DNA from: Bifidobacterium asteroides
GTDB taxonomy: Bacteria > Actinomycetota > Actinomycetes > Actinomycetales > Bifidobacteriaceae
Length of the DNA stretch: 64,000 nucleotides
Reading direction: 5' to 3'
NCBI RefSeq assembly: GCF_003202755.1
Contig: NZ_QGLK01000004.1
Coordinates: 434,001 to 498,000, forward strand
The number at the start of each line of letters is the position of its first letter. Position 1 is the stretch's first letter. The notes beneath the pieces were generated by a model that did not search any database, was not told the DNA's origin, and worked only from the letters and a program-made list of their open reading frames with translations. This document shows, one piece after another, positions 1 to 64,000 of this stretch. A program made the translations under genes and the position numbers.

Positions 1-175
1 CCTGACGCAGCCCATAGCTTTCTTGTCCGTATAAGGTTCCCCTGGATGCCATTGCATCCCAACTTCCCTGCTTGGAGGCGACAGGCAAGAACCACCATTC
101 CGCGTGGTCGGAATCGTATCTGCTCCGAAACTCGACAAACGTTTGGCTCAGAGCCACACATGTCGCTTAATTACG
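1..175. other. Left-edge non-coding stretch
   Basis: No coding region, RNA gene or convincing terminator is visible before the stop codon of the nitrite reductase-like gene. A 6-bp inverted repeat (GGATGC/GCATCC, 44-59) exists, but it is too weak to call a terminator. Confidence 0.4.
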
Positions 176-2833
176 TCACGACACCCGGAGGATGCCATGC
201 GCCCCCTTCTCGGCCAGGCTCATAACGTGGTTGACTATGGAGTAGTCGCCAGGCTGATCGACCTTGAGCTCGACAAATCCGCCTTGGGCAGGCAGCAGAG
301 GCAGTACCTGCGCTCCGGCTGATGAAGCATCGGCGGAATTCGCTCCTGAACCTCCGCCTATCAGATAGCGGCCCTCAGTCCAGACCGTATCGAACTGGGT
401 TCCCACGATGTGGAAGGACAGAGGCTGATTGGGGCCGGCATCCAGAACCCATATGCGGACCCTTTGCCCCTTCTCCAGCTTGAGAGGGTGGACGTCATAT
501 TGAAAGGCCCGTCCGTTGAAGGTCATGACATCCGGGGTCATGGCCGCCACTTTTTCAGCATCGGCAGTCCCTCCATTGGACCCCAGATAAATCTCGGACT
601 GGACCAGAACATATTCCGCAGCCACTGGCGGCATGGTGCCGTCATCCACAACCACAGCCCCGTACATGCCGTTGGCTATATGGTTTGACATGGGGTCGCT
701 GCTGCAGTGGTACATCCAAATGCCGGCCCGATCAGCGGTGAAGGTGTATAAGAGCTCCTTGCCAGGGTCTATGTTGCGCATCATGGTCTGGGGAACAGCC
801 GGTCCGGCATGAAAGTCAATGGAATGGCTCATGCTTCCCTTATTTCTGATGGTTACTTCAAAGGTGTCTCCCACCCGACCTCTAAGCACCGGACCCTGAG
901 CCAAGGGCCTCGATCCCTTATCCCGCGGATCGACCGCGTCATCGAAGCTCCAGACCGTACGCTCAAGCCCTGCTGTCACCTGCTCCTTACGTTCCTTGAC
1001 ATCAAGGGTGTACCTTCTGGTTCCAGCCCTCCCCTGGTCATCCGGGGGTGGAAGAGTGGCCTTGGCAGGATCGCTCTTTTCAGCCCACGACTTGAGCTTG
1101 GCTGCCGAAGGGGCCTGGTTCATGGTCATCTTCCCAGCGGAGGACTGCACTTGCTCGGTAGTTGTTCCACCCTTGGTCTTGACCTTGAGCTCCATGCCCA
1201 TCTGACGGTGTCCCGCCAGCGAGCACCATCCCAAGGTGTCGCCGCCCAGGACGCCCACCTCGACCGAGACGCTCTGGCCTACGGGCACGGATCCTGTGCT
1301 CTTGCCGTTGGCAAAAACCAAGTCATGCCGCTGATCTCCGGTGTTCTGAAAATCTACAACCAACCGGTCGCCTGCATCAATGGTGATGGTATCCGGCACA
1401 AAGGCCATCCCATTTACCTTGATGGAAGCTCTGCTGGTGTGCCCGGTCGGCTGGATGCTCTTCGACGATACGTCCTGAACCCCTCGAAGATTGGGCGCTG
1501 CCCCGACGGAAACAGCCAGCGCCGGCCGCAGAGCCATCAAGACCACCGCTGCCACTAAGATCAGCACAGTAGCCGAGGTGGCAACAAGGTCCGCCCGCAG
1601 GGCCAAGGTCCCAACAAGTTCGGTATGCGAATCCTTGGGCTGGCGACGACGGTAGCGTTTGGAAGCCAGGACCTGCTTGCCATGAGCAGCCAGGTAAACC
1701 ACGGTCAGCATCATGGAGAGGATTCCCAAGACATTCAGCAGGTTCCCCGCCTTCCATAAGGGCGTGTAGAGCCGGATGGCTCCAAGGAGCCTGATTAGCA
1801 AGCCAACCTGCATGAGCGCCCAAGCACCCCAGAGAAGGGGATGAAAAGGCAGAGGCCTGCGAATGACCGAGGGGACGATCATGCAGACATGGGCGATGAC
1901 CATGGTCATGATGAATCCCACAGCCAAAGCATGCAGCGCCATATCGCCCCAGTAGGTGCTGGAATCCAGAGGTGCCACCATCCAGATGAGGGCAGCCAGA
2001 AGTCCCCAGGCGTAGGCCGACAGCATGCAGGTGCCCATGAATCCTGGCAGACCGCCGTGACGGAAGGTGCCCTTGGCTACGTCGTGACTGGCCATAACCA
2101 GGAGGAGCAGGCCCAGGGACAATCCCAGAAGCGGATAACCGACCGAAGGCGCCATGGCTTGAACAGGCAGCATCAGGACGGTCAGGAGGCTCAGACCCAG
2201 AATTCCCGATTCGAGACGGACATCCGAGAAGACCGCCCTGGCCAGCTCCACTCGCTCCCCGACGATGGTCAGAATCAGAAAAAAGAGCCAGGTTGGAGCC
2301 AGAACCGAAGCATCCAATCCTGCAACCCATCCAAAAGCTCCGACCAGACCCACCAGGGATCCGAGGACCTGTATGAGCACCTCTGCAGAAGGTTGCCGCC
2401 GCCAGATAGCCAGATACATGGCTGTCAGAACCAACATGGACAAAGTCCACGGAATACCGCCAAAAAGCTCCACTCTGACCCATGCCGGGGCAGCAGCGCG
2501 GCTTGAAACAATCAGCGAAAGCAGGCAGAGCAGGGACCCCAGCAAGCCCAAAGCGGGAGCGAGAAATCCCCAGGAGGGTTTCTTGGATCCGCCACTGCGA
2601 TAAGCCACTGCCCTCTCAAGACCGATGGCAGCGCCCAAAAACCCATAGACCATGAGCCCACCATGCAGATCAGCCAAGGGCACCCTGTCTGAAGGGTGGA
2701 TCAGATCCGCACGAATCAGCGCCGCTATAAGGCCAAGCAGTGCAGCCAGACCTGCGCTTATGAGAAGGGCCATCCTGGATCTGGGCAAGGCCGTTCTGCC
2801 ACCGGACTTGCGCATCTTCTGATCATTCTGCAT
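176..2833 (-). CDS. Membrane-anchored copper nitrite reductase-like protein with extra cupredoxin domain
   Basis: This 885-residue protein has three parts. Residues 1-430 form a polytopic membrane domain of roughly a dozen helices with conserved His motifs (LHGG near residue 58; HALAVGF and the following AHVCM), resembling NnrS/heme-copper-type domains. A single cupredoxin domain follows at about 470-560, with type-1 copper ligands visible as RHDLVF near 502 and WCSLAGHRQM near 539. The rest is a two-domain NirK-type multicopper oxidase: HSIDFH near 670, YHC with the downstream H and M of NHIANGM at 708-722, and FHIVG near 808. These reproduce the type-1 (His-Cys-His-Met) and type-2 (three His) ligands of copper nitrite reductase, so reduction of nitrite to NO outside the membrane is expected from family knowledge. 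The extra cupredoxin could carry electrons to the type-1 site. It is divergent from a SufR-like regulator across 58 bp. It may instead be another cupredoxin oxidase; the substrate is inferred. Confidence 0.85.
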   Translation of the reverse strand: MQNDQKMRKSGGRTALPRSRMALLISAGLAALLGLIAALIRADLIHPSDRVPLADLHGGLMVYGFLGAAIGLERAVAYRSGGSKKPSWGFLAPALGLLGSLLCLLSLIVSSRAAAPAWVRVELFGGIPWTLSMLVLTAMYLAIWRRQPSAEVLIQVLGSLVGLVGAFGWVAGLDASVLAPTWLFFLILTIVGERVELARAVFSDVRLESGILGLSLLTVLMLPVQAMAPSVGYPLLGLSLGLLLLVMASHDVAKGTFRHGGLPGFMGTCMLSAYAWGLLAALIWMVAPLDSSTYWGDMALHALAVGFIMTMVIAHVCMIVPSVIRRPLPFHPLLWGAWALMQVGLLIRLLGAIRLYTPLWKAGNLLNVLGILSMMLTVVYLAAHGKQVLASKRYRRRQPKDSHTELVGTLALRADLVATSATVLILVAAVVLMALRPALAVSVGAAPNLRGVQDVSSKSIQPTGHTSRASIKVNGMAFVPDTITIDAGDRLVVDFQNTGDQRHDLVFANGKSTGSVPVGQSVSVEVGVLGGDTLGWCSLAGHRQMGMELKVKTKGGTTTEQVQSSAGKMTMNQAPSAAKLKSWAEKSDPAKATLPPPDDQGRAGTRRYTLDVKERKEQVTAGLERTVWSFDDAVDPRDKGSRPLAQGPVLRGRVGDTFEVTIRNKGSMSHSIDFHAGPAVPQTMMRNIDPGKELLYTFTADRAGIWMYHCSSDPMSNHIANGMYGAVVVDDGTMPPVAAEYVLVQSEIYLGSNGGTADAEKVAAMTPDVMTFNGRAFQYDVHPLKLEKGQRVRIWVLDAGPNQPLSFHIVGTQFDTVWTEGRYLIGGGSGANSADASSAGAQVLPLLPAQGGFVELKVDQPGDYSIVNHVMSLAEKGAHGILRVS

Positions 2834-2891
2834 GGGTCTGTCCGCCTTGTCCTGGGTTGATAATTGATTTGATAGTTATACAATTTAATCG
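2834..2891. promoter_or_regulatory. Divergent promoter/operator between nitrite reductase-like gene and SufR-like regulator
   Basis: These 58 bp separate two divergent start codons. The half next to the regulator is AT-rich and holds two TTGATA direct repeats, 12 bp apart (2857-2862 and 2869-2874), followed by a TTATAC element at 2877. No Shine-Dalgarno sequence precedes the regulator ATG at 2892, so its message may be leaderless. The repeats are candidate binding sites for the regulator itself; this is inference. Confidence 0.5.
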
Positions 2892-3644
2892 ATGAGTCAG
2901 GAAATTCAAGCCCACAAGCGATGTGACCAAGCCCCCTCGAGGCGCAGGAGCGGGGAAGAGATTCGCTCCGCAATCTTGGATTACCTGCATACGTCAGCCG
3001 AACGGACCGGTACAGGTCTAACCGCCCAACAGATCGGAACAGCCTTCGGCATCCATCCGACGACTGCTCGTTTCCATCTTGAGCATCTAGTCAAACAGGG
3101 CGAGGCAGTCCGCCAAACAAGAGACGGTGATGGTCAATCAGTCGGTCGAGGCAGACCGGCTGTCATCTACTCCCCCACGTCCACGAACCACGCCAGGGAG
3201 GATATGATCTCCTCGCTTTGCACTGCTCTCGAGACTGCCTGCCCCGATACTCGGAGCAGGGATGCGGCTGCTCTGAAAGCAGGTCTGGCCTGGGGTCGGA
3301 CCCTGGCCCAGCAGAGGCGGGGACATGCAGAACAGAGTGTGCCGTCGAGCATGACTCAGACACTGTTAGATGTTCTGACTACCCTAGGCTTTGCACCGGT
3401 GAGGACAGGGTCAGATTCAGCAAGTATGTACCTGACCTCATGCCCCTTCCTGGACAGCGTCAGCAGCCATCCAATTATCTGCACAATCCATCGGGGTATG
3501 GTCCAGGGACTCGCGGAGAGCAGCAACAAGGAGACCAGAGATAGAAAGGCCCGCGTATTGCTGAAACCTCTGTCCTCACCAAAAGGATGCTTCCTGAAAG
3601 TAGCGAAAGCGGACAACACATCAAAAAGGAGAATAAAGCGATGA
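2892..3644 (+). CDS. SufR-like HTH regulator with predicted Fe-S cluster site
   Basis: This 250-residue regulator has an N-terminal winged helix-turn-helix (about 20-85: AQQIGTAFGIHPTTARFHLEHLVKQG) and a C-terminal part with the SufR-type signature. The signature shows SCPF near residue 182, HPIIC..H near 194-200 followed by GMVQGL, and a late KGCFLK cysteine near 232. In SufR relatives three cysteines of this kind bind a redox- or NO-sensitive Fe-S cluster. It lies divergent to the nitrite reductase-like gene and overlaps the ferredoxin start by ATGA, so translational coupling to fdxA is likely. Control of the nitrite reductase through NO or redox sensing is inferred from position. It could instead control suf genes elsewhere. 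No ribosome-binding site precedes the start. Confidence 0.75.
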   Translation: MSQEIQAHKRCDQAPSRRRSGEEIRSAILDYLHTSAERTGTGLTAQQIGTAFGIHPTTARFHLEHLVKQGEAVRQTRDGDGQSVGRGRPAVIYSPTSTNHAREDMISSLCTALETACPDTRSRDAAALKAGLAWGRTLAQQRRGHAEQSVPSSMTQTLLDVLTTLGFAPVRTGSDSASMYLTSCPFLDSVSSHPIICTIHRGMVQGLAESSNKETRDRKARVLLKPLSSPKGCFLKVAKADNTSKRRIKR

Positions 3645-4027
3645 CCTACGTGATTGCCCAGCCTTGCGTGGACGTCAAAGACAAGGCCTGCGTGGACGAG
3701 TGCCCGGTGGATTGCATCTACGAGGGCCCCAGGAACCTGTACACCAACCCCAATGAATGCATCGACTGCGGTGCCTGCGAGCCTGTCTGCCCTGTGGAGG
3801 CGATCTTCTATGAGGAGGACCTGCCGGAGGAGTGGACCTGGTTCAAGGATGCCTCCGAAGACTTCTTCGCCCAGGTCGGTGATGCCGGCGGCGCCCAGGC
3901 CCAGGGTCCCTACGATCACGACCATCCACAGGTCGCCGCCCTGCCCCACCAGGACAATTTCGTCTGCATTCAGCCAGAATCACGCGGTCAGCGCGCGGTC
4001 TGGGTCCGCAAGGACCAAACAGAATGA
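3641..4027 (+). CDS. fdxA: 7Fe-8S ferredoxin FdxA
   Basis: This 128-residue soluble ferredoxin closely follows the actinobacterial FdxA pattern (MTYVIAQPCVDVKDKACVDE at the start). Cysteines at 9, 17 and 50 should hold the [3Fe-4S] cluster and those at 21, 40, 43 and 46 the [4Fe-4S] cluster; Cys25 is the usual extra one. Residues after about 75 form a poorly conserved acidic and His-containing tail. The start at 3641 is set by the AAAGGAG site just upstream and by family alignment. The gene overlaps the SufR-like regulator upstream and the DNA glycosylase downstream, both by ATGA, forming a tight three-gene unit. It carries low-potential electrons. Donation to the divergent nitrite reductase is possible but not shown. 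Confidence 0.93.
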   Translation: MTYVIAQPCVDVKDKACVDECPVDCIYEGPRNLYTNPNECIDCGACEPVCPVEAIFYEEDLPEEWTWFKDASEDFFAQVGDAGGAQAQGPYDHDHPQVAALPHQDNFVCIQPESRGQRAVWVRKDQTE

Positions 4028-4629
4028 AGGCCGGTTCAAGCCAGGACGATCACCTGGTCTTCCCTGACTTTTTGGGCCGCCCTGCAGAGGAGGCAGCTCG
4101 GATGCTTCTGGGTTGCCTGATCATCCGGGACTATGAGTCGGAGGGGAAGCAGGCCTGGGTTCGGATCGTGGAAACCGAAGCCTACGATCAAAACGATCCG
4201 GCCAGCCATGCCTACCATGGACGATCGGTTCGCAACGATGCCCTTTTCGGGCCCAGCGGACACATGTATGTCTACTTCACCTATGGAATGCACTACTGCA
4301 TGAACATCTCCTGCCAGGAGGACGGATTCGGTGCCGGCGTGCTAATCCGAGCCTGCCAGCCAGTGCAGGGTCTGGACCTTCTGCGCAGCCACAGGCACGG
4401 CCATCACCCGGACCGGGAACTGACCAACGGTCCTGCCAAGCTCTGTCAGGCCTTGGACATCGACAAGCGAAACTACGGCCATGACCTCAGAAAACCGCCC
4501 ATCCGCCTGGCAGCCGCCAGTCTGGACCAGGACGAGACCATCACGGCAACCCCCCGAATTGGCATATCCCACGCCAAGGAGACCCTACGGAGGTTCGTCA
4601 TCACCGGCAACCCCTACCTGTCGCGATGA
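4024..4629 (+). CDS. DNA-3-methyladenine glycosylase (AAG/MPG family)
   Basis: This 201-residue protein has the hallmarks of the alkyladenine DNA glycosylase family: an early GCLIIRD strand, the VETEAYDQNDPASHA segment with the catalytic glutamate, MYVYFTYGMHYCMN, and the GPAKLCQALDI motif. It removes alkylated or deaminated purines in base excision repair. Its start overlaps the fdxA stop (ATGA), so it is probably co-translated with the ferredoxin. Repair of nitrosative or alkylation damage would fit the nitrite/NO context, but this is inference. Length is normal for the family. Confidence 0.9.
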   Translation: MKAGSSQDDHLVFPDFLGRPAEEAARMLLGCLIIRDYESEGKQAWVRIVETEAYDQNDPASHAYHGRSVRNDALFGPSGHMYVYFTYGMHYCMNISCQEDGFGAGVLIRACQPVQGLDLLRSHRHGHHPDRELTNGPAKLCQALDIDKRNYGHDLRKPPIRLAAASLDQDETITATPRIGISHAKETLRRFVITGNPYLSR

Positions 4630-4676
4630 TTAGGCGAAGAGCCTGCACTTCTGACTTGTACAGCTTACGGGGTGAC

Positions 4677-5924
4677 TTATTGCTCAATGAAGCGGGATTC
4701 GACACAGCTCTGGAAGCGGACAAGCGAGAGAATGACAGCGGCCAGCAGAGCGATTATCAGCATGCCCATGAAACTGCCGGTTACCGGATCCAGTCCAAAC
4801 GCTGATGAGAAAGCCTTGAAAGTCCAGGTGGATGCCGTAAAACCAAAGCTGGTGGTAGCCGAGAAGACCCCCATGACCAAGGGATAGCGTCTGTGCGGAG
4901 TCAGGTTGGACAGGAGGAAGGGGCAGGTGGCCATATTGATGGCACTGCCCGAACCAACCAAGAAGGCCGATAGGCAGACCAGCGGGAAGGAGCGGGTGGT
5001 CAGGAAGAGCAGGGCGCCCAGGGCCATCAGCAGGAAGGCGACCGGAATCGTCCATTGCCGGCAGACCCGCTTGATGCCGTTGATACTAAGCCCGATCACG
5101 ACCGAGGAACCCGTGTTGAACATCAAGGCCACCCCTGCTGCACTGGTGCCGCCCAAACCGTACTTGGCTATGTAGACTGCGAGCTTGTTGTACAGGACCG
5201 CGACCAGGAAAATGCTCAGAAAACCGATGAGAATGCAAGAAATGGTAGCCCACCAGCATTGTCTGCCCTTCTGCGAGGGGGATGTTTGAGACTCTGTGGC
5301 CTTTTCCGACTCCTCCTCGACTGCACCGACTCCGGGGACCATGAAGACGACCAAAACCAAGGCAGGCAAGGCCAGGAAATAGAGCCAATAGTTGTGCAGC
5401 CACCCTCCCTTGGCCAGGACACCACCCATGGCAAGGACCAGCATGGAAGAGCCGTCCTGAACAGCCAGGACCAGCCCCATCAGCGCCGCCAACTGCTTCC
5501 CGCGGAAGAACCTGGCCGACAGGCTCGGAAGAACTGTAGTGGCGATGCCCACGCCGAATCCGACAACCAAGGCGAACAAGAGCAGCTGGCTTACACTGCT
5601 ATGCACCAAAAGGGGCATCAAGCCGCCCAGGGCGACACACAGACAACTGATACAGGCAGCGGTTCTGAAACTCATTCTGGTCAAGAGCTGACCAAATAAA
5701 AGGGCCGAAACTATGGCCGCCGAAGAGCCAATGGAGACCACCGATTCAACGGTGGAGGGATCAGCGCGAGGAAAAGATGCCTGAATGGCGGCCACGGAAG
5801 GAGAGATGATGGAGTCAAACCGCGACATGATAGCCAAGGCCATGATTCCGACCAGAACCCCAAGGTTCCGTCTGGTCAATATCCCTGTGTCCTTGGACTT
5901 AGACGCGCACGGGTCCGGTTCCAC
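4677..5924 (-). CDS. MFS permease of unknown substrate
   Basis: This 415-residue major facilitator has 12 predicted membrane helices, a central cytoplasmic loop rich in Glu, Ser and Lys near residues 205-230, and MFS-like repeats in each half (FGQLLTRMSFRTAA after helix 2). The start is a GTG at 5924 with GGGAGG eight bases upstream. No substrate signature was recognised. It ends just after the oppositely oriented glycosylase gene, so the two are convergent. The next gene upstream on the same strand is another permease, 57 bp away, so the pair may be co-transcribed. Confidence 0.8.
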   Translation of the reverse strand: MEPDPCASKSKDTGILTRRNLGVLVGIMALAIMSRFDSIISPSVAAIQASFPRADPSTVESVVSIGSSAAIVSALLFGQLLTRMSFRTAACISCLCVALGGLMPLLVHSSVSQLLLFALVVGFGVGIATTVLPSLSARFFRGKQLAALMGLVLAVQDGSSMLVLAMGGVLAKGGWLHNYWLYFLALPALVLVVFMVPGVGAVEEESEKATESQTSPSQKGRQCWWATISCILIGFLSIFLVAVLYNKLAVYIAKYGLGGTSAAGVALMFNTGSSVVIGLSINGIKRVCRQWTIPVAFLLMALGALLFLTTRSFPLVCLSAFLVGSGSAINMATCPFLLSNLTPHRRYPLVMGVFSATTSFGFTASTWTFKAFSSAFGLDPVTGSFMGMLIIALLAAVILSLVRFQSCVESRFIEQ

Positions 5925-5980
5925 CGTTGCTGCCTCCCTCTCAATGTCAGCGGCACCATTCCTGGTTGATGGTGGGTAGT

Positions 5981-7162
5981 CTACTCCAGCAGCAGGGCCA
6001 TGCCAACCAACACGACGAGGAAGAGCAGATTAAAAGCAGTATAGATTTTCAGGTACTCACCTTTCTTGCTCGGATACTGCTTGACTACAGCTTTGTAGGA
6101 GATCAGCGACGCCATTGAAGCGACCAGGGTTCCGAGCCCGCCCAGGTTGGTGCCCAGAATAATTGAGCGCCAGGCTGTCGAAAAACCTGAGACCAGGAGT
6201 GCTGTGGGCACATTGCTGATGACCTGGCTGCACAGGACCGAGGTAATCAAAGGGTGGATATTGACCAGGCCGCTGACCAGGTTATAAAACTGGGGAATCC
6301 TCCTGGCATTGCCTATGAAAATGAAGAAAGCCACGAAGGTCAGCAGCAGTCCCCAGTCCACATGCAGAAAGACCCGCCTGTCGCAGATCAGAAAGGTCAC
6401 AACCACCACCAGGACCATGGTCCACTGGGGAATCAGCTTGGCCACACCAAGCAGGCAGACAAGAAAGAGAAGAAGGTAGATGGCGATGCGCCATCCGCTG
6501 GACCGTTGCATCTCCTTGACCTGAGGCTGTATCCCCTCCTCCCTGGGCGCTAGTATGCTGTGACGAATCTCTTGTGCATCCATGCCCTCGAACTTGTCCA
6601 AATGCTGATTCCTGAAAGCGAACCAGCAGCACAGGAAGAGCATCAGGGCCGCCACCAGAGCGTAGGGCGCCATAAGGAGGAGGAACTCCCCAGTGGGCAT
6701 CTCGGAGCGGGCCTTGAGGTATAAGTTGTGAGCATTGCCAATCGGGGTCAGCATGCTGCCCACATTGGCGCCCAGGGTCATCAGGGTGACGATCAGCAGG
6801 GCATGGCTTTCCAGACCGGCCATGATGAGCACAGCAATAGCAAAGGGTACGAAGGTCACCAGGGCTACATCATTCGTGATGAACATACTGGAGAAGAAAG
6901 GCAGCGAAACCAGAACCAAGGCCAGACCGCGCACCGAGCGGACACGGCTCAAAAGACTGGCCCCAATGGCATGAAAGACCCCGATGCGCTGAAAGCCGCA
7001 GACCACCATCATCAAGGAACCCAACTGGGTGAGGGTATTGACGTGGATGTAGCCCAAATACTGTCGGTCTGGAGGAATGAGGATGCAGGATACGAGAGCG
7101 ACGACTGCAGCGACGACCAGGACGGTTTCGTTTTTCAGCAGTCCGATCACCCGATGTTGCAT
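5981..7162 (-). CDS. SLC13/ArsB-type anion permease
   Basis: This 393-residue polytopic protein has about 11 membrane helices. The motif SSMFITNDVALVTFVPF and the later NVGSMLTPIGNAHNLYL match the paired hairpin signatures of the ion transporter superfamily (DASS/SLC13, ArsB, NhaD). Such proteins move dicarboxylates, citrate, sulfate or arsenite; the substrate here is unknown. I chose ATG at 7162 over the GTG at 7168 because GGAGG lies five bases before it. It is followed by the MFS permease on the same strand. The 400 bp upstream contain a strong hairpin that isolates it from the nucleoside cluster. Confidence 0.8.
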   Translation of the reverse strand: MQHRVIGLLKNETVLVVAAVVALVSCILIPPDRQYLGYIHVNTLTQLGSLMMVVCGFQRIGVFHAIGASLLSRVRSVRGLALVLVSLPFFSSMFITNDVALVTFVPFAIAVLIMAGLESHALLIVTLMTLGANVGSMLTPIGNAHNLYLKARSEMPTGEFLLLMAPYALVAALMLFLCCWFAFRNQHLDKFEGMDAQEIRHSILAPREEGIQPQVKEMQRSSGWRIAIYLLLFLVCLLGVAKLIPQWTMVLVVVVTFLICDRRVFLHVDWGLLLTFVAFFIFIGNARRIPQFYNLVSGLVNIHPLITSVLCSQVISNVPTALLVSGFSTAWRSIILGTNLGGLGTLVASMASLISYKAVVKQYPSKKGEYLKIYTAFNLLFLVVLVGMALLLE

Positions 7163-7339
7163 GGTCACCTCCGGCGAACGAATTCCTCACTTAGTTTACG
7201 CGCCCGCCCCCGGCTTACTGGACCTTCCCATGCGCTATTTTCCGCTCCTGAGCCTATGTCGGGGCACTCGTGACTTACTGGCTGCTAGCCTGCCTGGCCC
7301 CGACTTTCGACTCTTGTCGGATAGGCATAAAATATGGAA

Positions 7340-7371
7340 GGGTCCTGCGAATCAGTGCATTCGCAGGACCC
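7340..7371. terminator. Perfect 12-bp stem-loop, probable bidirectional terminator
   Basis: GGGTCCTGCGAA at 7340-7351 pairs perfectly with TTCGCAGGACCC at 7360-7371 around an 8-nt loop. A short T-rich stretch (TTATTAG) follows on the plus strand and CTTCCATATTTT on the minus strand. It sits downstream of the last gene of the nucleoside cluster and upstream of the SLC13 permease, both on the minus strand. It is therefore best read as the end of the nucleoside operon. Confidence 0.7.
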
Positions 7372-7441
7372 TTATTAGACTGCAATGTTACTTGCCATCC
7401 ATTCGTTCCTGGTCGAGACTCAGGATGATATCCGACATCCT

Positions 7442-7561
7442 TCATTGCTCATTGATAACTTTCGGATGTTCAGAACAAATCACAAACGAGTCATCTTGCC
7501 GTTCTGATTTACCGTCCTTAATTTCATGCTGAACATAGTCAGAAAACTGCAACCAGCTCAT
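7442..7561 (-). CDS. Possible 39-residue small protein after the MFS gene
   Basis: A short frame begins 7 bases after the MFS stop and encodes MSWLQFSDYVQHEIKDGKSE followed by 19 further residues, a hydrophilic acidic peptide. There is no good ribosome-binding site, though translational coupling to the MFS gene is conceivable. The frame ends before the terminator hairpin, so it would be in the same transcript. Coding status is uncertain and it may be chance. Confidence 0.25.
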   Translation of the reverse strand: MSWLQFSDYVQHEIKDGKSERQDDSFVICSEHPKVINEQ

Positions 7562-7568
7562 CCAATTA

Positions 7569-8981
7569 CTATTGGACCTCATCCTGCTTGGGAATGAGGA
7601 ACGAGCAAAGGAATGCAAGAACGAGAAGAACAGCAGAACCAATCATGGAGGAGACATAGCCCGCCTGCGCACCGGATGAACCAGCCACAAGGTTCATTAT
7701 GGCGTACAGAGCTGCGTAGCTCAGTCCGGCTCCTAGATTGAATCCGCCGGAATTCAGTCCCGGAAGATACCCGGTGTTGTCAGCTGGTGAAAGCACCACG
7801 CCAAGTCCGTTTAGCATGATATTAACCGTTCCCGCATATGAAACACCTAGGACCAGAGACATCACCACCAGAGACCAGACGCTTGGTGACAGACAGACGT
7901 AAATGCCGAAAATCACACCTACTATGCTCACTAGCTGACCCGCACGGAGTACCTTGTGGTATCCATATTTTGATGCCAGTATTCCAGCAACAGGTCCAAA
8001 AGCCAGACCGATGAGCGCATAGGGAGTCAGAGTTGCAAACGAAACCACGCTGGCACTCATTCCGGCACCAGCTTTGGAATCCTGGGCCAGGGCAGGTACA
8101 ACTCCATTCATGATTGCAAATACACCAACCATGGTGGTCAGAGTGGTGAGCAAAAGCCCCCAAGTCCGCCGCTGCTTCAGATAAGTTGTCGTCACCATCG
8201 GAGCTTTGCTCCTCTTCTCCGTATTCCAGAAGACCACGAAGAACAGCGCAGCCACTACCAATTCAATAAGCACCATAAGCCAGTTGGCCGCAGCGAGCTT
8301 CTCGGCCTCGTTGATGGCGAGATAGGCGCAAACGAATGCAATGCAGAGGAATACCACACCAGCCCAATCCATGCGGGGTGTCTGTGCGGCATGACTTTCC
8401 TGGGCAAAAGCGGCAACCAGTATGATAGCCAGCACGGCAACAGCAACCATGAACCAGAATACTGAACGGAAGCCAAAAGTCCCTGCCAGCCACCCGCCCA
8501 GTATGGCATCAACGCCCCCGATACCGCCATTTACGGCGGTAAGAATTGACATGAGCCTGGCATACCTTGCATCTTCTGTTACCTGCGCGTGCAGCATAAT
8601 CAAAGTCATGGGGACAACGGGACCTGCAACCCCCTGAATGACTCGCCCAATCATGAGCACGAGCACGTTGGGCGCAAAAGCCGACACAACACAACCAATG
8701 GCAGTCAGAACCAGAATGCCCAAAAGCACTTTCTTACGACCGACCAAGTCACCCAGCCTAGGAAGGAAGAGCGAAAAGACAGCGCAAGAGGTGAAGAAAA
8801 CCGTCTGAGAAAGCCCGATTTGAGAGCTTGTAGTATGCAGCTCATGCTCCATAGTCGTCAACGCGGGAGAAAGCATGGAAGCGTTGAGCTGGAAAGCAAA
8901 GATAGCGGCCATAAGAGCGGTCATCAGGGCAACAATCGATTTGCCACCCTCGTCGAGAGTCTTGGATGATTCTTTAGTCAT
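7569..8981 (-). CDS. MFS transporter of the nucleoside cluster (14-helix DHA2-like)
   Basis: This 470-residue major facilitator has about 14 predicted helices, the size and spacing of the DHA2 type. It shows the loop motif RLGDLVGRKKVLL after helix 2 and a helix-4/5 motif around RVIQGVAGPVVP. It begins three bases after the nucleoside hydrolase stop, with AGGATGAACG before the ATG, so the two are translationally linked. From that position I infer uptake of the nucleoside-like substrate, although DHA2 members are often exporters of drugs or metabolites. It is the last gene of the cluster. Confidence 0.8.
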   Translation of the reverse strand: MTKESSKTLDEGGKSIVALMTALMAAIFAFQLNASMLSPALTTMEHELHTTSSQIGLSQTVFFTSCAVFSLFLPRLGDLVGRKKVLLGILVLTAIGCVVSAFAPNVLVLMIGRVIQGVAGPVVPMTLIMLHAQVTEDARYARLMSILTAVNGGIGGVDAILGGWLAGTFGFRSVFWFMVAVAVLAIILVAAFAQESHAAQTPRMDWAGVVFLCIAFVCAYLAINEAEKLAAANWLMVLIELVVAALFFVVFWNTEKRSKAPMVTTTYLKQRRTWGLLLTTLTTMVGVFAIMNGVVPALAQDSKAGAGMSASVVSFATLTPYALIGLAFGPVAGILASKYGYHKVLRAGQLVSIVGVIFGIYVCLSPSVWSLVVMSLVLGVSYAGTVNIMLNGLGVVLSPADNTGYLPGLNSGGFNLGAGLSYAALYAIMNLVAGSSGAQAGYVSSMIGSAVLLVLAFLCSFLIPKQDEVQ

Positions 8982-8984
8982 CGT

Positions 8985-9926
8985 TCATCCTATCTTTTCG
9001 ATGGCATCAATAATCAGGTTCCAGAAACCATCGAAGTCCAGTTTCACGGCAACCTGAGTATGGCAATCCTCAGGGCTGGGCTCCGGACCACGCAGATCCG
9101 CCACGGTCATTCCCGTCGTCAACTCACCCCTCAGCTCGATGTCAACAGGGCATCGACGAGTCTTGACGATATTTGGATCAATCAAATACGCAATGGTGCA
9201 GGGGTCATGGACAGGAGGGTCGACAAACGCTTGGTTGTCTTTGTATGTCTTCCTGAAGAAATCCATGAGTCCACTGACGAAATGGGCCAGGTCGGTTCCA
9301 ACACCTTCTATGCGCTTCTGAACCTCTGGTGTGCAAAGGGCCTGGTGGGTTAAATCCAAACCGACCATAGTGACCGGCCAAGGTTCATTGAAAACGATAT
9401 GTGCAGCCTCCGGGTCCACTTTAATATTGAACTCGGCAACAGCACTCCAATTACCGACATGATAGCCACCGCCCATAAGGACGACTTCCTTGACCCGTTC
9501 GACAATTCCCGGCTCCTTACGAGCAGCCATTGCTATGTTGGTCAGCGGGCCAGTAGGGACCAAAGTTATAGTGCCTGGTTCGTTCTTCATGATCGTGTCG
9601 ATGATCCAGTCAACTGCATGACCGGCATCCAGCGGACGGGTCGGTTCTGGCAGTGTGACACCATCCAGGCCTGTTTCACCATGAATGGAGGCAGCAACTT
9701 CCTGCGGGCGAACCAGGGGTCTGTCACAACCAGCATGCACAGGCACATCGTTTGCATGAGCCATTTCAAGCACAGCCCTGGCATTATATGTCACCTTATC
9801 AAGGCTTTGATTGCCACCTACCGTGGTGACGCCCAGAAGATCAATGGCCTGACTGCCAACAGCCAAGAGAATGGCCACGGCATCGTCATGACCCGGGTCA
9901 GAATCCAAAATAACTTTCCGCTTCAT
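8985..9926 (-). CDS. Inosine-uridine type nucleoside hydrolase
   Basis: This 313-residue protein is a full-length IUNH-family N-ribohydrolase. The calcium-binding motif DSDPGHDDA lies at residues 8-16. The mid-protein VLMGGGYHVGNWSAVAEFN and the late HDPCTIAYL motifs are also intact. It hydrolyses the N-glycosidic bond of ribonucleosides to ribose and base in the cytoplasm. Base specificity cannot be read from sequence. The gene has GGAGA seven bases before its ATG. It lies 38 bp after the iron alcohol dehydrogenase gene and 3 bp before the MFS gene, placing it in an operon with a sugar kinase and a TrpF-like protein. Confidence 0.92.
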   Translation of the reverse strand: MKRKVILDSDPGHDDAVAILLAVGSQAIDLLGVTTVGGNQSLDKVTYNARAVLEMAHANDVPVHAGCDRPLVRPQEVAASIHGETGLDGVTLPEPTRPLDAGHAVDWIIDTIMKNEPGTITLVPTGPLTNIAMAARKEPGIVERVKEVVLMGGGYHVGNWSAVAEFNIKVDPEAAHIVFNEPWPVTMVGLDLTHQALCTPEVQKRIEGVGTDLAHFVSGLMDFFRKTYKDNQAFVDPPVHDPCTIAYLIDPNIVKTRRCPVDIELRGELTTGMTVADLRGPEPSPEDCHTQVAVKLDFDGFWNLIIDAIEKIG

Positions 9927-9964
9927 AAGCGTTCTCCGTTCTTTGTTTACTTCATAATGATCAT

Positions 9965-11122
9965 TTACCGAGTTCCAAAACCTTCCAAGAGATCGTGGGC
10001 TGCTGCCTCATCAACCGTACGGGGGGTATTATCGGCAAATCGCTCATTGGCAACTGCCGAGGCATTGCCCAGCAGTTCAGAATGATCAATTTGGTAGGTA
10101 TCGAATGGATGCATTCCAAGTATGTTATCCCGAAAGTCTTTGAAAGCTCGCACAGCCAGGACCGTCGTCTGCTCCTGAGGTGCGGATTCCGGATATACAG
10201 CCCCTAGAATCTGACCGATCTCACGTACTTTCTTAGGGCGAACCGGACCCACAAACTCCAAGACTGAAGGGAGGGCGTAAGCCACTGCTTCGCCATGGAC
10301 GATATGATAGCGGGAACCGAGCACATGGGCGATGGAATGACCGACGATCGTACCTGTATTATTCAGCATCCAACCTGCCAGGTTCGCGGCAACCATAACC
10401 CTTCCTCTAGCCTCTATGTCATTGCCGTCATGCACAGCCCGTGGCAGGTATTGGTACAGAAGATACATAACTTTTTCGCAAATAGCATCAGTCATTGGAC
10501 TTGATAGACGGGATAGATACCCTTCTGCTGCATGACCAAAAGCATCAAGGCCGCAGGCGATGGTCATTGCGGGAGGCAAAGTCTGAGTTAGCTCAGGATT
10601 GAGCACGGCATATTCACTGACAGCAGGATCAGCCAAAACAGTCATTTTCGTCTTCGACGATTCATCAGTAACGACAAGGGCATTAGACATTTCGCTACCA
10701 GTCCCCGCAGTCGTAGGAACACTGATCTGTCCGCGGCAAGGCGAGATCGACTTGGATGGATCAGTGTAATCCAGAATGTCTCCTCCATTAGTTCTGACGA
10801 TGTTGACTCCTCGAGCCACATCCATCGAGCTGCCACCGCCAATGGCAATCAAACTATCTGCATTGTGCTGTTTGAAAGCCAGAAAAGCATCGTTGACTAT
10901 TCCGGCAGCAGGATCAGGACCAACGCTGTTAAAGACTGAAACCGCGATCCCTGATGAGCGGAGCAAATCAAGAGCCTTGACCACCAAAGGCATCGTCGAT
11001 ACAAAATGGTCAGTTACCACCAAAGGCCGTTTATAAGATTCGGTCTGTAGTATCTCTTTTAAGGTTTCGCCCAAATCATGAGTGGAAAGAACCTTTACAT
11101 GCTGCAACATCTTGTACTGCAT
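9965..11122 (-). CDS. Iron-containing alcohol dehydrogenase
   Basis: This 385-residue group III (iron) dehydrogenase has a GGGSSMD nucleotide-binding loop near residues 87-93. Metal ligands appear in GLDAFGHAAEGYLS (Asp, His) and in GHSIAHVLGSRYHIVHGEA (His residues). The longer open frame starts at 11167, but I place the start at 11122: the upstream gene stops two bases before this ATG and its tail carries the GGAGG. Family members reduce aldehydes or ketones, or oxidise polyols, with NAD(P)H. Here the substrate is presumably a product of the preceding TrpF-like and kinase steps; the reaction is unknown. Confidence 0.88.
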   Translation of the reverse strand: MQYKMLQHVKVLSTHDLGETLKEILQTESYKRPLVVTDHFVSTMPLVVKALDLLRSSGIAVSVFNSVGPDPAAGIVNDAFLAFKQHNADSLIAIGGGSSMDVARGVNIVRTNGGDILDYTDPSKSISPCRGQISVPTTAGTGSEMSNALVVTDESSKTKMTVLADPAVSEYAVLNPELTQTLPPAMTIACGLDAFGHAAEGYLSRLSSPMTDAICEKVMYLLYQYLPRAVHDGNDIEARGRVMVAANLAGWMLNNTGTIVGHSIAHVLGSRYHIVHGEAVAYALPSVLEFVGPVRPKKVREIGQILGAVYPESAPQEQTTVLAVRAFKDFRDNILGMHPFDTYQIDHSELLGNASAVANERFADNTPRTVDEAAAHDLLEGFGTR

Positions 11123-11124
11123 AA

Positions 11125-11820
11125 TCAGCAACCTACCTCCGCAGCCGCCTGGTCGGCCTTCTTGCAAAATTCACGTACCTTGTCAATATCTTTCTGCATA
11201 TATCCATCCGGATACTTGATACTTGTCTTAGTGAGCGAATCCACACCATAGGGTCTACATTTCTTTATAGCCTCTGCCACATTGTCTGGACCAAGTCCTC
11301 CGGCCATGATGACTGGCTTCCCGCATTCCTTGACAATTCGTGCATCGATGTTCCAGTCATGAGTCTGCCCGCTGGCACCTATGCCCGTATCTGGGGCCAG
11401 ACCGGAATCGGTGAGTATGAAATCACAGAAAGCCGCGAGACGCTTGGCCCGCTCAACAGCTGATTCGTCGTCCACCAGAACCGCCTGCATAAGCTTGGTT
11501 TCGGGCGCAGCATTTTTCAGCCGTTCGGCAAAGGTCTTATCCGCTTCATACCCATCACCAGCGATATGAAGGATGTCCGGTTGAATTTCTTTAGCGAGTT
11601 CGATCATCTCATCTGGATCATTGGTCAGCATAATAGCCACAGCTTTTACTCCGCGGTTCCTGCATTCATCAAAAATCTTATGCACTCGATCTAATGGAAC
11701 TCTTTGAGCAGGTACGCCACCGTTCTGCATCGGCACCAATCCAATATGATCGGCACCTGCCTCCATGGTTTTAACGCTCTCGTCATAGTGAATGATGGAA
11801 TAGAGTTGCTTGACTACCAT
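11125..11820 (-). CDS. TrpF-fold protein lacking the catalytic cysteine
   Basis: This 231-residue (beta/alpha)8 protein aligns with phosphoribosylanthranilate isomerase along its length. It has EAGADHIGLVP near residues 20-30, the Asp motif FILTDSG with Asp138 at the catalytic acid position, SGQTHDWNI, and the phosphate-binding AGGLGPDNV near 190. The catalytic Cys of true TrpF (KICG) aligns with Tyr7, fifteen residues before GAD in both cases, so it is unlikely to be tryptophan biosynthetic TrpF. No other trp gene is nearby. Its place between a PfkB kinase and an iron dehydrogenase suggests aldose-ketose or Amadori-type chemistry on a phosphosugar. Start support: AAAGGAG seven bases upstream. 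The reaction is inference. Confidence 0.8.
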   Translation of the reverse strand: MVVKQLYSIIHYDESVKTMEAGADHIGLVPMQNGGVPAQRVPLDRVHKIFDECRNRGVKAVAIMLTNDPDEMIELAKEIQPDILHIAGDGYEADKTFAERLKNAAPETKLMQAVLVDDESAVERAKRLAAFCDFILTDSGLAPDTGIGASGQTHDWNIDARIVKECGKPVIMAGGLGPDNVAEAIKKCRPYGVDSLTKTSIKYPDGYMQKDIDKVREFCKKADQAAAEVGC

Positions 11821-11865
11821 TGTTCTCCTTTACTGACAAACTCGCAGTGTGGTCAAATTCCTTAT

Positions 11866-12840
11866 TCATGCAACCATCAAAGGTGCAGACATCTTCTTAC
11901 GTATCTTTTGCACATCGATATCTGGAACTGCCCTGGTGCATTCCAATGCAATGCTGGAGGCGGCCTGAGCTATACGACCCACCTCGCGTATAGGACGATT
12001 CGGATCGTCGAAGTAGCTCCATGTGATGGCAGCCATTCCCGTGTCACCAGCACCATTGGCAGTAGCTATGGTCGTGGGGTAAGGAGGAACATGAACCATT
12101 TCTTCCGCCCCGGAAGTCCGAGAAGCACACAAAATGCCCTCTACCCCAAGAGATATGTAAACGGTTTTGACTCCTTTGTCCATAAGCCAGGCAGCCCCAT
12201 CTTCGGCTGAAGCGCTGTCGTGTATATCGATTCCGCTTAACTTGCCTGCCTCAATTGCGTTGGGCTTAAGCACACTCATCTTATTAAGAATAGGCAGAAA
12301 ATGATTCGCTTTAATTGTCGAAACCGTATCACCGAAAAGCGGCGAGGTTACGTTATCTCCGATCCACTTCATGGTTTCAGGCGCTAGATTCGCATCCAAA
12401 AGACAAATCGCAGCCCCATTGATAAAATCAAGACGGGCCTTCAGGAATGAAGGCGTAATCTGTTCGCAGATATCCATGTCATTGACCGCTACGAGCATGT
12501 CACCTGTTTCATCAGTAATAAACATGTATGTCGATGATCTGAAATCATCCAGACGCTTTGAGTATTCTAGATGAATGCCGTTCTCTTGACAGTTCCGCTC
12601 CATAACACGTCCATTGGCATCATTGCCATAAACGGTCACTAAGTATGTGGGCACCCCAAGATGGGCTAGTGATTGCGCCATATTCTGCCCGACCCCGCCC
12701 ACCGATAAACTAACCTTACCTGGATTGGAATCACGATCTACGATGGCGGTGTTCGGACGTCCACAAATGTCCATATTCATGCCACCTATAACGACAACAT
12801 ATCGCTCGGTATCGCATGAGGGCTCTGAGAAATCCACCAT
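11866..12840 (-). CDS. PfkB-family sugar/nucleoside kinase (PsuK-like)
   Basis: This 324-residue kinase has the N-terminal PfkB signature VVIGGMNMDICGRPN followed by SVGGVGQNMAQSLAHLG, the pattern seen in pseudouridine kinase relatives. The C-terminal catalytic motif NGAGDTGMA, near residue 262, retains the base Asp. It should phosphorylate the 5-hydroxyl of a ribose-like sugar or a nucleoside. AAGGAGG lies nine bases before the ATG, and a strong promoter with twin palindromes lies 80-110 bp upstream. It is probably the first gene of the catabolic operon 12840 to 7569. Substrate choice between free ribose and an intact nucleoside is unresolved. Confidence 0.85.
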   Translation of the reverse strand: MVDFSEPSCDTERYVVVIGGMNMDICGRPNTAIVDRDSNPGKVSLSVGGVGQNMAQSLAHLGVPTYLVTVYGNDANGRVMERNCQENGIHLEYSKRLDDFRSSTYMFITDETGDMLVAVNDMDICEQITPSFLKARLDFINGAAICLLDANLAPETMKWIGDNVTSPLFGDTVSTIKANHFLPILNKMSVLKPNAIEAGKLSGIDIHDSASAEDGAAWLMDKGVKTVYISLGVEGILCASRTSGAEEMVHVPPYPTTIATANGAGDTGMAAITWSYFDDPNRPIREVGRIAQAASSIALECTRAVPDIDVQKIRKKMSAPLMVA

Positions 12841-12880
12841 TGGAACCAGCCTCCTTGCCAGCAGTTGTGCCGTTCAACAC

Positions 12881-12949
12881 AACTAACAAATGTTTTGTCT
12901 AATAAACAATTGTTAGTTTCATCATAAAGAAGACTTATTGCGCTGTCAA
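12881..12949 (-). promoter_or_regulatory. Near-consensus promoter with overlapping twin-palindrome operator
   Basis: On the minus strand TTGACA (12949-12944) and TATGAT (12926-12921) are separated by exactly 17 bases. The expected transcription start falls around 12914. Here lies the perfect palindrome AACAATTGTT (12905-12914); a near copy AACAAATGTT (12885-12894) begins exactly 20 bp away. Outer arms AACTAACAA (12881-12889) and TTGTTAGTT (12910-12918) also form a perfect inverted repeat. A repressor bound here would block initiation. The winged-helix pseudokinase encoded just upstream is the obvious candidate; this is inference. Confidence 0.75.
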
Positions 12950-13049
12950 ATAGTTCAAAGTCTGATATTGATTTGCTGCCAAGAGAGCAGTCTAAGCTTG
13001 CTTCGTCAAAAGAAATGGTGGTCATCAATTCAAGAGTGGCTAATCAGAC

Positions 13050-14147
13050 TCATGCAAAAAGAGAATGACGACGAGCTCTCAACGTTGCTGAACTAAAACG
13101 CGGATTAACTGACTGAATGCAGTCCATGGCCATAGAAGCCGCGGCATATGCGGTTTCCGCACAGTCCCGGTAGTCCATTTTCTTGCTATGAGACCAAAGA
13201 AGAGCGGACAAGGCAGCCGAAGCTGCACCGTTATTATGTCTGCCCTTGGTCGTTTGACCATCACGACAAAATACGTAGTTACTTCCCTCGCTGTATAGAT
13301 TGCCGACTCCATCTATAAGCAGATACACACGGTGAACTCCCGCTTTGTGCAGGCGACGAGCGCAGGCCAGGCTGCTCTGTTTATCGGAAGCCTCGGTGCC
13401 TGTCAGCAATTGTGTCTCAGCACGGCTAAGCACCAAAGTATCTATTCTGTTCAGCACGGTTAGCAGACGCGAAGCTTTATTGACAGAAACAACTCGAGCA
13501 TAAATCGGACCCGAATAATGGTCACATACCCAGGCAATCGAAGCAGCAGTTAAGCTGGAATCGATAACAACTGCTTTTGCATTGGCAATGACATGCGCAC
13601 GCTCGTGCAAAAAAGTCGGGCTGATAAGTTCGCTGCTGGCCATATCATCCAACCCCACCAGCGGATCTCCGTCAGGACCACTTACTGAAAGATAGGTGGA
13701 AGTCGGAGTATTGCTCAGTTGCTGACAGTATGTTATGTCAAGACCATTGGCCATGGCATCTTTCTTGAAGAACGCCCCGTTGTGGTCGTCTCCATAGACC
13801 GACAAGAGATAATTCTTTACGCCCAAACAGCCTAAATCATACGATATATTACGACCTATGCCACCAGGACTGAACGTGATTTTTCCAACATTCGAGGAAT
13901 GGCTTACTACGGGATTTACTGACATGCCATAAATATCCAAGTTGATTCCGCCTATCACTGCAACATAGGTAGGCGGTGAAACTATATACCCTTTGCCAAG
14001 TAAGTATCCTTTCTTCACGAGGTTGGATATGTGCGCAGCAACACCGGAACGAGTGATGCCGCAAAGATGCGCCAGTTCGTTCTGGCTAATCATTGGATTC
14101 TGTCTGATCAATCCCAATATCTGTTCTTCGCGATTGGTCACCGCCAT
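13050..14147 (-). CDS. Winged-helix regulator fused to a PfkB pseudokinase domain
   Basis: This 365-residue protein has an N-terminal winged helix (about 1-58: EEQILGLIRQNPMISQNELA then a recognition helix ITRSGVAAHISNLVKKG). It is followed by a PsuK-like PfkB domain (VAVIGGINLDIYG near 62-74, FSPGGIGRNISYDLGCLG). The signature GAGD near the C-terminus reads GAAS (residues 307-310), so the catalytic Asp is Ser310 and phosphoryl transfer is probably lost. I infer a transcription factor that senses a sugar or nucleoside through the dead kinase pocket and controls the operon that starts at 12840. Its own start has GAGGTGAGG upstream. An active kinase with an unusual base cannot be fully excluded. 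Confidence 0.82.
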   Translation of the reverse strand: MAVTNREEQILGLIRQNPMISQNELAHLCGITRSGVAAHISNLVKKGYLLGKGYIVSPPTYVAVIGGINLDIYGMSVNPVVSHSSNVGKITFSPGGIGRNISYDLGCLGVKNYLLSVYGDDHNGAFFKKDAMANGLDITYCQQLSNTPTSTYLSVSGPDGDPLVGLDDMASSELISPTFLHERAHVIANAKAVVIDSSLTAASIAWVCDHYSGPIYARVVSVNKASRLLTVLNRIDTLVLSRAETQLLTGTEASDKQSSLACARRLHKAGVHRVYLLIDGVGNLYSEGSNYVFCRDGQTTKGRHNNGAASAALSALLWSHSKKMDYRDCAETAYAAASMAMDCIQSVNPRFSSATLRARRHSLFA

Positions 14148-14588
14148 AGATGCCTCACCTCACTTGCTCAGACAAATCCGATTCACAATCTAGCATCATT
14201 TTGAACTACAACCGGTTTACTTCTCGACCTGATAAGGCGTATTTGTTTGCCAAATCGAAGTAATCCGCAGTACAAGATGAGAACGGTCAGCCCTTATATG
14301 AGGTCTTGAGCATGTCTGCTCAAACAATTCCCAAAGGTTTCAACTCATGCCATAGGGACAACGGCCATTGCAGTCAGAAGCCAAGGCTGCCGAACTTTCT
14401 TGCAGACAAGACTTCACCACAACTGCAACTGTTGGTGATCATCCTGATCGAAGAGCATCTATCCGCATCCAAAGCCAAACGGGTCATTGCGATGCAACAA
14501 ACATAGGCAATCGAATACAGTTTCTTGATTTATGCGACGAACCGGCACCGAACCGATGGCAGGAGGGCCGACTGATAGGCTCGAAATC
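14148..14588. other. Divergent intergenic region
   Basis: This 440-bp gap separates the winged-helix regulator (minus) from the MazG-like gene (plus). It holds the Shine-Dalgarno of the regulator (about 14150-14165). I found no other gene, RNA or repeat. Short open frames here have neither start signals nor recognisable products. Confidence 0.4.
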
Positions 14589-14921
14589 ATGATCAGCAAG
14601 GAAACAGAAACAGCGGTGATGAATTTTGTACACGAGCGCGACTGGGATCAATTCCACACGCCCGCCAACCTGGCCAAATCAATTTGCATCGAAGCTGCCG
14701 AGCTCTTGGAATGCTATCAGTGGGGGAACGATCCCAGGGACGGAGATGAAGGCCACGTAACCGACGAGCTGGCTGACGTGCTCACCTATTGCATCCAGCT
14801 GGCGGATCGGCTGAATCTGGACATGGATCAAATTATCATGGATAAACTGCAGAGGACGGCCGAAAGGTATCCAGTGGCCACTTCACGCGGCTCCAGCCGA
14901 AAATACCGCCCCCTGCAGTAG
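14589..14921 (+). CDS. MazG-like nucleotide pyrophosphohydrolase
   Basis: This 110-residue all-alpha NTP pyrophosphohydrolase contains IEAAELLECYQW and DELADVLTYCIQLAD. These are the EExxE/D and ExxD magnesium-binding helices of the compact MazG-like (RS21-C6/dCTPase-like) group, preceded by FVHERDWDQFHTPANLAKS. It probably hydrolyses non-canonical or excess dNTPs for pool sanitation. I placed the start at 14589 because relatives begin about ten residues before the FVHERDW segment. A frame open from 14532 adds 19 unlike residues without a Shine-Dalgarno. It is a monocistronic gene converging on the HAD phosphatase. Confidence 0.85.
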   Translation: MISKETETAVMNFVHERDWDQFHTPANLAKSICIEAAELLECYQWGNDPRDGDEGHVTDELADVLTYCIQLADRLNLDMDQIIMDKLQRTAERYPVATSRGSSRKYRPLQ

Positions 14922-14931
14922 TCAGATCGAG

Positions 14932-15705
14932 TCAGCAGGTCTGCGCAGCCGACGACCCCAATCGTCCGAGTCGCTTGGCGATTAGTGCAGACAGATCATC
15001 CAGGGTGACTCCAACATAGCTCTTCATGGAAGCGAACTGAGGGCCTGATGAGGTGTCGACCGGGTTGGTGCCGGTATAGGCCACAGTGGTGGCTCCTGAT
15101 GCAACAGCCGAAGTGATGCCGGTCAAGGTATCCTCAAAAGCCAAGCAGGAGGTCATCAAATCAGGGCTGTTGATGCCAACCAGACTGGCCGCATGCAGAT
15201 AGGGCGCAGGGTCGGGCTTCTGCGCCAGCCCATCGTCCCCGCAAACATAGTCGGCAAAAGCCCCCTCGGGCGCCTTGGCAACCACTGCCTGGGCCATACG
15301 GCGTGGCGAAGTAGTGACCAGAATCGAGGGAATGCCGGCCCCAACCAGGTCTGTCAGGATAGTGCGAACACCTTCAATCCAAGGCATGTGACGCTCCTCC
15401 ATGGCAATGACCCCATCAATCAACAAATCTGGAATCTGATCCTCAGGAAGGTCAAGACCACGCTCCCGCATCAACCTTGCCACGGTGGGCAGAGGTTTGC
15501 CGGAAACCTGCCAACCCATGTCGGCATTCCAGTCTCCTCCATGCTCGTGCGCTAAATCGAGCTCCGCCTGATGCCAGTAGGGCTCTGAATCGATCAGAGT
15601 TCCGTCCATGTCCCAGAAGACTGCAAGCGGACGACGACCCACAGCGGACCGGGCTTTGTCAGTCGACCCGGCACGACTTTCTTCCTTTTGATGCTCGATG
15701 TTCAT
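14932..15705 (-). CDS. HAD-family phosphatase (beta-phosphoglucomutase-like)
   Basis: This 257-residue HAD hydrolase begins its fold at residue 28 with WDMDGTLIDSEPYW, which contains the nucleophile and acid Asp of motif I. Motif II Ser/Thr appears in ILVTTSPRR, the motif III Lys in AQKPDP, and motif IV in CLAFEDTLTGITSA. The helical cap after motif I places it in the subclass of sugar-phosphate phosphatases and phosphoglucomutases. The substrate is not deducible. The first 27 residues are low-conservation, polar sequence, so the true start could be somewhat later. Confidence 0.88.
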   Translation of the reverse strand: MNIEHQKEESRAGSTDKARSAVGRRPLAVFWDMDGTLIDSEPYWHQAELDLAHEHGGDWNADMGWQVSGKPLPTVARLMRERGLDLPEDQIPDLLIDGVIAMEERHMPWIEGVRTILTDLVGAGIPSILVTTSPRRMAQAVVAKAPEGAFADYVCGDDGLAQKPDPAPYLHAASLVGINSPDLMTSCLAFEDTLTGITSAVASGATTVAYTGTNPVDTSSGPQFASMKSYVGVTLDDLSALIAKRLGRLGSSAAQTC

Positions 15706-15754
15706 GCATTCACCCTATCGACAGGGCTTGTCTTGAAAATGGCGTCACCCCACA

Positions 15755-16033
15755 CTACTTGGCGTGAAGATCCGGCCATGGATCAGGCAGCAGCTCATCC
15801 AGGCTCACATTAAGTACTTGAGAAACTGCCATTATGTTGATCAAGCTGGGATTGGCTGGACTCCCGGGTCGCGACTGGCCATGCTCCAACTGTTGATATG
15901 CGAACCGGGAAAGGTTGGCATTATAGGCGACGAACTCTTGGCTGTAATGCAAAGCCGTCCTTCGACGTTGTATGTTCATGCCTAATACTACGGCGTATTC
16001 CGCCCATCCACTCGGTACTTGAGAATGTGCCAC
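15755..16033 (-). CDS. XRE-family (Cro/CI) regulator
   Basis: This 92-residue protein is essentially one helix-turn-helix domain. Residues 19-75 include MNIQRRRTALHYSQEFVAYN, then LSRFAYQQLEHGQSRPG and INIMAVSQVLNVSLDELL, the standard Cro/CI pattern. The start is a GTG at 16033; an ATG at residue 19 is an alternative. Two TTACCGGT palindromes flank a probable -10 element 40-75 bp upstream, suggesting autoregulation. The neighbouring membrane gene fragment on the plus strand may once have been its target. Confidence 0.8.
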   Translation of the reverse strand: MAHSQVPSGWAEYAVVLGMNIQRRRTALHYSQEFVAYNANLSRFAYQQLEHGQSRPGSPANPSLINIMAVSQVLNVSLDELLPDPWPDLHAK

Positions 16034-16070
16034 AGAGCCAAGATAGAAACAAGAAATAAAATGTCATGCC

Positions 16071-16108
16071 TTACCGGTAATACTATATCAGTAAGACATT
16101 ACCGGTTA
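16071..16108 (-). promoter_or_regulatory. Promoter with paired TTACCGGT operators
   Basis: The palindrome TTACCGGTAA (16071-16080) and the near copy TTACCGGTTA (16099-16108) lie 28 bp apart. Between them the minus strand carries an extended -10 (TG-A-TATAGT, TATAGT at 16087-16082). ACCGGTAAT and ATTACCGGT also form a 9-bp inverted repeat. This is a typical arrangement for an autoregulated XRE gene; the binding protein is inferred. Confidence 0.6.
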
Positions 16109-16171
16109 TTTGAACGGGAGACGATTTCCTAGCTCTGCCTCGCGCCAAAAATGAGTTCGTCATAGTTCTAG

Positions 16172-16543
16172 CTACTGCCATTCTTCCTTGTAGCTTACGG
16201 AACCACATCGGTCTTCATCAATAGCCTGAATTACTCCACCTCGTTCGGGAGGAACTCAGCAGCCAACATAAGTCTGCTGGCGTTCTTCAACATGCTGCCA
16301 GCACTACTGATAGCAGTAGTTGGATATGGGTATTTCTTCATCACTGGGGTCAATGGTCTTTTTGGCAACAACACGCAGATACCCGACTGGATGCTGACAC
16401 CCTTGGTCCCACTGACAGTCATGCCTCTGGTGACACGGGCGATCTACCGACACACCAGAAATCCATATCTGGGTGGCATCATTACCGCGATCATTGTCAC
16501 TGTGATGACCTGCATCAACTCCCAGGTCTCCTTCCCCGCCTAA
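16172..16543 (+). pseudogene. 3' remnant of a polytopic membrane protein
   Basis: One frame reads from 16172 to the stop at 16543, with coding-like hydrophobic sequence: LPFFLVAYGTTSVFINSLN, then LLAFFNMLPALLIAVVGYGY and IYRHTRNPYLGGIITAIIVT. It has at least three membrane helices. Upstream, the same frame meets stop codons at 16163 and 16169 and no start signal exists, so the N-terminal part of the gene is missing. The intact ancestor resembles C-terminal membrane domains of large permease- or hydrolase-linked proteins, but I cannot name the family. Only the last 83 codons follow an ATG. Confidence 0.6.
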
Positions 16544-16636
16544 CAGGGAGCCACACCTACCCCAAGTCCTCCTCATCCCTGTCTACAACTGAAACCTCGA
16601 CAAGGACAGGGAGGACCAACCTATCTGACCACCAGT

Positions 16637-18703
16637 TCACTCGGTGTTGCCGAAGACCTGGGTGCGCAATTCGCTGCGCTGGGTCTCGTACTGGGTGAGC
16701 TGACCAAGAAGGTCGAACTTCGCCTGACCGTCTGGCAACTGATTCATCCGGTGCCTGGTCGAGGCAATCAGTCGCATGTAAGTGGCATCCAGCAACCTTG
16801 CCAGCAGTTCGGAGGCGTACTGACGTTCCTCCGGGCTGGGTTGCTTCAGCTGAACATCCGCGTCATCGGAGTCTGCGCCCTGATCGCCTTCCTTATTGCC
16901 CGGTCGCCTATCCTCCTGCTTATCCAAATTCAGTGGCAAAGGCATGACGGCCAGCTCATTGATGGCCGACTCCAGCATGGGCCCGCCCGCCTTGGTCAAA
17001 TTATGCATCCACAGTCCTTGGGGCGTCTTCCTGTCAGGCAGTCCTCCGGCGGCCTGTACAGCCCGATAGAGCGAGCGGAAAATCGGAACCTCGAAACTGT
17101 CCGGACTCAGCTGAGCGAAGGCATCTGAACCGATTGCTCTGGGAATCTGGATAAGCACGCCCATGAACTGCTGCTCGCAAATGAAAACAGAATCATCGAT
17201 GTGATGATAACCCTGTCGGAGAGCATCCTCACGCTGTATCCTACGACGTTGCATGGCATCGTCACTGCCATGGCCCGCGCGACCCTCCGATTCACCCGCA
17301 CCGCGGTGAGGAGTGCGGACCGCATAGGCGTCCTGGTCTTTCACATGCAGCTTGCGGCGGGCCCTGTTGACCTCCTGGCGCAGCAGATCCAGATCCACGC
17401 CGATTTTTCTGGCGGTCTTGCGGGTATAGGCCCCTACCAGGGAGCGATCCCTGATCTGGGCCAGGATGGGCGCCACAGCCTTGACCGCGCCCATCTGCCC
17501 GGTGGTGTACTGGGTATCGAACATGGCTACGGCCGTGTCGATGACGAAATCGTACAGCGGCCGGGCATGCTCGACCAGAGATCGCACGGCCTCATCGCCG
17601 TAGCGGATGCGCAGATCACAGGGATCCAGATTCTCCCTAGCCACCGCCACGAAGGTCTGCGTCAGAAAGCTCCCGTCAAGGCCGAAGGCATGCAGAGCGG
17701 CCTTCTGCCCGGCAGCATCCCCGTCGAAGGTGAAAACCACCCGGGAGCCCTGGACCGGCCCCACCAGCTGGATGGCCCCTAAGGCATCGTCGGAGATGAG
17801 CCGGCGGACGATCTTGGCATGGTCCTCGCCGAAGGCAGTGCCGCAGGTGGCTACAGCCGTGTCGACGCCGGCAAGGTGGCAGGCCATGACGTCGGTATAC
17901 CCCTCCACGATAACAACCTGCCGCTTTTTGACGATGGCATCCTTGGCCAGGTCGATGCCGTAGAGCACCTGATTCTTGCGGTAGAGCTGGGTGTCAGGCG
18001 TGTTGATGTATTTGGCGTTGATGCCGTCGTCCTCATACAGCTTGCGAGCGCCGAAGCCCAGGGTGCGGCCCGTGGAATCCCTGATGGGCCAGGTGACCCT
18101 GCCCCGGAAGTAGTCGTAGACCCCCCGCTGCCCCTGCCTGGCCAGTCCGGCATCCAGCATCTCCTGCTGGGTGAAACCCTTGGTGGACAGATGACGAACC
18201 AGGTTGTCCCATCCGCGTGGGGCGTATCCGCAACCGAAATGAGCGCTGTCAGCCTGGGAGAAGGTTCTGCCCGCCAAGAGCTTGCGCGCCGCCAACGCCT
18301 CCTTGCTCATGATCTGCGAGACGAAGAACCGCTGGGCCTCCTCGTTGGCCTCCAGCAAGCGGGAACGTTTGGACCCACGACGCTTGTCCTGACGGGAGTT
18401 TTCATAATGCAGCTCAATCTGGTACTTGTCTGCCAGAATCTCGACGGCATCGCCGAACTCGACGTTCTCCTCCTGCTCCACGTAGGTAAAGACATCGCCG
18501 CCCAGACCGCAGCCGAAACAGTGCCAGACCCCCATGGACGGACGCACCGAAAAAGAAGGAGACTTCTCGTCGTGGAAAGGGCACAGACCCATGTAAGTGC
18601 CGGAACCGGAAGGCTTCAGGGTCACGCTTTCAGATACGATCTCATACAGATCGGCCTTGGCTCTGACCTTCTCGATGTCTTCCTTCTTGATCATTCCGGA
18701 CAT
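16637..18703 (-). CDS. dnaG: DNA primase DnaG
   Basis: This 688-residue primase makes RNA primers at the replication fork. The CHC2 zinc finger occupies residues about 40-65 (LCPFHDEKSPSF then WHCFGCG). The primase core and the TOPRIM domain follow, with VVIVEGYTDVMACH near 267 and TFDGDAAG near 325. The C-terminal third is the DnaB-interacting helical domain, longer than usual, with polar inserts around residues 460-490 and 620-640. The next gene on the strand, dgt, ends 57 bp upstream of the dnaG start, so the two are probably co-transcribed. Confidence 0.96.
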   Translation of the reverse strand: MSGMIKKEDIEKVRAKADLYEIVSESVTLKPSGSGTYMGLCPFHDEKSPSFSVRPSMGVWHCFGCGLGGDVFTYVEQEENVEFGDAVEILADKYQIELHYENSRQDKRRGSKRSRLLEANEEAQRFFVSQIMSKEALAARKLLAGRTFSQADSAHFGCGYAPRGWDNLVRHLSTKGFTQQEMLDAGLARQGQRGVYDYFRGRVTWPIRDSTGRTLGFGARKLYEDDGINAKYINTPDTQLYRKNQVLYGIDLAKDAIVKKRQVVIVEGYTDVMACHLAGVDTAVATCGTAFGEDHAKIVRRLISDDALGAIQLVGPVQGSRVVFTFDGDAAGQKAALHAFGLDGSFLTQTFVAVARENLDPCDLRIRYGDEAVRSLVEHARPLYDFVIDTAVAMFDTQYTTGQMGAVKAVAPILAQIRDRSLVGAYTRKTARKIGVDLDLLRQEVNRARRKLHVKDQDAYAVRTPHRGAGESEGRAGHGSDDAMQRRRIQREDALRQGYHHIDDSVFICEQQFMGVLIQIPRAIGSDAFAQLSPDSFEVPIFRSLYRAVQAAGGLPDRKTPQGLWMHNLTKAGGPMLESAINELAVMPLPLNLDKQEDRRPGNKEGDQGADSDDADVQLKQPSPEERQYASELLARLLDATYMRLIASTRHRMNQLPDGQAKFDLLGQLTQYETQRSELRTQVFGNTE

Positions 18704-18760
18704 GTCACCCAGCCTACCGGGCCAGGCCGATGTGTTGCGCCCGGCATAAACGCCGCAGGG

Positions 18761-20044
18761 CTACGGGCAGACCAGGGAATGCAGGGCCAACGCCGAGCCG
18801 TCGGTCAGGGAGGCCACCTGGTCGATAGCCACCCGCAAGCGCTCCCCATCCGAACCCGCTTGGCGCCAATCCTCCAGGAAGACATCCTCCAAGGCATCAG
18901 ATGGGGCTGGCGAATCAGCCATCATCACCTCAACCAAGTCGGTCACGATTTTCAGCTGTTCTGCATGGAAGGGCTCCTTCTCACGGGGAGCCATGACGAA
19001 GTAGACAGCAATCCCCTTCAAGGCCACAATCTCATAGGAGGTCCGGGGTGGGATGACCAGCCCAGCCGAGTACCTGGTCAGCGGACCTTGGCCGTGGCGG
19101 CTTCGGGTAGCCGCCTCCACGGAGTCGGCAAAGCGGCCGATCAGATAACTGGTGGTGTTCTTCAAAGTAGCCAAGGCCCGGCGTGACCCATCAAAGCCCG
19201 TCGGCAACATGCCACGGACGGTCTCCAAGGCTCGGACCAGCTGGTCAGCATCCCAGCGGTCGCCATACCAGGATCGGGCGGCTCGGACCACACCATCGAT
19301 GATCCTGGGCTCAGCCAGCCGCTCAGGCACGAAGGAGCCAACCACTATGGCATCCTCCACGTCGTGAACGCTGTAGGCGATGTCATCAGCCAAGTCCATA
19401 ACCTGGCACTCCATAGGCGTGCTGGCCTGCGGTGCTCCCTGCTTGAGCCATCGGAAGACTTCCTGGTCGTCGGGATAAACGCAGAACTTGGCAGTCCTCT
19501 CCCCCTTGGGATGAGCCGAAGCCTCAGCCAAGGTCCAAGGATATTTGACCGCAGCGTCCAGGGCGGCCCTGGTCAGGTTGACTCCTGCTGAACGTCCGTC
19601 CGGGTGGAAAACCTTGGGCTCCAGCCTGGTCAGCAGTCGAAGGGTCTGCGCATTGCCCTCGAATCCCCCTATGTCTGAGGCCAGCGAGGACAGGGCACGT
19701 TCGCCGTTGTGGCCGAAGGGCGGATGACCCAGGTCATGGGCCAGACAGGCACAGTCCACCACGTCGGGATCGCAACCCAACATGGTACCGATCTGCCGGC
19801 CGATCTGGGCCACCTCCAAGGTGTGGGTCAGGCGCGTACGGGCAAAGTCGTCAGTGCCGGCGACCAGGATCTGCGTCTTGGCCCCCAGCCGACGCAACGC
19901 CGAAGAATGGACCAGACGCGCCCGATCACGTTCAAAGGCGGTCCTGCTGCTGGTCTTTGGAGGCTCTGGCGCCCACCGTTCCTGATCCTGGGCGGAGTAG
20001 CCCTCGGCCAGCAGGCGGGATCCGCCCTCCTCATCAGTGCCCAT
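18761..20044 (-). CDS. dgt: dNTP triphosphohydrolase (Dgt family)
   Basis: This 427-residue HD-domain enzyme splits dNTPs into deoxynucleoside and triphosphate. HD ligands are visible in RLTHTLEVAQIGRQIG, ACLAHDLGHPPFGHNGE and the later VMDLADDIAYSVHDVED. The N-terminus has the common RTAFERDRARLVHSSALRRL segment. Its place just before dnaG is the widespread dgt-dnaG arrangement of actinobacteria, connecting dNTP pool control with priming. The reading frame is intact and the length is normal. Confidence 0.94.
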   Translation of the reverse strand: MGTDEEGGSRLLAEGYSAQDQERWAPEPPKTSSRTAFERDRARLVHSSALRRLGAKTQILVAGTDDFARTRLTHTLEVAQIGRQIGTMLGCDPDVVDCACLAHDLGHPPFGHNGERALSSLASDIGGFEGNAQTLRLLTRLEPKVFHPDGRSAGVNLTRAALDAAVKYPWTLAEASAHPKGERTAKFCVYPDDQEVFRWLKQGAPQASTPMECQVMDLADDIAYSVHDVEDAIVVGSFVPERLAEPRIIDGVVRAARSWYGDRWDADQLVRALETVRGMLPTGFDGSRRALATLKNTTSYLIGRFADSVEAATRSRHGQGPLTRYSAGLVIPPRTSYEIVALKGIAVYFVMAPREKEPFHAEQLKIVTDLVEVMMADSPAPSDALEDVFLEDWRQAGSDGERLRVAIDQVASLTDGSALALHSLVCP

Positions 20045-20062
20045 CAGGCGCGCCTGCTCAGT

Positions 20063-20521
20063 TCAGTCCAGATTATCCACGACCACCACTTCAGTGGGCA
20101 CATTGCCCGCTGTGGCCTTGGAATAGGGGCAAAGCTCCTGGGTCCGCTCCACCAGACGGGTGGCCAGATCACGATCGACACCGGGCAGGCAGACCTCAAT
20201 CAGAGCCTTGATGCCAAAGGACTCGCCCTGGTCGCCAAGGGAGATGTGAGTGCGCACCTTGCTCTGGGCTAGCTTGGTGGCTGGCACGCGCAACTCCTTG
20301 CCGGCCAGTCCCATGGCTCCCTGGAAGCAGGCGCCCCAGCCGATGGCGAAGAGCTGCTCGGGGTTGGTGCCCTGGCCCTTGCCTCCCATAGCCTTGGGTG
20401 TATCCAAGTCCAGGGAGAGATCGGGCTCGTGGCTGTCCGCATGGCCCTCGCGGCCTCCGGTGATGTCAGCTACGGCTGTGTATGAGATATTGCTGGGTTC
20501 ATTTCCTGTATATGTAGTCAT
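20063..20521 (-). CDS. ohr: Organic hydroperoxide resistance protein Ohr
   Basis: This 152-residue OsmC-superfamily peroxiredoxin reduces organic hydroperoxides. Both redox cysteines are present: GACFQGAM near residue 69 and ELCPYSKAT near 129. GKGQGTNPEQLFA is the conserved helix start. It is followed by dgt 18 bp downstream on the same strand. A MarR-type OhrR regulator is not adjacent, so regulation cannot be read here. Confidence 0.94.
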   Translation of the reverse strand: MTTYTGNEPSNISYTAVADITGGREGHADSHEPDLSLDLDTPKAMGGKGQGTNPEQLFAIGWGACFQGAMGLAGKELRVPATKLAQSKVRTHISLGDQGESFGIKALIEVCLPGVDRDLATRLVERTQELCPYSKATAGNVPTEVVVVDNLD

Positions 20522-20591
20522 AACCTCATCTCACCACTTATATTGCCCCTTGACAAGGCCCCAAGCCCAGGTTCTACCTGTGATAGTGGTC

Positions 20592-21950
20592 TCAAAGAAT
20601 GGAGTCAGGGGCAATCAGGTGCAGGTCGGAGGGTTCGACCACCTCATGCACACCCAGGTAGAGCCGTGGAATCCTACTACGCAGGCAGGTGAAGATCTCA
20701 TAGCTGATGGTGTCAGCGGCCCGGGCCCAATCATCAGCGGTTGGCTCAGCCTGTTCCTCCCCTTGGCCTGGCCCAAAGAGAACAACGGTATCGCCCTCGT
20801 CCACTCCCAAGTCGGAAGCCATGCCTTCTAGATCCAGTACACACTGGTCCATGCAGACTCTTCCAGCGACACGAACCAACCTGGGCCCTTGGCGAGTCAT
20901 CAGACGGACGGGACCTCCCAGATGCTCTCGGCCCATAGCGCCCTCGCGGTCAAAGCCCGAGGCTGACCGATGGATCCCGTCGGCATATCCCAAGGGCATG
21001 ATGGCCGTGCTTGTCGGGTTCTTCGTCAGATAAGTGCGCCCGTAGGAGATGCCGTGACCGGCCGGCATATCCTTGACAGTGCCCAGCTGGGCTTGAAGGG
21101 TCATTGCCGGACGCAGACCATAATCCGCCGAAATCCCCATGGAAGGATCAGGCTCGTACCCATACAGGCCGATGCCAGGACGGGTCAGGTCATAACGTAT
21201 CCCCGGGCGGCTGAGTGTTGCGGCGGTGTTGGCAAGATGCCGGATTTCAGGCTTCATGTCTGCGGTCGTCATCCTGTCATAGAACTCTTCGAAGAGGGCG
21301 ATTTGCTCGTCAGTGGACGACACGAACTCGTCCACCCCAGGCATGTCGGCCACTGCCAGATGGCTGAAAAGCCCCACAGGCTCCAACAGACCCTGGGCGG
21401 CAAGACGGGAGAGCTCGTGCAGGGCGTCTCCGAAGGTTTCAGGAGTGAAGCCGTTGCGTCCGAAGCCGGTGTCCACCTTGATGTGGACGCGTGCAGGTCT
21501 GCCGACCCGTTCTGCCGCCTGGGCTGCCATGTCCATGGTCTTCAGAGAACCGACGCCCAGATCGATGTCAGCTTGGATCAGCTGGTCGAAGGGCGCGCGA
21601 TCCCCATTGAACATCCAAGACAGTATCCGGCAACGGTCGGGGCCGATGCCTGCTCGCCGCAGACGCAAGGACTCGCTGGGCTGGGCAGTGCCCAGCCAGG
21701 TGGCCCCGCCGGACAAGGCCGCCAGAGCGGCGGGGATGAGCCCGTGGCCGTAGGCATCGGCCTTGACCACACCCATGACTGCAGCATCAGGGTTCGTGGA
21801 ATGAACCAGATCCACCAGGGTGGCCATATTGGCCTTCAAGGTCCTCAAGTCGACGATGATCTGGCCGGGATAGGCCCGAAGAGCTTGTTCATAATGCTTT
21901 TGGCCCTCGGGCCCGGAGAACTGCCATGCAGGTGCTGCACTCAATGTCAT
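20592..21950 (-). CDS. alr: Alanine racemase
   Basis: This 452-residue PLP enzyme interconverts L- and D-alanine for peptidoglycan. The PLP lysine is in VVKADAYGHG near residue 64. The catalytic tyrosine is in GISYGRTYL near 298, and GRVCMDQCVLDLE is the conserved active-site segment. The length is typical for actinobacterial Alr, with a C-terminal tail of about 25 residues. It follows an acetyltransferase gene closely (43 bp), as in many actinobacteria where alr sits beside small housekeeping genes. Confidence 0.95.
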   Translation of the reverse strand: MTLSAAPAWQFSGPEGQKHYEQALRAYPGQIIVDLRTLKANMATLVDLVHSTNPDAAVMGVVKADAYGHGLIPAALAALSGGATWLGTAQPSESLRLRRAGIGPDRCRILSWMFNGDRAPFDQLIQADIDLGVGSLKTMDMAAQAAERVGRPARVHIKVDTGFGRNGFTPETFGDALHELSRLAAQGLLEPVGLFSHLAVADMPGVDEFVSSTDEQIALFEEFYDRMTTADMKPEIRHLANTAATLSRPGIRYDLTRPGIGLYGYEPDPSMGISADYGLRPAMTLQAQLGTVKDMPAGHGISYGRTYLTKNPTSTAIMPLGYADGIHRSASGFDREGAMGREHLGGPVRLMTRQGPRLVRVAGRVCMDQCVLDLEGMASDLGVDEGDTVVLFGPGQGEEQAEPTADDWARAADTISYEIFTCLRSRIPRLYLGVHEVVEPSDLHLIAPDSIL

Positions 21951-21992
21951 GGCTCCATTGTGCGACGGCGCTGCGACGGTCGAAACCCGTCC

Positions 21993-22643
21993 TCAGACGG
22001 CAACCAAGCGCTTAGCGGCCCTTTCGCGCTCAGCCAGGTCAAGGGGACGATTGTGCAGCTGATAGGCCACCCGCACGTTCTCGATCTCCTTGTTTTCAGG
22101 CATGATGATGTTGCCGCAGCGGGTGAAGCCATGGGTCTCCAGGATGTGCTGCATGGCATAGTTCTTCAGTCCCGTATCGGCGCGGATGTTCTCGTACCGG
22201 CGCATGCTCCAATCAAGCAGGTCCCCGGCCGCGTGACGCCCCAGTCCCGAGGCAGCAACCCGATGGATGGTGGTATAGGGACGGTCGTCCAGCCAGCTGC
22301 CATCAATGACCTTATAATCCGGTTCCGGATCATGGAAGAGAGCAAAGACGCCTATGATGCGCTCGTGGCTGCCCTTGTGGTCGTCCAGCTCAGGTTCAGG
22401 ATAGACGGGATCCTCAGGAATTTGGTCCATACCAGCTGCATCGTCAACCAAGAGCATGGTGTGGCCCCCGGCGATGTCCTCACGGATGCGTTCAGGCAGA
22501 GGGTACTTGTCCCCCCACTGACGGGGGTTGCCGGTCTCAGCCATCCGCTTTCTGGCGTAGGCGTAGACAGGCATGATCGCCTCAAAGTCGTCCATGGTGG
22601 CATGACGGATCCAACGTGCAGTTTCCATCGCGTACTTGCTCAC
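21993..22643 (-). CDS. GNAT-family N-acetyltransferase
   Basis: This 216-residue protein has an N-terminal acceptor part (RHATMDDFEAIMPVYAYARK) and a GNAT core with IHRVAASGLGRHAAGDLLDW, which corresponds to the acetyl-CoA-binding R/Q-x-x-G-x-G/A loop and helix. TGLKNYAMQHILETHGFTRCG is the usual C-terminal strand region. The substrate is unknown. The start is a GTG at 22643 with GAGGT upstream; an ATG five codons later is possible. It precedes alr with a 43-bp gap. Confidence 0.82.
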   Translation of the reverse strand: MSKYAMETARWIRHATMDDFEAIMPVYAYARKRMAETGNPRQWGDKYPLPERIREDIAGGHTMLLVDDAAGMDQIPEDPVYPEPELDDHKGSHERIIGVFALFHDPEPDYKVIDGSWLDDRPYTTIHRVAASGLGRHAAGDLLDWSMRRYENIRADTGLKNYAMQHILETHGFTRCGNIIMPENKEIENVRVAYQLHNRPLDLAERERAAKRLVAV

Positions 22644-23013
22644 TGTGGCTACCTCTTTCTCGACCGGTGCGGCAGGGATGAAACCTGCCCCTGCGATTGC
22701 CGAAGTACGAGTGTATCCATCAGCAGGCAGTCACGAAGTGAGTACGCATTGAGCGAATCGGGGAATAGTTTGGGCTATTCTGCACTCTTCAGAACCCGGT
22801 TTTCCGAGTGCAAATAACGGGCACGGGTCAGGTTGACTACGAAAACCTGCTGACCAGACGGATTGGCATGACCAAATGTCGCTGAGCCCCTTCGCCCAGA
22901 CGAACACCAAAGAACAGGCACAAGTGACCGATTCGTCCCACGAGTGTTAGATGAGCACCCTTCAAAAAACTGGGCAGGGCTCAGCCCTTGCCCAGTTTCC
23001 ACGTTTTTGAAAC
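22644..23013. other. Intergenic region with luxS terminator
   Basis: The only feature I can support in these 370 bp is the luxS terminator at 22964-22998. An open 75-codon frame at 22775-23002 has no start signal and no recognisable content, and overlaps the terminator. Confidence 0.45.
22964..22998 (-). terminator. Rho-independent terminator of luxS
   Basis: On the minus strand AAACTGGGC-A-AGGGC pairs with GCCCT-GCCCAGTTT around a 3-nt loop, with one bulged base, and is followed by six T. It starts 15 bp after the luxS stop codon. Confidence 0.88.
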
Positions 23014-23496
23014 TCAGACCAGCTTGCGCTCGTAAGGATCGGAGCTGATGCCGGCAGCGACGATGTCACGGCTCCACTGCTTGGCCGAGAAGAGCGAATG
23101 GTCACGGTAGTTGCCGCATGAGGTGATCTCGGTGCCGGGTACGTCGTCCCAGGTGGCCTTTTCGGCGATGAACTCCAGCGACTCCTTCAGTGCCTTGGCC
23201 ACATCCTCGGTTGAATGACGGCCCCAGGCGAGCAGGTGGAAGCCCGTCCGGCAACCGAAGGGAGAGCAGTCGATGTAGCCGGGGATGCGCTCGCGCAGGA
23301 GCACGGCGATGGTGTGCTCGATGGTGTGCAGGCCTGCAGTTGGAATGGCGTTCTGGTTGGGCTGGACCAGGCGCAGATCATAGTTGGAGATGATGTCTCC
23401 CTGGGGACCCTTTTCCTCGTCGATCAGACGAACGTAGGGCGCCTTGACCTTGGTGTGATCCAGCTGGAAGCTCTCTACAATTGGTTTGTCAGCCAT
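23014..23496 (-). CDS. luxS: S-ribosylhomocysteine lyase LuxS
   Basis: This 160-residue zinc enzyme cleaves S-ribosylhomocysteine to homocysteine and DPD, the precursor of AI-2. Zinc ligands appear in HTIEH near residues 58-62 and in the [11 protein letters not shown] segment near 78-88 (catalytic Cys in GCRTG). It has AAAGGA seven bases before the ATG and its own terminator. It serves the activated methyl cycle and possibly AI-2 signalling; only the enzymatic role follows from sequence. Confidence 0.96.
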
Positions 23497-23559
23497 TGTT
23501 GTGTCCTTTCCTGTCGGGCGCCCGGTATGAAAGGCAACCTGAATGAAGTCATGTATATC

Positions 23560-25578
23560 TTATGGTAGGCCGACCCGCCTATCAGATCCGGAAGTGCCCT
23601 TGGCCACATCCACCCCTCTTCTGGCCGAGAACTCGGAGATGATCCCCATGAACTGTGGTCCATATTGCTCCAGCTTGTGCTGTCCCACCCCACTGACGGC
23701 CAGGAAGGTTGCATCATCAGCCGGACGAAGACGGCACATATCGCGCAGTGCCTTGTCGGAGAAGACGATGTAGGGAGGCTTGCCGATCTTGCGGGCTATG
23801 CTGGTCCGCAGATCGCGCAGCTTCTGGAAAAGTTCCTCATCCTCTGGGCTGGCATCGCTTGCACCGGCCTGGTCGAGACCATCATCGTCGACCGTTGAAG
23901 AGGATCTGCCGCCGAAGACCTTGCCCGAGGCACGTGGTCGTTCCGTCCGCTTGATTTCGTAGTGAAAGTCCGGGCTGACCGTCTGCGCGGCGTTGGGCCC
24001 GAAATGGACCATGGGCAGCCGTCCTTCGGTGATGTACAGATACCCGTCCGAGGCCATTTGGTTGAGCACGTCGCGAATCCGCGCCTCCGGAATCTGGGCC
24101 AGAGCGCCATAGCTGGGGCACCGATCCAGCCCTCGCCGAAGAAGGTCCTGCGAGCGCGACCCCCGGAGGATCTGGGCAATCTTGCCGGAGCCGAACCCCT
24201 GGTTCACATCATGCACGCATCTGCTGATGGCACGGGCCACATTGCTGACATCGATAGTCGTAAAGGTGCTCAGACAGTTGGAACAGTTCTGGCAGCCGCT
24301 GCTACCGGTGTCGGGATGCCCGACTGGGACGGATTTGCCCTTGTCGGCCTCGGCAGGCGAAAGGCCCGCGGCAGCCTGGTCCACTTCCTCGCCGAAGTAG
24401 CGCAACATGTACTGGTGAAGGCAGCCGGTGGTTCGACAGTAGCCGATCATGACGTTGAGCAGACGCCGGTGTTCGGCCTTGACCGCTTCAGCCTGTTCAC
24501 CGGTCAGTCTGTCATTGCCGTTGTCCATGTCAAGCAGGCGCCTGCGGGTGACGATATCGCTCTCGTTCCACAGCAATGAGCATCGGGCGGGCTCACCGTC
24601 ACGTCCCGCCCTGCCTGCTTCCTGGTAGTAAGCCTCGATGCTCTCGGGCATGTTGTGATGGATGACATAGCGCACGTTGGACTTGTCAATGCCCATGCCG
24701 AAGGCATTGGTGGCCACGACCACCTGCACCTTGTCGTTGACGAAGTCCCGTTGCGCCTGCTCCCTGTCCTGGGCATCCATGCCCGCGTGGTAGCTGACAG
24801 CGCTGACACCAGCCTTGGCCAGATCATCCGCTAGGGCTTCGGTCTCCTTGCGGGTGGCGCAGTAGACGATGCCTGAGTCATCTCCATGCTTCAGGGCATA
24901 CTGGACCACCCAGCGATTCTTGTATTTGCTCTCCAGCTTGATCACATCGAAGAAGAGGTTGGGCCTGTCGAATCCCGTCACCGCTACGTAAGGATCGTCC
25001 AAGCCCAGCATGTATACAATGTCGCGCCGAACCTTTTCGGTCGCTGTAGCAGTGAAGGCTGCCACCGTGGGTCGACTAGGCAGGGATCTGATGAAGTCGC
25101 CGATTCCCAAGTAGGCAGGGCGGAAGTCCTGACCCCACTGGGATACGCAGTGGGCTTCATCCACCGCCAGCAGAGAGATTCTCGTACGCTGGGCAAATTC
25201 TCTGAATCTGGGGGCATCCAGTCGTTCGGGAGCCACATAGAGGATTTTGCTTCGTCCCTGGGCAGCCTGAGCCAGGGCTAGTGACTGCTCATCCATATCC
25301 TGGGTGGAATTGACGAACGAAGCCGGGATGCCGGCATCCTCCAACCCGTCCACCTGGTCCTTCATCAGGGAAACCAAGGGAGAGATGACGATGGTCAGAC
25401 CGTCCAGAAGGGTGGCAGGGATCTGATAGCAGATGGACTTGCCAGCCCCGGTCGGCATAACACCCAGGCAGTCTCGCCCATTCAGAATGGCCTTGACCAG
25501 ATCCTCCTGACCCGGACGAAAGGACTCATATCCGAAATACCGCTTCAGCGCCTGCCCTGCATCCTGGATGTCCACCAT
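23560..25578 (-). CDS. recQ: ATP-dependent DNA helicase RecQ
   Basis: This 672-residue 3'-5' helicase has a full RecQ layout. Walker A is GVMPTGAGKSICYQ near residue 40, the DExH box is AVDEAHCVSQWG near 137, and YYQEAGRAGRDGEP is motif VI near 315. A zinc-binding cysteine group (CQNCSNC) and the RQC winged helix follow, then a C-terminal HRDC domain (KLRDLRTSIARKIG onward) near 585-660. A frame open to 25638 adds 20 residues, but I chose ATG 25578 because GGGGA lies five bases upstream and the conserved domain starts soon after. It works in recombination and fork repair. Confidence 0.94.
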   Translation of the reverse strand: MVDIQDAGQALKRYFGYESFRPGQEDLVKAILNGRDCLGVMPTGAGKSICYQIPATLLDGLTIVISPLVSLMKDQVDGLEDAGIPASFVNSTQDMDEQSLALAQAAQGRSKILYVAPERLDAPRFREFAQRTRISLLAVDEAHCVSQWGQDFRPAYLGIGDFIRSLPSRPTVAAFTATATEKVRRDIVYMLGLDDPYVAVTGFDRPNLFFDVIKLESKYKNRWVVQYALKHGDDSGIVYCATRKETEALADDLAKAGVSAVSYHAGMDAQDREQAQRDFVNDKVQVVVATNAFGMGIDKSNVRYVIHHNMPESIEAYYQEAGRAGRDGEPARCSLLWNESDIVTRRRLLDMDNGNDRLTGEQAEAVKAEHRRLLNVMIGYCRTTGCLHQYMLRYFGEEVDQAAAGLSPAEADKGKSVPVGHPDTGSSGCQNCSNCLSTFTTIDVSNVARAISRCVHDVNQGFGSGKIAQILRGSRSQDLLRRGLDRCPSYGALAQIPEARIRDVLNQMASDGYLYITEGRLPMVHFGPNAAQTVSPDFHYEIKRTERPRASGKVFGGRSSSTVDDDGLDQAGASDASPEDEELFQKLRDLRTSIARKIGKPPYIVFSDKALRDMCRLRPADDATFLAVSGVGQHKLEQYGPQFMGIISEFSARRGVDVAKGTSGSDRRVGLP

Positions 25579-25668
25579 GATTCCCCAGTCTATTGCCCCG
25601 ACAGGAGTCAAGCAGTGGGCGAACGACCATGTGGTCAATCGTCGCTGGAATTCTTAGCTATCCTGCCA

Positions 25669-26631
25669 CTAACCCAGAATGCTGAGCCCCTGAATAGCTG
25701 GTAGCTGCCGACGGCTGGTGAGCCAGTAGCTGAACAGGATGCATATGGCGGAGAAGACTAACGTGAAGACCACTTGGGGCCAGAGTAAATATATGGTGAC
25801 GTACCCCCATAAATCAACATTCATGAAGGGGCTTAAGGTCTTGTACATCCAATGGCCGCGCATAAGGTTGATCATCTGAACCGCCGTTTGCTGCCACCCC
25901 CAGAAATTCCAGCCGGAAATCGAATGCCAGAAACCGACACAGATCAACAGCCCCACCAGCAGCAGGCATCCGCCTTTTCGATCAAGATGGGCGGCGAGGT
26001 CACCCAGCACCTGGCCAAGCAAAACGAAGGCTATCTGCACCATAAAGACATGCAGCGCCAGAGCCAGCCAACGGGACGGCTGCTGAGCATACGACCAGTT
26101 AAAACATGACACACTCCAGGGATCAAGAGTTATCCTCCAAGGCGAACAGCCCTGCACGAGTAACCTTTGGTAGCTTTCCGTAAAGGGCATCCATCCTATT
26201 TGGCCTAGGCTGCTGATAATCGCGACCACGATCATGAAAGTGGTTGTCGCCAGGGCCATGACCACATTGGAGATGATCTGGGTCCATGCGATTGTAGAAC
26301 GAGTCACAGCGTTGGAGATCAGGGGCCGGAAAGTCGTCAGTGAGCAGACGAAGGCGGTAGCCATGAGCACCATTTCGGTGAACAGACCGGTGAACCCGGA
26401 GCTCAAGGGGATGAATCCCATAACACCCAGAGTGAGGACGAGAGCCCAAATCAAAAAGACGATCAGCCTCGGCATCACCTGTACGCGCAGAGCCATCCGG
26501 GTCTGCACCGCAGGCGACAGGAAACTCTTGATTCGGGCCCACCCTTCAGCTGGTCCAGCATCCAGGTCGGGGCTTTCTGGCCCCAGCTTGGTCTTCGTCC
26601 GCACTGCCCCCGCAACTTGCGTGTTATTCAT
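25669..26631 (-). CDS. Membrane component of a YtrABC-like ABC system
   Basis: This 320-residue membrane protein has about six to seven helices (for example LIVFLIWALVLTLGVMGFIP near 55-75). No family motif was recognised. Its start overlaps the ATPase gene stop by four bases, so it is very likely the permease partner of that ATPase. The GntR-ATPase-membrane protein order matches YtrABC/bacitracin-type modules that respond to cell-envelope stress. Function is inferred from this context only. Confidence 0.7.
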   Translation of the reverse strand: MNNTQVAGAVRTKTKLGPESPDLDAGPAEGWARIKSFLSPAVQTRMALRVQVMPRLIVFLIWALVLTLGVMGFIPLSSGFTGLFTEMVLMATAFVCSLTTFRPLISNAVTRSTIAWTQIISNVVMALATTTFMIVVAIISSLGQIGWMPFTESYQRLLVQGCSPWRITLDPWSVSCFNWSYAQQPSRWLALALHVFMVQIAFVLLGQVLGDLAAHLDRKGGCLLLVGLLICVGFWHSISGWNFWGWQQTAVQMINLMRGHWMYKTLSPFMNVDLWGYVTIYLLWPQVVFTLVFSAICILFSYWLTSRRQLPAIQGLSILG

Positions 26632-27488
26632 TGTGCCGCTCCTTCCGTTATCTGGACGAAGTAGGTCTGCAGATCCATTGGGGCGACAATAAGCCCCTTG
26701 GGCTGCTCGTCGGGCACTGGCCCCTCGAAGCTGACGCGCAGCAGGTCGCCGATGCGCTGCCTGCTCAGCAGCTGTGGGTCGCCCTGGGCAAGGTAGCCCT
26801 CCACGTCACGCGGACGGCCAGTGACAGTGGTCCCCAGGGCAGACAGATCATCCACGCTGAAAGATCGCAGGACCCGCCCCTGGTCGATGATCGTGGCGCG
26901 GGAGATGAGCTGGCTGACCTCGTTGATGATATGGGTGGCGATGATCATGGTCGGTCCGCGGTGCTGATAGGCCTCCAGAACGAAGGAGTAGATCCTCTCC
27001 CTGGCCGCCGCATCCATTCCTGTCGTCGGTTCATCCAGAATGAGGTATTCCACAGGCAGGCAGAGTCCGATGACGTCCTTGACCACCTGACGCTGCCCCA
27101 TGGAGAGGGAAGCAAAAGTGTCAGTCAGCCTCAATGCGAAGCTCTTAAGAATACGCTCAGCCAAGTGCCAGTCGAAATCACCGTAAAACCCCTCGGCCAT
27201 GGCAAATGCCTGTCTAATGCGCCGTCGGGATGGATAGGGCCAGGTTTCGTTGACCAAAGCCACTCGGCGAACGATTCTTGAGTCGCTGACCAGATCGCTT
27301 CCATCCAGGTGGATCAGCCCCTGGTCAGGAAGTGCCCTGCCCGCCATCAGATTGCACAGGGTGGACTTGCCGGCCCCGTTCCGCCCGAAGAGTCCGTATA
27401 TCTTGCCGGGCTCAAAGCAGAGCGAGATCTCATCCAAGGCCTTCAGCTTTCCGTATGATTTGTCCACCTTGGAAACTGTCAGACTCAT
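26628..27488 (-). CDS. ABC transporter ATPase (YtrB-like)
   Basis: This 286-residue ATPase has Walker A GRNGAGKSTLCN near residue 36, the signature LSMGQRQVVKD near 128, and Walker B YLILDEPTTGMDA near 150. Its C-terminal about 80 residues after the H-loop (IIATHIINEVSQ) are a divergent regulatory extension seen in ABC-2-type ATPases. It overlaps the GntR gene by four bases upstream and the membrane protein gene downstream, giving one tightly coupled three-gene operon. Confidence 0.88.
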   Translation of the reverse strand: MSLTVSKVDKSYGKLKALDEISLCFEPGKIYGLFGRNGAGKSTLCNLMAGRALPDQGLIHLDGSDLVSDSRIVRRVALVNETWPYPSRRRIRQAFAMAEGFYGDFDWHLAERILKSFALRLTDTFASLSMGQRQVVKDVIGLCLPVEYLILDEPTTGMDAAARERIYSFVLEAYQHRGPTMIIATHIINEVSQLISRATIIDQGRVLRSFSVDDLSALGTTVTGRPRDVEGYLAQGDPQLLSRQRIGDLLRVSFEGPVPDEQPKGLIVAPMDLQTYFVQITEGAAQ

Positions 27489-27850
27489 TGGTAGACCCTT
27501 TCTATGATGGCGTCCAAGTCCTCACGGGATACGTCCAGAGCCTTGGCTTCTTCGACCAGATCCTGGAACCTTCCGTTCAGGAGTTCCCTCCTGCGACGCT
27601 CACGAACGCTTCGGCCCGCACCGACAGTGACAAACATGCCCAGCCCCCGCCGTTTCTCCAGAAGGCCACGGTCGACCAGCAGGTTCATCCCCTTGAGGAC
27701 TGTGGCCGGGTTGATCTGGTAGGCAGTCGAGATTTCCGTGGTGCTGGGAATCCTTTCACCATCGGCGACCAGTCCCTCGGCTATGGCTTCGGTCAATCGG
27801 TCTGCCACCTTCACGAAAACGGGCCGACCATCCGGTATTTCGATCGCCAT
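27485..27850 (-). CDS. GntR-family regulator (YtrA subfamily)
   Basis: This 121-residue regulator is a GntR winged helix (residues 10-75, with VADRLTEAIAEGLVADGERIP and STTEISTAYQINPATVLKGM) followed by only about 40 residues. A short C-terminus of this kind characterises the YtrA subfamily. It is the first gene of the operon with the ABC ATPase and membrane protein. A perfect 20-bp palindrome 66 bp upstream is the likely autoregulatory operator. The inducing signal is unknown; relatives respond to envelope-active compounds. Confidence 0.88.
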   Translation of the reverse strand: MAIEIPDGRPVFVKVADRLTEAIAEGLVADGERIPSTTEISTAYQINPATVLKGMNLLVDRGLLEKRRGLGMFVTVGAGRSVRERRRRELLNGRFQDLVEEAKALDVSREDLDAIIERVYQ

Positions 27851-27915
27851 CGTTTGACCGCCTTGTCTGCCTTGATTCGAGGCCTCGAATTAGGACCTGT
27901 ATTGCTGTTTATTAC

Positions 27916-27935
27916 TTAGTTACTTGAGTAACTAA
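27916..27935 (-). promoter_or_regulatory. 20-bp perfect palindromic operator of the GntR operon
   Basis: TTAGTTACT and AGTAACTAA are exact inverted half-sites around a central TG. On the minus strand the palindrome lies between a TTGGTT -35-like hexamer and AT-rich sequence where a -10 would lie. The position upstream of a YtrA-type regulator and the dyad shape suggest direct repression. The binding protein is inferred. Confidence 0.7.
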
Positions 27936-28094
27936 CCAACAGTCTACGATTTGCTCTTCTAACCGTCAAATCAGATGCAGTCGTAATCCGCCCGTTTGCT
28001 CGCGCATATGCTCCCGCCGCCCTCCTTCATCCCGGCTAGGACGGGCATGTCCTCATGTAATTCCGCTTGCCAGAATGCCGGATAAATCCGGTAC

Positions 28095-28943
28095 CTACAG
28101 GGTCGCAGCTGCCAGTAACTGCCGGGTATAGGACTGCTTGGGATGATTGAGAATGGCTTTCACCGGCCCCTCTTCCACCACCTTGCCTCGGACGAGCACC
28201 ATGACCCTGTCCGCGATATGCTGGACCACGCCCAGATCATGGGAGATGATGATCATGGACATGCCATTTGACGGATCGGCCTGCTGCCTGGACTGGGCCA
28301 TGATGGATTGAAGGGTATGGAGAATCCCTACGCGCGCCGAAACGTCGATGGCGCTCATAGGCTCATCAGCCAAGAGTATCCGAGGCTTGACGATCAGAGC
28401 CCGGGCTATGGCCGCTCGCTGGGCCTGGCCTCCGGACAGATCCGAGGGATAGGCCGTCATGAGCCTGTTTGGGTCAAGCTGAACCGCTGACAAGACCTTG
28501 ACCACCTGATCGGCAAGACCCGTCCCGTCCTGACGACGATGCCATAGGTGCCCACTCTCCCTGCGTCTGGCAGCCAGAAGAGGCTCAGCAACTGAACGAC
28601 CGATGGTCCACCGGGGATCCAGGGAGGCAAAGGGATTCTGAAAGACCAGAGCAGAGTCCCGGGCAAGCGCCTTGGCGACCGATGAACCATGCAGAACTGG
28701 TCTGCCCTCGTATGCCACCTGTCCCGCATCAGGCCTCAACTGGCCAAGGAGCAAACGGGAAAGCGTGGTCTTCCCTGAACCAGACTCTCCTATGATCGCC
28801 AGACACTCCCCCGGCAGGAGTGAAACATCGATTCCGTCAACCGCGGCCTTTCGAGCCATGCCGCTGCCAGTGGAGGCATAGACCTTGGTCAGACCCTTTC
28901 CGGTCAGGATCGGATCGGCCTGTGCACCGTCAGTCAGCCTCAT
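28095..28943 (-). CDS. Peptide ABC importer ATPase (OppF/DppF-like)
   Basis: This 282-residue ATPase has Walker A GESGSGKTTLSRLL, signature LSGGQAQRAAIARAL and Walker B RILLADEPMSAID, followed by ISHDLGVVQHIADR, typical of OppF/DppF proteins. I start at ATG 28943 because GGAGG is five bases upstream; the frame open to 28955 has no signal. It overlaps the OppD gene end by 14 bases. The C-terminus (LNHPKQSYTRQLLAAA) is the usual OppF tail. It powers peptide or opine-type uptake together with the four genes upstream. Confidence 0.92.
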   Translation of the reverse strand: MRLTDGAQADPILTGKGLTKVYASTGSGMARKAAVDGIDVSLLPGECLAIIGESGSGKTTLSRLLLGQLRPDAGQVAYEGRPVLHGSSVAKALARDSALVFQNPFASLDPRWTIGRSVAEPLLAARRRESGHLWHRRQDGTGLADQVVKVLSAVQLDPNRLMTAYPSDLSGGQAQRAAIARALIVKPRILLADEPMSAIDVSARVGILHTLQSIMAQSRQQADPSNGMSMIIISHDLGVVQHIADRVMVLVRGKVVEEGPVKAILNHPKQSYTRQLLAAATL

Positions 28944-29724
28944 GCTTGCCTCCATCTGCGCTCAGCGTCAACTCTCTGGCCGCTCTCACCAGAGTCCTGC
29001 CCTGCGGACTGAATGGGTCGCGCAGAATGCTCTGCGTCTGCCCGCTTTCCACCACTCGGCCCGCGTCAAGGATGTAGCAGTAATCAGCAACCCGGGCCAG
29101 GACGGAGAAGTCATGGGTGATGAACAGGAGGGAGGCCCCGCTCTGGTCGACTAGGGAGACCAGCAGGTCAACAATCTGCCGCTGGGTGATGGCATCCAGG
29201 GCTGTGGTGGGCTCGTCTGCCAGTATCAGTCTGGGCTTGGTGACGAGGGCCGTGGCTATAGCCGCCCGCTGCTGCTGACCCCCGGACAGCTCATGCGGGT
29301 AGGAGCCAGCCAGATCCGCACCCAACCCGACCTGTTGCAATATCTCCATGACCCGTCTGCGCCTTTCCTGGGCGCTCAGGCGATAGTGGCGGCGAAGAGG
29401 GAGCTCCACCTGGTCGTAAATCTTCTTTACCGGGTTCAGGGCTGTAGAAGGATTCTGAAAGACCATACCCATCCGAGAACCGCGCAGGTCCGCCAGGGAC
29501 CGGTCATCAGAACCGAGAATTTGAAGCCCATCCACCAGAATGGATCCCGAAAGGGAGGCCGTCAAAGGTGCTGTGCCCAGGACGCTGCGGGCGATCATCG
29601 ATTTTCCGGAGCCCGAGGAGCCGATCAGGCCGACCCGTTGGCCATCCGCCACCCTGAGGTTCACCCTGTCAAGAATGCTGCGTCCATTGATGGACAGGCT
29701 CAGGCCGTCAATATTCAGCGACAT
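28930..29724 (-). CDS. Peptide ABC importer ATPase (OppD/DppD-like)
   Basis: This 264-residue ATPase has Walker A GSSGSGKSMIARSVL, signature [15 protein letters not shown], Walker B RLILADEPTTALD and ITHDFSVLARVADY. It is slightly shorter than usual OppD and lacks most of the cysteine-containing C-terminal extension, where relatives bind an Fe-S cluster. GGAGG lies five bases before the chosen ATG 29724; an adjacent ATG at 29727 is the alternative. It overlaps the permease gene by 17 bases, so expression is probably coupled. Confidence 0.9.
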   Translation of the reverse strand: MSLNIDGLSLSINGRSILDRVNLRVADGQRVGLIGSSGSGKSMIARSVLGTAPLTASLSGSILVDGLQILGSDDRSLADLRGSRMGMVFQNPSTALNPVKKIYDQVELPLRRHYRLSAQERRRRVMEILQQVGLGADLAGSYPHELSGGQQQRAAIATALVTKPRLILADEPTTALDAITQRQIVDLLVSLVDQSGASLLFITHDFSVLARVADYCYILDAGRVVESGQTQSILRDPFSPQGRTLVRAARELTLSADGGKHEAD

Positions 29725-30760
29725 CATTGCCTCCCTCGCCTGCGTAAATTGCATTCTCGACAAGATGATCGGAATCATCTAATTGCGCTGAAACTGCCTG
29801 AGGCGCAGGTTGAAGAGCAGACCGTCCGGCGGCAGCCACGGCGGCCCTGAGCCTGGAGTTGGTGACCGGATCGATGGCATCACACAGGGCATCCCCGAAC
29901 AGGTTCAGCGCTACCACCACCATGGTGACCACCAAGCCGGGCCAGAGCACGGTCAGCGGGAAGACGTTGATGAACTTGACAGAGGTGGTCAGTGAGTGCC
30001 CCCAAGAGGGTAGGCCAGAGGGGACACCCACCCCTAGGTAGGTCAACCCTGCCTCGGCCAGAACGGAGGTCCCTGCTGACATGGAAAGCTGCACGCAAAG
30101 GACAGGAATGACATTGGGCACCAGGTGGGTGCAGAAGATTCTGAAGGACCCGATCCCGCTGTGCCGGGCGGATTGCACGTAGTCAGACTCTGCCACCAGA
30201 AGCGCCTGGGGCCGTACGATCCGGGCCAGATTGAGTCCGTAGCCGAACCCACAGGCCACGACGACCACGGCAATGCTGGGTCCCAGGGGAACAGCCAGGA
30301 TCAGGGCCAGCAGAACTGTGGGCAGGGAAATCAGAGCGTCGACCAGGACTACGACCGTCTGCGATACTCCTGAACGGCGCGAGACCATAGCCATGACCAG
30401 AAGGAGTCCCAATACGCCTGACAGGACGACCGCCAGAAGACTGATGGCCAGGTTGGTGGCTGACCCCGCCATCAGCCAAGAGAGAATGTCTGCCCCGGTG
30501 CCGTCCGTTCCCAGAAGGTGGGCACGGCTGGGTGCCCGCCAGATCCGGTACCCGTCGGTGGTCCAAATAGGGACCGGGGTCCAGAATCTGGAAACCAGAG
30601 AGACCAAGATCCAAATGGCCAGGACAATCAGCGAGTATCGCCCTGAGACCTTGCGCCACATGCTGGCCAGCACCACCCGTATCCGTCCGAAGAATCCCAG
30701 TCGGCCGGGAAAGGGTGCTTTCAATCCCAAACGAGGCCTGTCTACATGCTCCCAGCTCAT
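29708..30760 (-). CDS. Peptide ABC importer permease (OppC/DppC-like)
   Basis: This 350-residue permease has an N-terminal helix (YSLIVLAIWILVSLVSRFW) and then six more helices. HLLGTDGTGADILSWLM is the OppC-type start of the transmembrane domain, and the EAA-like loop is seen around DYVQSARHSGIGSFRIFCTHL. The C-terminal 30 residues are an unconserved alanine-rich tail. It pairs with the DppB-like permease, overlapping by one base. Confidence 0.9.
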   Translation of the reverse strand: MSWEHVDRPRLGLKAPFPGRLGFFGRIRVVLASMWRKVSGRYSLIVLAIWILVSLVSRFWTPVPIWTTDGYRIWRAPSRAHLLGTDGTGADILSWLMAGSATNLAISLLAVVLSGVLGLLLVMAMVSRRSGVSQTVVVLVDALISLPTVLLALILAVPLGPSIAVVVVACGFGYGLNLARIVRPQALLVAESDYVQSARHSGIGSFRIFCTHLVPNVIPVLCVQLSMSAGTSVLAEAGLTYLGVGVPSGLPSWGHSLTTSVKFINVFPLTVLWPGLVVTMVVVALNLFGDALCDAIDPVTNSRLRAAVAAAGRSALQPAPQAVSAQLDDSDHLVENAIYAGEGGNDVAEY

Positions 30761-31743
30761 CAGTCAGTCGCCTCCTGCCTGGCCGCACCTCGAAAACGCG
30801 GATCGATCAGCCTATGGATAACGTCCACCAGCAGTCCCAGGGAGAGGAAGAAAGCCGCCAGAAGAAGCAGCTCGGACTGAACGGCCGGAAGATCCCGGTT
30901 GCCCACATCGGTGATCAGCATGGAGCCCAGTCCCGGAAGGGCGAACAGGTTCTCGCTGACCATGACACCCGTAATCATCTCAGCCATGGTCAACCCGACC
31001 ACCGAAACCAGCTGGGGGGAAGCCAGCCGCAAACCGATGCGTAGGGCAGCCTGGGTCCGAGTCATCCCGCAGGCCATGCCCATGTCCACATACCCCGAAG
31101 AGAGCATGTCGCCTAATAAAGAGCGGGTATATCGCATGATGCCGGCGCCTACGATGATGCCGGTGGACAGAGCGGGCAGAATTAAGGCCGCCAGAGCCTG
31201 CCCCGGCTGGGCCCAGCCGGGAGCAGGAAAGCCCTGGGAGGGCAGCAGGCCAATCAAGCCGCTGCCTTTGGCAAAGAGCATGATCAGCAGCAGTCCTGAC
31301 CAGAGGGCCGGTACGGATCCGCCCACGATGGCTGCCATGTGGCTGAAGGACTGCATCCGCGGCGAGCGCGCCAGAGCCGCCGCACAGCCCAGGGGAATGC
31401 CCAGCAGCAGAGCCACACACAGGCCCAAAAGAATCAGCGGGAAGGTGATCTGGGCCCGGATGCCCACCTGGGAGGCGATGGAACGGTTGGTCAGAATGGA
31501 CCTGCCCAGGTCCCCTTTCAGAAAGTCGCTGATCCAATCCAGATACTGCCTTGGGTAGGAGCGGTCCAGACCCATCTGCCGACGGAGCCGGTCGACACGC
31601 TCGGGCGGGGCATCCAGTCCGGCCATGACGGCGGCCACATCCCCGGGCAAGATGCGCAGGGCCAGGAAGATCAGCAGGGAGATGCCCATCAACGCCAAAA
31701 CGAAGAGCACCAGACGCCGAATCAGGAATCTGACCATGGTCAT
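30760..31743 (-). CDS. Peptide ABC importer permease (OppB/DppB-like)
   Basis: This 327-residue permease begins with RFLIRRLVLFVLALMGISLL and shows the OppB-type GDVAAVMAGLDAPPERVDRL and MGLDRSYPRQYLDW segments. An EAA-like loop is present around YVDMGMACGMTRTQAAL. Six helices are predicted. It overlaps the substrate-binding protein gene by four bases (ATGA). Confidence 0.9.
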   Translation of the reverse strand: MTMVRFLIRRLVLFVLALMGISLLIFLALRILPGDVAAVMAGLDAPPERVDRLRRQMGLDRSYPRQYLDWISDFLKGDLGRSILTNRSIASQVGIRAQITFPLILLGLCVALLLGIPLGCAAALARSPRMQSFSHMAAIVGGSVPALWSGLLLIMLFAKGSGLIGLLPSQGFPAPGWAQPGQALAALILPALSTGIIVGAGIMRYTRSLLGDMLSSGYVDMGMACGMTRTQAALRIGLRLASPQLVSVVGLTMAEMITGVMVSENLFALPGLGSMLITDVGNRDLPAVQSELLLLAAFFLSLGLLVDVIHRLIDPRFRGAARQEATD

Positions 31744-33386
31744 CCCCGCCTATAAGTCACGTCGGACAGGGGCATGAGGGACTGGTTCAGATCGACCGGG
31801 AAGCCCTCCAACCCTGTCCGCCAGGCCGTGGTCACCCGGTAGTTGAAGAGCCAGTCCGCCGCCGCATCGCTGCTGACGATCCGGGCGGCCTGAGCCAGGC
31901 GCCTGTTGGAATCATCGGCAGAGGTCGTGGCCATGGCCTGCCTATAAAGCTCCTGAACCTGACGATTGTCATAGTTGTAGTAGTAGCCAGGATTGGCCCA
32001 CTGATGGAAGTCGTGGCTCTCGCCATGATCCACCAGAGACAGGTCATAGTCCTTGTTGGCATGTACGTCCTGCAGCCATACCGAAAACTCCACCACCCTC
32101 ACATCCAGGTCAATGCCCACCTGGCGCAGCTGCGAGCGCAGCTGATCACCCAACTCGCTGCCGTAGGTGTTGGCATAGGTCAACCGCAGCTTGAGAGGGT
32201 GGTCGGGACCATACCCGGCCTGGGCCAGGAGCCTCCGTGCCTGCTCCGGATCGTGGGGGTAAAGACCGGTCAAATCCTGATAGCCGGGATCCAGAGAGGG
32301 TATGGGTCCGCCCAAGGCCCTGTCCGATCCGCCTCGGGAGGCAATCAGCTGCCGATGGTCAATGGCATGGCGGATGGCCTGCCGCACCCGTGGGTCGGAT
32401 GTAGCGGCACCCTTGCCATTCATGGCTAGGACGTACTTGTCGGTGTCGTCGCCCGCCTTGACCTGGAAGTCGGGGCTGTTGCGGAATGGGCTGGCCAGGT
32501 TCTCGGTGACCGGAGCCAGCACCTGCACATCCCCGCTGCGCAGGGCGTTGACGGCGGCGTTGTCGTCATTGAGGTAGCGGATGACGATGGTTGGCGTCTT
32601 AGGCTTGTCGCTCCCCCAGTAGTGCGGATCGGCCTTGAGCGTGACCGAGTCGTTTGGGCGGAAGCTTTCCAACAGATATGGGCCGGAACCCACGGCCTGG
32701 GTCTTCATGTCGTAATGGGCCCGCCGGTCAAAGACCAGGCCAGCCCGGCCGCTCAGCTGCCAGAGCAGGTCCTGGTAGGGTCTGGACAGCGTCAGACGCA
32801 CCGTCAGCGGATCCGTGGCCTCAACGCCCTGGAAACCTTCCAGCATCTCGCTACCCTGATAGTGGCCTGCCATAAGCCCGCGTATGGAGTCGACCACGTC
32901 CTGGGCCCGAAGAGCATGATTGTTGGAAAAACGGATGCCCTCATGCAGGTGGAAGGTGTAGACCAGCCCGTCCTCGGAGACATTCCAGGTCCTGGCCAGG
33001 CCCGGACGCACCCGGTTCCGGGAATCCCGTGACACCAGGCCCTGATAGACGTTGCCGATCAGAAGCTGATCCAGCGCCGTGCCCGACTGGTTGCGGATGT
33101 CCAGATTGGTGGGAGCCAGCTTGAGCCCCACCGTGACTGTATCGGCCACGGTTCCGCCTCCAGCCTGTCCGGAGGCTCCACGATGCCCGGTCCACAGGGA
33201 GAAAGCCAAGGCCAAGGCCAACAGGAGACTGAGCAGCTTCCAGGGCAAGGTGTTGCCGCCCGACCTCATGGGCCTAATCCTGGCATTAAGTTCGGGGTCA
33301 GTGCTGGGGCCTGGCTCCTGGGCCGTATCCATATCTGCTGCGGTCACGCTGCCATGAACATGCGTGCCGTGTCGATCTGCATTCAT
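31740..33386 (-). CDS. Peptide-binding protein of ABC importer (SBP family 5), membrane anchored
   Basis: This 548-residue family 5 substrate-binding protein has RPGLARTWNVSEDGLVYTFHLH near the N-terminus and GVGVDLDV-like lobe segments (QVGIDLDVRVVEF). Unusually, no lipobox cysteine is visible. Instead about 50 polar residues precede one hydrophobic helix (LPWKLLSLLLALALAFSLW), so it is probably anchored by an uncleaved or type-I signal segment. The start at 33386 has AAGGA seven bases upstream; an ATG at 33269 is another candidate and would shorten the cytoplasmic part to about ten residues. It should bind oligo- or dipeptides, nickel chelates or similar; the ligand is unknown. Confidence 0.85.
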   Translation of the reverse strand: MNADRHGTHVHGSVTAADMDTAQEPGPSTDPELNARIRPMRSGGNTLPWKLLSLLLALALAFSLWTGHRGASGQAGGGTVADTVTVGLKLAPTNLDIRNQSGTALDQLLIGNVYQGLVSRDSRNRVRPGLARTWNVSEDGLVYTFHLHEGIRFSNNHALRAQDVVDSIRGLMAGHYQGSEMLEGFQGVEATDPLTVRLTLSRPYQDLLWQLSGRAGLVFDRRAHYDMKTQAVGSGPYLLESFRPNDSVTLKADPHYWGSDKPKTPTIVIRYLNDDNAAVNALRSGDVQVLAPVTENLASPFRNSPDFQVKAGDDTDKYVLAMNGKGAATSDPRVRQAIRHAIDHRQLIASRGGSDRALGGPIPSLDPGYQDLTGLYPHDPEQARRLLAQAGYGPDHPLKLRLTYANTYGSELGDQLRSQLRQVGIDLDVRVVEFSVWLQDVHANKDYDLSLVDHGESHDFHQWANPGYYYNYDNRQVQELYRQAMATTSADDSNRRLAQAARIVSSDAAADWLFNYRVTTAWRTGLEGFPVDLNQSLMPLSDVTYRRG

Positions 33387-33531
33387 TGACGAATCCTTAT
33401 GCTGCGGTTGACCGCCATTCTGGTCGATCACCGCCCACCAGCATACTCCCCGAAGCCATCACTCAGGCTTATGCGCTTAGGATGGATTCGAAAAGCGCCA
33501 CGCGCCCCGACGACGGCAGGGAGGAAGAGAC

Positions 33532-36475
<2,944 letters not shown>

Positions 36476-36498
36476 TTATGTCCCGCCAGGCTGACTGT

Positions 36499-37251
36499 TC
36501 AGGCTTCTTCTTGAGAATCCAAGGGAACAGAGGAGGTGAAGGTGCGCTTAACCCCCGTGAAGGGGTCAGTGAATTCCAGACGACGGGCCACCAATTGCAA
36601 AGGCCGGGGGAAGTCGTCATAGGCACGAGTCTGAATCCGGGGGTAGAGATCGTCGCCCACTATGGGCAGGCCCAAAGAGCTCATATGCACCCGAAGCTGA
36701 TGGGTCTTGCCTGTCTGCGGATAGAGCGTGTAGGTGGCCAGACATCCCTGGCCCGTAGTCAGTTCGATCCCGGTAATGGCATTGACGGGCCCGCGCTCCT
36801 CCCAGGCCTGGAGAACCCCTCGGCGTTTGATCACCCGGGAGCGGCGCTCTAATGGGAAGACCCGGGGCGGAGCCAGGTGTCGCACAGTGCCGGTCCGCGG
36901 ACGAACCATGGGTCGCACCGGCGCCAGACACTGGTAGACCTTGCGCACGCGATGCTCCTGGAAGAGCATCTGGTAGGCCCGCCTGGCAGCCGGATCGCGC
37001 ACCAGAACCAGCACGCCCGCAGTGGCCCTGTCAAGCCTGTGAGCGGGTATGATGTCGGGCTCCCCGTAGAGCTTTCGTATTTTGATCAACACGGTTTCCG
37101 CGTGCCACATCCCCCTAGGCATAGTAGCCAGGAAGTGGGGCTTGTCGACCACAATGATGCGACGGTCCTCATAGATGACTTTGGGCTCGAAGGGGATCTG
37201 CGGCTCCTCCAGAACGATCCGATGCCCCCGCTGCTCGGACCCGACGACCAC
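36499..37251 (-). CDS. RluA-family pseudouridine synthase
   Basis: This 250-residue enzyme isomerises uridine in RNA. The catalytic Asp is in HRLDRATAGVLVLVRD near residue 75. IIVVDKPHFLATMPRG, YQCLAPVRP and KTHQLRVHMSSLGLPIVGDDLYP are the other RluA motifs. No S4 domain is visible at the N-terminus, so it resembles the shorter RluA/TruC group. The target site (rRNA or tRNA) is not predictable. It follows glmS by ten bases on the same strand. Confidence 0.9.
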   Translation of the reverse strand: MVVGSEQRGHRIVLEEPQIPFEPKVIYEDRRIIVVDKPHFLATMPRGMWHAETVLIKIRKLYGEPDIIPAHRLDRATAGVLVLVRDPAARRAYQMLFQEHRVRKVYQCLAPVRPMVRPRTGTVRHLAPPRVFPLERRSRVIKRRGVLQAWEERGPVNAITGIELTTGQGCLATYTLYPQTGKTHQLRVHMSSLGLPIVGDDLYPRIQTRAYDDFPRPLQLVARRLEFTDPFTGVKRTFTSSVPLDSQEEA

Positions 37252-37260
37252 GGACAGCCT

Positions 37261-39153
37261 CTATTCCACAGTGACCGACTTGGCCAGATTGCGGGGCTTG
37301 TCCACATCCAGGCCCTTGAGCCGGGCCATGTCCAGGGCGAACAGCTGCAGGGGCACTACATCAACCAGGGGGCTTAGCAAGGTCGGGCAGGGCGGCCTCC
37401 AAAAGACTACATCGGCATAGCGGTCGGCGTCCGGGTCGCCCTCCTCAGCCACGACGATGGTGAAGGCACCGCGGGCCTTGACCTCTTCGATGGCCGAGAT
37501 GACCTTGTCATGCAGCACGTTGCGGCCCCGGGCGCTGGGGACGATGACCACCACAGGCTCCCCCGGCTCCACCAGGGCGATGGGCCCGTGCTTGAGCTCG
37601 CCGGCGGCAAACCCCTCGGTGAAGATGTAGGCGATCTCCTTGAGCTTGAGCGCCCCTTCCAGAGCCACCGGATAGCCCACATGCCGCCCCAGGAAGAGGA
37701 AGGAACGGGCCTTGGACATGCACTGAGCCGTCTGCTCGATGACCTCGGCCTGCCCATCCAGCACTTTCTGGATCTTGGCAGGCATGGCCTTAAGGCTGTC
37801 GATGGTCTGGTGGATCTCGTCTCGATACATGGTTCCCTTGACCTGGGCCAGGTAGAGCCCCAGCAGGTAAGCCGCTACGATCTGGGCCAGGAAAGCCTTG
37901 GTGGAGGCCACAGCCACCTCGGGACCAGCGTGCGTGTAGAGCACGGCATCGGACTCCCTGGGGATGGTGGACCCCTGGGTGTTGCAGATGGCCAGAACCC
38001 GGGAACCCTGCTCCCTTGCATGCCGGAGCGCCATCAGCGTGTCCATGGTCTCCCCGGACTGGGAAATGGCCACGACCAGGGTGCGCGGGGTCAGAATGGG
38101 ATCACGGTAGCGGAACTCATGGGCCAGCTCGACCTCCACCGGAATGCGAACCCAGTGCTCGATGGCGTACTTGGCCACCAGCCCCGCATAAGAGGCCGTC
38201 CCGCAAGCTACGACAATGATCTTATCGATCTGACGGAAGACCTCCTCATCGATGTGGACCTCGTCCAGATCCAGGTCGCCCGACTCGTCGTACCGGCCCA
38301 GCAGGGTGTTGGAAACCGCCGCCGGATCCTCGTGGATCTCCTTGTCCATGAAGGAGTCCCACCCGCCCTTTTCGGCGGCCGATGCATCCCAGTCGATGGT
38401 ATAGCGGCGGGGATGCTCCACCGGATGCCCTTGGAAGTCGGTGACCAAGACCTGGTCCGCGCTGATGCAGACAGCCTGGTCCTGCCCCAACTCCATAGCC
38501 TGACGGGTATAGGCCACGAAGGCCGCTACATCGGAGCCCAGGTAGTTCTCTCCGTCCCCAAGGCCGACCACCAGCGGTGAATCGTGTCGGATGCCCACCA
38601 CCAGATCGGGCTGCCGTGAATCCACAGCCAGGATGGTGAAAGCCCCTTTGAGCATGCGGGCCAGCCGCCTGATGGCCTCGAAGATGTCGGGCTGGCCAGT
38701 GGCATCGATAATCTCCTGGGCGATCTTGCCTAGAAGCTTGGCAGCCACCTCGGTGTCCGTGGAGGATACGAAAGTGTAACCTTCGGTCTCCAAGTCCAGC
38801 CGCAGCCTGGAGGCGTTCTCGATGATCCCGTTGTGGATCAGCGCGACCTTGCCGTCACGGCTGATGTGGGGATGGGCGTTGACGTCAGTGGGTTCGCCAT
38901 TGGTGGCCCAACGGGTGTGCCCGATGCCCACAGTGGCCTCGGGCATGGGCTTGGCCTTCAGATCTGCAACCAGATTGCCCAGGCGCCCGGCCTTCTTGCG
39001 CACGGCCACCCGCGCCATCCCAGGGGCAGCCATGGCCACTCCGGCCGAGTCATAACCACGGTACTCCAAGCGTTCCAGACCCTTGAGGCAGACCTCCAAG
39101 GGCCTGCCACAGGCCGTCCGTACTGATCCCGCATAACCGACGATTCCGCACAT
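37261..39153 (-). CDS. glmS: Glutamine-fructose-6-phosphate aminotransferase GlmS
   Basis: This 630-residue two-domain enzyme makes glucosamine-6-phosphate, the start of peptidoglycan amino-sugar synthesis. The glutaminase half begins MCGIVGYAG with Cys2 as nucleophile, so the start must be ATG 39153 even though the frame is open further. Two SIS domains follow (ACGTASYAGLVAKY near 300; LGRHVGYPVALEGALKLKE near 495), ending in the conserved AKSVTVE tail. A glmS riboswitch is not expected in actinobacteria and none was seen. Followed by the RluA-type gene. Confidence 0.97.
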   Translation of the reverse strand: MCGIVGYAGSVRTACGRPLEVCLKGLERLEYRGYDSAGVAMAAPGMARVAVRKKAGRLGNLVADLKAKPMPEATVGIGHTRWATNGEPTDVNAHPHISRDGKVALIHNGIIENASRLRLDLETEGYTFVSSTDTEVAAKLLGKIAQEIIDATGQPDIFEAIRRLARMLKGAFTILAVDSRQPDLVVGIRHDSPLVVGLGDGENYLGSDVAAFVAYTRQAMELGQDQAVCISADQVLVTDFQGHPVEHPRRYTIDWDASAAEKGGWDSFMDKEIHEDPAAVSNTLLGRYDESGDLDLDEVHIDEEVFRQIDKIIVVACGTASYAGLVAKYAIEHWVRIPVEVELAHEFRYRDPILTPRTLVVAISQSGETMDTLMALRHAREQGSRVLAICNTQGSTIPRESDAVLYTHAGPEVAVASTKAFLAQIVAAYLLGLYLAQVKGTMYRDEIHQTIDSLKAMPAKIQKVLDGQAEVIEQTAQCMSKARSFLFLGRHVGYPVALEGALKLKEIAYIFTEGFAAGELKHGPIALVEPGEPVVVIVPSARGRNVLHDKVISAIEEVKARGAFTIVVAEEGDPDADRYADVVFWRPPCPTLLSPLVDVVPLQLFALDMARLKGLDVDKPRNLAKSVTVE

Positions 39154-39240
39154 GGGCCCCAGTCTAGCCATGGGAGCTCGGCCACCGACCATCCAGAAGG
39201 CTTCTTGCCGGAATTTCTACAACCTGAACAGTGCCTGCTT

Positions 39241-40053
39241 CTAGAGCACGGTATGCAGGAACTCAGTGAACCGCTCGGTGTGAGGATGGTCGATGATGTC
39301 AGGGCCTCCCTGCTCCACCACGACACCCTGGTCCATGAAGACGATCTGCTCGGCCACCTCGCGGGCGAAGCCCATCTCATGGGTGACCACCACCATGGTC
39401 ATACCCTGTTCAGCAACCTGCCGCATGACCCCTAGAACCTCCCCCACCAGCTCCGGATCCAGGGCTGAGGTGGGCTCGTCAAAGAGCATGATGTCAGGGT
39501 GCATGGCCAAGGCCCGCGCGATGGCCACACGCTGCTGCTGGCCGCCGGAGAGCTGAGCGGGATAGTAGTCCATCCTGTCCTCGAGCCCTACACGTTCCAG
39601 CTGGGCCTGAGCCTCCTTACGGGCATCGATCTTGGGAACCCTACCCACATGGACCGGCGCCTCCATGACGTTCTCCAAGGCAGTCATATGAGGGAAGAGG
39701 TTGAAACGCTGAAAGACCATGCCGATCTTGGAGCGCTGCCTGGCAATGGCCTTATCGTCCAGTGTCTGCAGCACGGGGCCCTTGCCGGTGTCGACCTTCC
39801 GGTAACCGGTCAGTTCGCCGTCCACGTAGATTTCGCCGGCTGTACGGGTCTCCAACTGGTTGATCAGCCGCAACAACGTTGACTTGCCTGAGCCGGAAGG
39901 TCCTAGAACAGCCGTTACCGTGCCGGGCATGACCTCCAGGTTGATTCCCCGCAGCACATGCTGATCGCCGAATACCTTGTGCACATTCCTGATGACGATG
40001 GCCGGATCCTTACCGCCTTGACCGTCTTTCCTGGTCAGCCTGTCCTCGTCCAT
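39241..40053 (-). CDS. Polar amino acid ABC transporter ATPase (GlnQ-like)
   Basis: This 270-residue ATPase has Walker [15 protein letters not shown], signature [15 protein letters not shown], Walker [21 protein letters not shown] and [14 protein letters not shown], which places it in the polar amino acid (GlnQ/HisP) group. A C-terminal helix [11 protein letters not shown]-type segment is normal. It has AAGGAG upstream and is the third gene of a binding protein-permease-ATPase unit. Its substrate follows that of the binding protein, which is unknown. Confidence 0.93.
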
Positions 40054-40069
40054 GATTCTCCTTCTGCCC

Positions 40070-41044
40070 TCAGGCGTTCAGTCCGGCCATCATGACCTTG
40101 TTGACCTTGTCCGTCTCTTGACGGGTTTGTGGGTCCTCGCCATCCTTGCCGTCCTTGGTCCCCGACCCGGCCAAAGGCCGTGAGTCGAAGCCTTTGCCGT
40201 AGTGCTTCTCCAGCTGAGCCTGGAGGACCATCAGAATGGAGGTGATGACCAAGTACCAGATGCAGGCCACAATCAGCAGCGGGATGGTCTTGTAGATGCG
40301 GTTGGCGATGGCGTTGGTGGCGAACTGGAGCTCCAGGGTGAAGGGCACGGCAAGAGCTAAGGATGTGGTCTTAAGCATGCCGATGGTCTCATTGCCGGTA
40401 GGCGGCACAATGATGCGCATGGCCTGGGGCAGGACGATTCGCCGCATGATCATGGACGGGGGCATGCCCAGAGCCTTGGCGGCCTCCTCCTGGCCGGGAT
40501 CCACAGCCTCGATGCCGGCACGGACGATTTCGGAAAGATAGGCGGCCTCGTTCAGTCCCAAGCCCAGAACCGTAGCCACGGTGGCGTTCAGCACAGTCTT
40601 GGTGTCGATGCTCCAGAATTCAGGCCCGAAGGGGATGCCGATGGCCAGCTTAGGAATCAACACGGAAAGCAGGCCCCAGAAGACCAGCTGGGTGTACACA
40701 GGAGTGCCACGGAAGAACCAGATGAAGAACCAGCTGACCCAGCGCAGCACCGGATTGGATGACTTGCGCATGACCGCCAGGATGATGGCCAGGATTGTAG
40801 CCAGGACCATGGCGTAGACGGTCAGCAGAAGGGTCCACTTGATGCCGTCAAGGACGTGCTCGTTGAAAAGATACTTCCAGACCGTGGGCCAATCAAAATT
40901 GGGATTGGTCACCATGCCATGGATCAGCATGGCCACGAAAATGGCTACGATGACCGCAGCCACGATAGGCCCTGGCTTGCGCACCGGCCTGGCATGTATT
41001 CTCCCGGGGATCTGAATCTGGTCCGTCCCCTTCTTGGTATGCAT
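40070..41044 (-). CDS. Polar amino acid ABC transporter permease
   Basis: This 324-residue permease of the His/Glu/Gln type has an extra N-terminal helix ([20 protein letters not shown]) before the typical core. The loop [33 protein letters not shown] holds the family motif for ATPase docking. It lies 107 bp downstream of the binding-protein gene, with a hairpin between. The C-terminal 40 residues are polar and unconserved. A single permease gene suggests a homodimeric channel. Confidence 0.92.
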
Positions 41045-41109
41045 CTCCTGCTTCCTTCCGCACCGCTGAACTTATTTCGGCTTAGCCCATTGGCTGAATC
41101 ACCTGCTTA

Positions 41110-41141
41110 GGCGCGGGTCGCCCGATGTGACGACCCGCGCC
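41110..41141 (-). other. Intercistronic stem-loop between binding protein and permease genes
   Basis: GGCGCGGGTCG (41110-41120) pairs perfectly with CGACCCGCGCC (41131-41141) around a 10-nt loop. No T tract follows, so it is more likely a partial attenuator or a 3' stabiliser that raises binding-protein mRNA relative to the permease and ATPase mRNA, as known for malE-malF-type units. Confidence 0.6.
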
Positions 41142-41151
41142 TGGCCTTGCC

Positions 41152-42090
41152 TCAATCAGAGACCGCAGGGTTGATCTCAGCCTTTTCGACCGCGCCGCTC
41201 TGAACGCCCCAGTTCTTGAGGATCTTGGTGTAGACGCCGTCATCGATCAGCTTCTGAAGAGCCGCCTGGGTGGCCTCGGCCATGCCGCTGCCCTTCTTCA
41301 GTGCGGCGCCTTGAAGGACGATGTCGGTATCCTTGCCCAGCTTCTCCAGCTGTCCATCGGTCTGCTTGATGGCATACCCGGTCACCTGGGAGTCGGCGTA
41401 GAAAACGTCGATCTTGCCGTTGACCACTGCCGTGGCGGCATCAGTCTGCTGCTTGTAAGACTGAACATCCACCGGCTTCTTGCCCTTGGCCTTGCACTCG
41501 GCCGAGATCTTGTCGGCAGCCTGCTGCTCTTCGATGGTCCCAGTCTGTACTCCGACCTTGACGCCGCAGATGTCGTCGGGATTGATCTTTGAGGGGTTGC
41601 CCTTCTTGACGGCAAAGGCCGTACCCGCCTTGAAAGTGGTGACGAAGTCGACCGACTGCATCCGCTCCTTGGTGATGGTGAAGCTGGAGATGCCAGCATC
41701 ATACTTGCTGCCGATGGCTGGGATGATGGTATCGAAGGAGGCGCTGACCATCTCCCCCTTGAGTCCCATGACCTTGGCAATGGCGTTCGACAGGTCCACG
41801 TCATAGCCAATGGGGGTCTTCCCGTCCTCATTCATGAACTCGCCAGGCGCATATGAGGTCTCCATGCCCACAGTCAGCTTCCCGTCCTTGGAAACCGACT
41901 CAGGCACCTTGGCCGCAATGGCAGGATCCTTCTTGATGCCGCTGACGTCAAAAGCCGCTGGATGTGAGCTTGTGGTGGCCTTGCCCGATGCACTACTGGT
42001 GTCCGCCTCATCGGTGGTTCCACAGGCTCCGATGGAGGCCAGCAGGGTAACGCTCAGAGCCGCCGCCAACACCGCCTTGATCTTGCCCAT
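41152..42090 (-). CDS. Polar amino acid-binding lipoprotein (SBP family 3)
   Basis: This 312-residue lipoprotein has a signal peptide and lipobox (LLASIGAC, Cys23), followed by a Thr/Ser-rich linker. The family 3 binding fold starts with VPESVSKDGKLTVGMETSYA, and the motif IGYDVDLSNAIAKVMGL is present. It should deliver a polar amino acid to the adjacent permease and ATPase. GAGGAGAAG precedes the ATG. Upstream are direct TTATGCACA repeats that may be an operator. Confidence 0.93.
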   Translation of the reverse strand: MGKIKAVLAAALSVTLLASIGACGTTDEADTSSASGKATTSSHPAAFDVSGIKKDPAIAAKVPESVSKDGKLTVGMETSYAPGEFMNEDGKTPIGYDVDLSNAIAKVMGLKGEMVSASFDTIIPAIGSKYDAGISSFTITKERMQSVDFVTTFKAGTAFAVKKGNPSKINPDDICGVKVGVQTGTIEEQQAADKISAECKAKGKKPVDVQSYKQQTDAATAVVNGKIDVFYADSQVTGYAIKQTDGQLEKLGKDTDIVLQGAALKKGSGMAEATQAALQKLIDDGVYTKILKNWGVQSGAVEKAEINPAVSD

Positions 42091-42378
42091 GTCTTCTCCT
42101 CTTCCGGACCGCCCAGAAGCGACCCCTCATTGCTCTTGATTTTCTCTTGGTTGACATGCACTATTATGCACATATTTGTATTTTTATGCACACAGAATTA
42201 GGTTAACTCTATATTGCAAACTGCATATTCTGGTGTTTTTTGGCTCTATAGCAAGCCAAAGGCGCTATCGGGGATTGTCTGGTGCCACCCGCCCCGGGCG
42301 TGTCGAATCTGTATAGAGCAGAGACCGATCAACGGGCGACTCTTAGTCTTTAGGAGTTTTGGATGTTTATCTGAGAGC
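42091..42378. other. Intergenic region between smpB and amino acid ABC operon
   Basis: Apart from the TGTGCATAA repeats (42151-42193), I see no gene. I checked it for tmRNA, which often accompanies smpB, and found no tRNA-like ends or tag reading frame. Confidence 0.4.
42151..42193 (-). promoter_or_regulatory. Promoter region with TGTGCATAA direct repeats
   Basis: The 9-mer TTATGCACA occurs at 42164-42172 and 42184-42192, exactly 20 bp apart, and an additional ATGCA lies at 42156. On the minus strand the inner copy reads TGTGCATAAT, which includes a CATAAT -10-like element. A repressor recognising TGTGCATAA (for example an ArgR- or amino acid-responsive factor) would control the amino acid ABC operon. 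Identity is unknown. Confidence 0.5.
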
Positions 42379-42855
42379 TCAGCCGCGCCGGTTGCGGTAA
42401 CGCATGGCCCTTTGGGCCTCGCGGCGATCCTGCTCCTCCCGCAGAGACTGGCGCTTGTCGTACTCGCGCTTGCCTCGGGCCACAGCGATCTCTACCTTGA
42501 CCCTGCCGTCCTTGAAGTACAGGCTCAAGGGGACGATGGTATAACCTTTCGCCTGAATCTGCCGCTCCAAGCGAACGATCTGCTTGGCGTGGAGGAGCAG
42601 CTTACGCTTGCGCTTGGGAGCGTGGTTGTTCCAGGTGCCATTGAGGTATTCAGGAATATTGGCGTTCTCCAACCAGACCTCGTGCCGCCGGTCAATGCTA
42701 ACGAACGACTCGGCCAGAGAAGCACGCCCCTCGCGCAGAGACTTTACCTCAGTCCCCGTCAGCGCGATGCCGGCCTCATACCGATCCTCAATCTGGTAGT
42801 CATGACGGGCCCTGCGATTCTGGGCGATCATCGACGTGCCGGTTTCCTTAGCCAT
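42379..42855 (-). CDS. smpB: SsrA-binding protein SmpB
   Basis: This 158-residue protein binds tmRNA and directs trans-translation of stalled ribosomes. The OB-fold motifs IALTGTEVKSLREGRASLAESF and HAKQIVRLERQIQAKGYTIVPL are intact, followed by the basic C-terminal tail KREYDKRQSLREEQDRREAQR needed in the decoding centre. It is the last gene of the prfB-ftsE-ftsX-CHAP-smpB series, an arrangement common in Bifidobacterium and other actinobacteria. Confidence 0.96.
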   Translation of the reverse strand: MAKETGTSMIAQNRRARHDYQIEDRYEAGIALTGTEVKSLREGRASLAESFVSIDRRHEVWLENANIPEYLNGTWNNHAPKRKRKLLLHAKQIVRLERQIQAKGYTIVPLSLYFKDGRVKVEIAVARGKREYDKRQSLREEQDRREAQRAMRYRNRRG

Positions 42856-42947
42856 AATATCCTCCTCTCGATCGCGCCAAGGAGGCTACCGGGCACTCCG
42901 GACAGCGATAACACCGTTCCAAGCGGCGGACTTGGCCCGCATCGGCA

Positions 42948-44369
42948 TCAGTAGTGAATGTATTGGTAGTTGCCCGCACCATAGACCGTCTCATAGGTAG
43001 GGAAGGAGGCGAAGCCAGTACCCCCTTCGGAGATGAGCACCGATCCATCCGCATTGACCCGCTCGACCACAGCCACGTGACCATAGGACCAGTCGGCGTT
43101 CCAATTGGTGACCCGCTGGCCTCGGGCGAAGACCATGACAGCACCAACGTGGGGGGTGTTATTGACCAGATAGCCCAGGCCGCGAGCTGTACCGGCCCAC
43201 TCCGCACCGTTGCCCATATAGGAACCCACAGGCAGAGCCAGCTGCGAACGGCGTATATAAGCCCAAAGTGTGCATTGCCGAGCAGGATAGGCGCTACCGC
43301 CCACTGAGTTGCCAGTGTTGTGGCCATAGCAAAATCCGGAACCGGAAGGGCAGCTGCCAGGCACTGCATAATTCATGCCGGAGGCGCCACCACCACCGTT
43401 GCCTTTACCGCTATTGCCACCGCCGCCATTGTTGCTGGGCGGGGTAGGCCGTGGAGCGGGTGATGGACGGGAGCCACCACCACTGCTTATCTGCTGGGCT
43501 CCGCCAGCGTGCGGGTCGGCGCTGCCGCCTGGATTGCCGGTGTTCAAAGAGTCGATCATTGATTCAGTCGCCACGATATCTGCAGCCTCTCGGGCCGACT
43601 GTGTGGTCAGGGCAGCCTTTTGACTTTCCAACTGCTTGCGTGCTGCGGTCCCCTGGTCACGCAAGGCCTGCAGGTGATCCTGCTTGGCCTGCGCCGCCGC
43701 TACAGCCTGCTGGGCTATCGCCTGCTGCTGATCAGCCTTGGCCTTCAGCGTGCTGATCTGCTCCTCGATGGCCTGCAGACGCTGCTTACGATTCATGGAG
43801 GAGTTGAGGGTATTGGCTGCATCGTTGGCCGTATTGGCTTCGGACCTGGTTACAGCCGCATCGGACTGCATCTTGTCTACGAAGTCCTGGGCGCTTGAAG
43901 ACTTGGTCACCACATCCATGATCTGAGAAGTCTCGGACCCGTGAAAGCTCTTTCTTGCCATCTGAGCCACGCCAGCCTTGGCATCATCATAATCAAGGCC
44001 TGTCTGACGTATTTTGGCTTCCAGGTCGGCACGATCCTTGCGGGCAGCATCCAGGCGGTCATTGGTGGCCTGGACCAGGCTGTCCGCCTGCTCGGCCTTT
44101 TGCTGAGCATCGATGGCACTCTGCTGTGCAGCCGGAATCTGATTAGAAGTCAGGTCATCAAGACTCAGTATCTGGTTGGCGAGTTGGGCGCTGACACCAG
44201 CCAGCTTGCTCTTCAGGGCCGCGTGGTTCTGGACTTTCTGCTGGTAGCTGCTCCAGTCGGCCCGCGCCGGTTCGGGCGCTACGGTCAGCCCGAGGATCCC
44301 GCCACCTAGCATCATGGCCAATGACCCCACGAGGCCGCAGATAGCCTCCCACCGTTTGGTACGATTCAT
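42948..44369 (-). CDS. Secreted CHAP-domain peptidoglycan hydrolase with coiled coil (PcsB-like)
   Basis: This 473-residue protein has a signal segment (about 10-37), a long coiled-coil region (about 40-280, QAVAAAQAKQDHLQALRDQG and similar), a Pro/Gly/Ser/Asn linker and a C-terminal CHAP domain. The catalytic Cys is in ARQCTLWAYIRRS and the His in SYGHVAVVERV. The frame is open to 44408, but ATG 44369 has GAGGAA seven bases upstream. It lies immediately after ftsX, so by analogy with PcsB it probably is the hydrolase activated by FtsEX at division. That partnership is inference from position and architecture. Confidence 0.88.
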   Translation of the reverse strand: MNRTKRWEAICGLVGSLAMMLGGGILGLTVAPEPARADWSSYQQKVQNHAALKSKLAGVSAQLANQILSLDDLTSNQIPAAQQSAIDAQQKAEQADSLVQATNDRLDAARKDRADLEAKIRQTGLDYDDAKAGVAQMARKSFHGSETSQIMDVVTKSSSAQDFVDKMQSDAAVTRSEANTANDAANTLNSSMNRKQRLQAIEEQISTLKAKADQQQAIAQQAVAAAQAKQDHLQALRDQGTAARKQLESQKAALTTQSAREAADIVATESMIDSLNTGNPGGSADPHAGGAQQISSGGGSRPSPAPRPTPPSNNGGGGNSGKGNGGGGASGMNYAVPGSCPSGSGFCYGHNTGNSVGGSAYPARQCTLWAYIRRSQLALPVGSYMGNGAEWAGTARGLGYLVNNTPHVGAVMVFARGQRVTNWNADWSYGHVAVVERVNADGSVLISEGGTGFASFPTYETVYGAGNYQYIHY

Positions 44370-44453
44370 GGTCAAGTTCCTCACTATCAATTCCATGCTA
44401 GTCATCATTATGACAGAGATTGCACCCCCGATTGATTGGCCAGTCGCCGCGGA

Positions 44454-45377
44454 TCATGTACGCAAATACCGTCGCAAGGAGATGGAGGAGGCCAGCGCGG
44501 ACAAGAGCATGGCCCCCAGGATCAACATAGGGGCTATGAACAAGACCGTGGACTGATCCACGTAGGGCATCCATTGAACCGTGCGAGCCAGCCAGTCGGT
44601 AATGAAGAGCTTGACGATGGCGCTCAGTGCTCCGACAGCCAGAAGCGAACCCAGCAGGGAGGCCACCACGCCTTCCAAAATGAAGGGCAGCCGGATGGTC
44701 CAGTTGGAGGCTCCCACCAGCCTCATGATCTCCGTCTCGTTCCGACGGGAGGCGGCGCTCATTCTGATGGTGGTGCCGGTCAGCAGAATGGCCACAATCA
44801 CCATGACCACAGCCAGGACCAGAGTGACCGCCGTGGCCCTGTTGAGAATTTTGAAGACCGGGTCGAATATCTGACGCTGGTCGGAGACCTCTTCTACGCC
44901 ATCGCGTCCAGACAACACCTCGGAGACCACCTGGTACTTAGTCGGATCCTTGAGCTTGAGCCGCAGAGAGGCCTGCATGTCTGCCGCGGTCATGGTCCTT
45001 CCCTCGTAGGTGCCGTCAGGGTACTGCTTGAGGAAGGTGTTCTTGAAGAAGTCCTCGCGGCTCTGGTAGGTGATCTTGGCCACGGAGTCGCTGAGCTCGG
45101 TATTGATTGTGTTCTCCAGCTTGACGATTTCGTCATTGGTGGGCGCCTTGCCGGTCGCGCATGAGGCCGCCTGGCTGGTGCCGTCCGGGCAGAGCCAGAC
45201 CACCACCTCCACCTGGTCGTACCAGTCTCCCTTGGCCTTGCTGATCTGAGCCTGCATGAGGCCCGAGGCACCTATGAACAGGAAGGAGATGAAGGTGACC
45301 AGCATGACCGAGAGGATCATGGACCCGTTGCGGCGCAGGTTGTCCCAGGTGCTGGAAAGGATGAACCGCAGTCTCAT
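44454..45377 (-). CDS. ftsX: Cell division protein FtsX
   Basis: This 307-residue membrane protein has an N-terminal helix (SMILSVMLVTFISFLFIGASG), an extracellular domain of about 130 residues, and three C-terminal helices (ATAVTLVLAVVMVIVAILLTG and others). FEG/AASRRNETEIMRLVGASNW is the typical loop. The extracytoplasmic domain contains two cysteines (CPDGTSQAASCAT) that could form a disulfide. It overlaps ftsE by four bases and should transmit FtsE activity to a peptidoglycan hydrolase, here probably the CHAP protein. Confidence 0.95.
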   Translation of the reverse strand: MRLRFILSSTWDNLRRNGSMILSVMLVTFISFLFIGASGLMQAQISKAKGDWYDQVEVVVWLCPDGTSQAASCATGKAPTNDEIVKLENTINTELSDSVAKITYQSREDFFKNTFLKQYPDGTYEGRTMTAADMQASLRLKLKDPTKYQVVSEVLSGRDGVEEVSDQRQIFDPVFKILNRATAVTLVLAVVMVIVAILLTGTTIRMSAASRRNETEIMRLVGASNWTIRLPFILEGVVASLLGSLLAVGALSAIVKLFITDWLARTVQWMPYVDQSTVLFIAPMLILGAMLLSALASSISLRRYLRT

Positions 45378-47200
45378 CGTGCCGCCTTCTTCTCGTCATC
45401 ATGCTCATCCCGAGCCTGTGCGTCATTCTTTCCTTGGGACTTCCTAGTATCCTTGGAAGCTTCAGGCGGAGCAGGAGGGGCCGGCGGAGCCTCCATGGAC
45501 TCGACGCCATGACGGTTTTCGCCCGTCGAGACCTTTTTATTGGGCCCGCGCTTGTTGGATGCTCGTTTTGAGGATTTCGTTCCGTCCTGCTTTATCTGAC
45601 CTCTATCCTGATTGGATTTGCCGGTCGGCTCGGCTGGACTGGAACGATAAGACTTCGAGGGCTGATCGGACCTCTTGAGCCGTTGTTCAGGATCAGAAGC
45701 CTTGGAGGAGGAGTTCTTTATCGACTGGCGGTCCTTGGCCGTATCATCCTTCTTAGGCTGACCATGACCGTCTCGTTTATCCTCCTGTCCACGGTTCCGA
45801 TTGCGATCACTGCCTCGTTTCCTGTCATGCCTCCGACGATCCGAATCCTCGGCCTGCCGATCCTGGGGTCTGCTTTCAGCGGTCGACTTAGGCTCGGCAT
45901 CCTCCGAACCCGGGGCTGGCTTCCAGGATTTGCGAGAAGCTGTATGCTCTGTCCGGGAGTGATTGTCAGACTCATCACGATCAGTTCCTGCCTTGTCGTG
46001 ACCTCTGCCACTGGAACCGTCGCTCGATTGATCTGATCGATTCTGGCTGCCTTGAGCCATAGGCCTGCGGAATCGCTCATCCGACTCAGAGTCTTTCCCT
46101 CGATCGTACTGTCCTGCAGCCGCATCTTCATGCTGATTGGAATCTTCCTGCGTGGACTCAAGACTGCCCAGACCCTTGCCCCAGGTCAGGGTGTCCTCCA
46201 CCGAGGTGAAGACCTTTCCATAGCGTCCGGTTCTCCCCGAATGCATGGACTTGGCTAGACGCGCGATTCCCTCATCGCCGTACTGACCCTGGTTGACGGC
46301 CTGTGCCACCGCTTGGACCACCTGCTTGGCCCCCTTGGTTCCATCCCCGATGGGCCCGGTGGCCGAGCTGTTCCCATCCTGCCCGACGATCTGCACCGGA
46401 CGGCGCCCTGCAACTCCAGCCTCGCGTGCACGGTCCAGGGCATCGCCGTCGTTGGGATCCCCGATGGCGTGATGAGAACGCGCCGCAACCTCAGCATCTG
46501 GGAAGAATCGCGAAGAATCGTAGGAGCCATGGGCTTCGTCGCGCACAATCCGACCCGTATGCAACTCCACCACCCTCTTACGCATAGAATTGACGATTTC
46601 CTCGTTGTGGGTGGCCATGACCACGGTAGTGCCGGTCCTGTTGATGGCGTCCAAGACCTCCATGATGCCCAGGGAGGTGGTGGGATCAAGATTGCCGGTA
46701 GGCTCATCCGCCAGCAGAATTTCCGGGTTGTTTACGTAAGCCCGGGCCAGAGCCACTCGCTGGGCCTCGCCGCCGGAAAGCTCATGGGGGTAGTTGTGCT
46801 CCTTGCCAGTCAAACCCACAGTCTTGAGCACCTGAGGCACCAGAGTCTTGATAGTGGAGCGACGGGCGCCGATAACCTCCAGTGTGAAGGCTACGTTCTG
46901 CCATACGGTCTTGTTATTGAGCAGTTTGTAATCCTGAAAAACGAAACCGATGGAACGCCGATACCCTGGGATCTCGCGATTACGCAGACGTCTTAGGTCG
47001 TTGCCAGCCACACGGATCTCCCCCTCGGTGGCCTCCTCCTCGCGCAGGAGCAGACGCAGCAGTGTGGTCTTGCCCGATCCGCTGGCGCCCACCAGAAAGA
47101 CGAAATCCCCACGATTAACATCCAGACTGATGTCATCCAAGGCTGGACGGGACCCCTTGGGGTAAATCTTGGTCACGTCCTTGAGCGAAATCAACGCCAT
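45374..47200 (-). CDS. ftsE: Cell division ATPase FtsE with long disordered C-terminal tail
   Basis: This 608-residue protein carries a normal FtsE ATPase in its first 230 residues: Walker A GASGSGKTTLLRLL near 36, LSGGEAQRVALARAY near 138 and Walker B ILLADEPTGNLD near 158. The remaining about 370 residues have no counterpart in ordinary FtsE (about 230 residues). A partly ordered patch near 280-335 (QVVQAVAQAVNQGQYGDEGI; GKVFTSVEDTLTWGKGLG) is followed by a highly charged Lys/Arg/Asp/Ser tail and a proline cluster. GTG 47206 is possible, but ATG 47200 has GGAG five bases upstream. The tail may bind division partners or be phosphorylated; inference. Confidence 0.93.
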   Translation of the reverse strand: MALISLKDVTKIYPKGSRPALDDISLDVNRGDFVFLVGASGSGKTTLLRLLLREEEATEGEIRVAGNDLRRLRNREIPGYRRSIGFVFQDYKLLNNKTVWQNVAFTLEVIGARRSTIKTLVPQVLKTVGLTGKEHNYPHELSGGEAQRVALARAYVNNPEILLADEPTGNLDPTTSLGIMEVLDAINRTGTTVVMATHNEEIVNSMRKRVVELHTGRIVRDEAHGSYDSSRFFPDAEVAARSHHAIGDPNDGDALDRAREAGVAGRRPVQIVGQDGNSSATGPIGDGTKGAKQVVQAVAQAVNQGQYGDEGIARLAKSMHSGRTGRYGKVFTSVEDTLTWGKGLGSLESTQEDSNQHEDAAAGQYDRGKDSESDERFRRPMAQGSQNRSDQSSDGSSGRGHDKAGTDRDESDNHSRTEHTASRKSWKPAPGSEDAEPKSTAESRPQDRQAEDSDRRRHDRKRGSDRNRNRGQEDKRDGHGQPKKDDTAKDRQSIKNSSSKASDPEQRLKRSDQPSKSYRSSPAEPTGKSNQDRGQIKQDGTKSSKRASNKRGPNKKVSTGENRHGVESMEAPPAPPAPPEASKDTRKSQGKNDAQARDEHDDEKKAAR

Positions 47201-47297
47201 TGACACTCCGTTCCTCGGTATTCACCTACAGAGGCTATCAAGAAGACTGACACTACTCACTCATGAAACACCGACCAAGCAGCGGCCGGATGAAGCT

Positions 47298-48431
47298 CTA
47301 CTTGCTGGCTTCCTCCTCGCGAGCCTGGACCCGCTGTTGGTGCCGCCAACGGATACCGGCCTCGATGAAGGCATCAATGTCACCGTCGAAGACCCCCTGG
47401 GTGTCGGAGGTCTCGTATCCGGTGCGCAGATCCTTGACCATCTGGTAGGGATGCAGCACGTAGGAACGCATCTGGTCCCCCCAGCTTGCCTTGATGTCGC
47501 CAGCCAGCTCCTTCTTCTTCTTGGCCTCCTCCTCGTGTCGCAGAACCAGCAGCCGGGACTGCAAAACAGCCATGGCGGCCGCGCGGTTCTGGATCTGGCT
47601 ACGCTCATCCTGCATAGTGACCACGATGTTGGTCGGCAGGTGAGTGATGCGCACGGCCGAATAGGTGGTGTTGACTCCCTGGCCCCCCGGGCCGGAGGAG
47701 CAGTAGGTGTCCACTCGGATGTCCGAGTCGGGAATGTCGATGTGGTCGGTGGGTTCTACCAGAGGGATGACCTCGACGGCTGCGAAAGAAGTCTGCCGCC
47801 TGCCCTGGTTGTCAAAAGGCGAGATCCGCACCAGACGATGGGTGCCGCCCTCCACCGACAGACGGCCGTAGGCGTAAGGAGCGTCCACCTGGAAGGTGGC
47901 CGACTTGATGCCGGCCTCCTCCGCGTAGGAGGTGTCCATGACCTTGGTGGAGAAGCCGTGCCTCTCAGCCCATCGCATGTACATACGCAGGAGCATCTGG
48001 GCCCAATCGGCCGCGTCCACCCCGCCGGCGCCTGAGCGGATGGTGACCACGGCGGCGCGCTCGTCATACTCGCCGTCCAGCAGGGTCTGAATCTCCATGT
48101 CAGCCAGATCGGACCTCAAAGAGTCGATCTCCTTGCGGGCTTCCACCAGAGTGTCCTGATCGTGCTCCTCCTGGCCCAGCTCCTCCAGTGCCTGGACATC
48201 GTCCAGCCGGGAGGATGCGGACTCCAGATGCTTGAGCTGGGATTGCAAGGCCGAGAGCCTACTGGTCACTTTCTGGGCGTTCTCCTGATTGTCCCAGAGT
48301 CCTGGCGCACTGGCCTGACGCTCCAGATCAGCAATACGCGAGCGCAAACCCTCCGGATCCAGCGCCTTGGAAATCATCTCGTACTTGGCCCTTGCCTGCT
48401 CCAATGCTTGAGCAAAATCCATCTCTGCCAT
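47298..48431 (-). CDS. prfB: Peptide chain release factor 2
   Basis: This 377-residue class-I release factor recognises UAA/UGA. The GGQ motif is in [18 protein letters not shown] near residue 248 and the recognition loop includes the SPF motif ([17 protein letters not shown]) near 206. The reading frame is continuous: no programmed +1 frameshift with internal UGA near codon 25 as in E. coli, which fits actinobacteria. It opens the cluster with ftsE and ftsX. Confidence 0.96.
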
Positions 48432-48464
48432 ACCGTCTCACCACTTTCCAGACCGGCTCCACAC

Positions 48465-48516
48465 AATCCGGCCGTCATCTTCATTCCTATTTGCCTTTGC
48501 CTGTGACGGCCGGATT
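48465..48516. terminator. 13-bp perfect inverted repeat after the small membrane protein gene
   Basis: AATCCGGCCGTCA (48465-48477) and TGACGGCCGGATT (48504-48516) are exact inverted copies around a 26-nt spacer. It lies just downstream of the 43-residue gene and upstream of prfB on the minus strand. No T tract follows, so either a Rho-dependent or weak terminator or a regulatory stem is possible. Confidence 0.45.
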
Positions 48517-48537
48517 CCCCCGACCGGACGGGCCGGG

Positions 48538-48669
48538 TCAAAGGCCGCTGAAGATGGCAGGGATGACAAGACTAGCCAGCAACGCCACGGCGATGACCAG
48601 GCAGACCGCCCTGGCCGTATTGCGGCGCCGATGCTCCCGACGCTCCCGCTCATGACTGTAAGCACTCAT
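48538..48669 (-). CDS. Small single-pass membrane protein, 43 residues
   Basis: Reading back from ATG 48669 gives a 43-residue protein. Its first 20 residues are strongly basic and polar (MSAYSHERERREHRRRNTAR), followed by one hydrophobic segment (AVCLVIAVALLASLVIPAIF) and a short end. This basic-then-helix layout predicts a cytoplasmic N-terminus with a single helix. No clear Shine-Dalgarno precedes the start. Its frame is too short for routine gene finders. It lies between prfB and divergent dapD; function unknown. Confidence 0.5.
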   Translation of the reverse strand: MSAYSHERERREHRRRNTARAVCLVIAVALLASLVIPAIFSGL

Positions 48670-48745
48670 AGTTGGTAATTTTATCTATCGGCTGGGACCT
48701 GGCTGGCAATGATCCAGACCCGGCTGTCGGACGGACAGTCTCTGT

Positions 48746-48773
48746 TTGAGTGTCGACCGGTTTATCCTATAAG
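48746..48773 (+). promoter_or_regulatory. Predicted promoter of dapD
   Basis: TTGAGT (48746-48751) and TATAAG (48768-48773) are separated by 16 bases, giving an expected start near 48780 and a leader of about 36 bases before the GGAGG-preceded ATG of dapD. Confidence 0.5.
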
Positions 48774-48815
48774 ACAACTTATGTCAATACGACTGCACCG
48801 TCTGAAGGAGGAACG

Positions 48816-49775
48816 ATGAGCACATCACGCACCGCATGGGGTTGGGGCCTGGCCAGCCAGGACGAGCAGGGCCGGACCTTGGACGTCTGGTACCCGAAGG
48901 CCGAGATCTCGACGCCGCCAACCCCGGCGAACCGTCCCAACCACGACTTCGGTGACCAAGTCCACAACCAGCCCGACGCACGCGGCATCCGCCGGGTGCC
49001 AGTCTTCACCGTTGCCGATCTGGATGACACGATAGCGGATGCCGCCGATGCCTATCTGCGGCTTCATCTGCTCAGCATGCGTCTGACCCCGCCCAACAGC
49101 ATGAACCTTGATGGAATCTTCGAACAGCTGACCACGGTGGTCTGGACCAACTACGGACCCTTTGCTGTGGAAGACTTCGCCCTGCGCAGGTCAGATGTTA
49201 TGGCTGCAGCCAGCCGGTCCATGCCGGGCATGCCTGTTACGCAGGTAACGGTGCTGAGCGTGGACAAGTTCCCCCGCATGGTGGATTACGTGGTTCCCGA
49301 GGGGGTACGCATCGGCAACGCTGACCGGATTCGGCTCGGCGCCCATCTTGCTCCGGGAACGACAGTCATGCATGAGGGCTTCGTCAACTTCAACGCCGGG
49401 ACCCTAGGCCACTCCATGGTCGAAGGCCGGATCTCCCAGGGGGTTGTGGTCGGCGACGGTTCGGACATCGGCGGCGGAGCCTCCATCATGGGCACCTTGT
49501 CCGGCGGAGGCCGCCATCGGGTCTCCATCGGCCAACACTCGTTGCTGGGAGCCAATGCCGGCATCGGCATCTCCCTAGGCGACGACTGCGTGGTCGAAGC
49601 CGGGCTTTACGTCACCGCCGGCACCAAGATCGGTCTGGGCGACCAAGTGGTCAAAGGGGCGGAACTGAGCGGACGGGATCATCTGCTCTTCATCCGCGAC
49701 TCCCGCACCGGCCAGGTCAGAGCCCTGCCCCGCAAGAAGGGCATCGAGCTGAACGAGCGGCTGCACGCCAACTGA
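48816..49775 (+). CDS. dapD: Tetrahydrodipicolinate N-succinyltransferase
   Basis: This 319-residue hexapeptide-repeat acyltransferase of the actinobacterial DapD type acts in the succinylase branch of lysine/diaminopimelate synthesis. N-terminal residues 1-30 read [20 protein letters not shown]. The left-handed beta-helix runs from about 170 ([40 protein letters not shown]) to the end, and [14 protein letters not shown] is the tail. The long frame starts at 48750, but GGAGGAACG places the real ATG at 48816. Confidence 0.94.
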
Positions 49776-49794
49776 GCCCAGACGATCTTCGGAC

Positions 49795-51084
49795 TCAGCG
49801 CTGCTCCATGGGCAGATAGTCGCGCGGGCCCTGCCCGGTATAGACCTGCCTGGGACGACCGATTTTCGTGTCAGGATCGTCCAGCATCTCCCTGTACTGG
49901 GCGATCCATCCGGGGATGCGACCCAGTGCGAAGAGCGTGGTGAACATCTCCGGGTCGAAGCCGATGTCGCGGTAGATGAGCCCGGTGTAGAAGTCCACAT
50001 TGGGATAGAGGTGGCGTTCGACGAAGTAGTCGTCGTGCAGTGCCAGCTCCTCCAGCTCCAGAGCCACGTCGAAAAGTTCCGCATCCTTGGCATTTTTGTC
50101 CTGGTCGGGTTCGTCCATGAGCTTGTAGAGCCACTGCTTGGCGATGGCCGCGCGCGGATCATAAGATTTATAGACCCGGTGGCCCAGGCCCGCTATTTTC
50201 CGCCCCTCGCTCTTGGCCTGGTCCACATAGCCCCGCACACCAAGACCGGAATCACGTATGCTCTTCAACTGACGCAACACGGCCTCGTTTGCGCCGCCGT
50301 GCAGGGGACCTGACAGGGTATTGATGCCGGCAGCCACTGCCGAATACAGGTTGGCCCGGGCTGATCCGGCAATCCGCACTACTGAAGTAGAACAGTTCTG
50401 TTCATGGTCGGCATGGATGATCAGGAGCTTATCCAGGGCCTGCACCTTGAGAGGGTCGACCTGATAGGGCTGGTAGGGCATGGCGAAGCTCATCCGCAGG
50501 AAGTCCTCCACATAGCCCCAGTTCCTGTCCGGGTAGAGCAGGGGCTGGTCGCGGCGACGACGGTGGATCAGAGAAACGATGGTGCGCACCTTGGCCATAA
50601 TGATGGCGCTGGCCTCATCCAACTGGTCGGGATCGTCAACATCACATGTGTCCGGGTGGAAGCCAGCCAGAGCATTGACCGCCGCAGCCAGCACACTCAT
50701 GGGATGAGCCTGGCGGGGGAACGACGATAGCAGATGACGGAAGTCCTCCCCTACGACCGTATAACCCAGGACATGGCTGCGGAACCGCTTGTACTGCTCG
50801 GCATCAGGCAACTCACCGTGGGACAATAGCCAGGCCACTTCAAGAAAATTGGACTGGGCACACAGGTCCTCTATGGCATAGCCCCTGTAGCGAAGTATGG
50901 ATCGCTTGCCGTCAATGAAAGTGATTCCCGAGACGCACTGGGCTGTGGTCTGGAAGCCAGGATCCAGTGTGACCCACCCGTCGTTGCGCAGGGAGGAGAC
51001 CAGAATGCCATCGGGCCCTTCGGTGGCGCGAACCAGGGGAAGATCAACCTGTTCGGAATCGATGGACAACCGTGCTGTAGACAC
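49795..51084 (-). CDS. gltA: Citrate synthase
   Basis: This 429-residue citrate synthase condenses oxaloacetate with acetyl-CoA. Active-site His residues are in HADHEQNCSTSVVRI and in GPLHGGANEAVLRQL, and the catalytic Asp is in the FYTGLIYRDIGF region. N-terminal strand IDGKRSILRYRGYAIEDL is typical. I start at GTG 51084 because AGGAGG lies six bases before it; an extended frame to 51198 lacks a signal. In a bifidobacterium the partial citric acid cycle serves glutamate synthesis. Confidence 0.94.
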   Translation of the reverse strand: MSTARLSIDSEQVDLPLVRATEGPDGILVSSLRNDGWVTLDPGFQTTAQCVSGITFIDGKRSILRYRGYAIEDLCAQSNFLEVAWLLSHGELPDAEQYKRFRSHVLGYTVVGEDFRHLLSSFPRQAHPMSVLAAAVNALAGFHPDTCDVDDPDQLDEASAIIMAKVRTIVSLIHRRRRDQPLLYPDRNWGYVEDFLRMSFAMPYQPYQVDPLKVQALDKLLIIHADHEQNCSTSVVRIAGSARANLYSAVAAGINTLSGPLHGGANEAVLRQLKSIRDSGLGVRGYVDQAKSEGRKIAGLGHRVYKSYDPRAAIAKQWLYKLMDEPDQDKNAKDAELFDVALELEELALHDDYFVERHLYPNVDFYTGLIYRDIGFDPEMFTTLFALGRIPGWIAQYREMLDDPDTKIGRPRQVYTGQGPRDYLPMEQR

Positions 51085-51433
51085 CACGCACCTCCTGTTA
51101 ATCAACCAGTGAGGTGCCAGTGAGAGTCGACGGCCATGCCGAATCAGGCTACCGGCACCTGTACCGGCGTGGAATTGCCGACATGCTAGCAGAAACAACC
51201 ACGACTTCGATTACCGGCTTGTAACCACAAGCATGAATCCGTCACCTCCACCAACGACGCGCAGGTCCAAGCCAGTGCCGTCTTCGTCCCCGCACCAGAC
51301 TGCAAGCACAAGGGCAGAAACGAAAGGGCCGGCATCAAATAGGACCGGTATAAAAGAGGGGCCCAGGAGCATCCACATTGTGGACATTGCTGGGTCCCTT
51401 ATAGTCATACTCCGGTGCCGGACAGCCCTCGAC
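51085..51433. other. Intergenic region between gltA and map
   Basis: This stretch holds the GTG-proximal Shine-Dalgarno of gltA (51088-51093 on the minus strand) and the map terminator at 51357-51400. I saw no other gene; a 65-codon minus frame (51211-51408) spans the terminator and has no plausible product. Confidence 0.45.
51357..51400 (-). terminator. Rho-independent terminator of map
   Basis: On the minus strand a long imperfect stem (GGGACCCAG / CTGGGCCCC outer arm, TCCACA / TGTGGA inner arm) is followed by TCTTTTAT. It starts 34 bp after the map stop, and transcript exit there is likely. Confidence 0.7.
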
Positions 51434-52210
51434 TCAGTCCCTGGTCGTCAGGATGACAGGCCCCTGCTCGGTGATGGCGATAGTGTGCTCGCTGTGGGCA
51501 CCGCGCGATCCGTCTGCAGAACGCAGGGTCCACCCATCCTTGGGATCCTGGTAAATCTGATCGGTGGTCGCCAGGAACCAGGGTTCAATGGCGATGACCA
51601 GACCTGGGCGCAGTTTGTAGCCGTGATGAGGAGTGCCGTCGTTGGGCACATGGGGATCACCATGCATAATTCGCCCTACCCCGTGTCCGCCGAACTCCAG
51701 GTTGACGCTGTATCCGTTTTCATGAGCAACCTCACCGACTGCAGCGGAGATGTCACCCAGACGGTTACCGGGCTGAGCCTGGGCGATGCCCGCCTTCAGG
51801 GCCTCTTCAGTGGTCCGAATCAGCCGCAGATCCTCTGGATCGGCATGCTCACCCACCACGAAGCTGATGGCCGAGTCGCCCACCCAGCCGTCCACATTGA
51901 TGGCCAGATCAAGGGAGAGCAGGTCGCCGTCCTTCAGGTTGTAGTCATAGGGCACCCCGTGCAGGACGGCATCGTTGACGGACAGGCAAATGTAGTGGGC
52001 GAAGGGGCCTGTGCCGAAATCGGGTGCGTAGTCCACGTAGCAGGAGGTGGCTCCCTTACGGGAGTTGATCCTGTCCTTGACGTAGTCATCCAGCTCCAGC
52101 AGGTTGACCCCGGGTTTGCTCATGGCTTTGAGCTCCTTGAGGATGCTGCCGACAAACCTGCCCGCCGGCTTCATCTGTTCGATCTCCTGCTTGGTTTTGA
52201 GCTCGATCAT
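51434..52210 (-). CDS. map: Methionine aminopeptidase type I
   Basis: This 258-residue metallo-aminopeptidase removes N-terminal Met. Metal ligands are visible: His in CLSVNDAVLHGVP (with NDAVLHG), Asp in LSLDLAINVDGWVGDSAIS, His in EFGGHGVGRIMH and Glu in VIAIEPWF plus SEHTIAITEQG. The length is normal for type Ia. It starts with GCAGAGG just before the ATG and is followed by its own terminator, so it is probably monocistronic. Confidence 0.95.
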   Translation of the reverse strand: MIELKTKQEIEQMKPAGRFVGSILKELKAMSKPGVNLLELDDYVKDRINSRKGATSCYVDYAPDFGTGPFAHYICLSVNDAVLHGVPYDYNLKDGDLLSLDLAINVDGWVGDSAISFVVGEHADPEDLRLIRTTEEALKAGIAQAQPGNRLGDISAAVGEVAHENGYSVNLEFGGHGVGRIMHGDPHVPNDGTPHHGYKLRPGLVIAIEPWFLATTDQIYQDPKDGWTLRSADGSRGAHSEHTIAITEQGPVILTTRD

Positions 52211-52313
52211 CCTCTGCGTCCTTTCATAATTGGTGCCCGCGGGTGCCGCCCCTCAGGATCCTGCCCAAGTACTACCTCTCAGTATTATCGGGTCAGTCGG
52301 ACGAGTCAGGCTC

Positions 52314-53027
52314 TCAGTTCCGGCCGAAGGTGAAGGCCCTGATGATGGAGACGACTCCCAGCACCAGAAGTGCACAGCCGCTGAAGATGACCAGGAAGAT
52401 GACGGAGCTCAGCGGGTAGATCATGACGATGATTCCGGCGATGATGGATACGATGCCCGAGAAGATGGCCCAGCCTGAATGCGGGAGCCCCCAGGAGGCT
52501 GCCAGACTCATCACGCCCTCCATGATCCAGCTGATGCCCACAATGATGGTGACCAGTAGGGTCAGCGCAGAAGCGGACAGGGCCGTGTTCCTGACGATGA
52601 CAATGCCGCCGACGGCGATCAGGGCGCCAAAGAGGACACCCAACACACGCCAACCGCCGGGAAGCCCCTTGGACACGATGGAGGTGGCCAGACGGACCAC
52701 GCCGGAGATGATGAAGTAGATACCCAGCACCACGGTCATGGCGATCAGGGTCTTGTCCGGCCTGAGCAGCAGGGCCAGGCCCAGGATGACTCCAATCACG
52801 CCCATGACGCCCATAATGATGCGGATGGCTCGCAGGGTTCTGAATCCCAGATCCTCGGCGATCATGGAGAATGGATCCATCCGTGGCGGGCGCCCTTGGT
52901 AGCCGGGGTATTGCCCATACTGACCATAATTATTCTGGCCATAATTATTCTGATATTGGCCGTTATCCTGCGAAGAATCCCGACCACCGTACTGATTGGG
53001 CTGACCGCCCTGCATGGGATCCGTCAT
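52314..53027 (-). CDS. HdeD/DUF308 family membrane protein
   Basis: This 237-residue protein has an N-terminal Gln/Asn/Gly/Tyr-rich stretch (residues 10-52, with the repeated unit QNNYGQ) and then six membrane helices in three related hairpins (LRAIRIIMGVMGVIGVILGL; IMGLAASW-type repeats), the DUF308/HdeD pattern. HdeD of E. coli helps acid resistance, but for this protein the function is unknown. The low-complexity head resembles sequences that drive phase separation or adhesion. It is monocistronic, with AGAGGACGGT before the ATG. Confidence 0.8.
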   Translation of the reverse strand: MTDPMQGGQPNQYGGRDSSQDNGQYQNNYGQNNYGQYGQYPGYQGRPPRMDPFSMIAEDLGFRTLRAIRIIMGVMGVIGVILGLALLLRPDKTLIAMTVVLGIYFIISGVVRLATSIVSKGLPGGWRVLGVLFGALIAVGGIVIVRNTALSASALTLLVTIIVGISWIMEGVMSLAASWGLPHSGWAIFSGIVSIIAGIIVMIYPLSSVIFLVIFSGCALLVLGVVSIIRAFTFGRN

Positions 53028-53201
53028 ACCGTCCTCTTTCGCTCGCTCAGGGCAGCCGAGCAGCCGTCCTGTTACTGTCTTCCAAGTTTAAATCACCAAG
53101 GGGGCAATCGCGGCTTTTTCCTTCAGCGGACGGTGCGCCGGTCCACTGATTCCCGGCAACCCAGGGCATGGCATGTCACCAAAGATGGCTAGGCTTGTGG
53201 C

Positions 53202-55295
53202 ATGGCACAATCAACTGATTCCAAGACCTCTTCCGGACTTGATCCGGCCTCCTTCTCTTCGGTCATTCGGCCGCAGGACGACCTCTTCCGCTTTGTCAAC
53301 GGCCCCTGGATCGACACCTACAGCCTGCCCGAGGACCGCTCCCGGTTCGGCTCCTTCGACAAGCTTGCCGAGGATGCCGAAGCACAGATCCATGAAATCC
53401 TTGAGGACCCGGAGTCCCCAGCTGTCAAGTCAGCCCTGCTCTATCGCAGTTTCCTGGACACCGATGCCATCGAAGCCGCAGGGATGGAACCAATCCGCTC
53501 CGACCTGCAGGCCATTGATGCCGTGCCCGACAAGAAGGCACTGACCAGCCTGCTGGGCCAACTCAATCCCACCGGCGGTCCCGATCTGTTCGGCATTGCC
53601 ATCTACGGTGATCCGGGCAACGCCGGCGTCAACGTGGCTCATATGGAACAGGCCGGGCTGGGACTTCCCGACGAGGCCTACTACCGTGAGAAGAGCTACG
53701 CTCCGGTCCGACAAGCCTACACCGACATGGTGGCCTCCCTGCTCAGGCTCTCCGGCTACGCCGATGACCAGGAGGATGCCCACAGGCAGGCGGAGTCCTT
53801 CCTTGAGATCGAGACTCGTATAGCTTCACGCCATTGGGACAACGTGTCCACCCGTGATGAGGATCGTACCTATAACCCCACCACCCTGGCCGACCTGGAA
53901 TCAACGCTCGCCGATTTCGATCTGCACACCTGGATCGAGTCCTGGCAGAAGGCATATGCAGCCAGCCCTGTCGCCAATATGCAACCGGTCGACCTGAGCT
54001 CAGCCCTGTCCAGGACCATTGTGCACGAACCCTCCTTCCTGCAGGGTTTGAACGAGCTTTGGAAAACCAGTGATCTGGAGGATCTCAAACTCTGGGCCCG
54101 CGTGCACACCCTGATCGAGTGGGCAGGCCTGCTCAGCAGCGACTTCGATCAGGCCAGGTTCGACTTCTATGGCAAGGTTCTTTCAGGCACAACCAAGATG
54201 CGTGACCGCTGGAAGCGGGCTGTCTCCCTGGTCAATGGCATTTGCGGCGAGGAGGTCGGACGCGAATATGTACGCCGGCACTTCCCTGCCTCCAGCAAGG
54301 CCCGCATGGAGGCCCTGGTCTCAGACCTGATCGACGCCTACCGGGTCTCCATCACCTCCAGCGACTGGCTGGGCGAACAGACCAAGGTCAAGGCTCTGGC
54401 CAAGCTGGACAAATTCTCGCCCAAAATCGGCTACACCGAGCACTGGCGCGACTATACAGCTCTGGCTGTGGACGAAAAGCTGGGTCTGGTCGACAATGTG
54501 CGACGGGCCAACCTCTACGAGTCTGGCTACCAGTTCGGCAAAGCCGGTCAGCCTGTGGACAAGGAAGAGTGGCTGATGAATCCTCAGACGGTCAACGCGT
54601 ACTACGAGCCCACCCTGAACGTCATCGTTTTCCCAGCAGCCATTCTGCAACCGCCCTTCTTCGACCCAGAAGCCGACGATGCCGTCAACTACGGAGGCAT
54701 CGGATCGGTCATCGGCCACGAAATCGGCCACGGATTCGACGACCAGGGCTCCAAGTACGACGGTGACGGACGTCTGCAGGACTGGTGGACCCCGCAGGAC
54801 CGTGAAAACTTCGAACAACGGACCAAGGCTCTCATCGAGCAGTACAACGGCTTCGTCCCCCAACAGCTTGCCGAGAAGTACGCCGACAAGCCCGAGCAGG
54901 CACCCCATGTCAATGGAGCGCTGACCATCGGCGAGAACATCGGAGACCTGGGAGGCGTCAACATCGCCATCAAGGCCTATGCCCTCTCCTTGCAGAAGAA
55001 GGAGGGCGGCACAGTTGGGACAGACGATGCGGCCATGGACCAGGCACTGGTCTCGGCTCCGGTCATGGACGGCTACACTGGCCTGCAACGGTTCTTCCTG
55101 TCTTATGCCTCCATCTGGAGGACCAAGAACAGGGATCAACTGGCCGAACAGTATCTGCAGATCGATCCACACTCCCCTGCTGAATTCCGCACCAACGGCA
55201 TCGTCAGGAACGTGGATCGCTTCTATCAGGCCTTCGGAGTCACCGCTGACGACGGCATGTGGCTGGAACCCGACGCACGGGTCAAGATTTGGTAA
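53202..55295 (+). CDS. M13 family zinc metallopeptidase (PepO-like)
   Basis: This 697-residue neprilysin-type endopeptidase has the zinc motif HEIGHGFDDQG near residue 506. The downstream ENIGDLGGVNIAIKAY supplies the third ligand Glu and the conserved Asp. VNAYYEPTLNVIVFPAAILQPPFF is the preceding M13 signature. No signal peptide is visible, so it is a cytoplasmic oligopeptidase. It should process short peptides, consistent with the peptide importer further upstream. The gene ends at a perfect hairpin shared with the convergent ssb-like gene. Confidence 0.94.
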   Translation: MAQSTDSKTSSGLDPASFSSVIRPQDDLFRFVNGPWIDTYSLPEDRSRFGSFDKLAEDAEAQIHEILEDPESPAVKSALLYRSFLDTDAIEAAGMEPIRSDLQAIDAVPDKKALTSLLGQLNPTGGPDLFGIAIYGDPGNAGVNVAHMEQAGLGLPDEAYYREKSYAPVRQAYTDMVASLLRLSGYADDQEDAHRQAESFLEIETRIASRHWDNVSTRDEDRTYNPTTLADLESTLADFDLHTWIESWQKAYAASPVANMQPVDLSSALSRTIVHEPSFLQGLNELWKTSDLEDLKLWARVHTLIEWAGLLSSDFDQARFDFYGKVLSGTTKMRDRWKRAVSLVNGICGEEVGREYVRRHFPASSKARMEALVSDLIDAYRVSITSSDWLGEQTKVKALAKLDKFSPKIGYTEHWRDYTALAVDEKLGLVDNVRRANLYESGYQFGKAGQPVDKEEWLMNPQTVNAYYEPTLNVIVFPAAILQPPFFDPEADDAVNYGGIGSVIGHEIGHGFDDQGSKYDGDGRLQDWWTPQDRENFEQRTKALIEQYNGFVPQQLAEKYADKPEQAPHVNGALTIGENIGDLGGVNIAIKAYALSLQKKEGGTVGTDDAAMDQALVSAPVMDGYTGLQRFFLSYASIWRTKNRDQLAEQYLQIDPHSPAEFRTNGIVRNVDRFYQAFGVTADDGMWLEPDARVKIW

Positions 55296-55302
55296 ACCTG
55301 TT

Positions 55303-55336
55303 CTGATTAAAACCGTTGGTTGACGGTTTTAATCAG
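55303..55336. terminator. Bidirectional terminator between M13 peptidase and ssb-like gene
   Basis: CTGATTAAAACCGT (55303-55316) pairs perfectly with ACGGTTTTAATCAG (55323-55336) around TGGTTG. The A/T-rich arms supply U tracts in both directions, so it can end both convergent transcripts. Confidence 0.8.
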
Positions 55337-55414
55337 TCTGCTGATCAAGGCGGGAGGCCTACGGGAATCAGTCGACCTTCCGCCTTCGTTTTGCTCGGCC
55401 GGAGCAACCTTTGT

Positions 55415-55924
55415 TCATCCAGCATTGGCAGCCTCCACGGATACTTCCTCCGGCGCAGATGAGGCAGGTGATGCAGAGGCTGTTTCGGACGATGAAGATG
55501 CCAGCGGTGTGGTCCAAGGATCCGGACCGGCAGCCCCCTCATCAATAGGCGCAGAACTCGATCGGATCCTAGTGAAGGTATCCTGTCCACGTGCTAAGTC
55601 GTGGCCAATGCCATCCGCAATCAAAACCAGACTGCTATGCGGCTGGCCGTCACTGGTCCACTCTTCCGTCACCAAGGATCCCGTCACCATGACTGGATCA
55701 CCCTTGTGCAGACAAGCCAAGGCATTGACCGCCAGAGTCCTGAAAGCCTTGACCGTCAGCCAGGTGGTGGATTTTCGTTTCCACACCCCAGCCGCAGCAT
55801 CGTAATAGGCCGGCGTAGAGCCCAACCTGAAGGAGCAGATCGGTGTAGACCCCGGCTGTCCCAGACGAGTCGGCTGGGTCCCCATAAAGCCAAAGACGGT
55901 CGTTTTTATTTCGTTGATAGACAT
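55415..55924 (-). CDS. Variant single-stranded DNA-binding protein
   Basis: This 169-residue protein has an N-terminal OB-fold of about 110 residues: MSINEIKTTVFGFMGTQPTR, VWKRKSTTWLTVKAFRTLAV and LHKGDPVMVTGSLVTEEW match actinobacterial SSB. The tail from residue 112 is Ser/Ala/Pro-rich and ends with EVSVEAANAG, not with the acidic DDDxPF tip by which housekeeping SSB recruits partners. I therefore read it as a second or diverged SSB, maybe used in DNA uptake or stress. It is a singleton gene. GAGAGGTGC lies before its ATG. Confidence 0.82.
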   Translation of the reverse strand: MSINEIKTTVFGFMGTQPTRLGQPGSTPICSFRLGSTPAYYDAAAGVWKRKSTTWLTVKAFRTLAVNALACLHKGDPVMVTGSLVTEEWTSDGQPHSSLVLIADGIGHDLARGQDTFTRIRSSSAPIDEGAAGPDPWTTPLASSSSETASASPASSAPEEVSVEAANAG

Positions 55925-56294
55925 ACCGGCACCTCTCTGTCGATGTTATGAATCCGATGCTGTAAATCTGCCGGCCGATTCCTGCTCGCGCGGCAATGAG
56001 GCCGTTCGACGGAGGATCCCGGACCGGAACGCGGATAATCGGAGCGGGGGAAGGTACTGGCCCCGGCCAGAAACCCTCCATCGAACGGTGAATCTATCCT
56101 GCCTCCACCCACGTCTCCGCACCTGACCCGCAGACCATTGTGGTCGAACGAGCCCGGCTTGTTTCGCGAGGTGGACAACCCTGCCCATGGCTGGTTTGGC
56201 AATGTCCCTTTCAGCACCCAGGGCAATCGAGCATTGGTCCTGGGCTAAACTGTGAGAGCAGATACATCGGTACGGTTTGGAAGGACCCGCAGTC
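55925..56294. other. Intergenic region between ssb-like gene and exonuclease III
   Basis: Nothing recognisable beyond the two genes' ribosome-binding sites (GAGAGG on the minus strand and AAGGA at about 56281). No gene, repeat or RNA was seen. Confidence 0.4.
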
Positions 56295-57149
56295 ATGGTT
56301 CACACGCTGGTCAGTTGGAATATCGATTCGCTCAACGCCGCCCTGCTGGGCAAGAGCAGCCGCAGCGCCCTCTCCCTGAAAGTGGTGGAGACCATACGGA
56401 ATCTGGATCCTGATGTCGTAGCCATCCAGGAAACCAAACTCAACGGAGATCAGAAGAAATCCGCAGGCATCCTTAAGGCACTCATGCGATACTTCCCCGA
56501 TTACCAGGAGGTGGACCGCCGCTCCGAGCCCCCGGCCCGCACAGGCTACGCAGGCACGCTCATGCTCTACCGCAAGAGCCTGCCGGAACCTACCGTGACG
56601 CAACCCCGCATCGGCGCTCCGGACACCATGGATGACGAGGGCCGCATGCTCACTCTGGAGTTCCCGGACTGCTTCGTCACCACGGTCTACACCCCCAATT
56701 CAGGATCGGGACTGGTCAGGCTCAAGCCGCGCGGCGTCTGGGACGATCGCTACCGTCACTACTTGCAGGAACTGGATGCCCGTAAGCCGGTCCTGGCCTG
56801 TGGTGACTTCAACGTGGCCCACGAGGAGATCGACATTGCCAACCCGGCCTCCAACCACCATTCCGCCGGCTTCACCGACCAGGAGCGCGAAAAGTTCGGC
56901 CTTCTGCTGGACGCCGGCTTCACCGACACCTTCCGAAAGATCCATGGAGATGCCGCCGGCTTCTACGATGACCACCGCAGCGTCTATACCTGGTTCGCCC
57001 AGCGGGCCCCAAAGAGCAAGGTCAACAACTCCGGCTGGCGCATCGACTACTGGCTGACCTCCAACCGGATCGCAGATCAGGTCAGCACCAGCGAACCCGT
57101 GGACACAGGCGAACGCCAGGACCACCTGCCCATACTGCTGCGCATCTGA
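56295..57149 (+). CDS. xth: Exodeoxyribonuclease III / AP endonuclease
   Basis: This 284-residue EEP-fold nuclease repairs abasic sites. Motifs include LVSWNIDSL near 4 (Asn), DVVAIQETKLNG near 44 (Glu metal ligand), DDRYRHYLQELDA, GDFNVAHEEIDI near 170, and GWRIDYWLTSNRI then ERQDHLPILL near the end (Asp-His). The frame is open to a TTG at 56277; ATG 56295 is supported by AAGGA upstream. It ends before a 22-bp perfect stem-loop. Confidence 0.93.
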   Translation: MVHTLVSWNIDSLNAALLGKSSRSALSLKVVETIRNLDPDVVAIQETKLNGDQKKSAGILKALMRYFPDYQEVDRRSEPPARTGYAGTLMLYRKSLPEPTVTQPRIGAPDTMDDEGRMLTLEFPDCFVTTVYTPNSGSGLVRLKPRGVWDDRYRHYLQELDARKPVLACGDFNVAHEEIDIANPASNHHSAGFTDQEREKFGLLLDAGFTDTFRKIHGDAAGFYDDHRSVYTWFAQRAPKSKVNNSGWRIDYWLTSNRIADQVSTSEPVDTGERQDHLPILLRI

Positions 57150-57185
57150 CCGGATAGACTCCTGAAACCAAACCGATACAACCGA

Positions 57186-57237
57186 AGGGGTGGGGCCTTG
57201 GTCGCGTAGATTATGACGCGACCAAGGCCCCACCCCT
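57186..57237. terminator. 22-bp perfect stem-loop between convergent xth and proS
   Basis: Bases 57186-57207 and 57216-57237 are exact inverted copies (outer bases AGGGGTGGGG / CCCCACCCCT) around an 8-nt loop. It lies 37 bp after xth and 38 bp before the proS stop. No T-tract follows on either strand, but its stability makes a shared transcription barrier plausible. Confidence 0.65.
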
Positions 57238-57274
57238 ATTGGTTGCGAATAAGCAACTATGAGCGTGGCATAAC

Positions 57275-59074
57275 CTACTGCAAGGCTGTAATCCGATCCA
57301 CGATCACCTGAGCAGCCTGATCGGCAGGAACAGCTTGCACATCCGAGCCATCGCGGTTGCGAATCTCGATGGTGCCGTTGGCGATGGTGTCGCGACCAGC
57401 GATGGCGACCAGGGGGACCCCGATCAGCTCGGCATCCTTGAACTTGACCCCTGGAGACACCTTGGGACGGTCGTCATAGATGACCTCCACACCACGGTCC
57501 TCCAGGTCGGTGACCAGCTTCTCGGCGGCATCGAAGGCCTCCTGCTTCTTGCCGGTGGCCACCACATGGACCACGGCAGGAGCGACAGCCTTGGGCCAGG
57601 CCAGACCCTTGTCATCGTGATGCATCTCGGCAATGCAAGCCAGCACGCGAGAGATGCCGATGCCATAGCAGCCCATCCAGACCGGCACTGCCTTGCCGTT
57701 GCTGTCCAGGACCTTCAGACCCAGTGCGTCAGAGTATTTCAGTCCGAGCTGGAAGACCTGGCCAATCTCCACGCCACGCTCAAAGCTGAGCGGCCCTGAA
57801 CCGTCAGGACTCATGTCCCCGTGACGGACCTCGGCAGCCTCAACCACTCCGTCGGCTTGGAAGTCACGTCCGTAGACCGCATTGGCCAGATGCACTCCTT
57901 GGGCATCCGCACCGGTCACCCAGGCTGAGCCAGGTGCCACATGAGCATCGAGGAAGTAGCGGATATGGGCGGCAGACTCGGTGTCCGAACGCTGAGGACC
58001 CAGAACACGGGGGCCAATATATCCCTTGACCAGCTCGGGGTGGGCAGCTAGGTCAGCTTCATTGGCCTCCTCAATCTCGGCCGGAGCGAACTGGGCCTCC
58101 AACCGCTTCATGTCCACCTGACGATCACCCGGCAGGCCGACGGCCACCAGTTCCCGCCAGCCCTCGGGATGGTCATCATCTGCAGGATGCTTGACGGCCA
58201 CAATCAGGTTCTTCAGAGTATCGGCAGCGGTCCAGTCCCGGCCATCCTCGCGAGGATGCAGCTGGTTGAACCGCTCCACCAGGGTATCGATGGTGGTTGA
58301 GTCAGGGGTATCCAGCTCCTGCATGGCGGGAATCTTAGTGTAGTCGACGGGACCAGGACGCGGGGTGGTCAGCGCCTCCACATTCCACGCCTTCCCCGAG
58401 GGCGCCAGAGCAAAAGTGTCCTCGCCTATAGGCAACGGAGCCAGGAATTCCTCGGACTCGGATCCCCCCATGGGTCCGGAGACCGCATGGACGATTACGT
58501 AGTTGACGCCCAGACGCTTGAAGATTCGCTCATAGGCACCGCGTTCATCCTGGTAGGCCTTCTTCAGCCCCTCCTCGTCCACGGTGAACGAGTAAGCGTC
58601 CTTCATGATGAACTCGCGACCCCTGATCAGCCCTGCGCGGGGACGGAACTCGTCGCGGTACTTGGTCTGAATCTGGTAAAGAACCACCGGCAGGTCCTTG
58701 TATGAAGAGTACATGTCCTTGACCAAAAGGGTGAACATCTCCTCATGGGTAGGAGCCAGCAGGTAGTCGGCGCCGTGCCTGTCCTGGAGGCGAAAGAGAT
58801 TCTCACCGTACTCCTCCCAGCGGTGGGTGGCCTCGTAGGGCTCGCGAGGCAACAGGGCCGGGAAGTGGACCTCCTGGGCGCCGATGCCGTCGATCTCCTC
58901 CCGAACCACGGCCTGGACCTTGTCGAGGACTTTCAGACCCAGTGGCAGCCAAGTGAAGATGCCCGGGGCCACCTTGCGGACGTATCCTGCCCGCTGCAGG
59001 AGTTTGGCCGAGTCCACATCGGCGTCGGCCGGATCCTCTCTGAGGGTCCGCAAAAAGAGGGTTGACATGCGCAT
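57275..59074 (-). CDS. proS: Prolyl-tRNA synthetase
   Basis: This bacterial-type (ProS I) class II synthetase has about 599 residues. Motif 1 lies in [14 protein letters not shown] near residue 30. The [23 protein letters not shown] segment (motif 2) lies near 140-165, followed by a large INS editing insertion (about 220-400) and motif 3 around [13 protein letters not shown] near 445. Start uncertain: GGGAGG lies close before 59089, where the family would begin [17 protein letters not shown] use ATG 59074. The frame continues open to 59194, but this part has no family counterpart. Confidence 0.94.
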
Positions 59075-59571
59075 GGCTTTGGTTCTCATACCTCCCAAAG
59101 ATATGCGCGCAAAGGGACAAGCAGCCATAGAGAACGGCTTATGGCAATTTGTTGAAAGCCAGCCATAAACCCCTATGATTATGGACGCTTTCACAGAGAA
59201 AGTCGCTATGGTCGCATACGGCCGCTCGACAACGTCGAGGACGAACCACCCTCAAAAAACAATGCTCGCCTGGACACCATTTCGAAGATGAGGCGGTGGG
59301 TTGACTCGCGCTCACCGCTAGCAGATGGAGGCTCTTGAAAACCAACATTATTCATCGCGCCAATCATACGTAGTTCTGGCGGCCACGCCCCGGATCATCA
59401 CTTGAGATTAATCATGACGCTGCAGAACACCGCGATTGCATCTTCTTTGAACATTTCCGGACACCGTTCATGCGCCTTGCCAAGCACATCGATTTGACTC
59501 AAGCAGTTATGTAATGTACGTTTGATTTAACTTTGGAGTAAAGGTTCAACTTTTATTAGTTTGGTTCAACG
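59075..59571. other. Intergenic region upstream of the ABC island
   Basis: I see no gene in this gap of about 480 bp. I searched it for a small peptide precursor, because such ABC modules often serve one, and found no convincing frame. The 3' end carries a possible TTGACT (59494-59499) and GGTTCAAC repeats at 59543 and 59563. Confidence 0.4.
59543..59570 (+). promoter_or_regulatory. GGTTCAAC direct repeat before the ABC island
   Basis: GGTTCAAC occurs at 59543-59550 and 59563-59570, exactly 20 bp apart, with the second copy ending one base before the GTG start codon. This could be an operator or a translational control element; no Shine-Dalgarno is evident. Confidence 0.4.
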
Positions 59572-60354
59572 GTGAATTATAAAGTAGACGTTTCCCTCTC
59601 GCACGTGTCTTTCTCCTACGGCCGTAAACAGGCGTTGTCGGATGTGTCCTTGAACTTCGGCAATGGCGTATTCGGGCTCTTGGGTCCCAATGGTGCCGGC
59701 AAGACGACGCTGATGAATATTGTGACCACCTTGTCGCGTCCTTCCTCGGGCAGTGTAAGGATAGCCAGGGCGAATGTGCTGACAAGCGCTGGACGACGTC
59801 GGGCCAGGAGCCGGATCGGATATTTGCCGCAATCGTTCGAGTTGATGAATGCTTCCAGCCTAATGCGCAATGTACGGTACGCCGCATGGGCGCGCGGTCT
59901 GTCCTGGAAAGCTTCCTGCGATGCAGCGGTGTGGGCTCTGGAGCAGGTGGAATTGTCCGGGGAAGCTCGCCACCCGGTGCGCAGCCTGTCCGGTGGCATG
60001 CGTCAACGGGCGGGCATCGCGTGTGCAATTGTCGCCCGTCCCGACGTGCTTGTCTTGGACGAACCGACCGTTGGCCTTGATCCGGTGCAGCGCATTGAGG
60101 TGCGTAAATTCCTCGACGCATATGCGGACAGCCATACAGTGCTGGTGAGCACGCATTTGGTCGAGGATCTGGCCGCAATCGCCGACCGCGTGCTGGTACT
60201 CGACCACGGGCATCTGCTCCTGGACGGACGCATGGATGATCTCGCCGCCTTGGCCGATCCTGAGGATTCAATGGCATCGCCTTGGGAATCCGGTTATCGA
60301 CGGCTGCTGACGGGATCCGGACACCTGCCATTCGACCAGGGTGAGGTCACATGA
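59572..60354 (+). CDS. ABC transporter ATPase of an unknown three-gene system
   Basis: This 260-residue ATPase has Walker A GPNGAGKTTLMNI near 41, signature SLSGGMRQRAGIACAIV near 139, and Walker B DVLVLDEPTVGLDP near 158, followed by VLVSTHLVEDLAAIADR. It belongs to the ABC-2-type export group (bacitracin, lantibiotic immunity or polysaccharide). It starts with GTG 59572 without a clear Shine-Dalgarno and overlaps the next gene by four bases. The substrate is unknown. Confidence 0.88.
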   Translation: MNYKVDVSLSHVSFSYGRKQALSDVSLNFGNGVFGLLGPNGAGKTTLMNIVTTLSRPSSGSVRIARANVLTSAGRRRARSRIGYLPQSFELMNASSLMRNVRYAAWARGLSWKASCDAAVWALEQVELSGEARHPVRSLSGGMRQRAGIACAIVARPDVLVLDEPTVGLDPVQRIEVRKFLDAYADSHTVLVSTHLVEDLAAIADRVLVLDHGHLLLDGRMDDLAALADPEDSMASPWESGYRRLLTGSGHLPFDQGEVT

Positions 60355-61853
60355 TGGCCCGTCTGCTCAATCCCTTGTCACCTGTGAGCTCGCTGGTGTT
60401 CTTTCTGTCAATGATGGCATATCCGGCCGCATTATCGGTGCGCAACTACGGAGTCGGCCAATCAGATGCGTCCCCGTGGGCATTGACAGATGCGGCCTTG
60501 CAGTTCGACCTGACCTGGATGCATCTGGTGACGGATGTAATCGCCTGCATGTTCGGCGCATGGAGCGCCTGGAAAGCGTGTTCCCCGCGGTCCATGGTCG
60601 CGCCGCCCTGGATCGGGGGCCCGTCTGTCCGCAGGTATGGCGTGCCTGTCCTCAAGGGTGCCGCATTGGGTTCCCTGGCCTATGCGGCAGGTTGTCTTCC
60701 CGCCATCGTCCAGACACTGCGGTTCACAGGCGGATCGGTTCCCGTGGGAGCCTTGCTCATGGGTATGGCAGTGCCGGCGGCCATGTTCGCTCTCGGCTAT
60801 GCGCTCGGGGCCATCATGGGCAGCCGCTGGTCCCTGGTGCCGGCCACGCTTTTGCCTGCCGCCCTGTGTTGGGGCAGCTTAGTGCTGCTGATGCCGCGCA
60901 TACCCAAGGGTGACGTGTTTCCCCGAGCCTGGGGGTCGCCGCTGGCCGTGGTGATGCCGATGATGGACACGGGCATCGGTGCCGAGCCGGGACTCAGTAT
61001 TAACCTTTCAGCGGTGACAGTGCGCTGGATCTTGGTCGCAGTAGTGCTGGCCGCATCCACAGCGGCATGCATGCTGACCGCACACCAGTGGCGGCCCGGC
61101 CTGTCATGGATAGTCGCCCCATTGGCTGTGCTTCTTTTAGTTCCGACTGCTGCCGGGGGCCTGGTAGCCATGTCCGGCCCGGCGGAATGGCGACGGTCCG
61201 CTCCGTTCACCCCAGTGTGCAAAAGCATAGACGGCGTGCCGCTGTCAGTGTGCTCCCACCCGGATGATGGCGCCCACCTGAGACGCTACATGCGATATAT
61301 GCGGTCGGTCGCCTCATGGTTCCCCAAGGACAGTGTGGAAGGCAGCTCGGGTCTTGTGCTTTTGCTGGGCAACGCCTTTACGCCTACGTCCCACGGCCAG
61401 GCGTGGAATCTCACCGGCCAAGGCCTGGCCGAACTGGAACACTTGGGCGGCAAGAAGATACAGATAATGACCGACACAGTCACCGAACGCACTGGACGAT
61501 ACAGTGACCTAGCTGATGTCACACAGGCCATCGTGAAGGAATTTATTCATGCCGACTGCGCGGCTACCGCACTTAAAAACGTGTATAAACAACGGACATT
61601 GGATGATGGTGCCAGCGTGTCCGCCTTCGTGCTGGAGCAGTTGCCCCAGCGCATGAGAGAGACCGTCTACGAGTCGCTGGGCGGAGGAAGCGCAATCTCT
61701 GGGTTGGGAAGCGCCCGAGGCCCCGCCGCCGATCTGCTCAACGATGCCACTAATGAAGAGTTCCATGCCTATGTGCGTCGCAACCTCTCTGGGCTCGAAC
61801 GCTGCACCGTCACGCCGTCCGATGTCATCAATGATCTGGGGAAGAACCACTGA
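60351..61853 (+). CDS. Large membrane subunit with C-terminal extracytoplasmic domain
   Basis: This 500-residue protein has about six to seven membrane helices in residues 1-270 (for example PLAVLLLVPTAAGGLVAMSG). A soluble domain of about 230 residues follows, beginning VCKSIDGVPLSVCSHPDDGA and containing two early cysteines, probably exposed. The VC-HP motif resembles a domain seen in membrane subunits of actinobacterial ABC modules (from memory), but I cannot name it with certainty. It overlaps the ATPase gene by four bases and the next gene by one, so it is part of one operon. Function: probably the transport channel or an exported-peptide recognition domain. Confidence 0.7.
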   Translation: MMARLLNPLSPVSSLVFFLSMMAYPAALSVRNYGVGQSDASPWALTDAALQFDLTWMHLVTDVIACMFGAWSAWKACSPRSMVAPPWIGGPSVRRYGVPVLKGAALGSLAYAAGCLPAIVQTLRFTGGSVPVGALLMGMAVPAAMFALGYALGAIMGSRWSLVPATLLPAALCWGSLVLLMPRIPKGDVFPRAWGSPLAVVMPMMDTGIGAEPGLSINLSAVTVRWILVAVVLAASTAACMLTAHQWRPGLSWIVAPLAVLLLVPTAAGGLVAMSGPAEWRRSAPFTPVCKSIDGVPLSVCSHPDDGAHLRRYMRYMRSVASWFPKDSVEGSSGLVLLLGNAFTPTSHGQAWNLTGQGLAELEHLGGKKIQIMTDTVTERTGRYSDLADVTQAIVKEFIHADCAATALKNVYKQRTLDDGASVSAFVLEQLPQRMRETVYESLGGGSAISGLGSARGPAADLLNDATNEEFHAYVRRNLSGLERCTVTPSDVINDLGKNH

Positions 61854-62632
61854 TGGGCGGCCGGCATCGACGCGGCTCCTTGAAAGGCGAAATCTTGGTC
61901 GGATGGCTGGCTGGACGCCGCCCATGGGCGGCCTTGGCATTCGTCGTGATGGCTGCAACCGTGCCCTTCCTGCTTGCCTCCGCCTCGGCCTCCGCTACCG
62001 GCGGGGAGATCTATGCCCGGCCAGCCTATTATGGGTACGTCTGCGTTCCTGATCCACATGCAGCGGTATTCAACGACGCCGTGCATACCCAATGCCCACA
62101 AGGCAAAAGCGCCGTGCCCAGTATGGTGCCCATGGCCGAGCTGGCCTACGCGGCGTTCATCGCGTGCGCCTTGGTCATGCTTGCCCCGCTTATGCCCACC
62201 TGGGAGCGCCTGAACCTGGCACGCGTCCGTTGGCGAGCCCTGGCCGCAGGGATAGGCGTGCTGATGCTGCCGTTTCTTCTCAGCTTTCTCCTTACCGTAC
62301 CGGACTCCCACGGCGGCCCAACCAGCGTACAGTCGCTGCTCAGACTGGCTGTCTGCAATGGCTTGGTCGACGCATCCTTGGTCATGCTCGGCATCGCATT
62401 GCTTGGTCGTTTCTACGGGCTTGGCCTGGGCGTAGGGCTGGCAGTGATCAATATCGCCAGCCAAGGCATGCAGATAGGCATGGGAATGACGCTCCGTCTG
62501 TACCCCGAAGACATCAAACCGCCCATTCCTGGGCAGGGGACTTGGGCGGCGATTGCAGCGGTCTTGACAGTCTTCGCCGTCTTACTCTGGACGGTCACCG
62601 GAGGCCGGGGAATGATCTTGGACAAAAAATAA
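61853..62632 (+). CDS. Second membrane subunit of the ABC island
   Basis: This 259-residue membrane protein has about six helices (WAALAFVVMAATVPFLLASA; LAAGIGVLMLPFLLSFLL; and C-terminal IAAVLTVFAVLLWTVTGG). An extracytoplasmic loop after helix 1 contains two cysteines (YGYVCVPDP, HTQCPQG) that may pair. No family recognised. Its ATG overlaps the upstream stop by one base. With the ATPase and the 500-residue subunit it forms a self-contained ABC system. Confidence 0.7.
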   Translation: MGGRHRRGSLKGEILVGWLAGRRPWAALAFVVMAATVPFLLASASASATGGEIYARPAYYGYVCVPDPHAAVFNDAVHTQCPQGKSAVPSMVPMAELAYAAFIACALVMLAPLMPTWERLNLARVRWRALAAGIGVLMLPFLLSFLLTVPDSHGGPTSVQSLLRLAVCNGLVDASLVMLGIALLGRFYGLGLGVGLAVINIASQGMQIGMGMTLRLYPEDIKPPIPGQGTWAAIAAVLTVFAVLLWTVTGGRGMILDKK

Positions 62633-62905
62633 AGAGCCAGCACAACTGCTTGTGAGATGTGTGAGACCCTGCCAACTTTAACGGCGCAGGAGTTTGTCCG
62701 AGTTCACCTGGTCGTCAACCGGATTTACGTATATGTCCCGTATGACCGAACCCGAAACCAAACGGCACATACCGGAAAAGGTCGTTAAATCCTCAACTTG
62801 ACATCCGGCATCTCTCCAGCATTACCCTCCCCCATAAAGAGGGCCAAGATATGATGGTTGTATATCGAACAGGTTTTCTGATTTACAAGGACAAGGCGGG
62901 CACCT

Positions 62906-63376
62906 ATGTCATCAGAGCCAGGTGTGACCATCCAGACCTTTACCAACCTTGACGCAGAGCACATGACACTCCTCCTGGAGGCCGATCCTTCAGAACTGAT
63001 AATCCGTGACGTTTTCACCCATTCCTGTGCTTATGAAATCCGAGTGGAACACGCTCTGACTGGTGTCATGCTGCTTGTCAGACCAAACACGGATACCTTG
63101 GAAATCGCCAATATCAGTGTGGGCCGTGCTTATCGCCGACAGGGACTTGGAAGCAGATTAATAGACCGAGCCAAGATGGAGACCGTCAGGCTGGGTCTGA
63201 GAAGATTGGAAGTAGGCACCGGATCCACCAGTTTTGAGGCCCTTTGCTTCTACCAAACATGCGGGTTTCGCATGGACCGCATTGAACGGGATTATTTTGT
63301 AGACCGCTACCAGCAGCCCATTGTCGAGAACGGAATCATCCTGAGAGACATGGTCCGCCTGTCATGGTGCCTCTAG
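62906..63376 (+). CDS. GNAT-family N-acetyltransferase
   Basis: This 156-residue protein has the GNAT acetyl-CoA loop and helix (ISVGRAYRRQGLGSRLIDRA near residues 70-89) and the later strand RLEVGTGSTSFEALCFYQTCGF. The first 45 residues are a divergent acceptor region. Substrate unknown. AAGGACAAGGCGGG precedes the ATG. It converges with the helicase fragment. Confidence 0.85.
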   Translation: MSSEPGVTIQTFTNLDAEHMTLLLEADPSELIIRDVFTHSCAYEIRVEHALTGVMLLVRPNTDTLEIANISVGRAYRRQGLGSRLIDRAKMETVRLGLRRLEVGTGSTSFEALCFYQTCGFRMDRIERDYFVDRYQQPIVENGIILRDMVRLSWCL

Positions 63377-63421
63377 CGACCCGGATGACTACACCGGATC
63401 AAGACCGGTAAAGGCGACCAA

Positions 63422-64000
63422 TCAGAAAAGTTCGTCCTGGCTGAATTCGTCTTCTGGTTCCTGACCGACGGCGCGCTTGGTGAAGGACTCAGGACCCTCA
63501 TCCTTCAGACGGGCGCAGGCCGCCTTGGACTCGGCCCTCAATCCCGCATCCAGAACGACGGCATCGGGAGAGACCAGGAAGGCATGCTCATTGATGCCCG
63601 TCAGGTAGAGCCCATCCAGGCTTTCCACACGGGAGAGGGCCACGTAGCCCATCCCCGGCGCGAAGGTCCGTCTCAGATCCATGACCGCCCTGTCCAGGGT
63701 CATTCCCTGGGACTTGTGGATGGTGATCCCCCAGGCGCAGCGAAGCGGCACCTGGTTGACGGCGGCCAAGACAGTGTCCCCATCCATGGTCTCCCAGGCG
63801 GCCGGCTTCATGGTGACTATGTTGCCGTTCTGGAAGGAGACGATCGGCCATCCCCCCTTGGCCGAGCTGGTGAATCCGCTGACTGTACCTATAGAGCCGT
63901 TGACATATTGATGGTCCTGGTCGTTGCGCAGGGCCATGACTGCGGCTCCGGTCTTCAGGGCCAGATCCTCGGGGGCCAGCATGTTCTTCTTCAGCCGCTC
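63422..64000 (-). CDS. C-terminal part of a PIF1/RecD-like helicase (cut by window edge)
   Basis: This frame enters the window at 64000 without a start and ends at 63422, giving about 192 residues of a larger protein. KTGAAVMALRN, NGSIGTVSGF, and the motif AWGITIHKSQGMTLDRAVMDL with the next GYVALSRVESLDGLYL match the UvrD_C_2-type C-terminal helicase domain of PIF1/RecD-like enzymes. The tail is acidic (QEPEDEFSQDELF). Its ATPase Walker motifs must lie beyond the window. Confidence 0.8.
   Translation of the reverse strand, partial: ERLKKNMLAPEDLALKTGAAVMALRNDQDHQYVNGSIGTVSGFTSSAKGGWPIVSFQNGNIVTMKPAAWETMDGDTVLAAVNQVPLRCAWGITIHKSQGMTLDRAVMDLRRTFAPGMGYVALSRVESLDGLYLTGINEHAFLVSPDAVVLDAGLRAESKAACARLKDEGPESFTKRAVGQEPEDEFSQDELF

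Follow-up and report, generated by a model that had tools for sequence, protein, structure and literature searches.

Within the 64,000-nucleotide stretch of Bifidobacterium asteroides DNA that was analysed (the window), the minus strand carries six genes, encoding a regulator, a PfkB-family kinase, a TrpF-like protein, an iron-containing alcohol dehydrogenase (Fe-ADH), a nucleoside hydrolase and an MFS transporter, as listed in Table 1. From the regulator to the transporter, the successive gaps are 209, 45, 2, 38 and 3 bp. The tight spacing described in an earlier reading made from the DNA letters (the sequence-only reading) holds for the five enzyme and transporter genes, with gaps of 2–45 bp, but not for the regulator, which lies 209 bp upstream. 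The Fe-ADH gene starts with the ATG at 11122; the mechanical list of open reading frames puts its start at 11167, within the TrpF-like gene. The G+C content of the operon is 49.8%, compared to 59.4% in the remainder of the window, which suggests that the operon was acquired horizontally.

Table 1. Genes and upstream sites of the operon, in window coordinates.
Feature	Position	Strand	Evidence
Uridine transporter UriT, MFS	7569-8981	-	MFS_1 7e-41; NF052222 647.5 bits vs cut-off 600
Nucleoside hydrolase UriH, uridine-preferring	8985-9926	-	IU_nuc_hydro 3e-107; NF052221 548 bits vs cut-off 450
Iron-containing alcohol dehydrogenase, proposed aldehyde reductase	9965-11122	-	Pfam Fe-ADH 2e-35
TrpF-fold enzyme, Tyr7 clade, with the kinase product as proposed substrate	11125-11820	-	Pfam PRAI 3e-13
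PfkB-family kinase, full pseudouridine pocket	11866-12840	-	Pfam PfkB 1e-36; best PDB match E. coli pseudouridine kinase (PsuK)
Operator-like region 5' of the kinase gene, with two TAAACAAATGTTTA-like sites	12881-12918	-	Consensus match
HTH_24 + PfkB regulator (winged helix), YeiI-like, probable nucleoside sensor	13050-14147	-	Pfam

Among the NCBIfam models, the hydrolase and transporter pass their cut-offs, and the regulator, kinase, TrpF-like protein and Fe-ADH score below all those listed. We then collected 39 loci by means of the TrpF-like gene, of which 37 are distinct (L100 duplicates L024, and L101 duplicates L023). A kinase gene lies near the TrpF-like gene in 39/39 of them and an Fe-ADH gene in 37/39, the two loci with no Fe-ADH nearby (L027 and L029) being clostridial. 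The genes therefore do occur together, in Bifidobacterium and in Firmicutes, and the result that would have refuted the sequence-only reading, neighbourhoods in which they are never found together, was not obtained. The proposal that the genes form a nucleoside-catabolic cluster, here called the module, is supported. The operon appears to be mobile and occurs in both bifidobacteria and lactobacilli.

The best PDB match of the window kinase is E. coli PsuK (EcPsuK; 7vkp, 2e-50), and its best match to a chain named as ribokinase is at 1e-16. The residues of EcPsuK reported to contact pseudouridine are N14, D16, G41, V42, N45, Y97, M114, N143, V166, S167, K170 and D256 (PMC9247573). The window kinase and 39/39 module kinases have every one of these residues unchanged, as do 10/10 kinases adjoining PsuG; E. 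coli RbsK deviates from this pocket at V42, Y97, M114, N143, V166, S167 and K170. Only 43 of the 313 positions of EcPsuK are equally invariant, and the chance that the seven pocket-specific residues should all be invariant is approximately 3e-7, assuming independence. The catalytic PfkB motif is GAGD in the window kinase and G[A/T]GD in 39/39 module kinases. The score against the NCBIfam PsuK equivalog PRK09850 is 193.3 bits with a cut-off of 540, and we therefore describe the protein as PsuK-like rather than filing it under that equivalog. The assignment as a PsuK-like kinase of the pseudouridine type is well supported at the level of sequence, and the pocket of the module kinases may represent subfamily inheritance.

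In the window regulator, a serine occupies the position of the catalytic D256 of EcPsuK. The catalytic Asp is missing in 36/36 module regulators, and the pseudouridine pocket is mostly kept. Because the Asp has been lost while most of the pocket remains, these HTH-PfkB regulators are probably nucleoside sensors. Upstream of the kinase, TAAACAAATGTTTA-like sites are found at 12903-12916 and 12883-12896, each with three mismatches to the consensus. Sites with three or fewer mismatches occur in 29 of 32 kinase upstream regions against 5.7 expected, the motif having been derived from these same regions. The motif likewise precedes the UriH gene in L063–L065, where that gene is transcribed separately, and scattered matches occur elsewhere in some loci.

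The TrpF-like protein passes the Pfam PRAI cut-off; all NCBIfam TrpF models miss it, the best score against the TrpF equivalog being 84.9 bits with a cut-off of 215. Alignment places Tyr7 at the position of the TrpF catalytic Cys7, in agreement with the sequence-only reading, which had noted the lack of Cys. The four aligned canonical TrpFs and the five PDB chains of TrpF that were inspected all have Cys7, and every aligned protein of type 1, the type to which the 39 loci belong, has Tyr7. The general acid of TrpF, Asp126, is retained as Asp138 in the window protein. The Tyr-type proteins form a single clade in the tree (support 99/98). A conserved active-site (Schiff-base) lysine was not found across the family alignments, and relatives have Arg, Phe, Leu or His in place of K198; with no such family-wide lysine, a class I aldolase was ruled out. 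Fold-library matches beyond TrpF (MfnB, PdxJ, ThiE, HPS and RPE) reflect the shared barrel and nothing more.

The Fe-ADH passes the cut-offs for PF00465 and PF25137, and its D-H-H-H residues, which are the four metal ligands of iron-containing alcohol dehydrogenases, align with those of 8zwd. The closest solved chain is NAD-dependent methanol dehydrogenase, followed by alcohol, 1,3-propanediol and lactaldehyde enzymes. The same genome also has a second operon in which a Tyr-type protein accompanies an Fe-ADH from a different subfamily, and Fe-ADH is also found near the Tyr-type gene in 4/4 type-2 loci. A HAD protein is present in the type-2 loci L032, L033 and L075 and missing from L096, for which reason we dropped it as a core component; an apparent transporter-hydrolase fusion in L096 was disregarded, as its reading frame crosses a run of N. 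No type-2 gene was found in 395 Lactobacillales with a type-2 query, whose 15 matches were sorted by identity and neighbours into 14 type-1 genes and one canonical TrpF. Elsewhere, the kinases beside Tyr-type TrpF genes lack the pseudouridine pocket (4/4 type-2, 3/3 rhizobial and 1/1 haloarchaeal), and the Tyr-type enzyme is therefore not restricted to pseudouridine. The Mesorhizobium copy has no kinase within the stretch shown.

Pseudouridine is an abundant modified nucleoside of RNA. The usual nucleoside hydrolases and phosphorylases are not known to cleave it, and its breakdown by the known bacterial route depends on PsuG. PsuG (PF04227) was not found in 37 of the 38 genomes searched, including 33 of the 34 that carry the module, the exception being G556, which has both. 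The whole genome containing the window gave no match to PF04227, and hence there is none in the operon. PsuG is present in 50 of 325 Lactobacillales and in one (G556) of the 11 module genomes found there. Because it is uncommon in this group, its absence is weak evidence, and we dropped it as positive proof.

We propose that the operon imports and degrades RNA nucleosides, probably with pseudouridine among them, by a route without PsuG. UriT (a CNT transporter in lactobacilli) would bring in pyrimidine nucleosides derived from RNA, and UriH would convert uridine-type N-nucleosides to base and ribose. Because pseudouridine is a C-nucleoside, which the hydrolase cannot cut, it would go instead via the PsuK-like kinase, giving pseudouridine 5'-phosphate (PsiMP), which the Tyr-type TrpF-fold enzyme would take in place of PsuG. 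We are evenly divided as to whether UriH handles uridine while phosphorylated pseudouridine is split by the TrpF-like enzyme to a carbonyl compound that Fe-ADH reduces. TrpF opens the furanose of its own aromatic 5-phosphoriboside, and Asp138 would open that of PsiMP. The detail that we favour, purely by inference, is a vinylogous retro-aldol cleavage at C2'-C3' to give glyceraldehyde 3-phosphate and uracil-5-acetaldehyde; Fe-ADH would reduce the latter to 5-(2-hydroxyethyl)uracil, which would be excreted. The dead-kinase regulator would bind a nucleoside signal and act on the TAAACAAATGTTTA sites. A Tyr-for-Cys TrpF-fold lyase that cuts PsiMP by retro-aldol chemistry, with an Fe-ADH whose reduced product the cell discards, was found nowhere in print among open-licence PMC texts; we offer it tentatively and consider it on balance unlikely. 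The sequence-only reading had offered, as its alternative, a kinase whose substrate is an intact C- or N-nucleoside, with TrpF-type chemistry as the next step. This is the better lead, although classic Amadori chemistry is disfavoured by the Cys-to-Tyr change.

The main route of the sequence-only reading, which starts with phosphorylation of free ribose and has the TrpF-like protein isomerise the product, is weakened. Such a second ribose route, with the kinase as a ribokinase, the TrpF-like protein isomerising ribose 5-phosphate and Fe-ADH handling redox, is in our view unlikely, even though ribose is the product of nucleoside hydrolases and Tyr-type TrpF genes adjoin ribokinase-like kinases in rhizobia and Halostella. 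It also draws on a Lactobacillus sakei study, in which the corresponding genes are up on ribose and rbsK was not detected in some ribose-growing strains (PMC3146418). Against it, 39/39 kinases have Asn at the position of ribokinase Glu143 together with the whole uracil-contact set. In a search for the RpiA type of ribose-5-phosphate isomerase, 30 of the 34 genomes have the enzyme, and among the 31 with the module, 27 have it; replacement of a missing isomerase is thus unsupported. The genomes lacking RpiA are G059, G060, G062 and G765 (Bacillota records L027, L029, L030 and L028). Furthermore, ribose breakdown via phosphoketolase is redox-neutral and needs no Fe-ADH.

The pseudouridine-pocket evidence would serve equally well if the TrpF-like protein simply hydrolysed PsiMP, releasing uracil and ribose 5-phosphate. 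That would be the simplest way to replace PsuG one for one in an E. coli-type locus, with Fe-ADH there for something else; opening of the phosphoribosyl ring is the first step of both TrpF and PsuG. We consider this distinctly unlikely: it leaves unexplained an Fe-ADH that accompanies almost all type-1 and all type-2 loci, and PsuG employs an active-site lysine, of which the TrpF-like family has acquired no conserved equivalent. A split of ribose 5-phosphate into a three-carbon and a two-carbon part, glyceraldehyde 3-phosphate and glycolaldehyde, with Fe-ADH reducing the latter to ethylene glycol, would suit the small-aldehyde and alcohol enzymes among the nearest solved relatives of both Fe-ADH types, and ethylene glycol is the end product of a haloarchaeal nucleoside pathway (PMC9700705). 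It is nevertheless very unlikely, given the variable K198 in place of a conserved Schiff-base lysine and a kinase pocket that reads the nucleobase. That the TrpF-like gene is the organism's own phosphoribosylanthranilate isomerase, present in a nucleoside operon by chance, is already contradicted and may be set aside almost entirely. Its fold and Pfam family would fit, and six bifidobacterial module genomes that have IGPS contain no canonical TrpF. However, IGPS is missing from 23 of the 31 module genomes, and canonical TrpF is found in only two of the 31, adjoining IGPS in both. The bifidobacterial controls without the module (G001 and G003) have IGPS and neither canonical TrpF nor the TrpF-like gene, and the operon is conserved across phyla. 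The NCBIfam TrpF scores and the frequent absence of IGPS rule out tryptophan biosynthesis.

If the operon does degrade pseudouridine, bifidobacteria and many lactobacilli have a route with novel chemistry, and the entire Tyr-type branch of the TrpF fold acquires a testable function. Annotations as 'phosphoribosylanthranilate isomerase' in nucleoside operons would then be open to a concrete, testable reassignment. If the retro-aldol is correct, three carbons of a C-nucleoside would reach glycolysis without PsuG or the pentose phosphate pathway, and Tyr-type relatives in other operons would treat other 5-phosphoribosides likewise. Since the usual enzyme is missing from the probable route, part of the chemistry of the operon may be new.

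The sequence-only reading put the cluster forward as undescribed, but it has an apparent counterpart in L. sakei, LSA0252-LSA0260, which comprises by locus number a hydrolase, regulator, kinase, 'phosphoribosyl isomerase', hypothetical proteins, Fe-ADH and nucleoside symporter (PMC3146418). This order matches that in L063–L065. The published cre site of L. sakei was found in none of the loci collected up to the time of that search, and the correspondence is by annotation and gene order alone. In that study, the cluster is ribose-induced (LSA0252, 0254, 0255 and 0258 are up on ribose in three strains), and the kinase and 'isomerase' are suggested to act in ribose catabolism, a suggestion presented there with expression data only (PMC3146418). 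Some ribose-growing strains reportedly have lsa0254 and no rbsK, although their rbsK may merely differ (PMC3146418). Given the cre site, the ribose induction may be catabolite derepression. Among open-licence PMC texts, this was the only mention found of a TrpF-like protein in nucleoside use, and no report of a PsuG-independent pseudouridine route was found. What is new, as judged from sequence comparison, is that the kinase is nearest to E. coli pseudouridine kinase and has the full pocket, and that the regulators bear the pocket without its catalytic Asp.

The same study also describes a Corynebacterium glutamicum operon with a ribokinase, transporter and hydrolase (PMC3146418). The module shares its UriT and UriH equivalogs, and differs in having a PsuK-type kinase in place of the ribokinase, together with the TrpF-like protein, Fe-ADH and HTH-PfkB regulator. 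That operon has the order ribokinase-uriT-uriH. The haloarchaeal non-carboxylating pentose bisphosphate pathway likewise uses a kinase, isomerase and aldehyde reductase for nucleoside breakdown; as described, it comprises R1P kinase, R15P isomerase, RuBP phosphatase and a FucA-type aldolase, with no TrpF-fold enzyme (PMC9700705). Compared to TrpF itself, the module protein has Tyr for the catalytic Cys and lacks a tryptophan context. A parallel is the E. coli locus for use of pseudouridine and pyrimidine nucleosides, yeiI-nupX-rihB-yeiL-psuT-psuG-psuK, which shares with the module an HTH-PfkB protein, a nucleoside hydrolase, a PsuK-type kinase and, in the lactobacillar version, a CNT-type transporter. 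In the module, the catalytic Asp is gone from the kinase domain of the regulator, and a TrpF-fold enzyme and Fe-ADH stand in the place of PsuG.

The six genes in the table form a real nucleoside operon, with intergenic gaps of 209, 45, 2, 38 and 3 bp from regulator to transporter. The regulator, kinase, TrpF-like protein and Fe-ADH scored below every NCBIfam cut-off listed. The G+C content of the operon is 49.8%, compared with 59.4% for the rest of the window, and the operon is apparently mobile. Two transporter genes, one MFS and one of the CitMHS family, come after it on the same strand (4677-7168) and could export a product; this pair is kept in loci L008 and L034 and was not seen in L009-L011 or L026.

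Genes of the nucleoside operon, in order of transcription
Feature	Position in window	Strand	Basis and remarks
HTH/PfkB regulator	13050-14147	minus	Pfam; first in transcription order
PfkB kinase	11866-12840	minus	Pfam
TrpF-fold protein	11125-11820	minus	Pfam
Fe-ADH	9965-11122	minus	Pfam
Nucleoside hydrolase UriH	8985-9926	minus	Pfam; NCBIfam above cut-off
MFS transporter UriT	7569-8981	minus	Pfam; NCBIfam above cut-off; last in transcription order

A single pattern-based scan across the genome collection identified the TrpF-like gene, at 66-94% identity, in 24 loci from Bifidobacterium, Galliscardovia, many lactobacilli, a few clostridia and one Bacillota MAG. Matches in the window's own genus came from 4 of 27 genomes: G000, G019 and G005 carry the window's type and G013 only a 37% relative, while G000 carries both. 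The module occurs in 11 of 295 Lactobacillales; in the clostridial phylum 2 of 398 genomes matched, one of which, G418, matched only partially, at 34%, through a protein retaining the canonical catalytic Cys (Cys-type). Pooling all searches gave 39 loci of the window's type (type 1), 37 of them distinct. The TrpF-like gene has a kinase nearby in all 39 and an Fe-ADH in 37; 28 loci have UriT or a CNT nucleoside transporter nearby, 26 a nucleoside hydrolase and 21 a YczE-like membrane protein. A regulator without the catalytic Asp is present in 36, as counted from the alignment, the neighbourhood tally of 38 including cross-hits to the kinase. Because six loci (L067-L072) keep regulator, kinase, TrpF-like gene and Fe-ADH with no hydrolase or transporter within 6 kb (L068 lying close to a contig end), these four genes look like the core, and the hydrolase and transporter like common companions. 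A Limosilactobacillus mucosae plasmid (L139, 7001-8850) holds a decaying copy, in which the TrpF-like match spans only residues 34-230 and the Fe-ADH is annotated as two adjoining pieces.

The best solved relative of the kinase is E. coli pseudouridine kinase (EcPsuK, 7vkp, 2e-50), the best chain named as a ribokinase scoring 1e-16. The contacts listed for EcPsuK in PMC9247573 are N14, D16, N45 and G41/V42 to ribose and Y97, M114, N143, V166, S167 and K170 to uracil, with D256 for catalysis. Module kinases were aligned with PsuG-adjacent Lactobacillales kinases and E. coli PsuK, YeiI and RbsK. All of the listed pseudouridine contacts are identical in 39/39 module kinases and 10/10 PsuG-linked kinases, with the caveat of inheritance within the subfamily; RbsK departs at V42, Y97, M114, N143, V166, S167 and K170. 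Module kinases are only 30-36% identical to EcPsuK, with 43 of 313 positions invariant, and the chance that all seven positions differing in RbsK would be invariant is about 3e-7 if positions are assumed to be independent, which they are not. The alignment thus indicates a kinase that reads the nucleobase, and its assignment to pseudouridine is well supported by sequence.

The regulators belong to the same subfamily, and all 36 have lost D256 (to Ser, Ala, Thr or Gly); the aligned pocket is mostly kept, with several positions free to vary. The regulator therefore looks like a sensor. Unlike the module regulators, all ten PsuG-adjacent kinases retain GAGD, and eight, at 368-399 residues, are long enough for a putative N-terminal HTH. 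With up to three mismatches allowed, the 14-mer TAAACAAATGTTTA precedes the kinase in 29 of 32 loci, where Markov resampling predicts 5.7; the count is biased upward because the motif was built from the same upstream regions. Beyond those regions, L063, L064 and L065, in which UriH is transcribed separately, have two-mismatch sites 54-74 bp upstream of that gene, and a single-mismatch site precedes the CNT gene that opens the operon in L066. Because some of these loci, which are A+T-rich, also have two-mismatch matches at other positions, the sites are moderate evidence that hydrolase and transporter are under the same regulator.

PsuG, the usual enzyme after PsuK, was searched for as PF04227 in 38 genomes, 34 of them with the type-1 module, and was found only in G556, where no kinase adjoins it. 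Its absence alone proves little, since only 50 of 325 Lactobacillales have PsuG. Loci L106, L122 and L126 have PsuG genes with no recognisable adjoining kinase, and the L106 genome also holds a TrpF-like module.

TrpF opens the 5-phosphoribosyl ring on an aromatic amine, after which its Cys removes the C2' proton. Pseudouridine 5'-phosphate (PsiMP), the expected kinase product, is a 5-phosphoribosyl group carbon-linked to uracil, whose N1-C6=C5 system can push likewise. The module enzyme keeps the ring-opening Asp (Asp138, equivalent to Asp126) and has Tyr in place of the carbon base Cys7 (Tyr-type), making a route without C2' proton removal attractive. It is possible that the enzyme hydrolyses PsiMP to uracil and ribose 5-phosphate, or performs an Amadori isomerisation. 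We favour C2'-C3' cleavage, which would give glyceraldehyde 3-phosphate and uracil-5-acetaldehyde; the atoms balance (C9H13N2O9P = C3H7O6P + C6H6N2O3), and the aldehyde would be reduced by the Fe-ADH, from a family known for small aldehydes. The presence of an Fe-ADH, of a different subfamily, in a second operon type (type 2) is consistent with a carbonyl product. The cleavage and reduction are our inference, and we regard the TrpF-like step as a strong lead for new chemistry.

This type-2 operon lies elsewhere in the window's genome (L032, 1754-12108; contig C5 441000-458000) and encodes an ECF transporter, a divergent Tyr-type TrpF-like protein 35% identical to that of the window, a further PfkB protein, a pair of nucleoside hydrolases, a HAD hydrolase, a YqhD/butanol-dehydrogenase-group Fe-ADH and an MFS protein. 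Similar operons occur in L033, L075 and, without HAD, L096 (clostridial-class genome). A LacI-ribokinase-like fusion is divergent to the operon (L032, 12345-14270); it has GAGD in this Bifidobacterium copy versus AATD in the lactobacillus L075 (13031-14947), whose kinase domain, judged by this motif, may also be a dead sensor. Rhizobial plasmid loci L132, L133 and L135 combine a Tyr-type TrpF-like gene and kinase with a PLP enzyme annotated as aminotransferase; the one scored (L132) best matches methionine gamma-lyase, below cut-off. A haloarchaeal plasmid (L134, 7004-9581) carries three consecutive genes, for a Tyr-type TrpF-like protein, a PfkB protein and a nucleoside hydrolase, beside ABC transport genes, and a Mesorhizobium copy (L138) has no kinase in the stretch shown. 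All twelve Tyr7 proteins included in the tree form one clade (99/98 support), separate from Cys-type TrpF and an Ala7 type, with a long-branch warning for E. coli TrpF, L073 and L138. Because the kinases of the other Tyr-type systems have no pseudouridine pocket, the chemistry common to the family probably acts on a phosphorylated riboside, pseudouridine being argued for the window's type only.

The Ala7-type gene occurs on Corynebacterium and Agrobacterium plasmids (L136, 6992-14261; L137, 6812-14519) with upp and genes for an adenylation-domain (NRPS-type) protein, a tautomerase, a PsuG-family protein and an EamA transporter, possibly a C-nucleoside or pigment biosynthesis cluster, in which the TrpF fold is again tied to PsuG-type chemistry. 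Two small clostridial-class genomes (L097, L098) have a Cys-type TrpF-like gene whose recognised neighbours include no tryptophan or nucleoside gene.

The cluster has previously been glimpsed in L. sakei. According to PMC3146418, all three strains examined there had LSA0252 (hydrolase), 0254 (kinase), 0255 ('phosphoribosyl isomerase'), 0256_a and 0258 (Fe-ADH) up on ribose; two had 0259 (nucleoside symporter) up and one had 0257. A cre site precedes 0254, and the paper refers to a previous proposal that 0254 and 0255 act in ribose catabolism (PMC3146418). L. oligofermentans, whose module locus is L017, is described in PMC4972977 as growing on inosine; its inosine-uridine hydrolase LACOL_0326, which may be the L017 gene, reached higher levels on glucose and on xylose than it did on ribose. 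In PMC4746261, the section devoted to pyrimidine-nucleoside regulons of bifidobacteria covers LacI-type RbsR regulators; the module's gene set does not appear there. In E. coli, the locus yeiI-nupX-rihB-yeiL-psuT-psuG-psuK is a parallel to the module.
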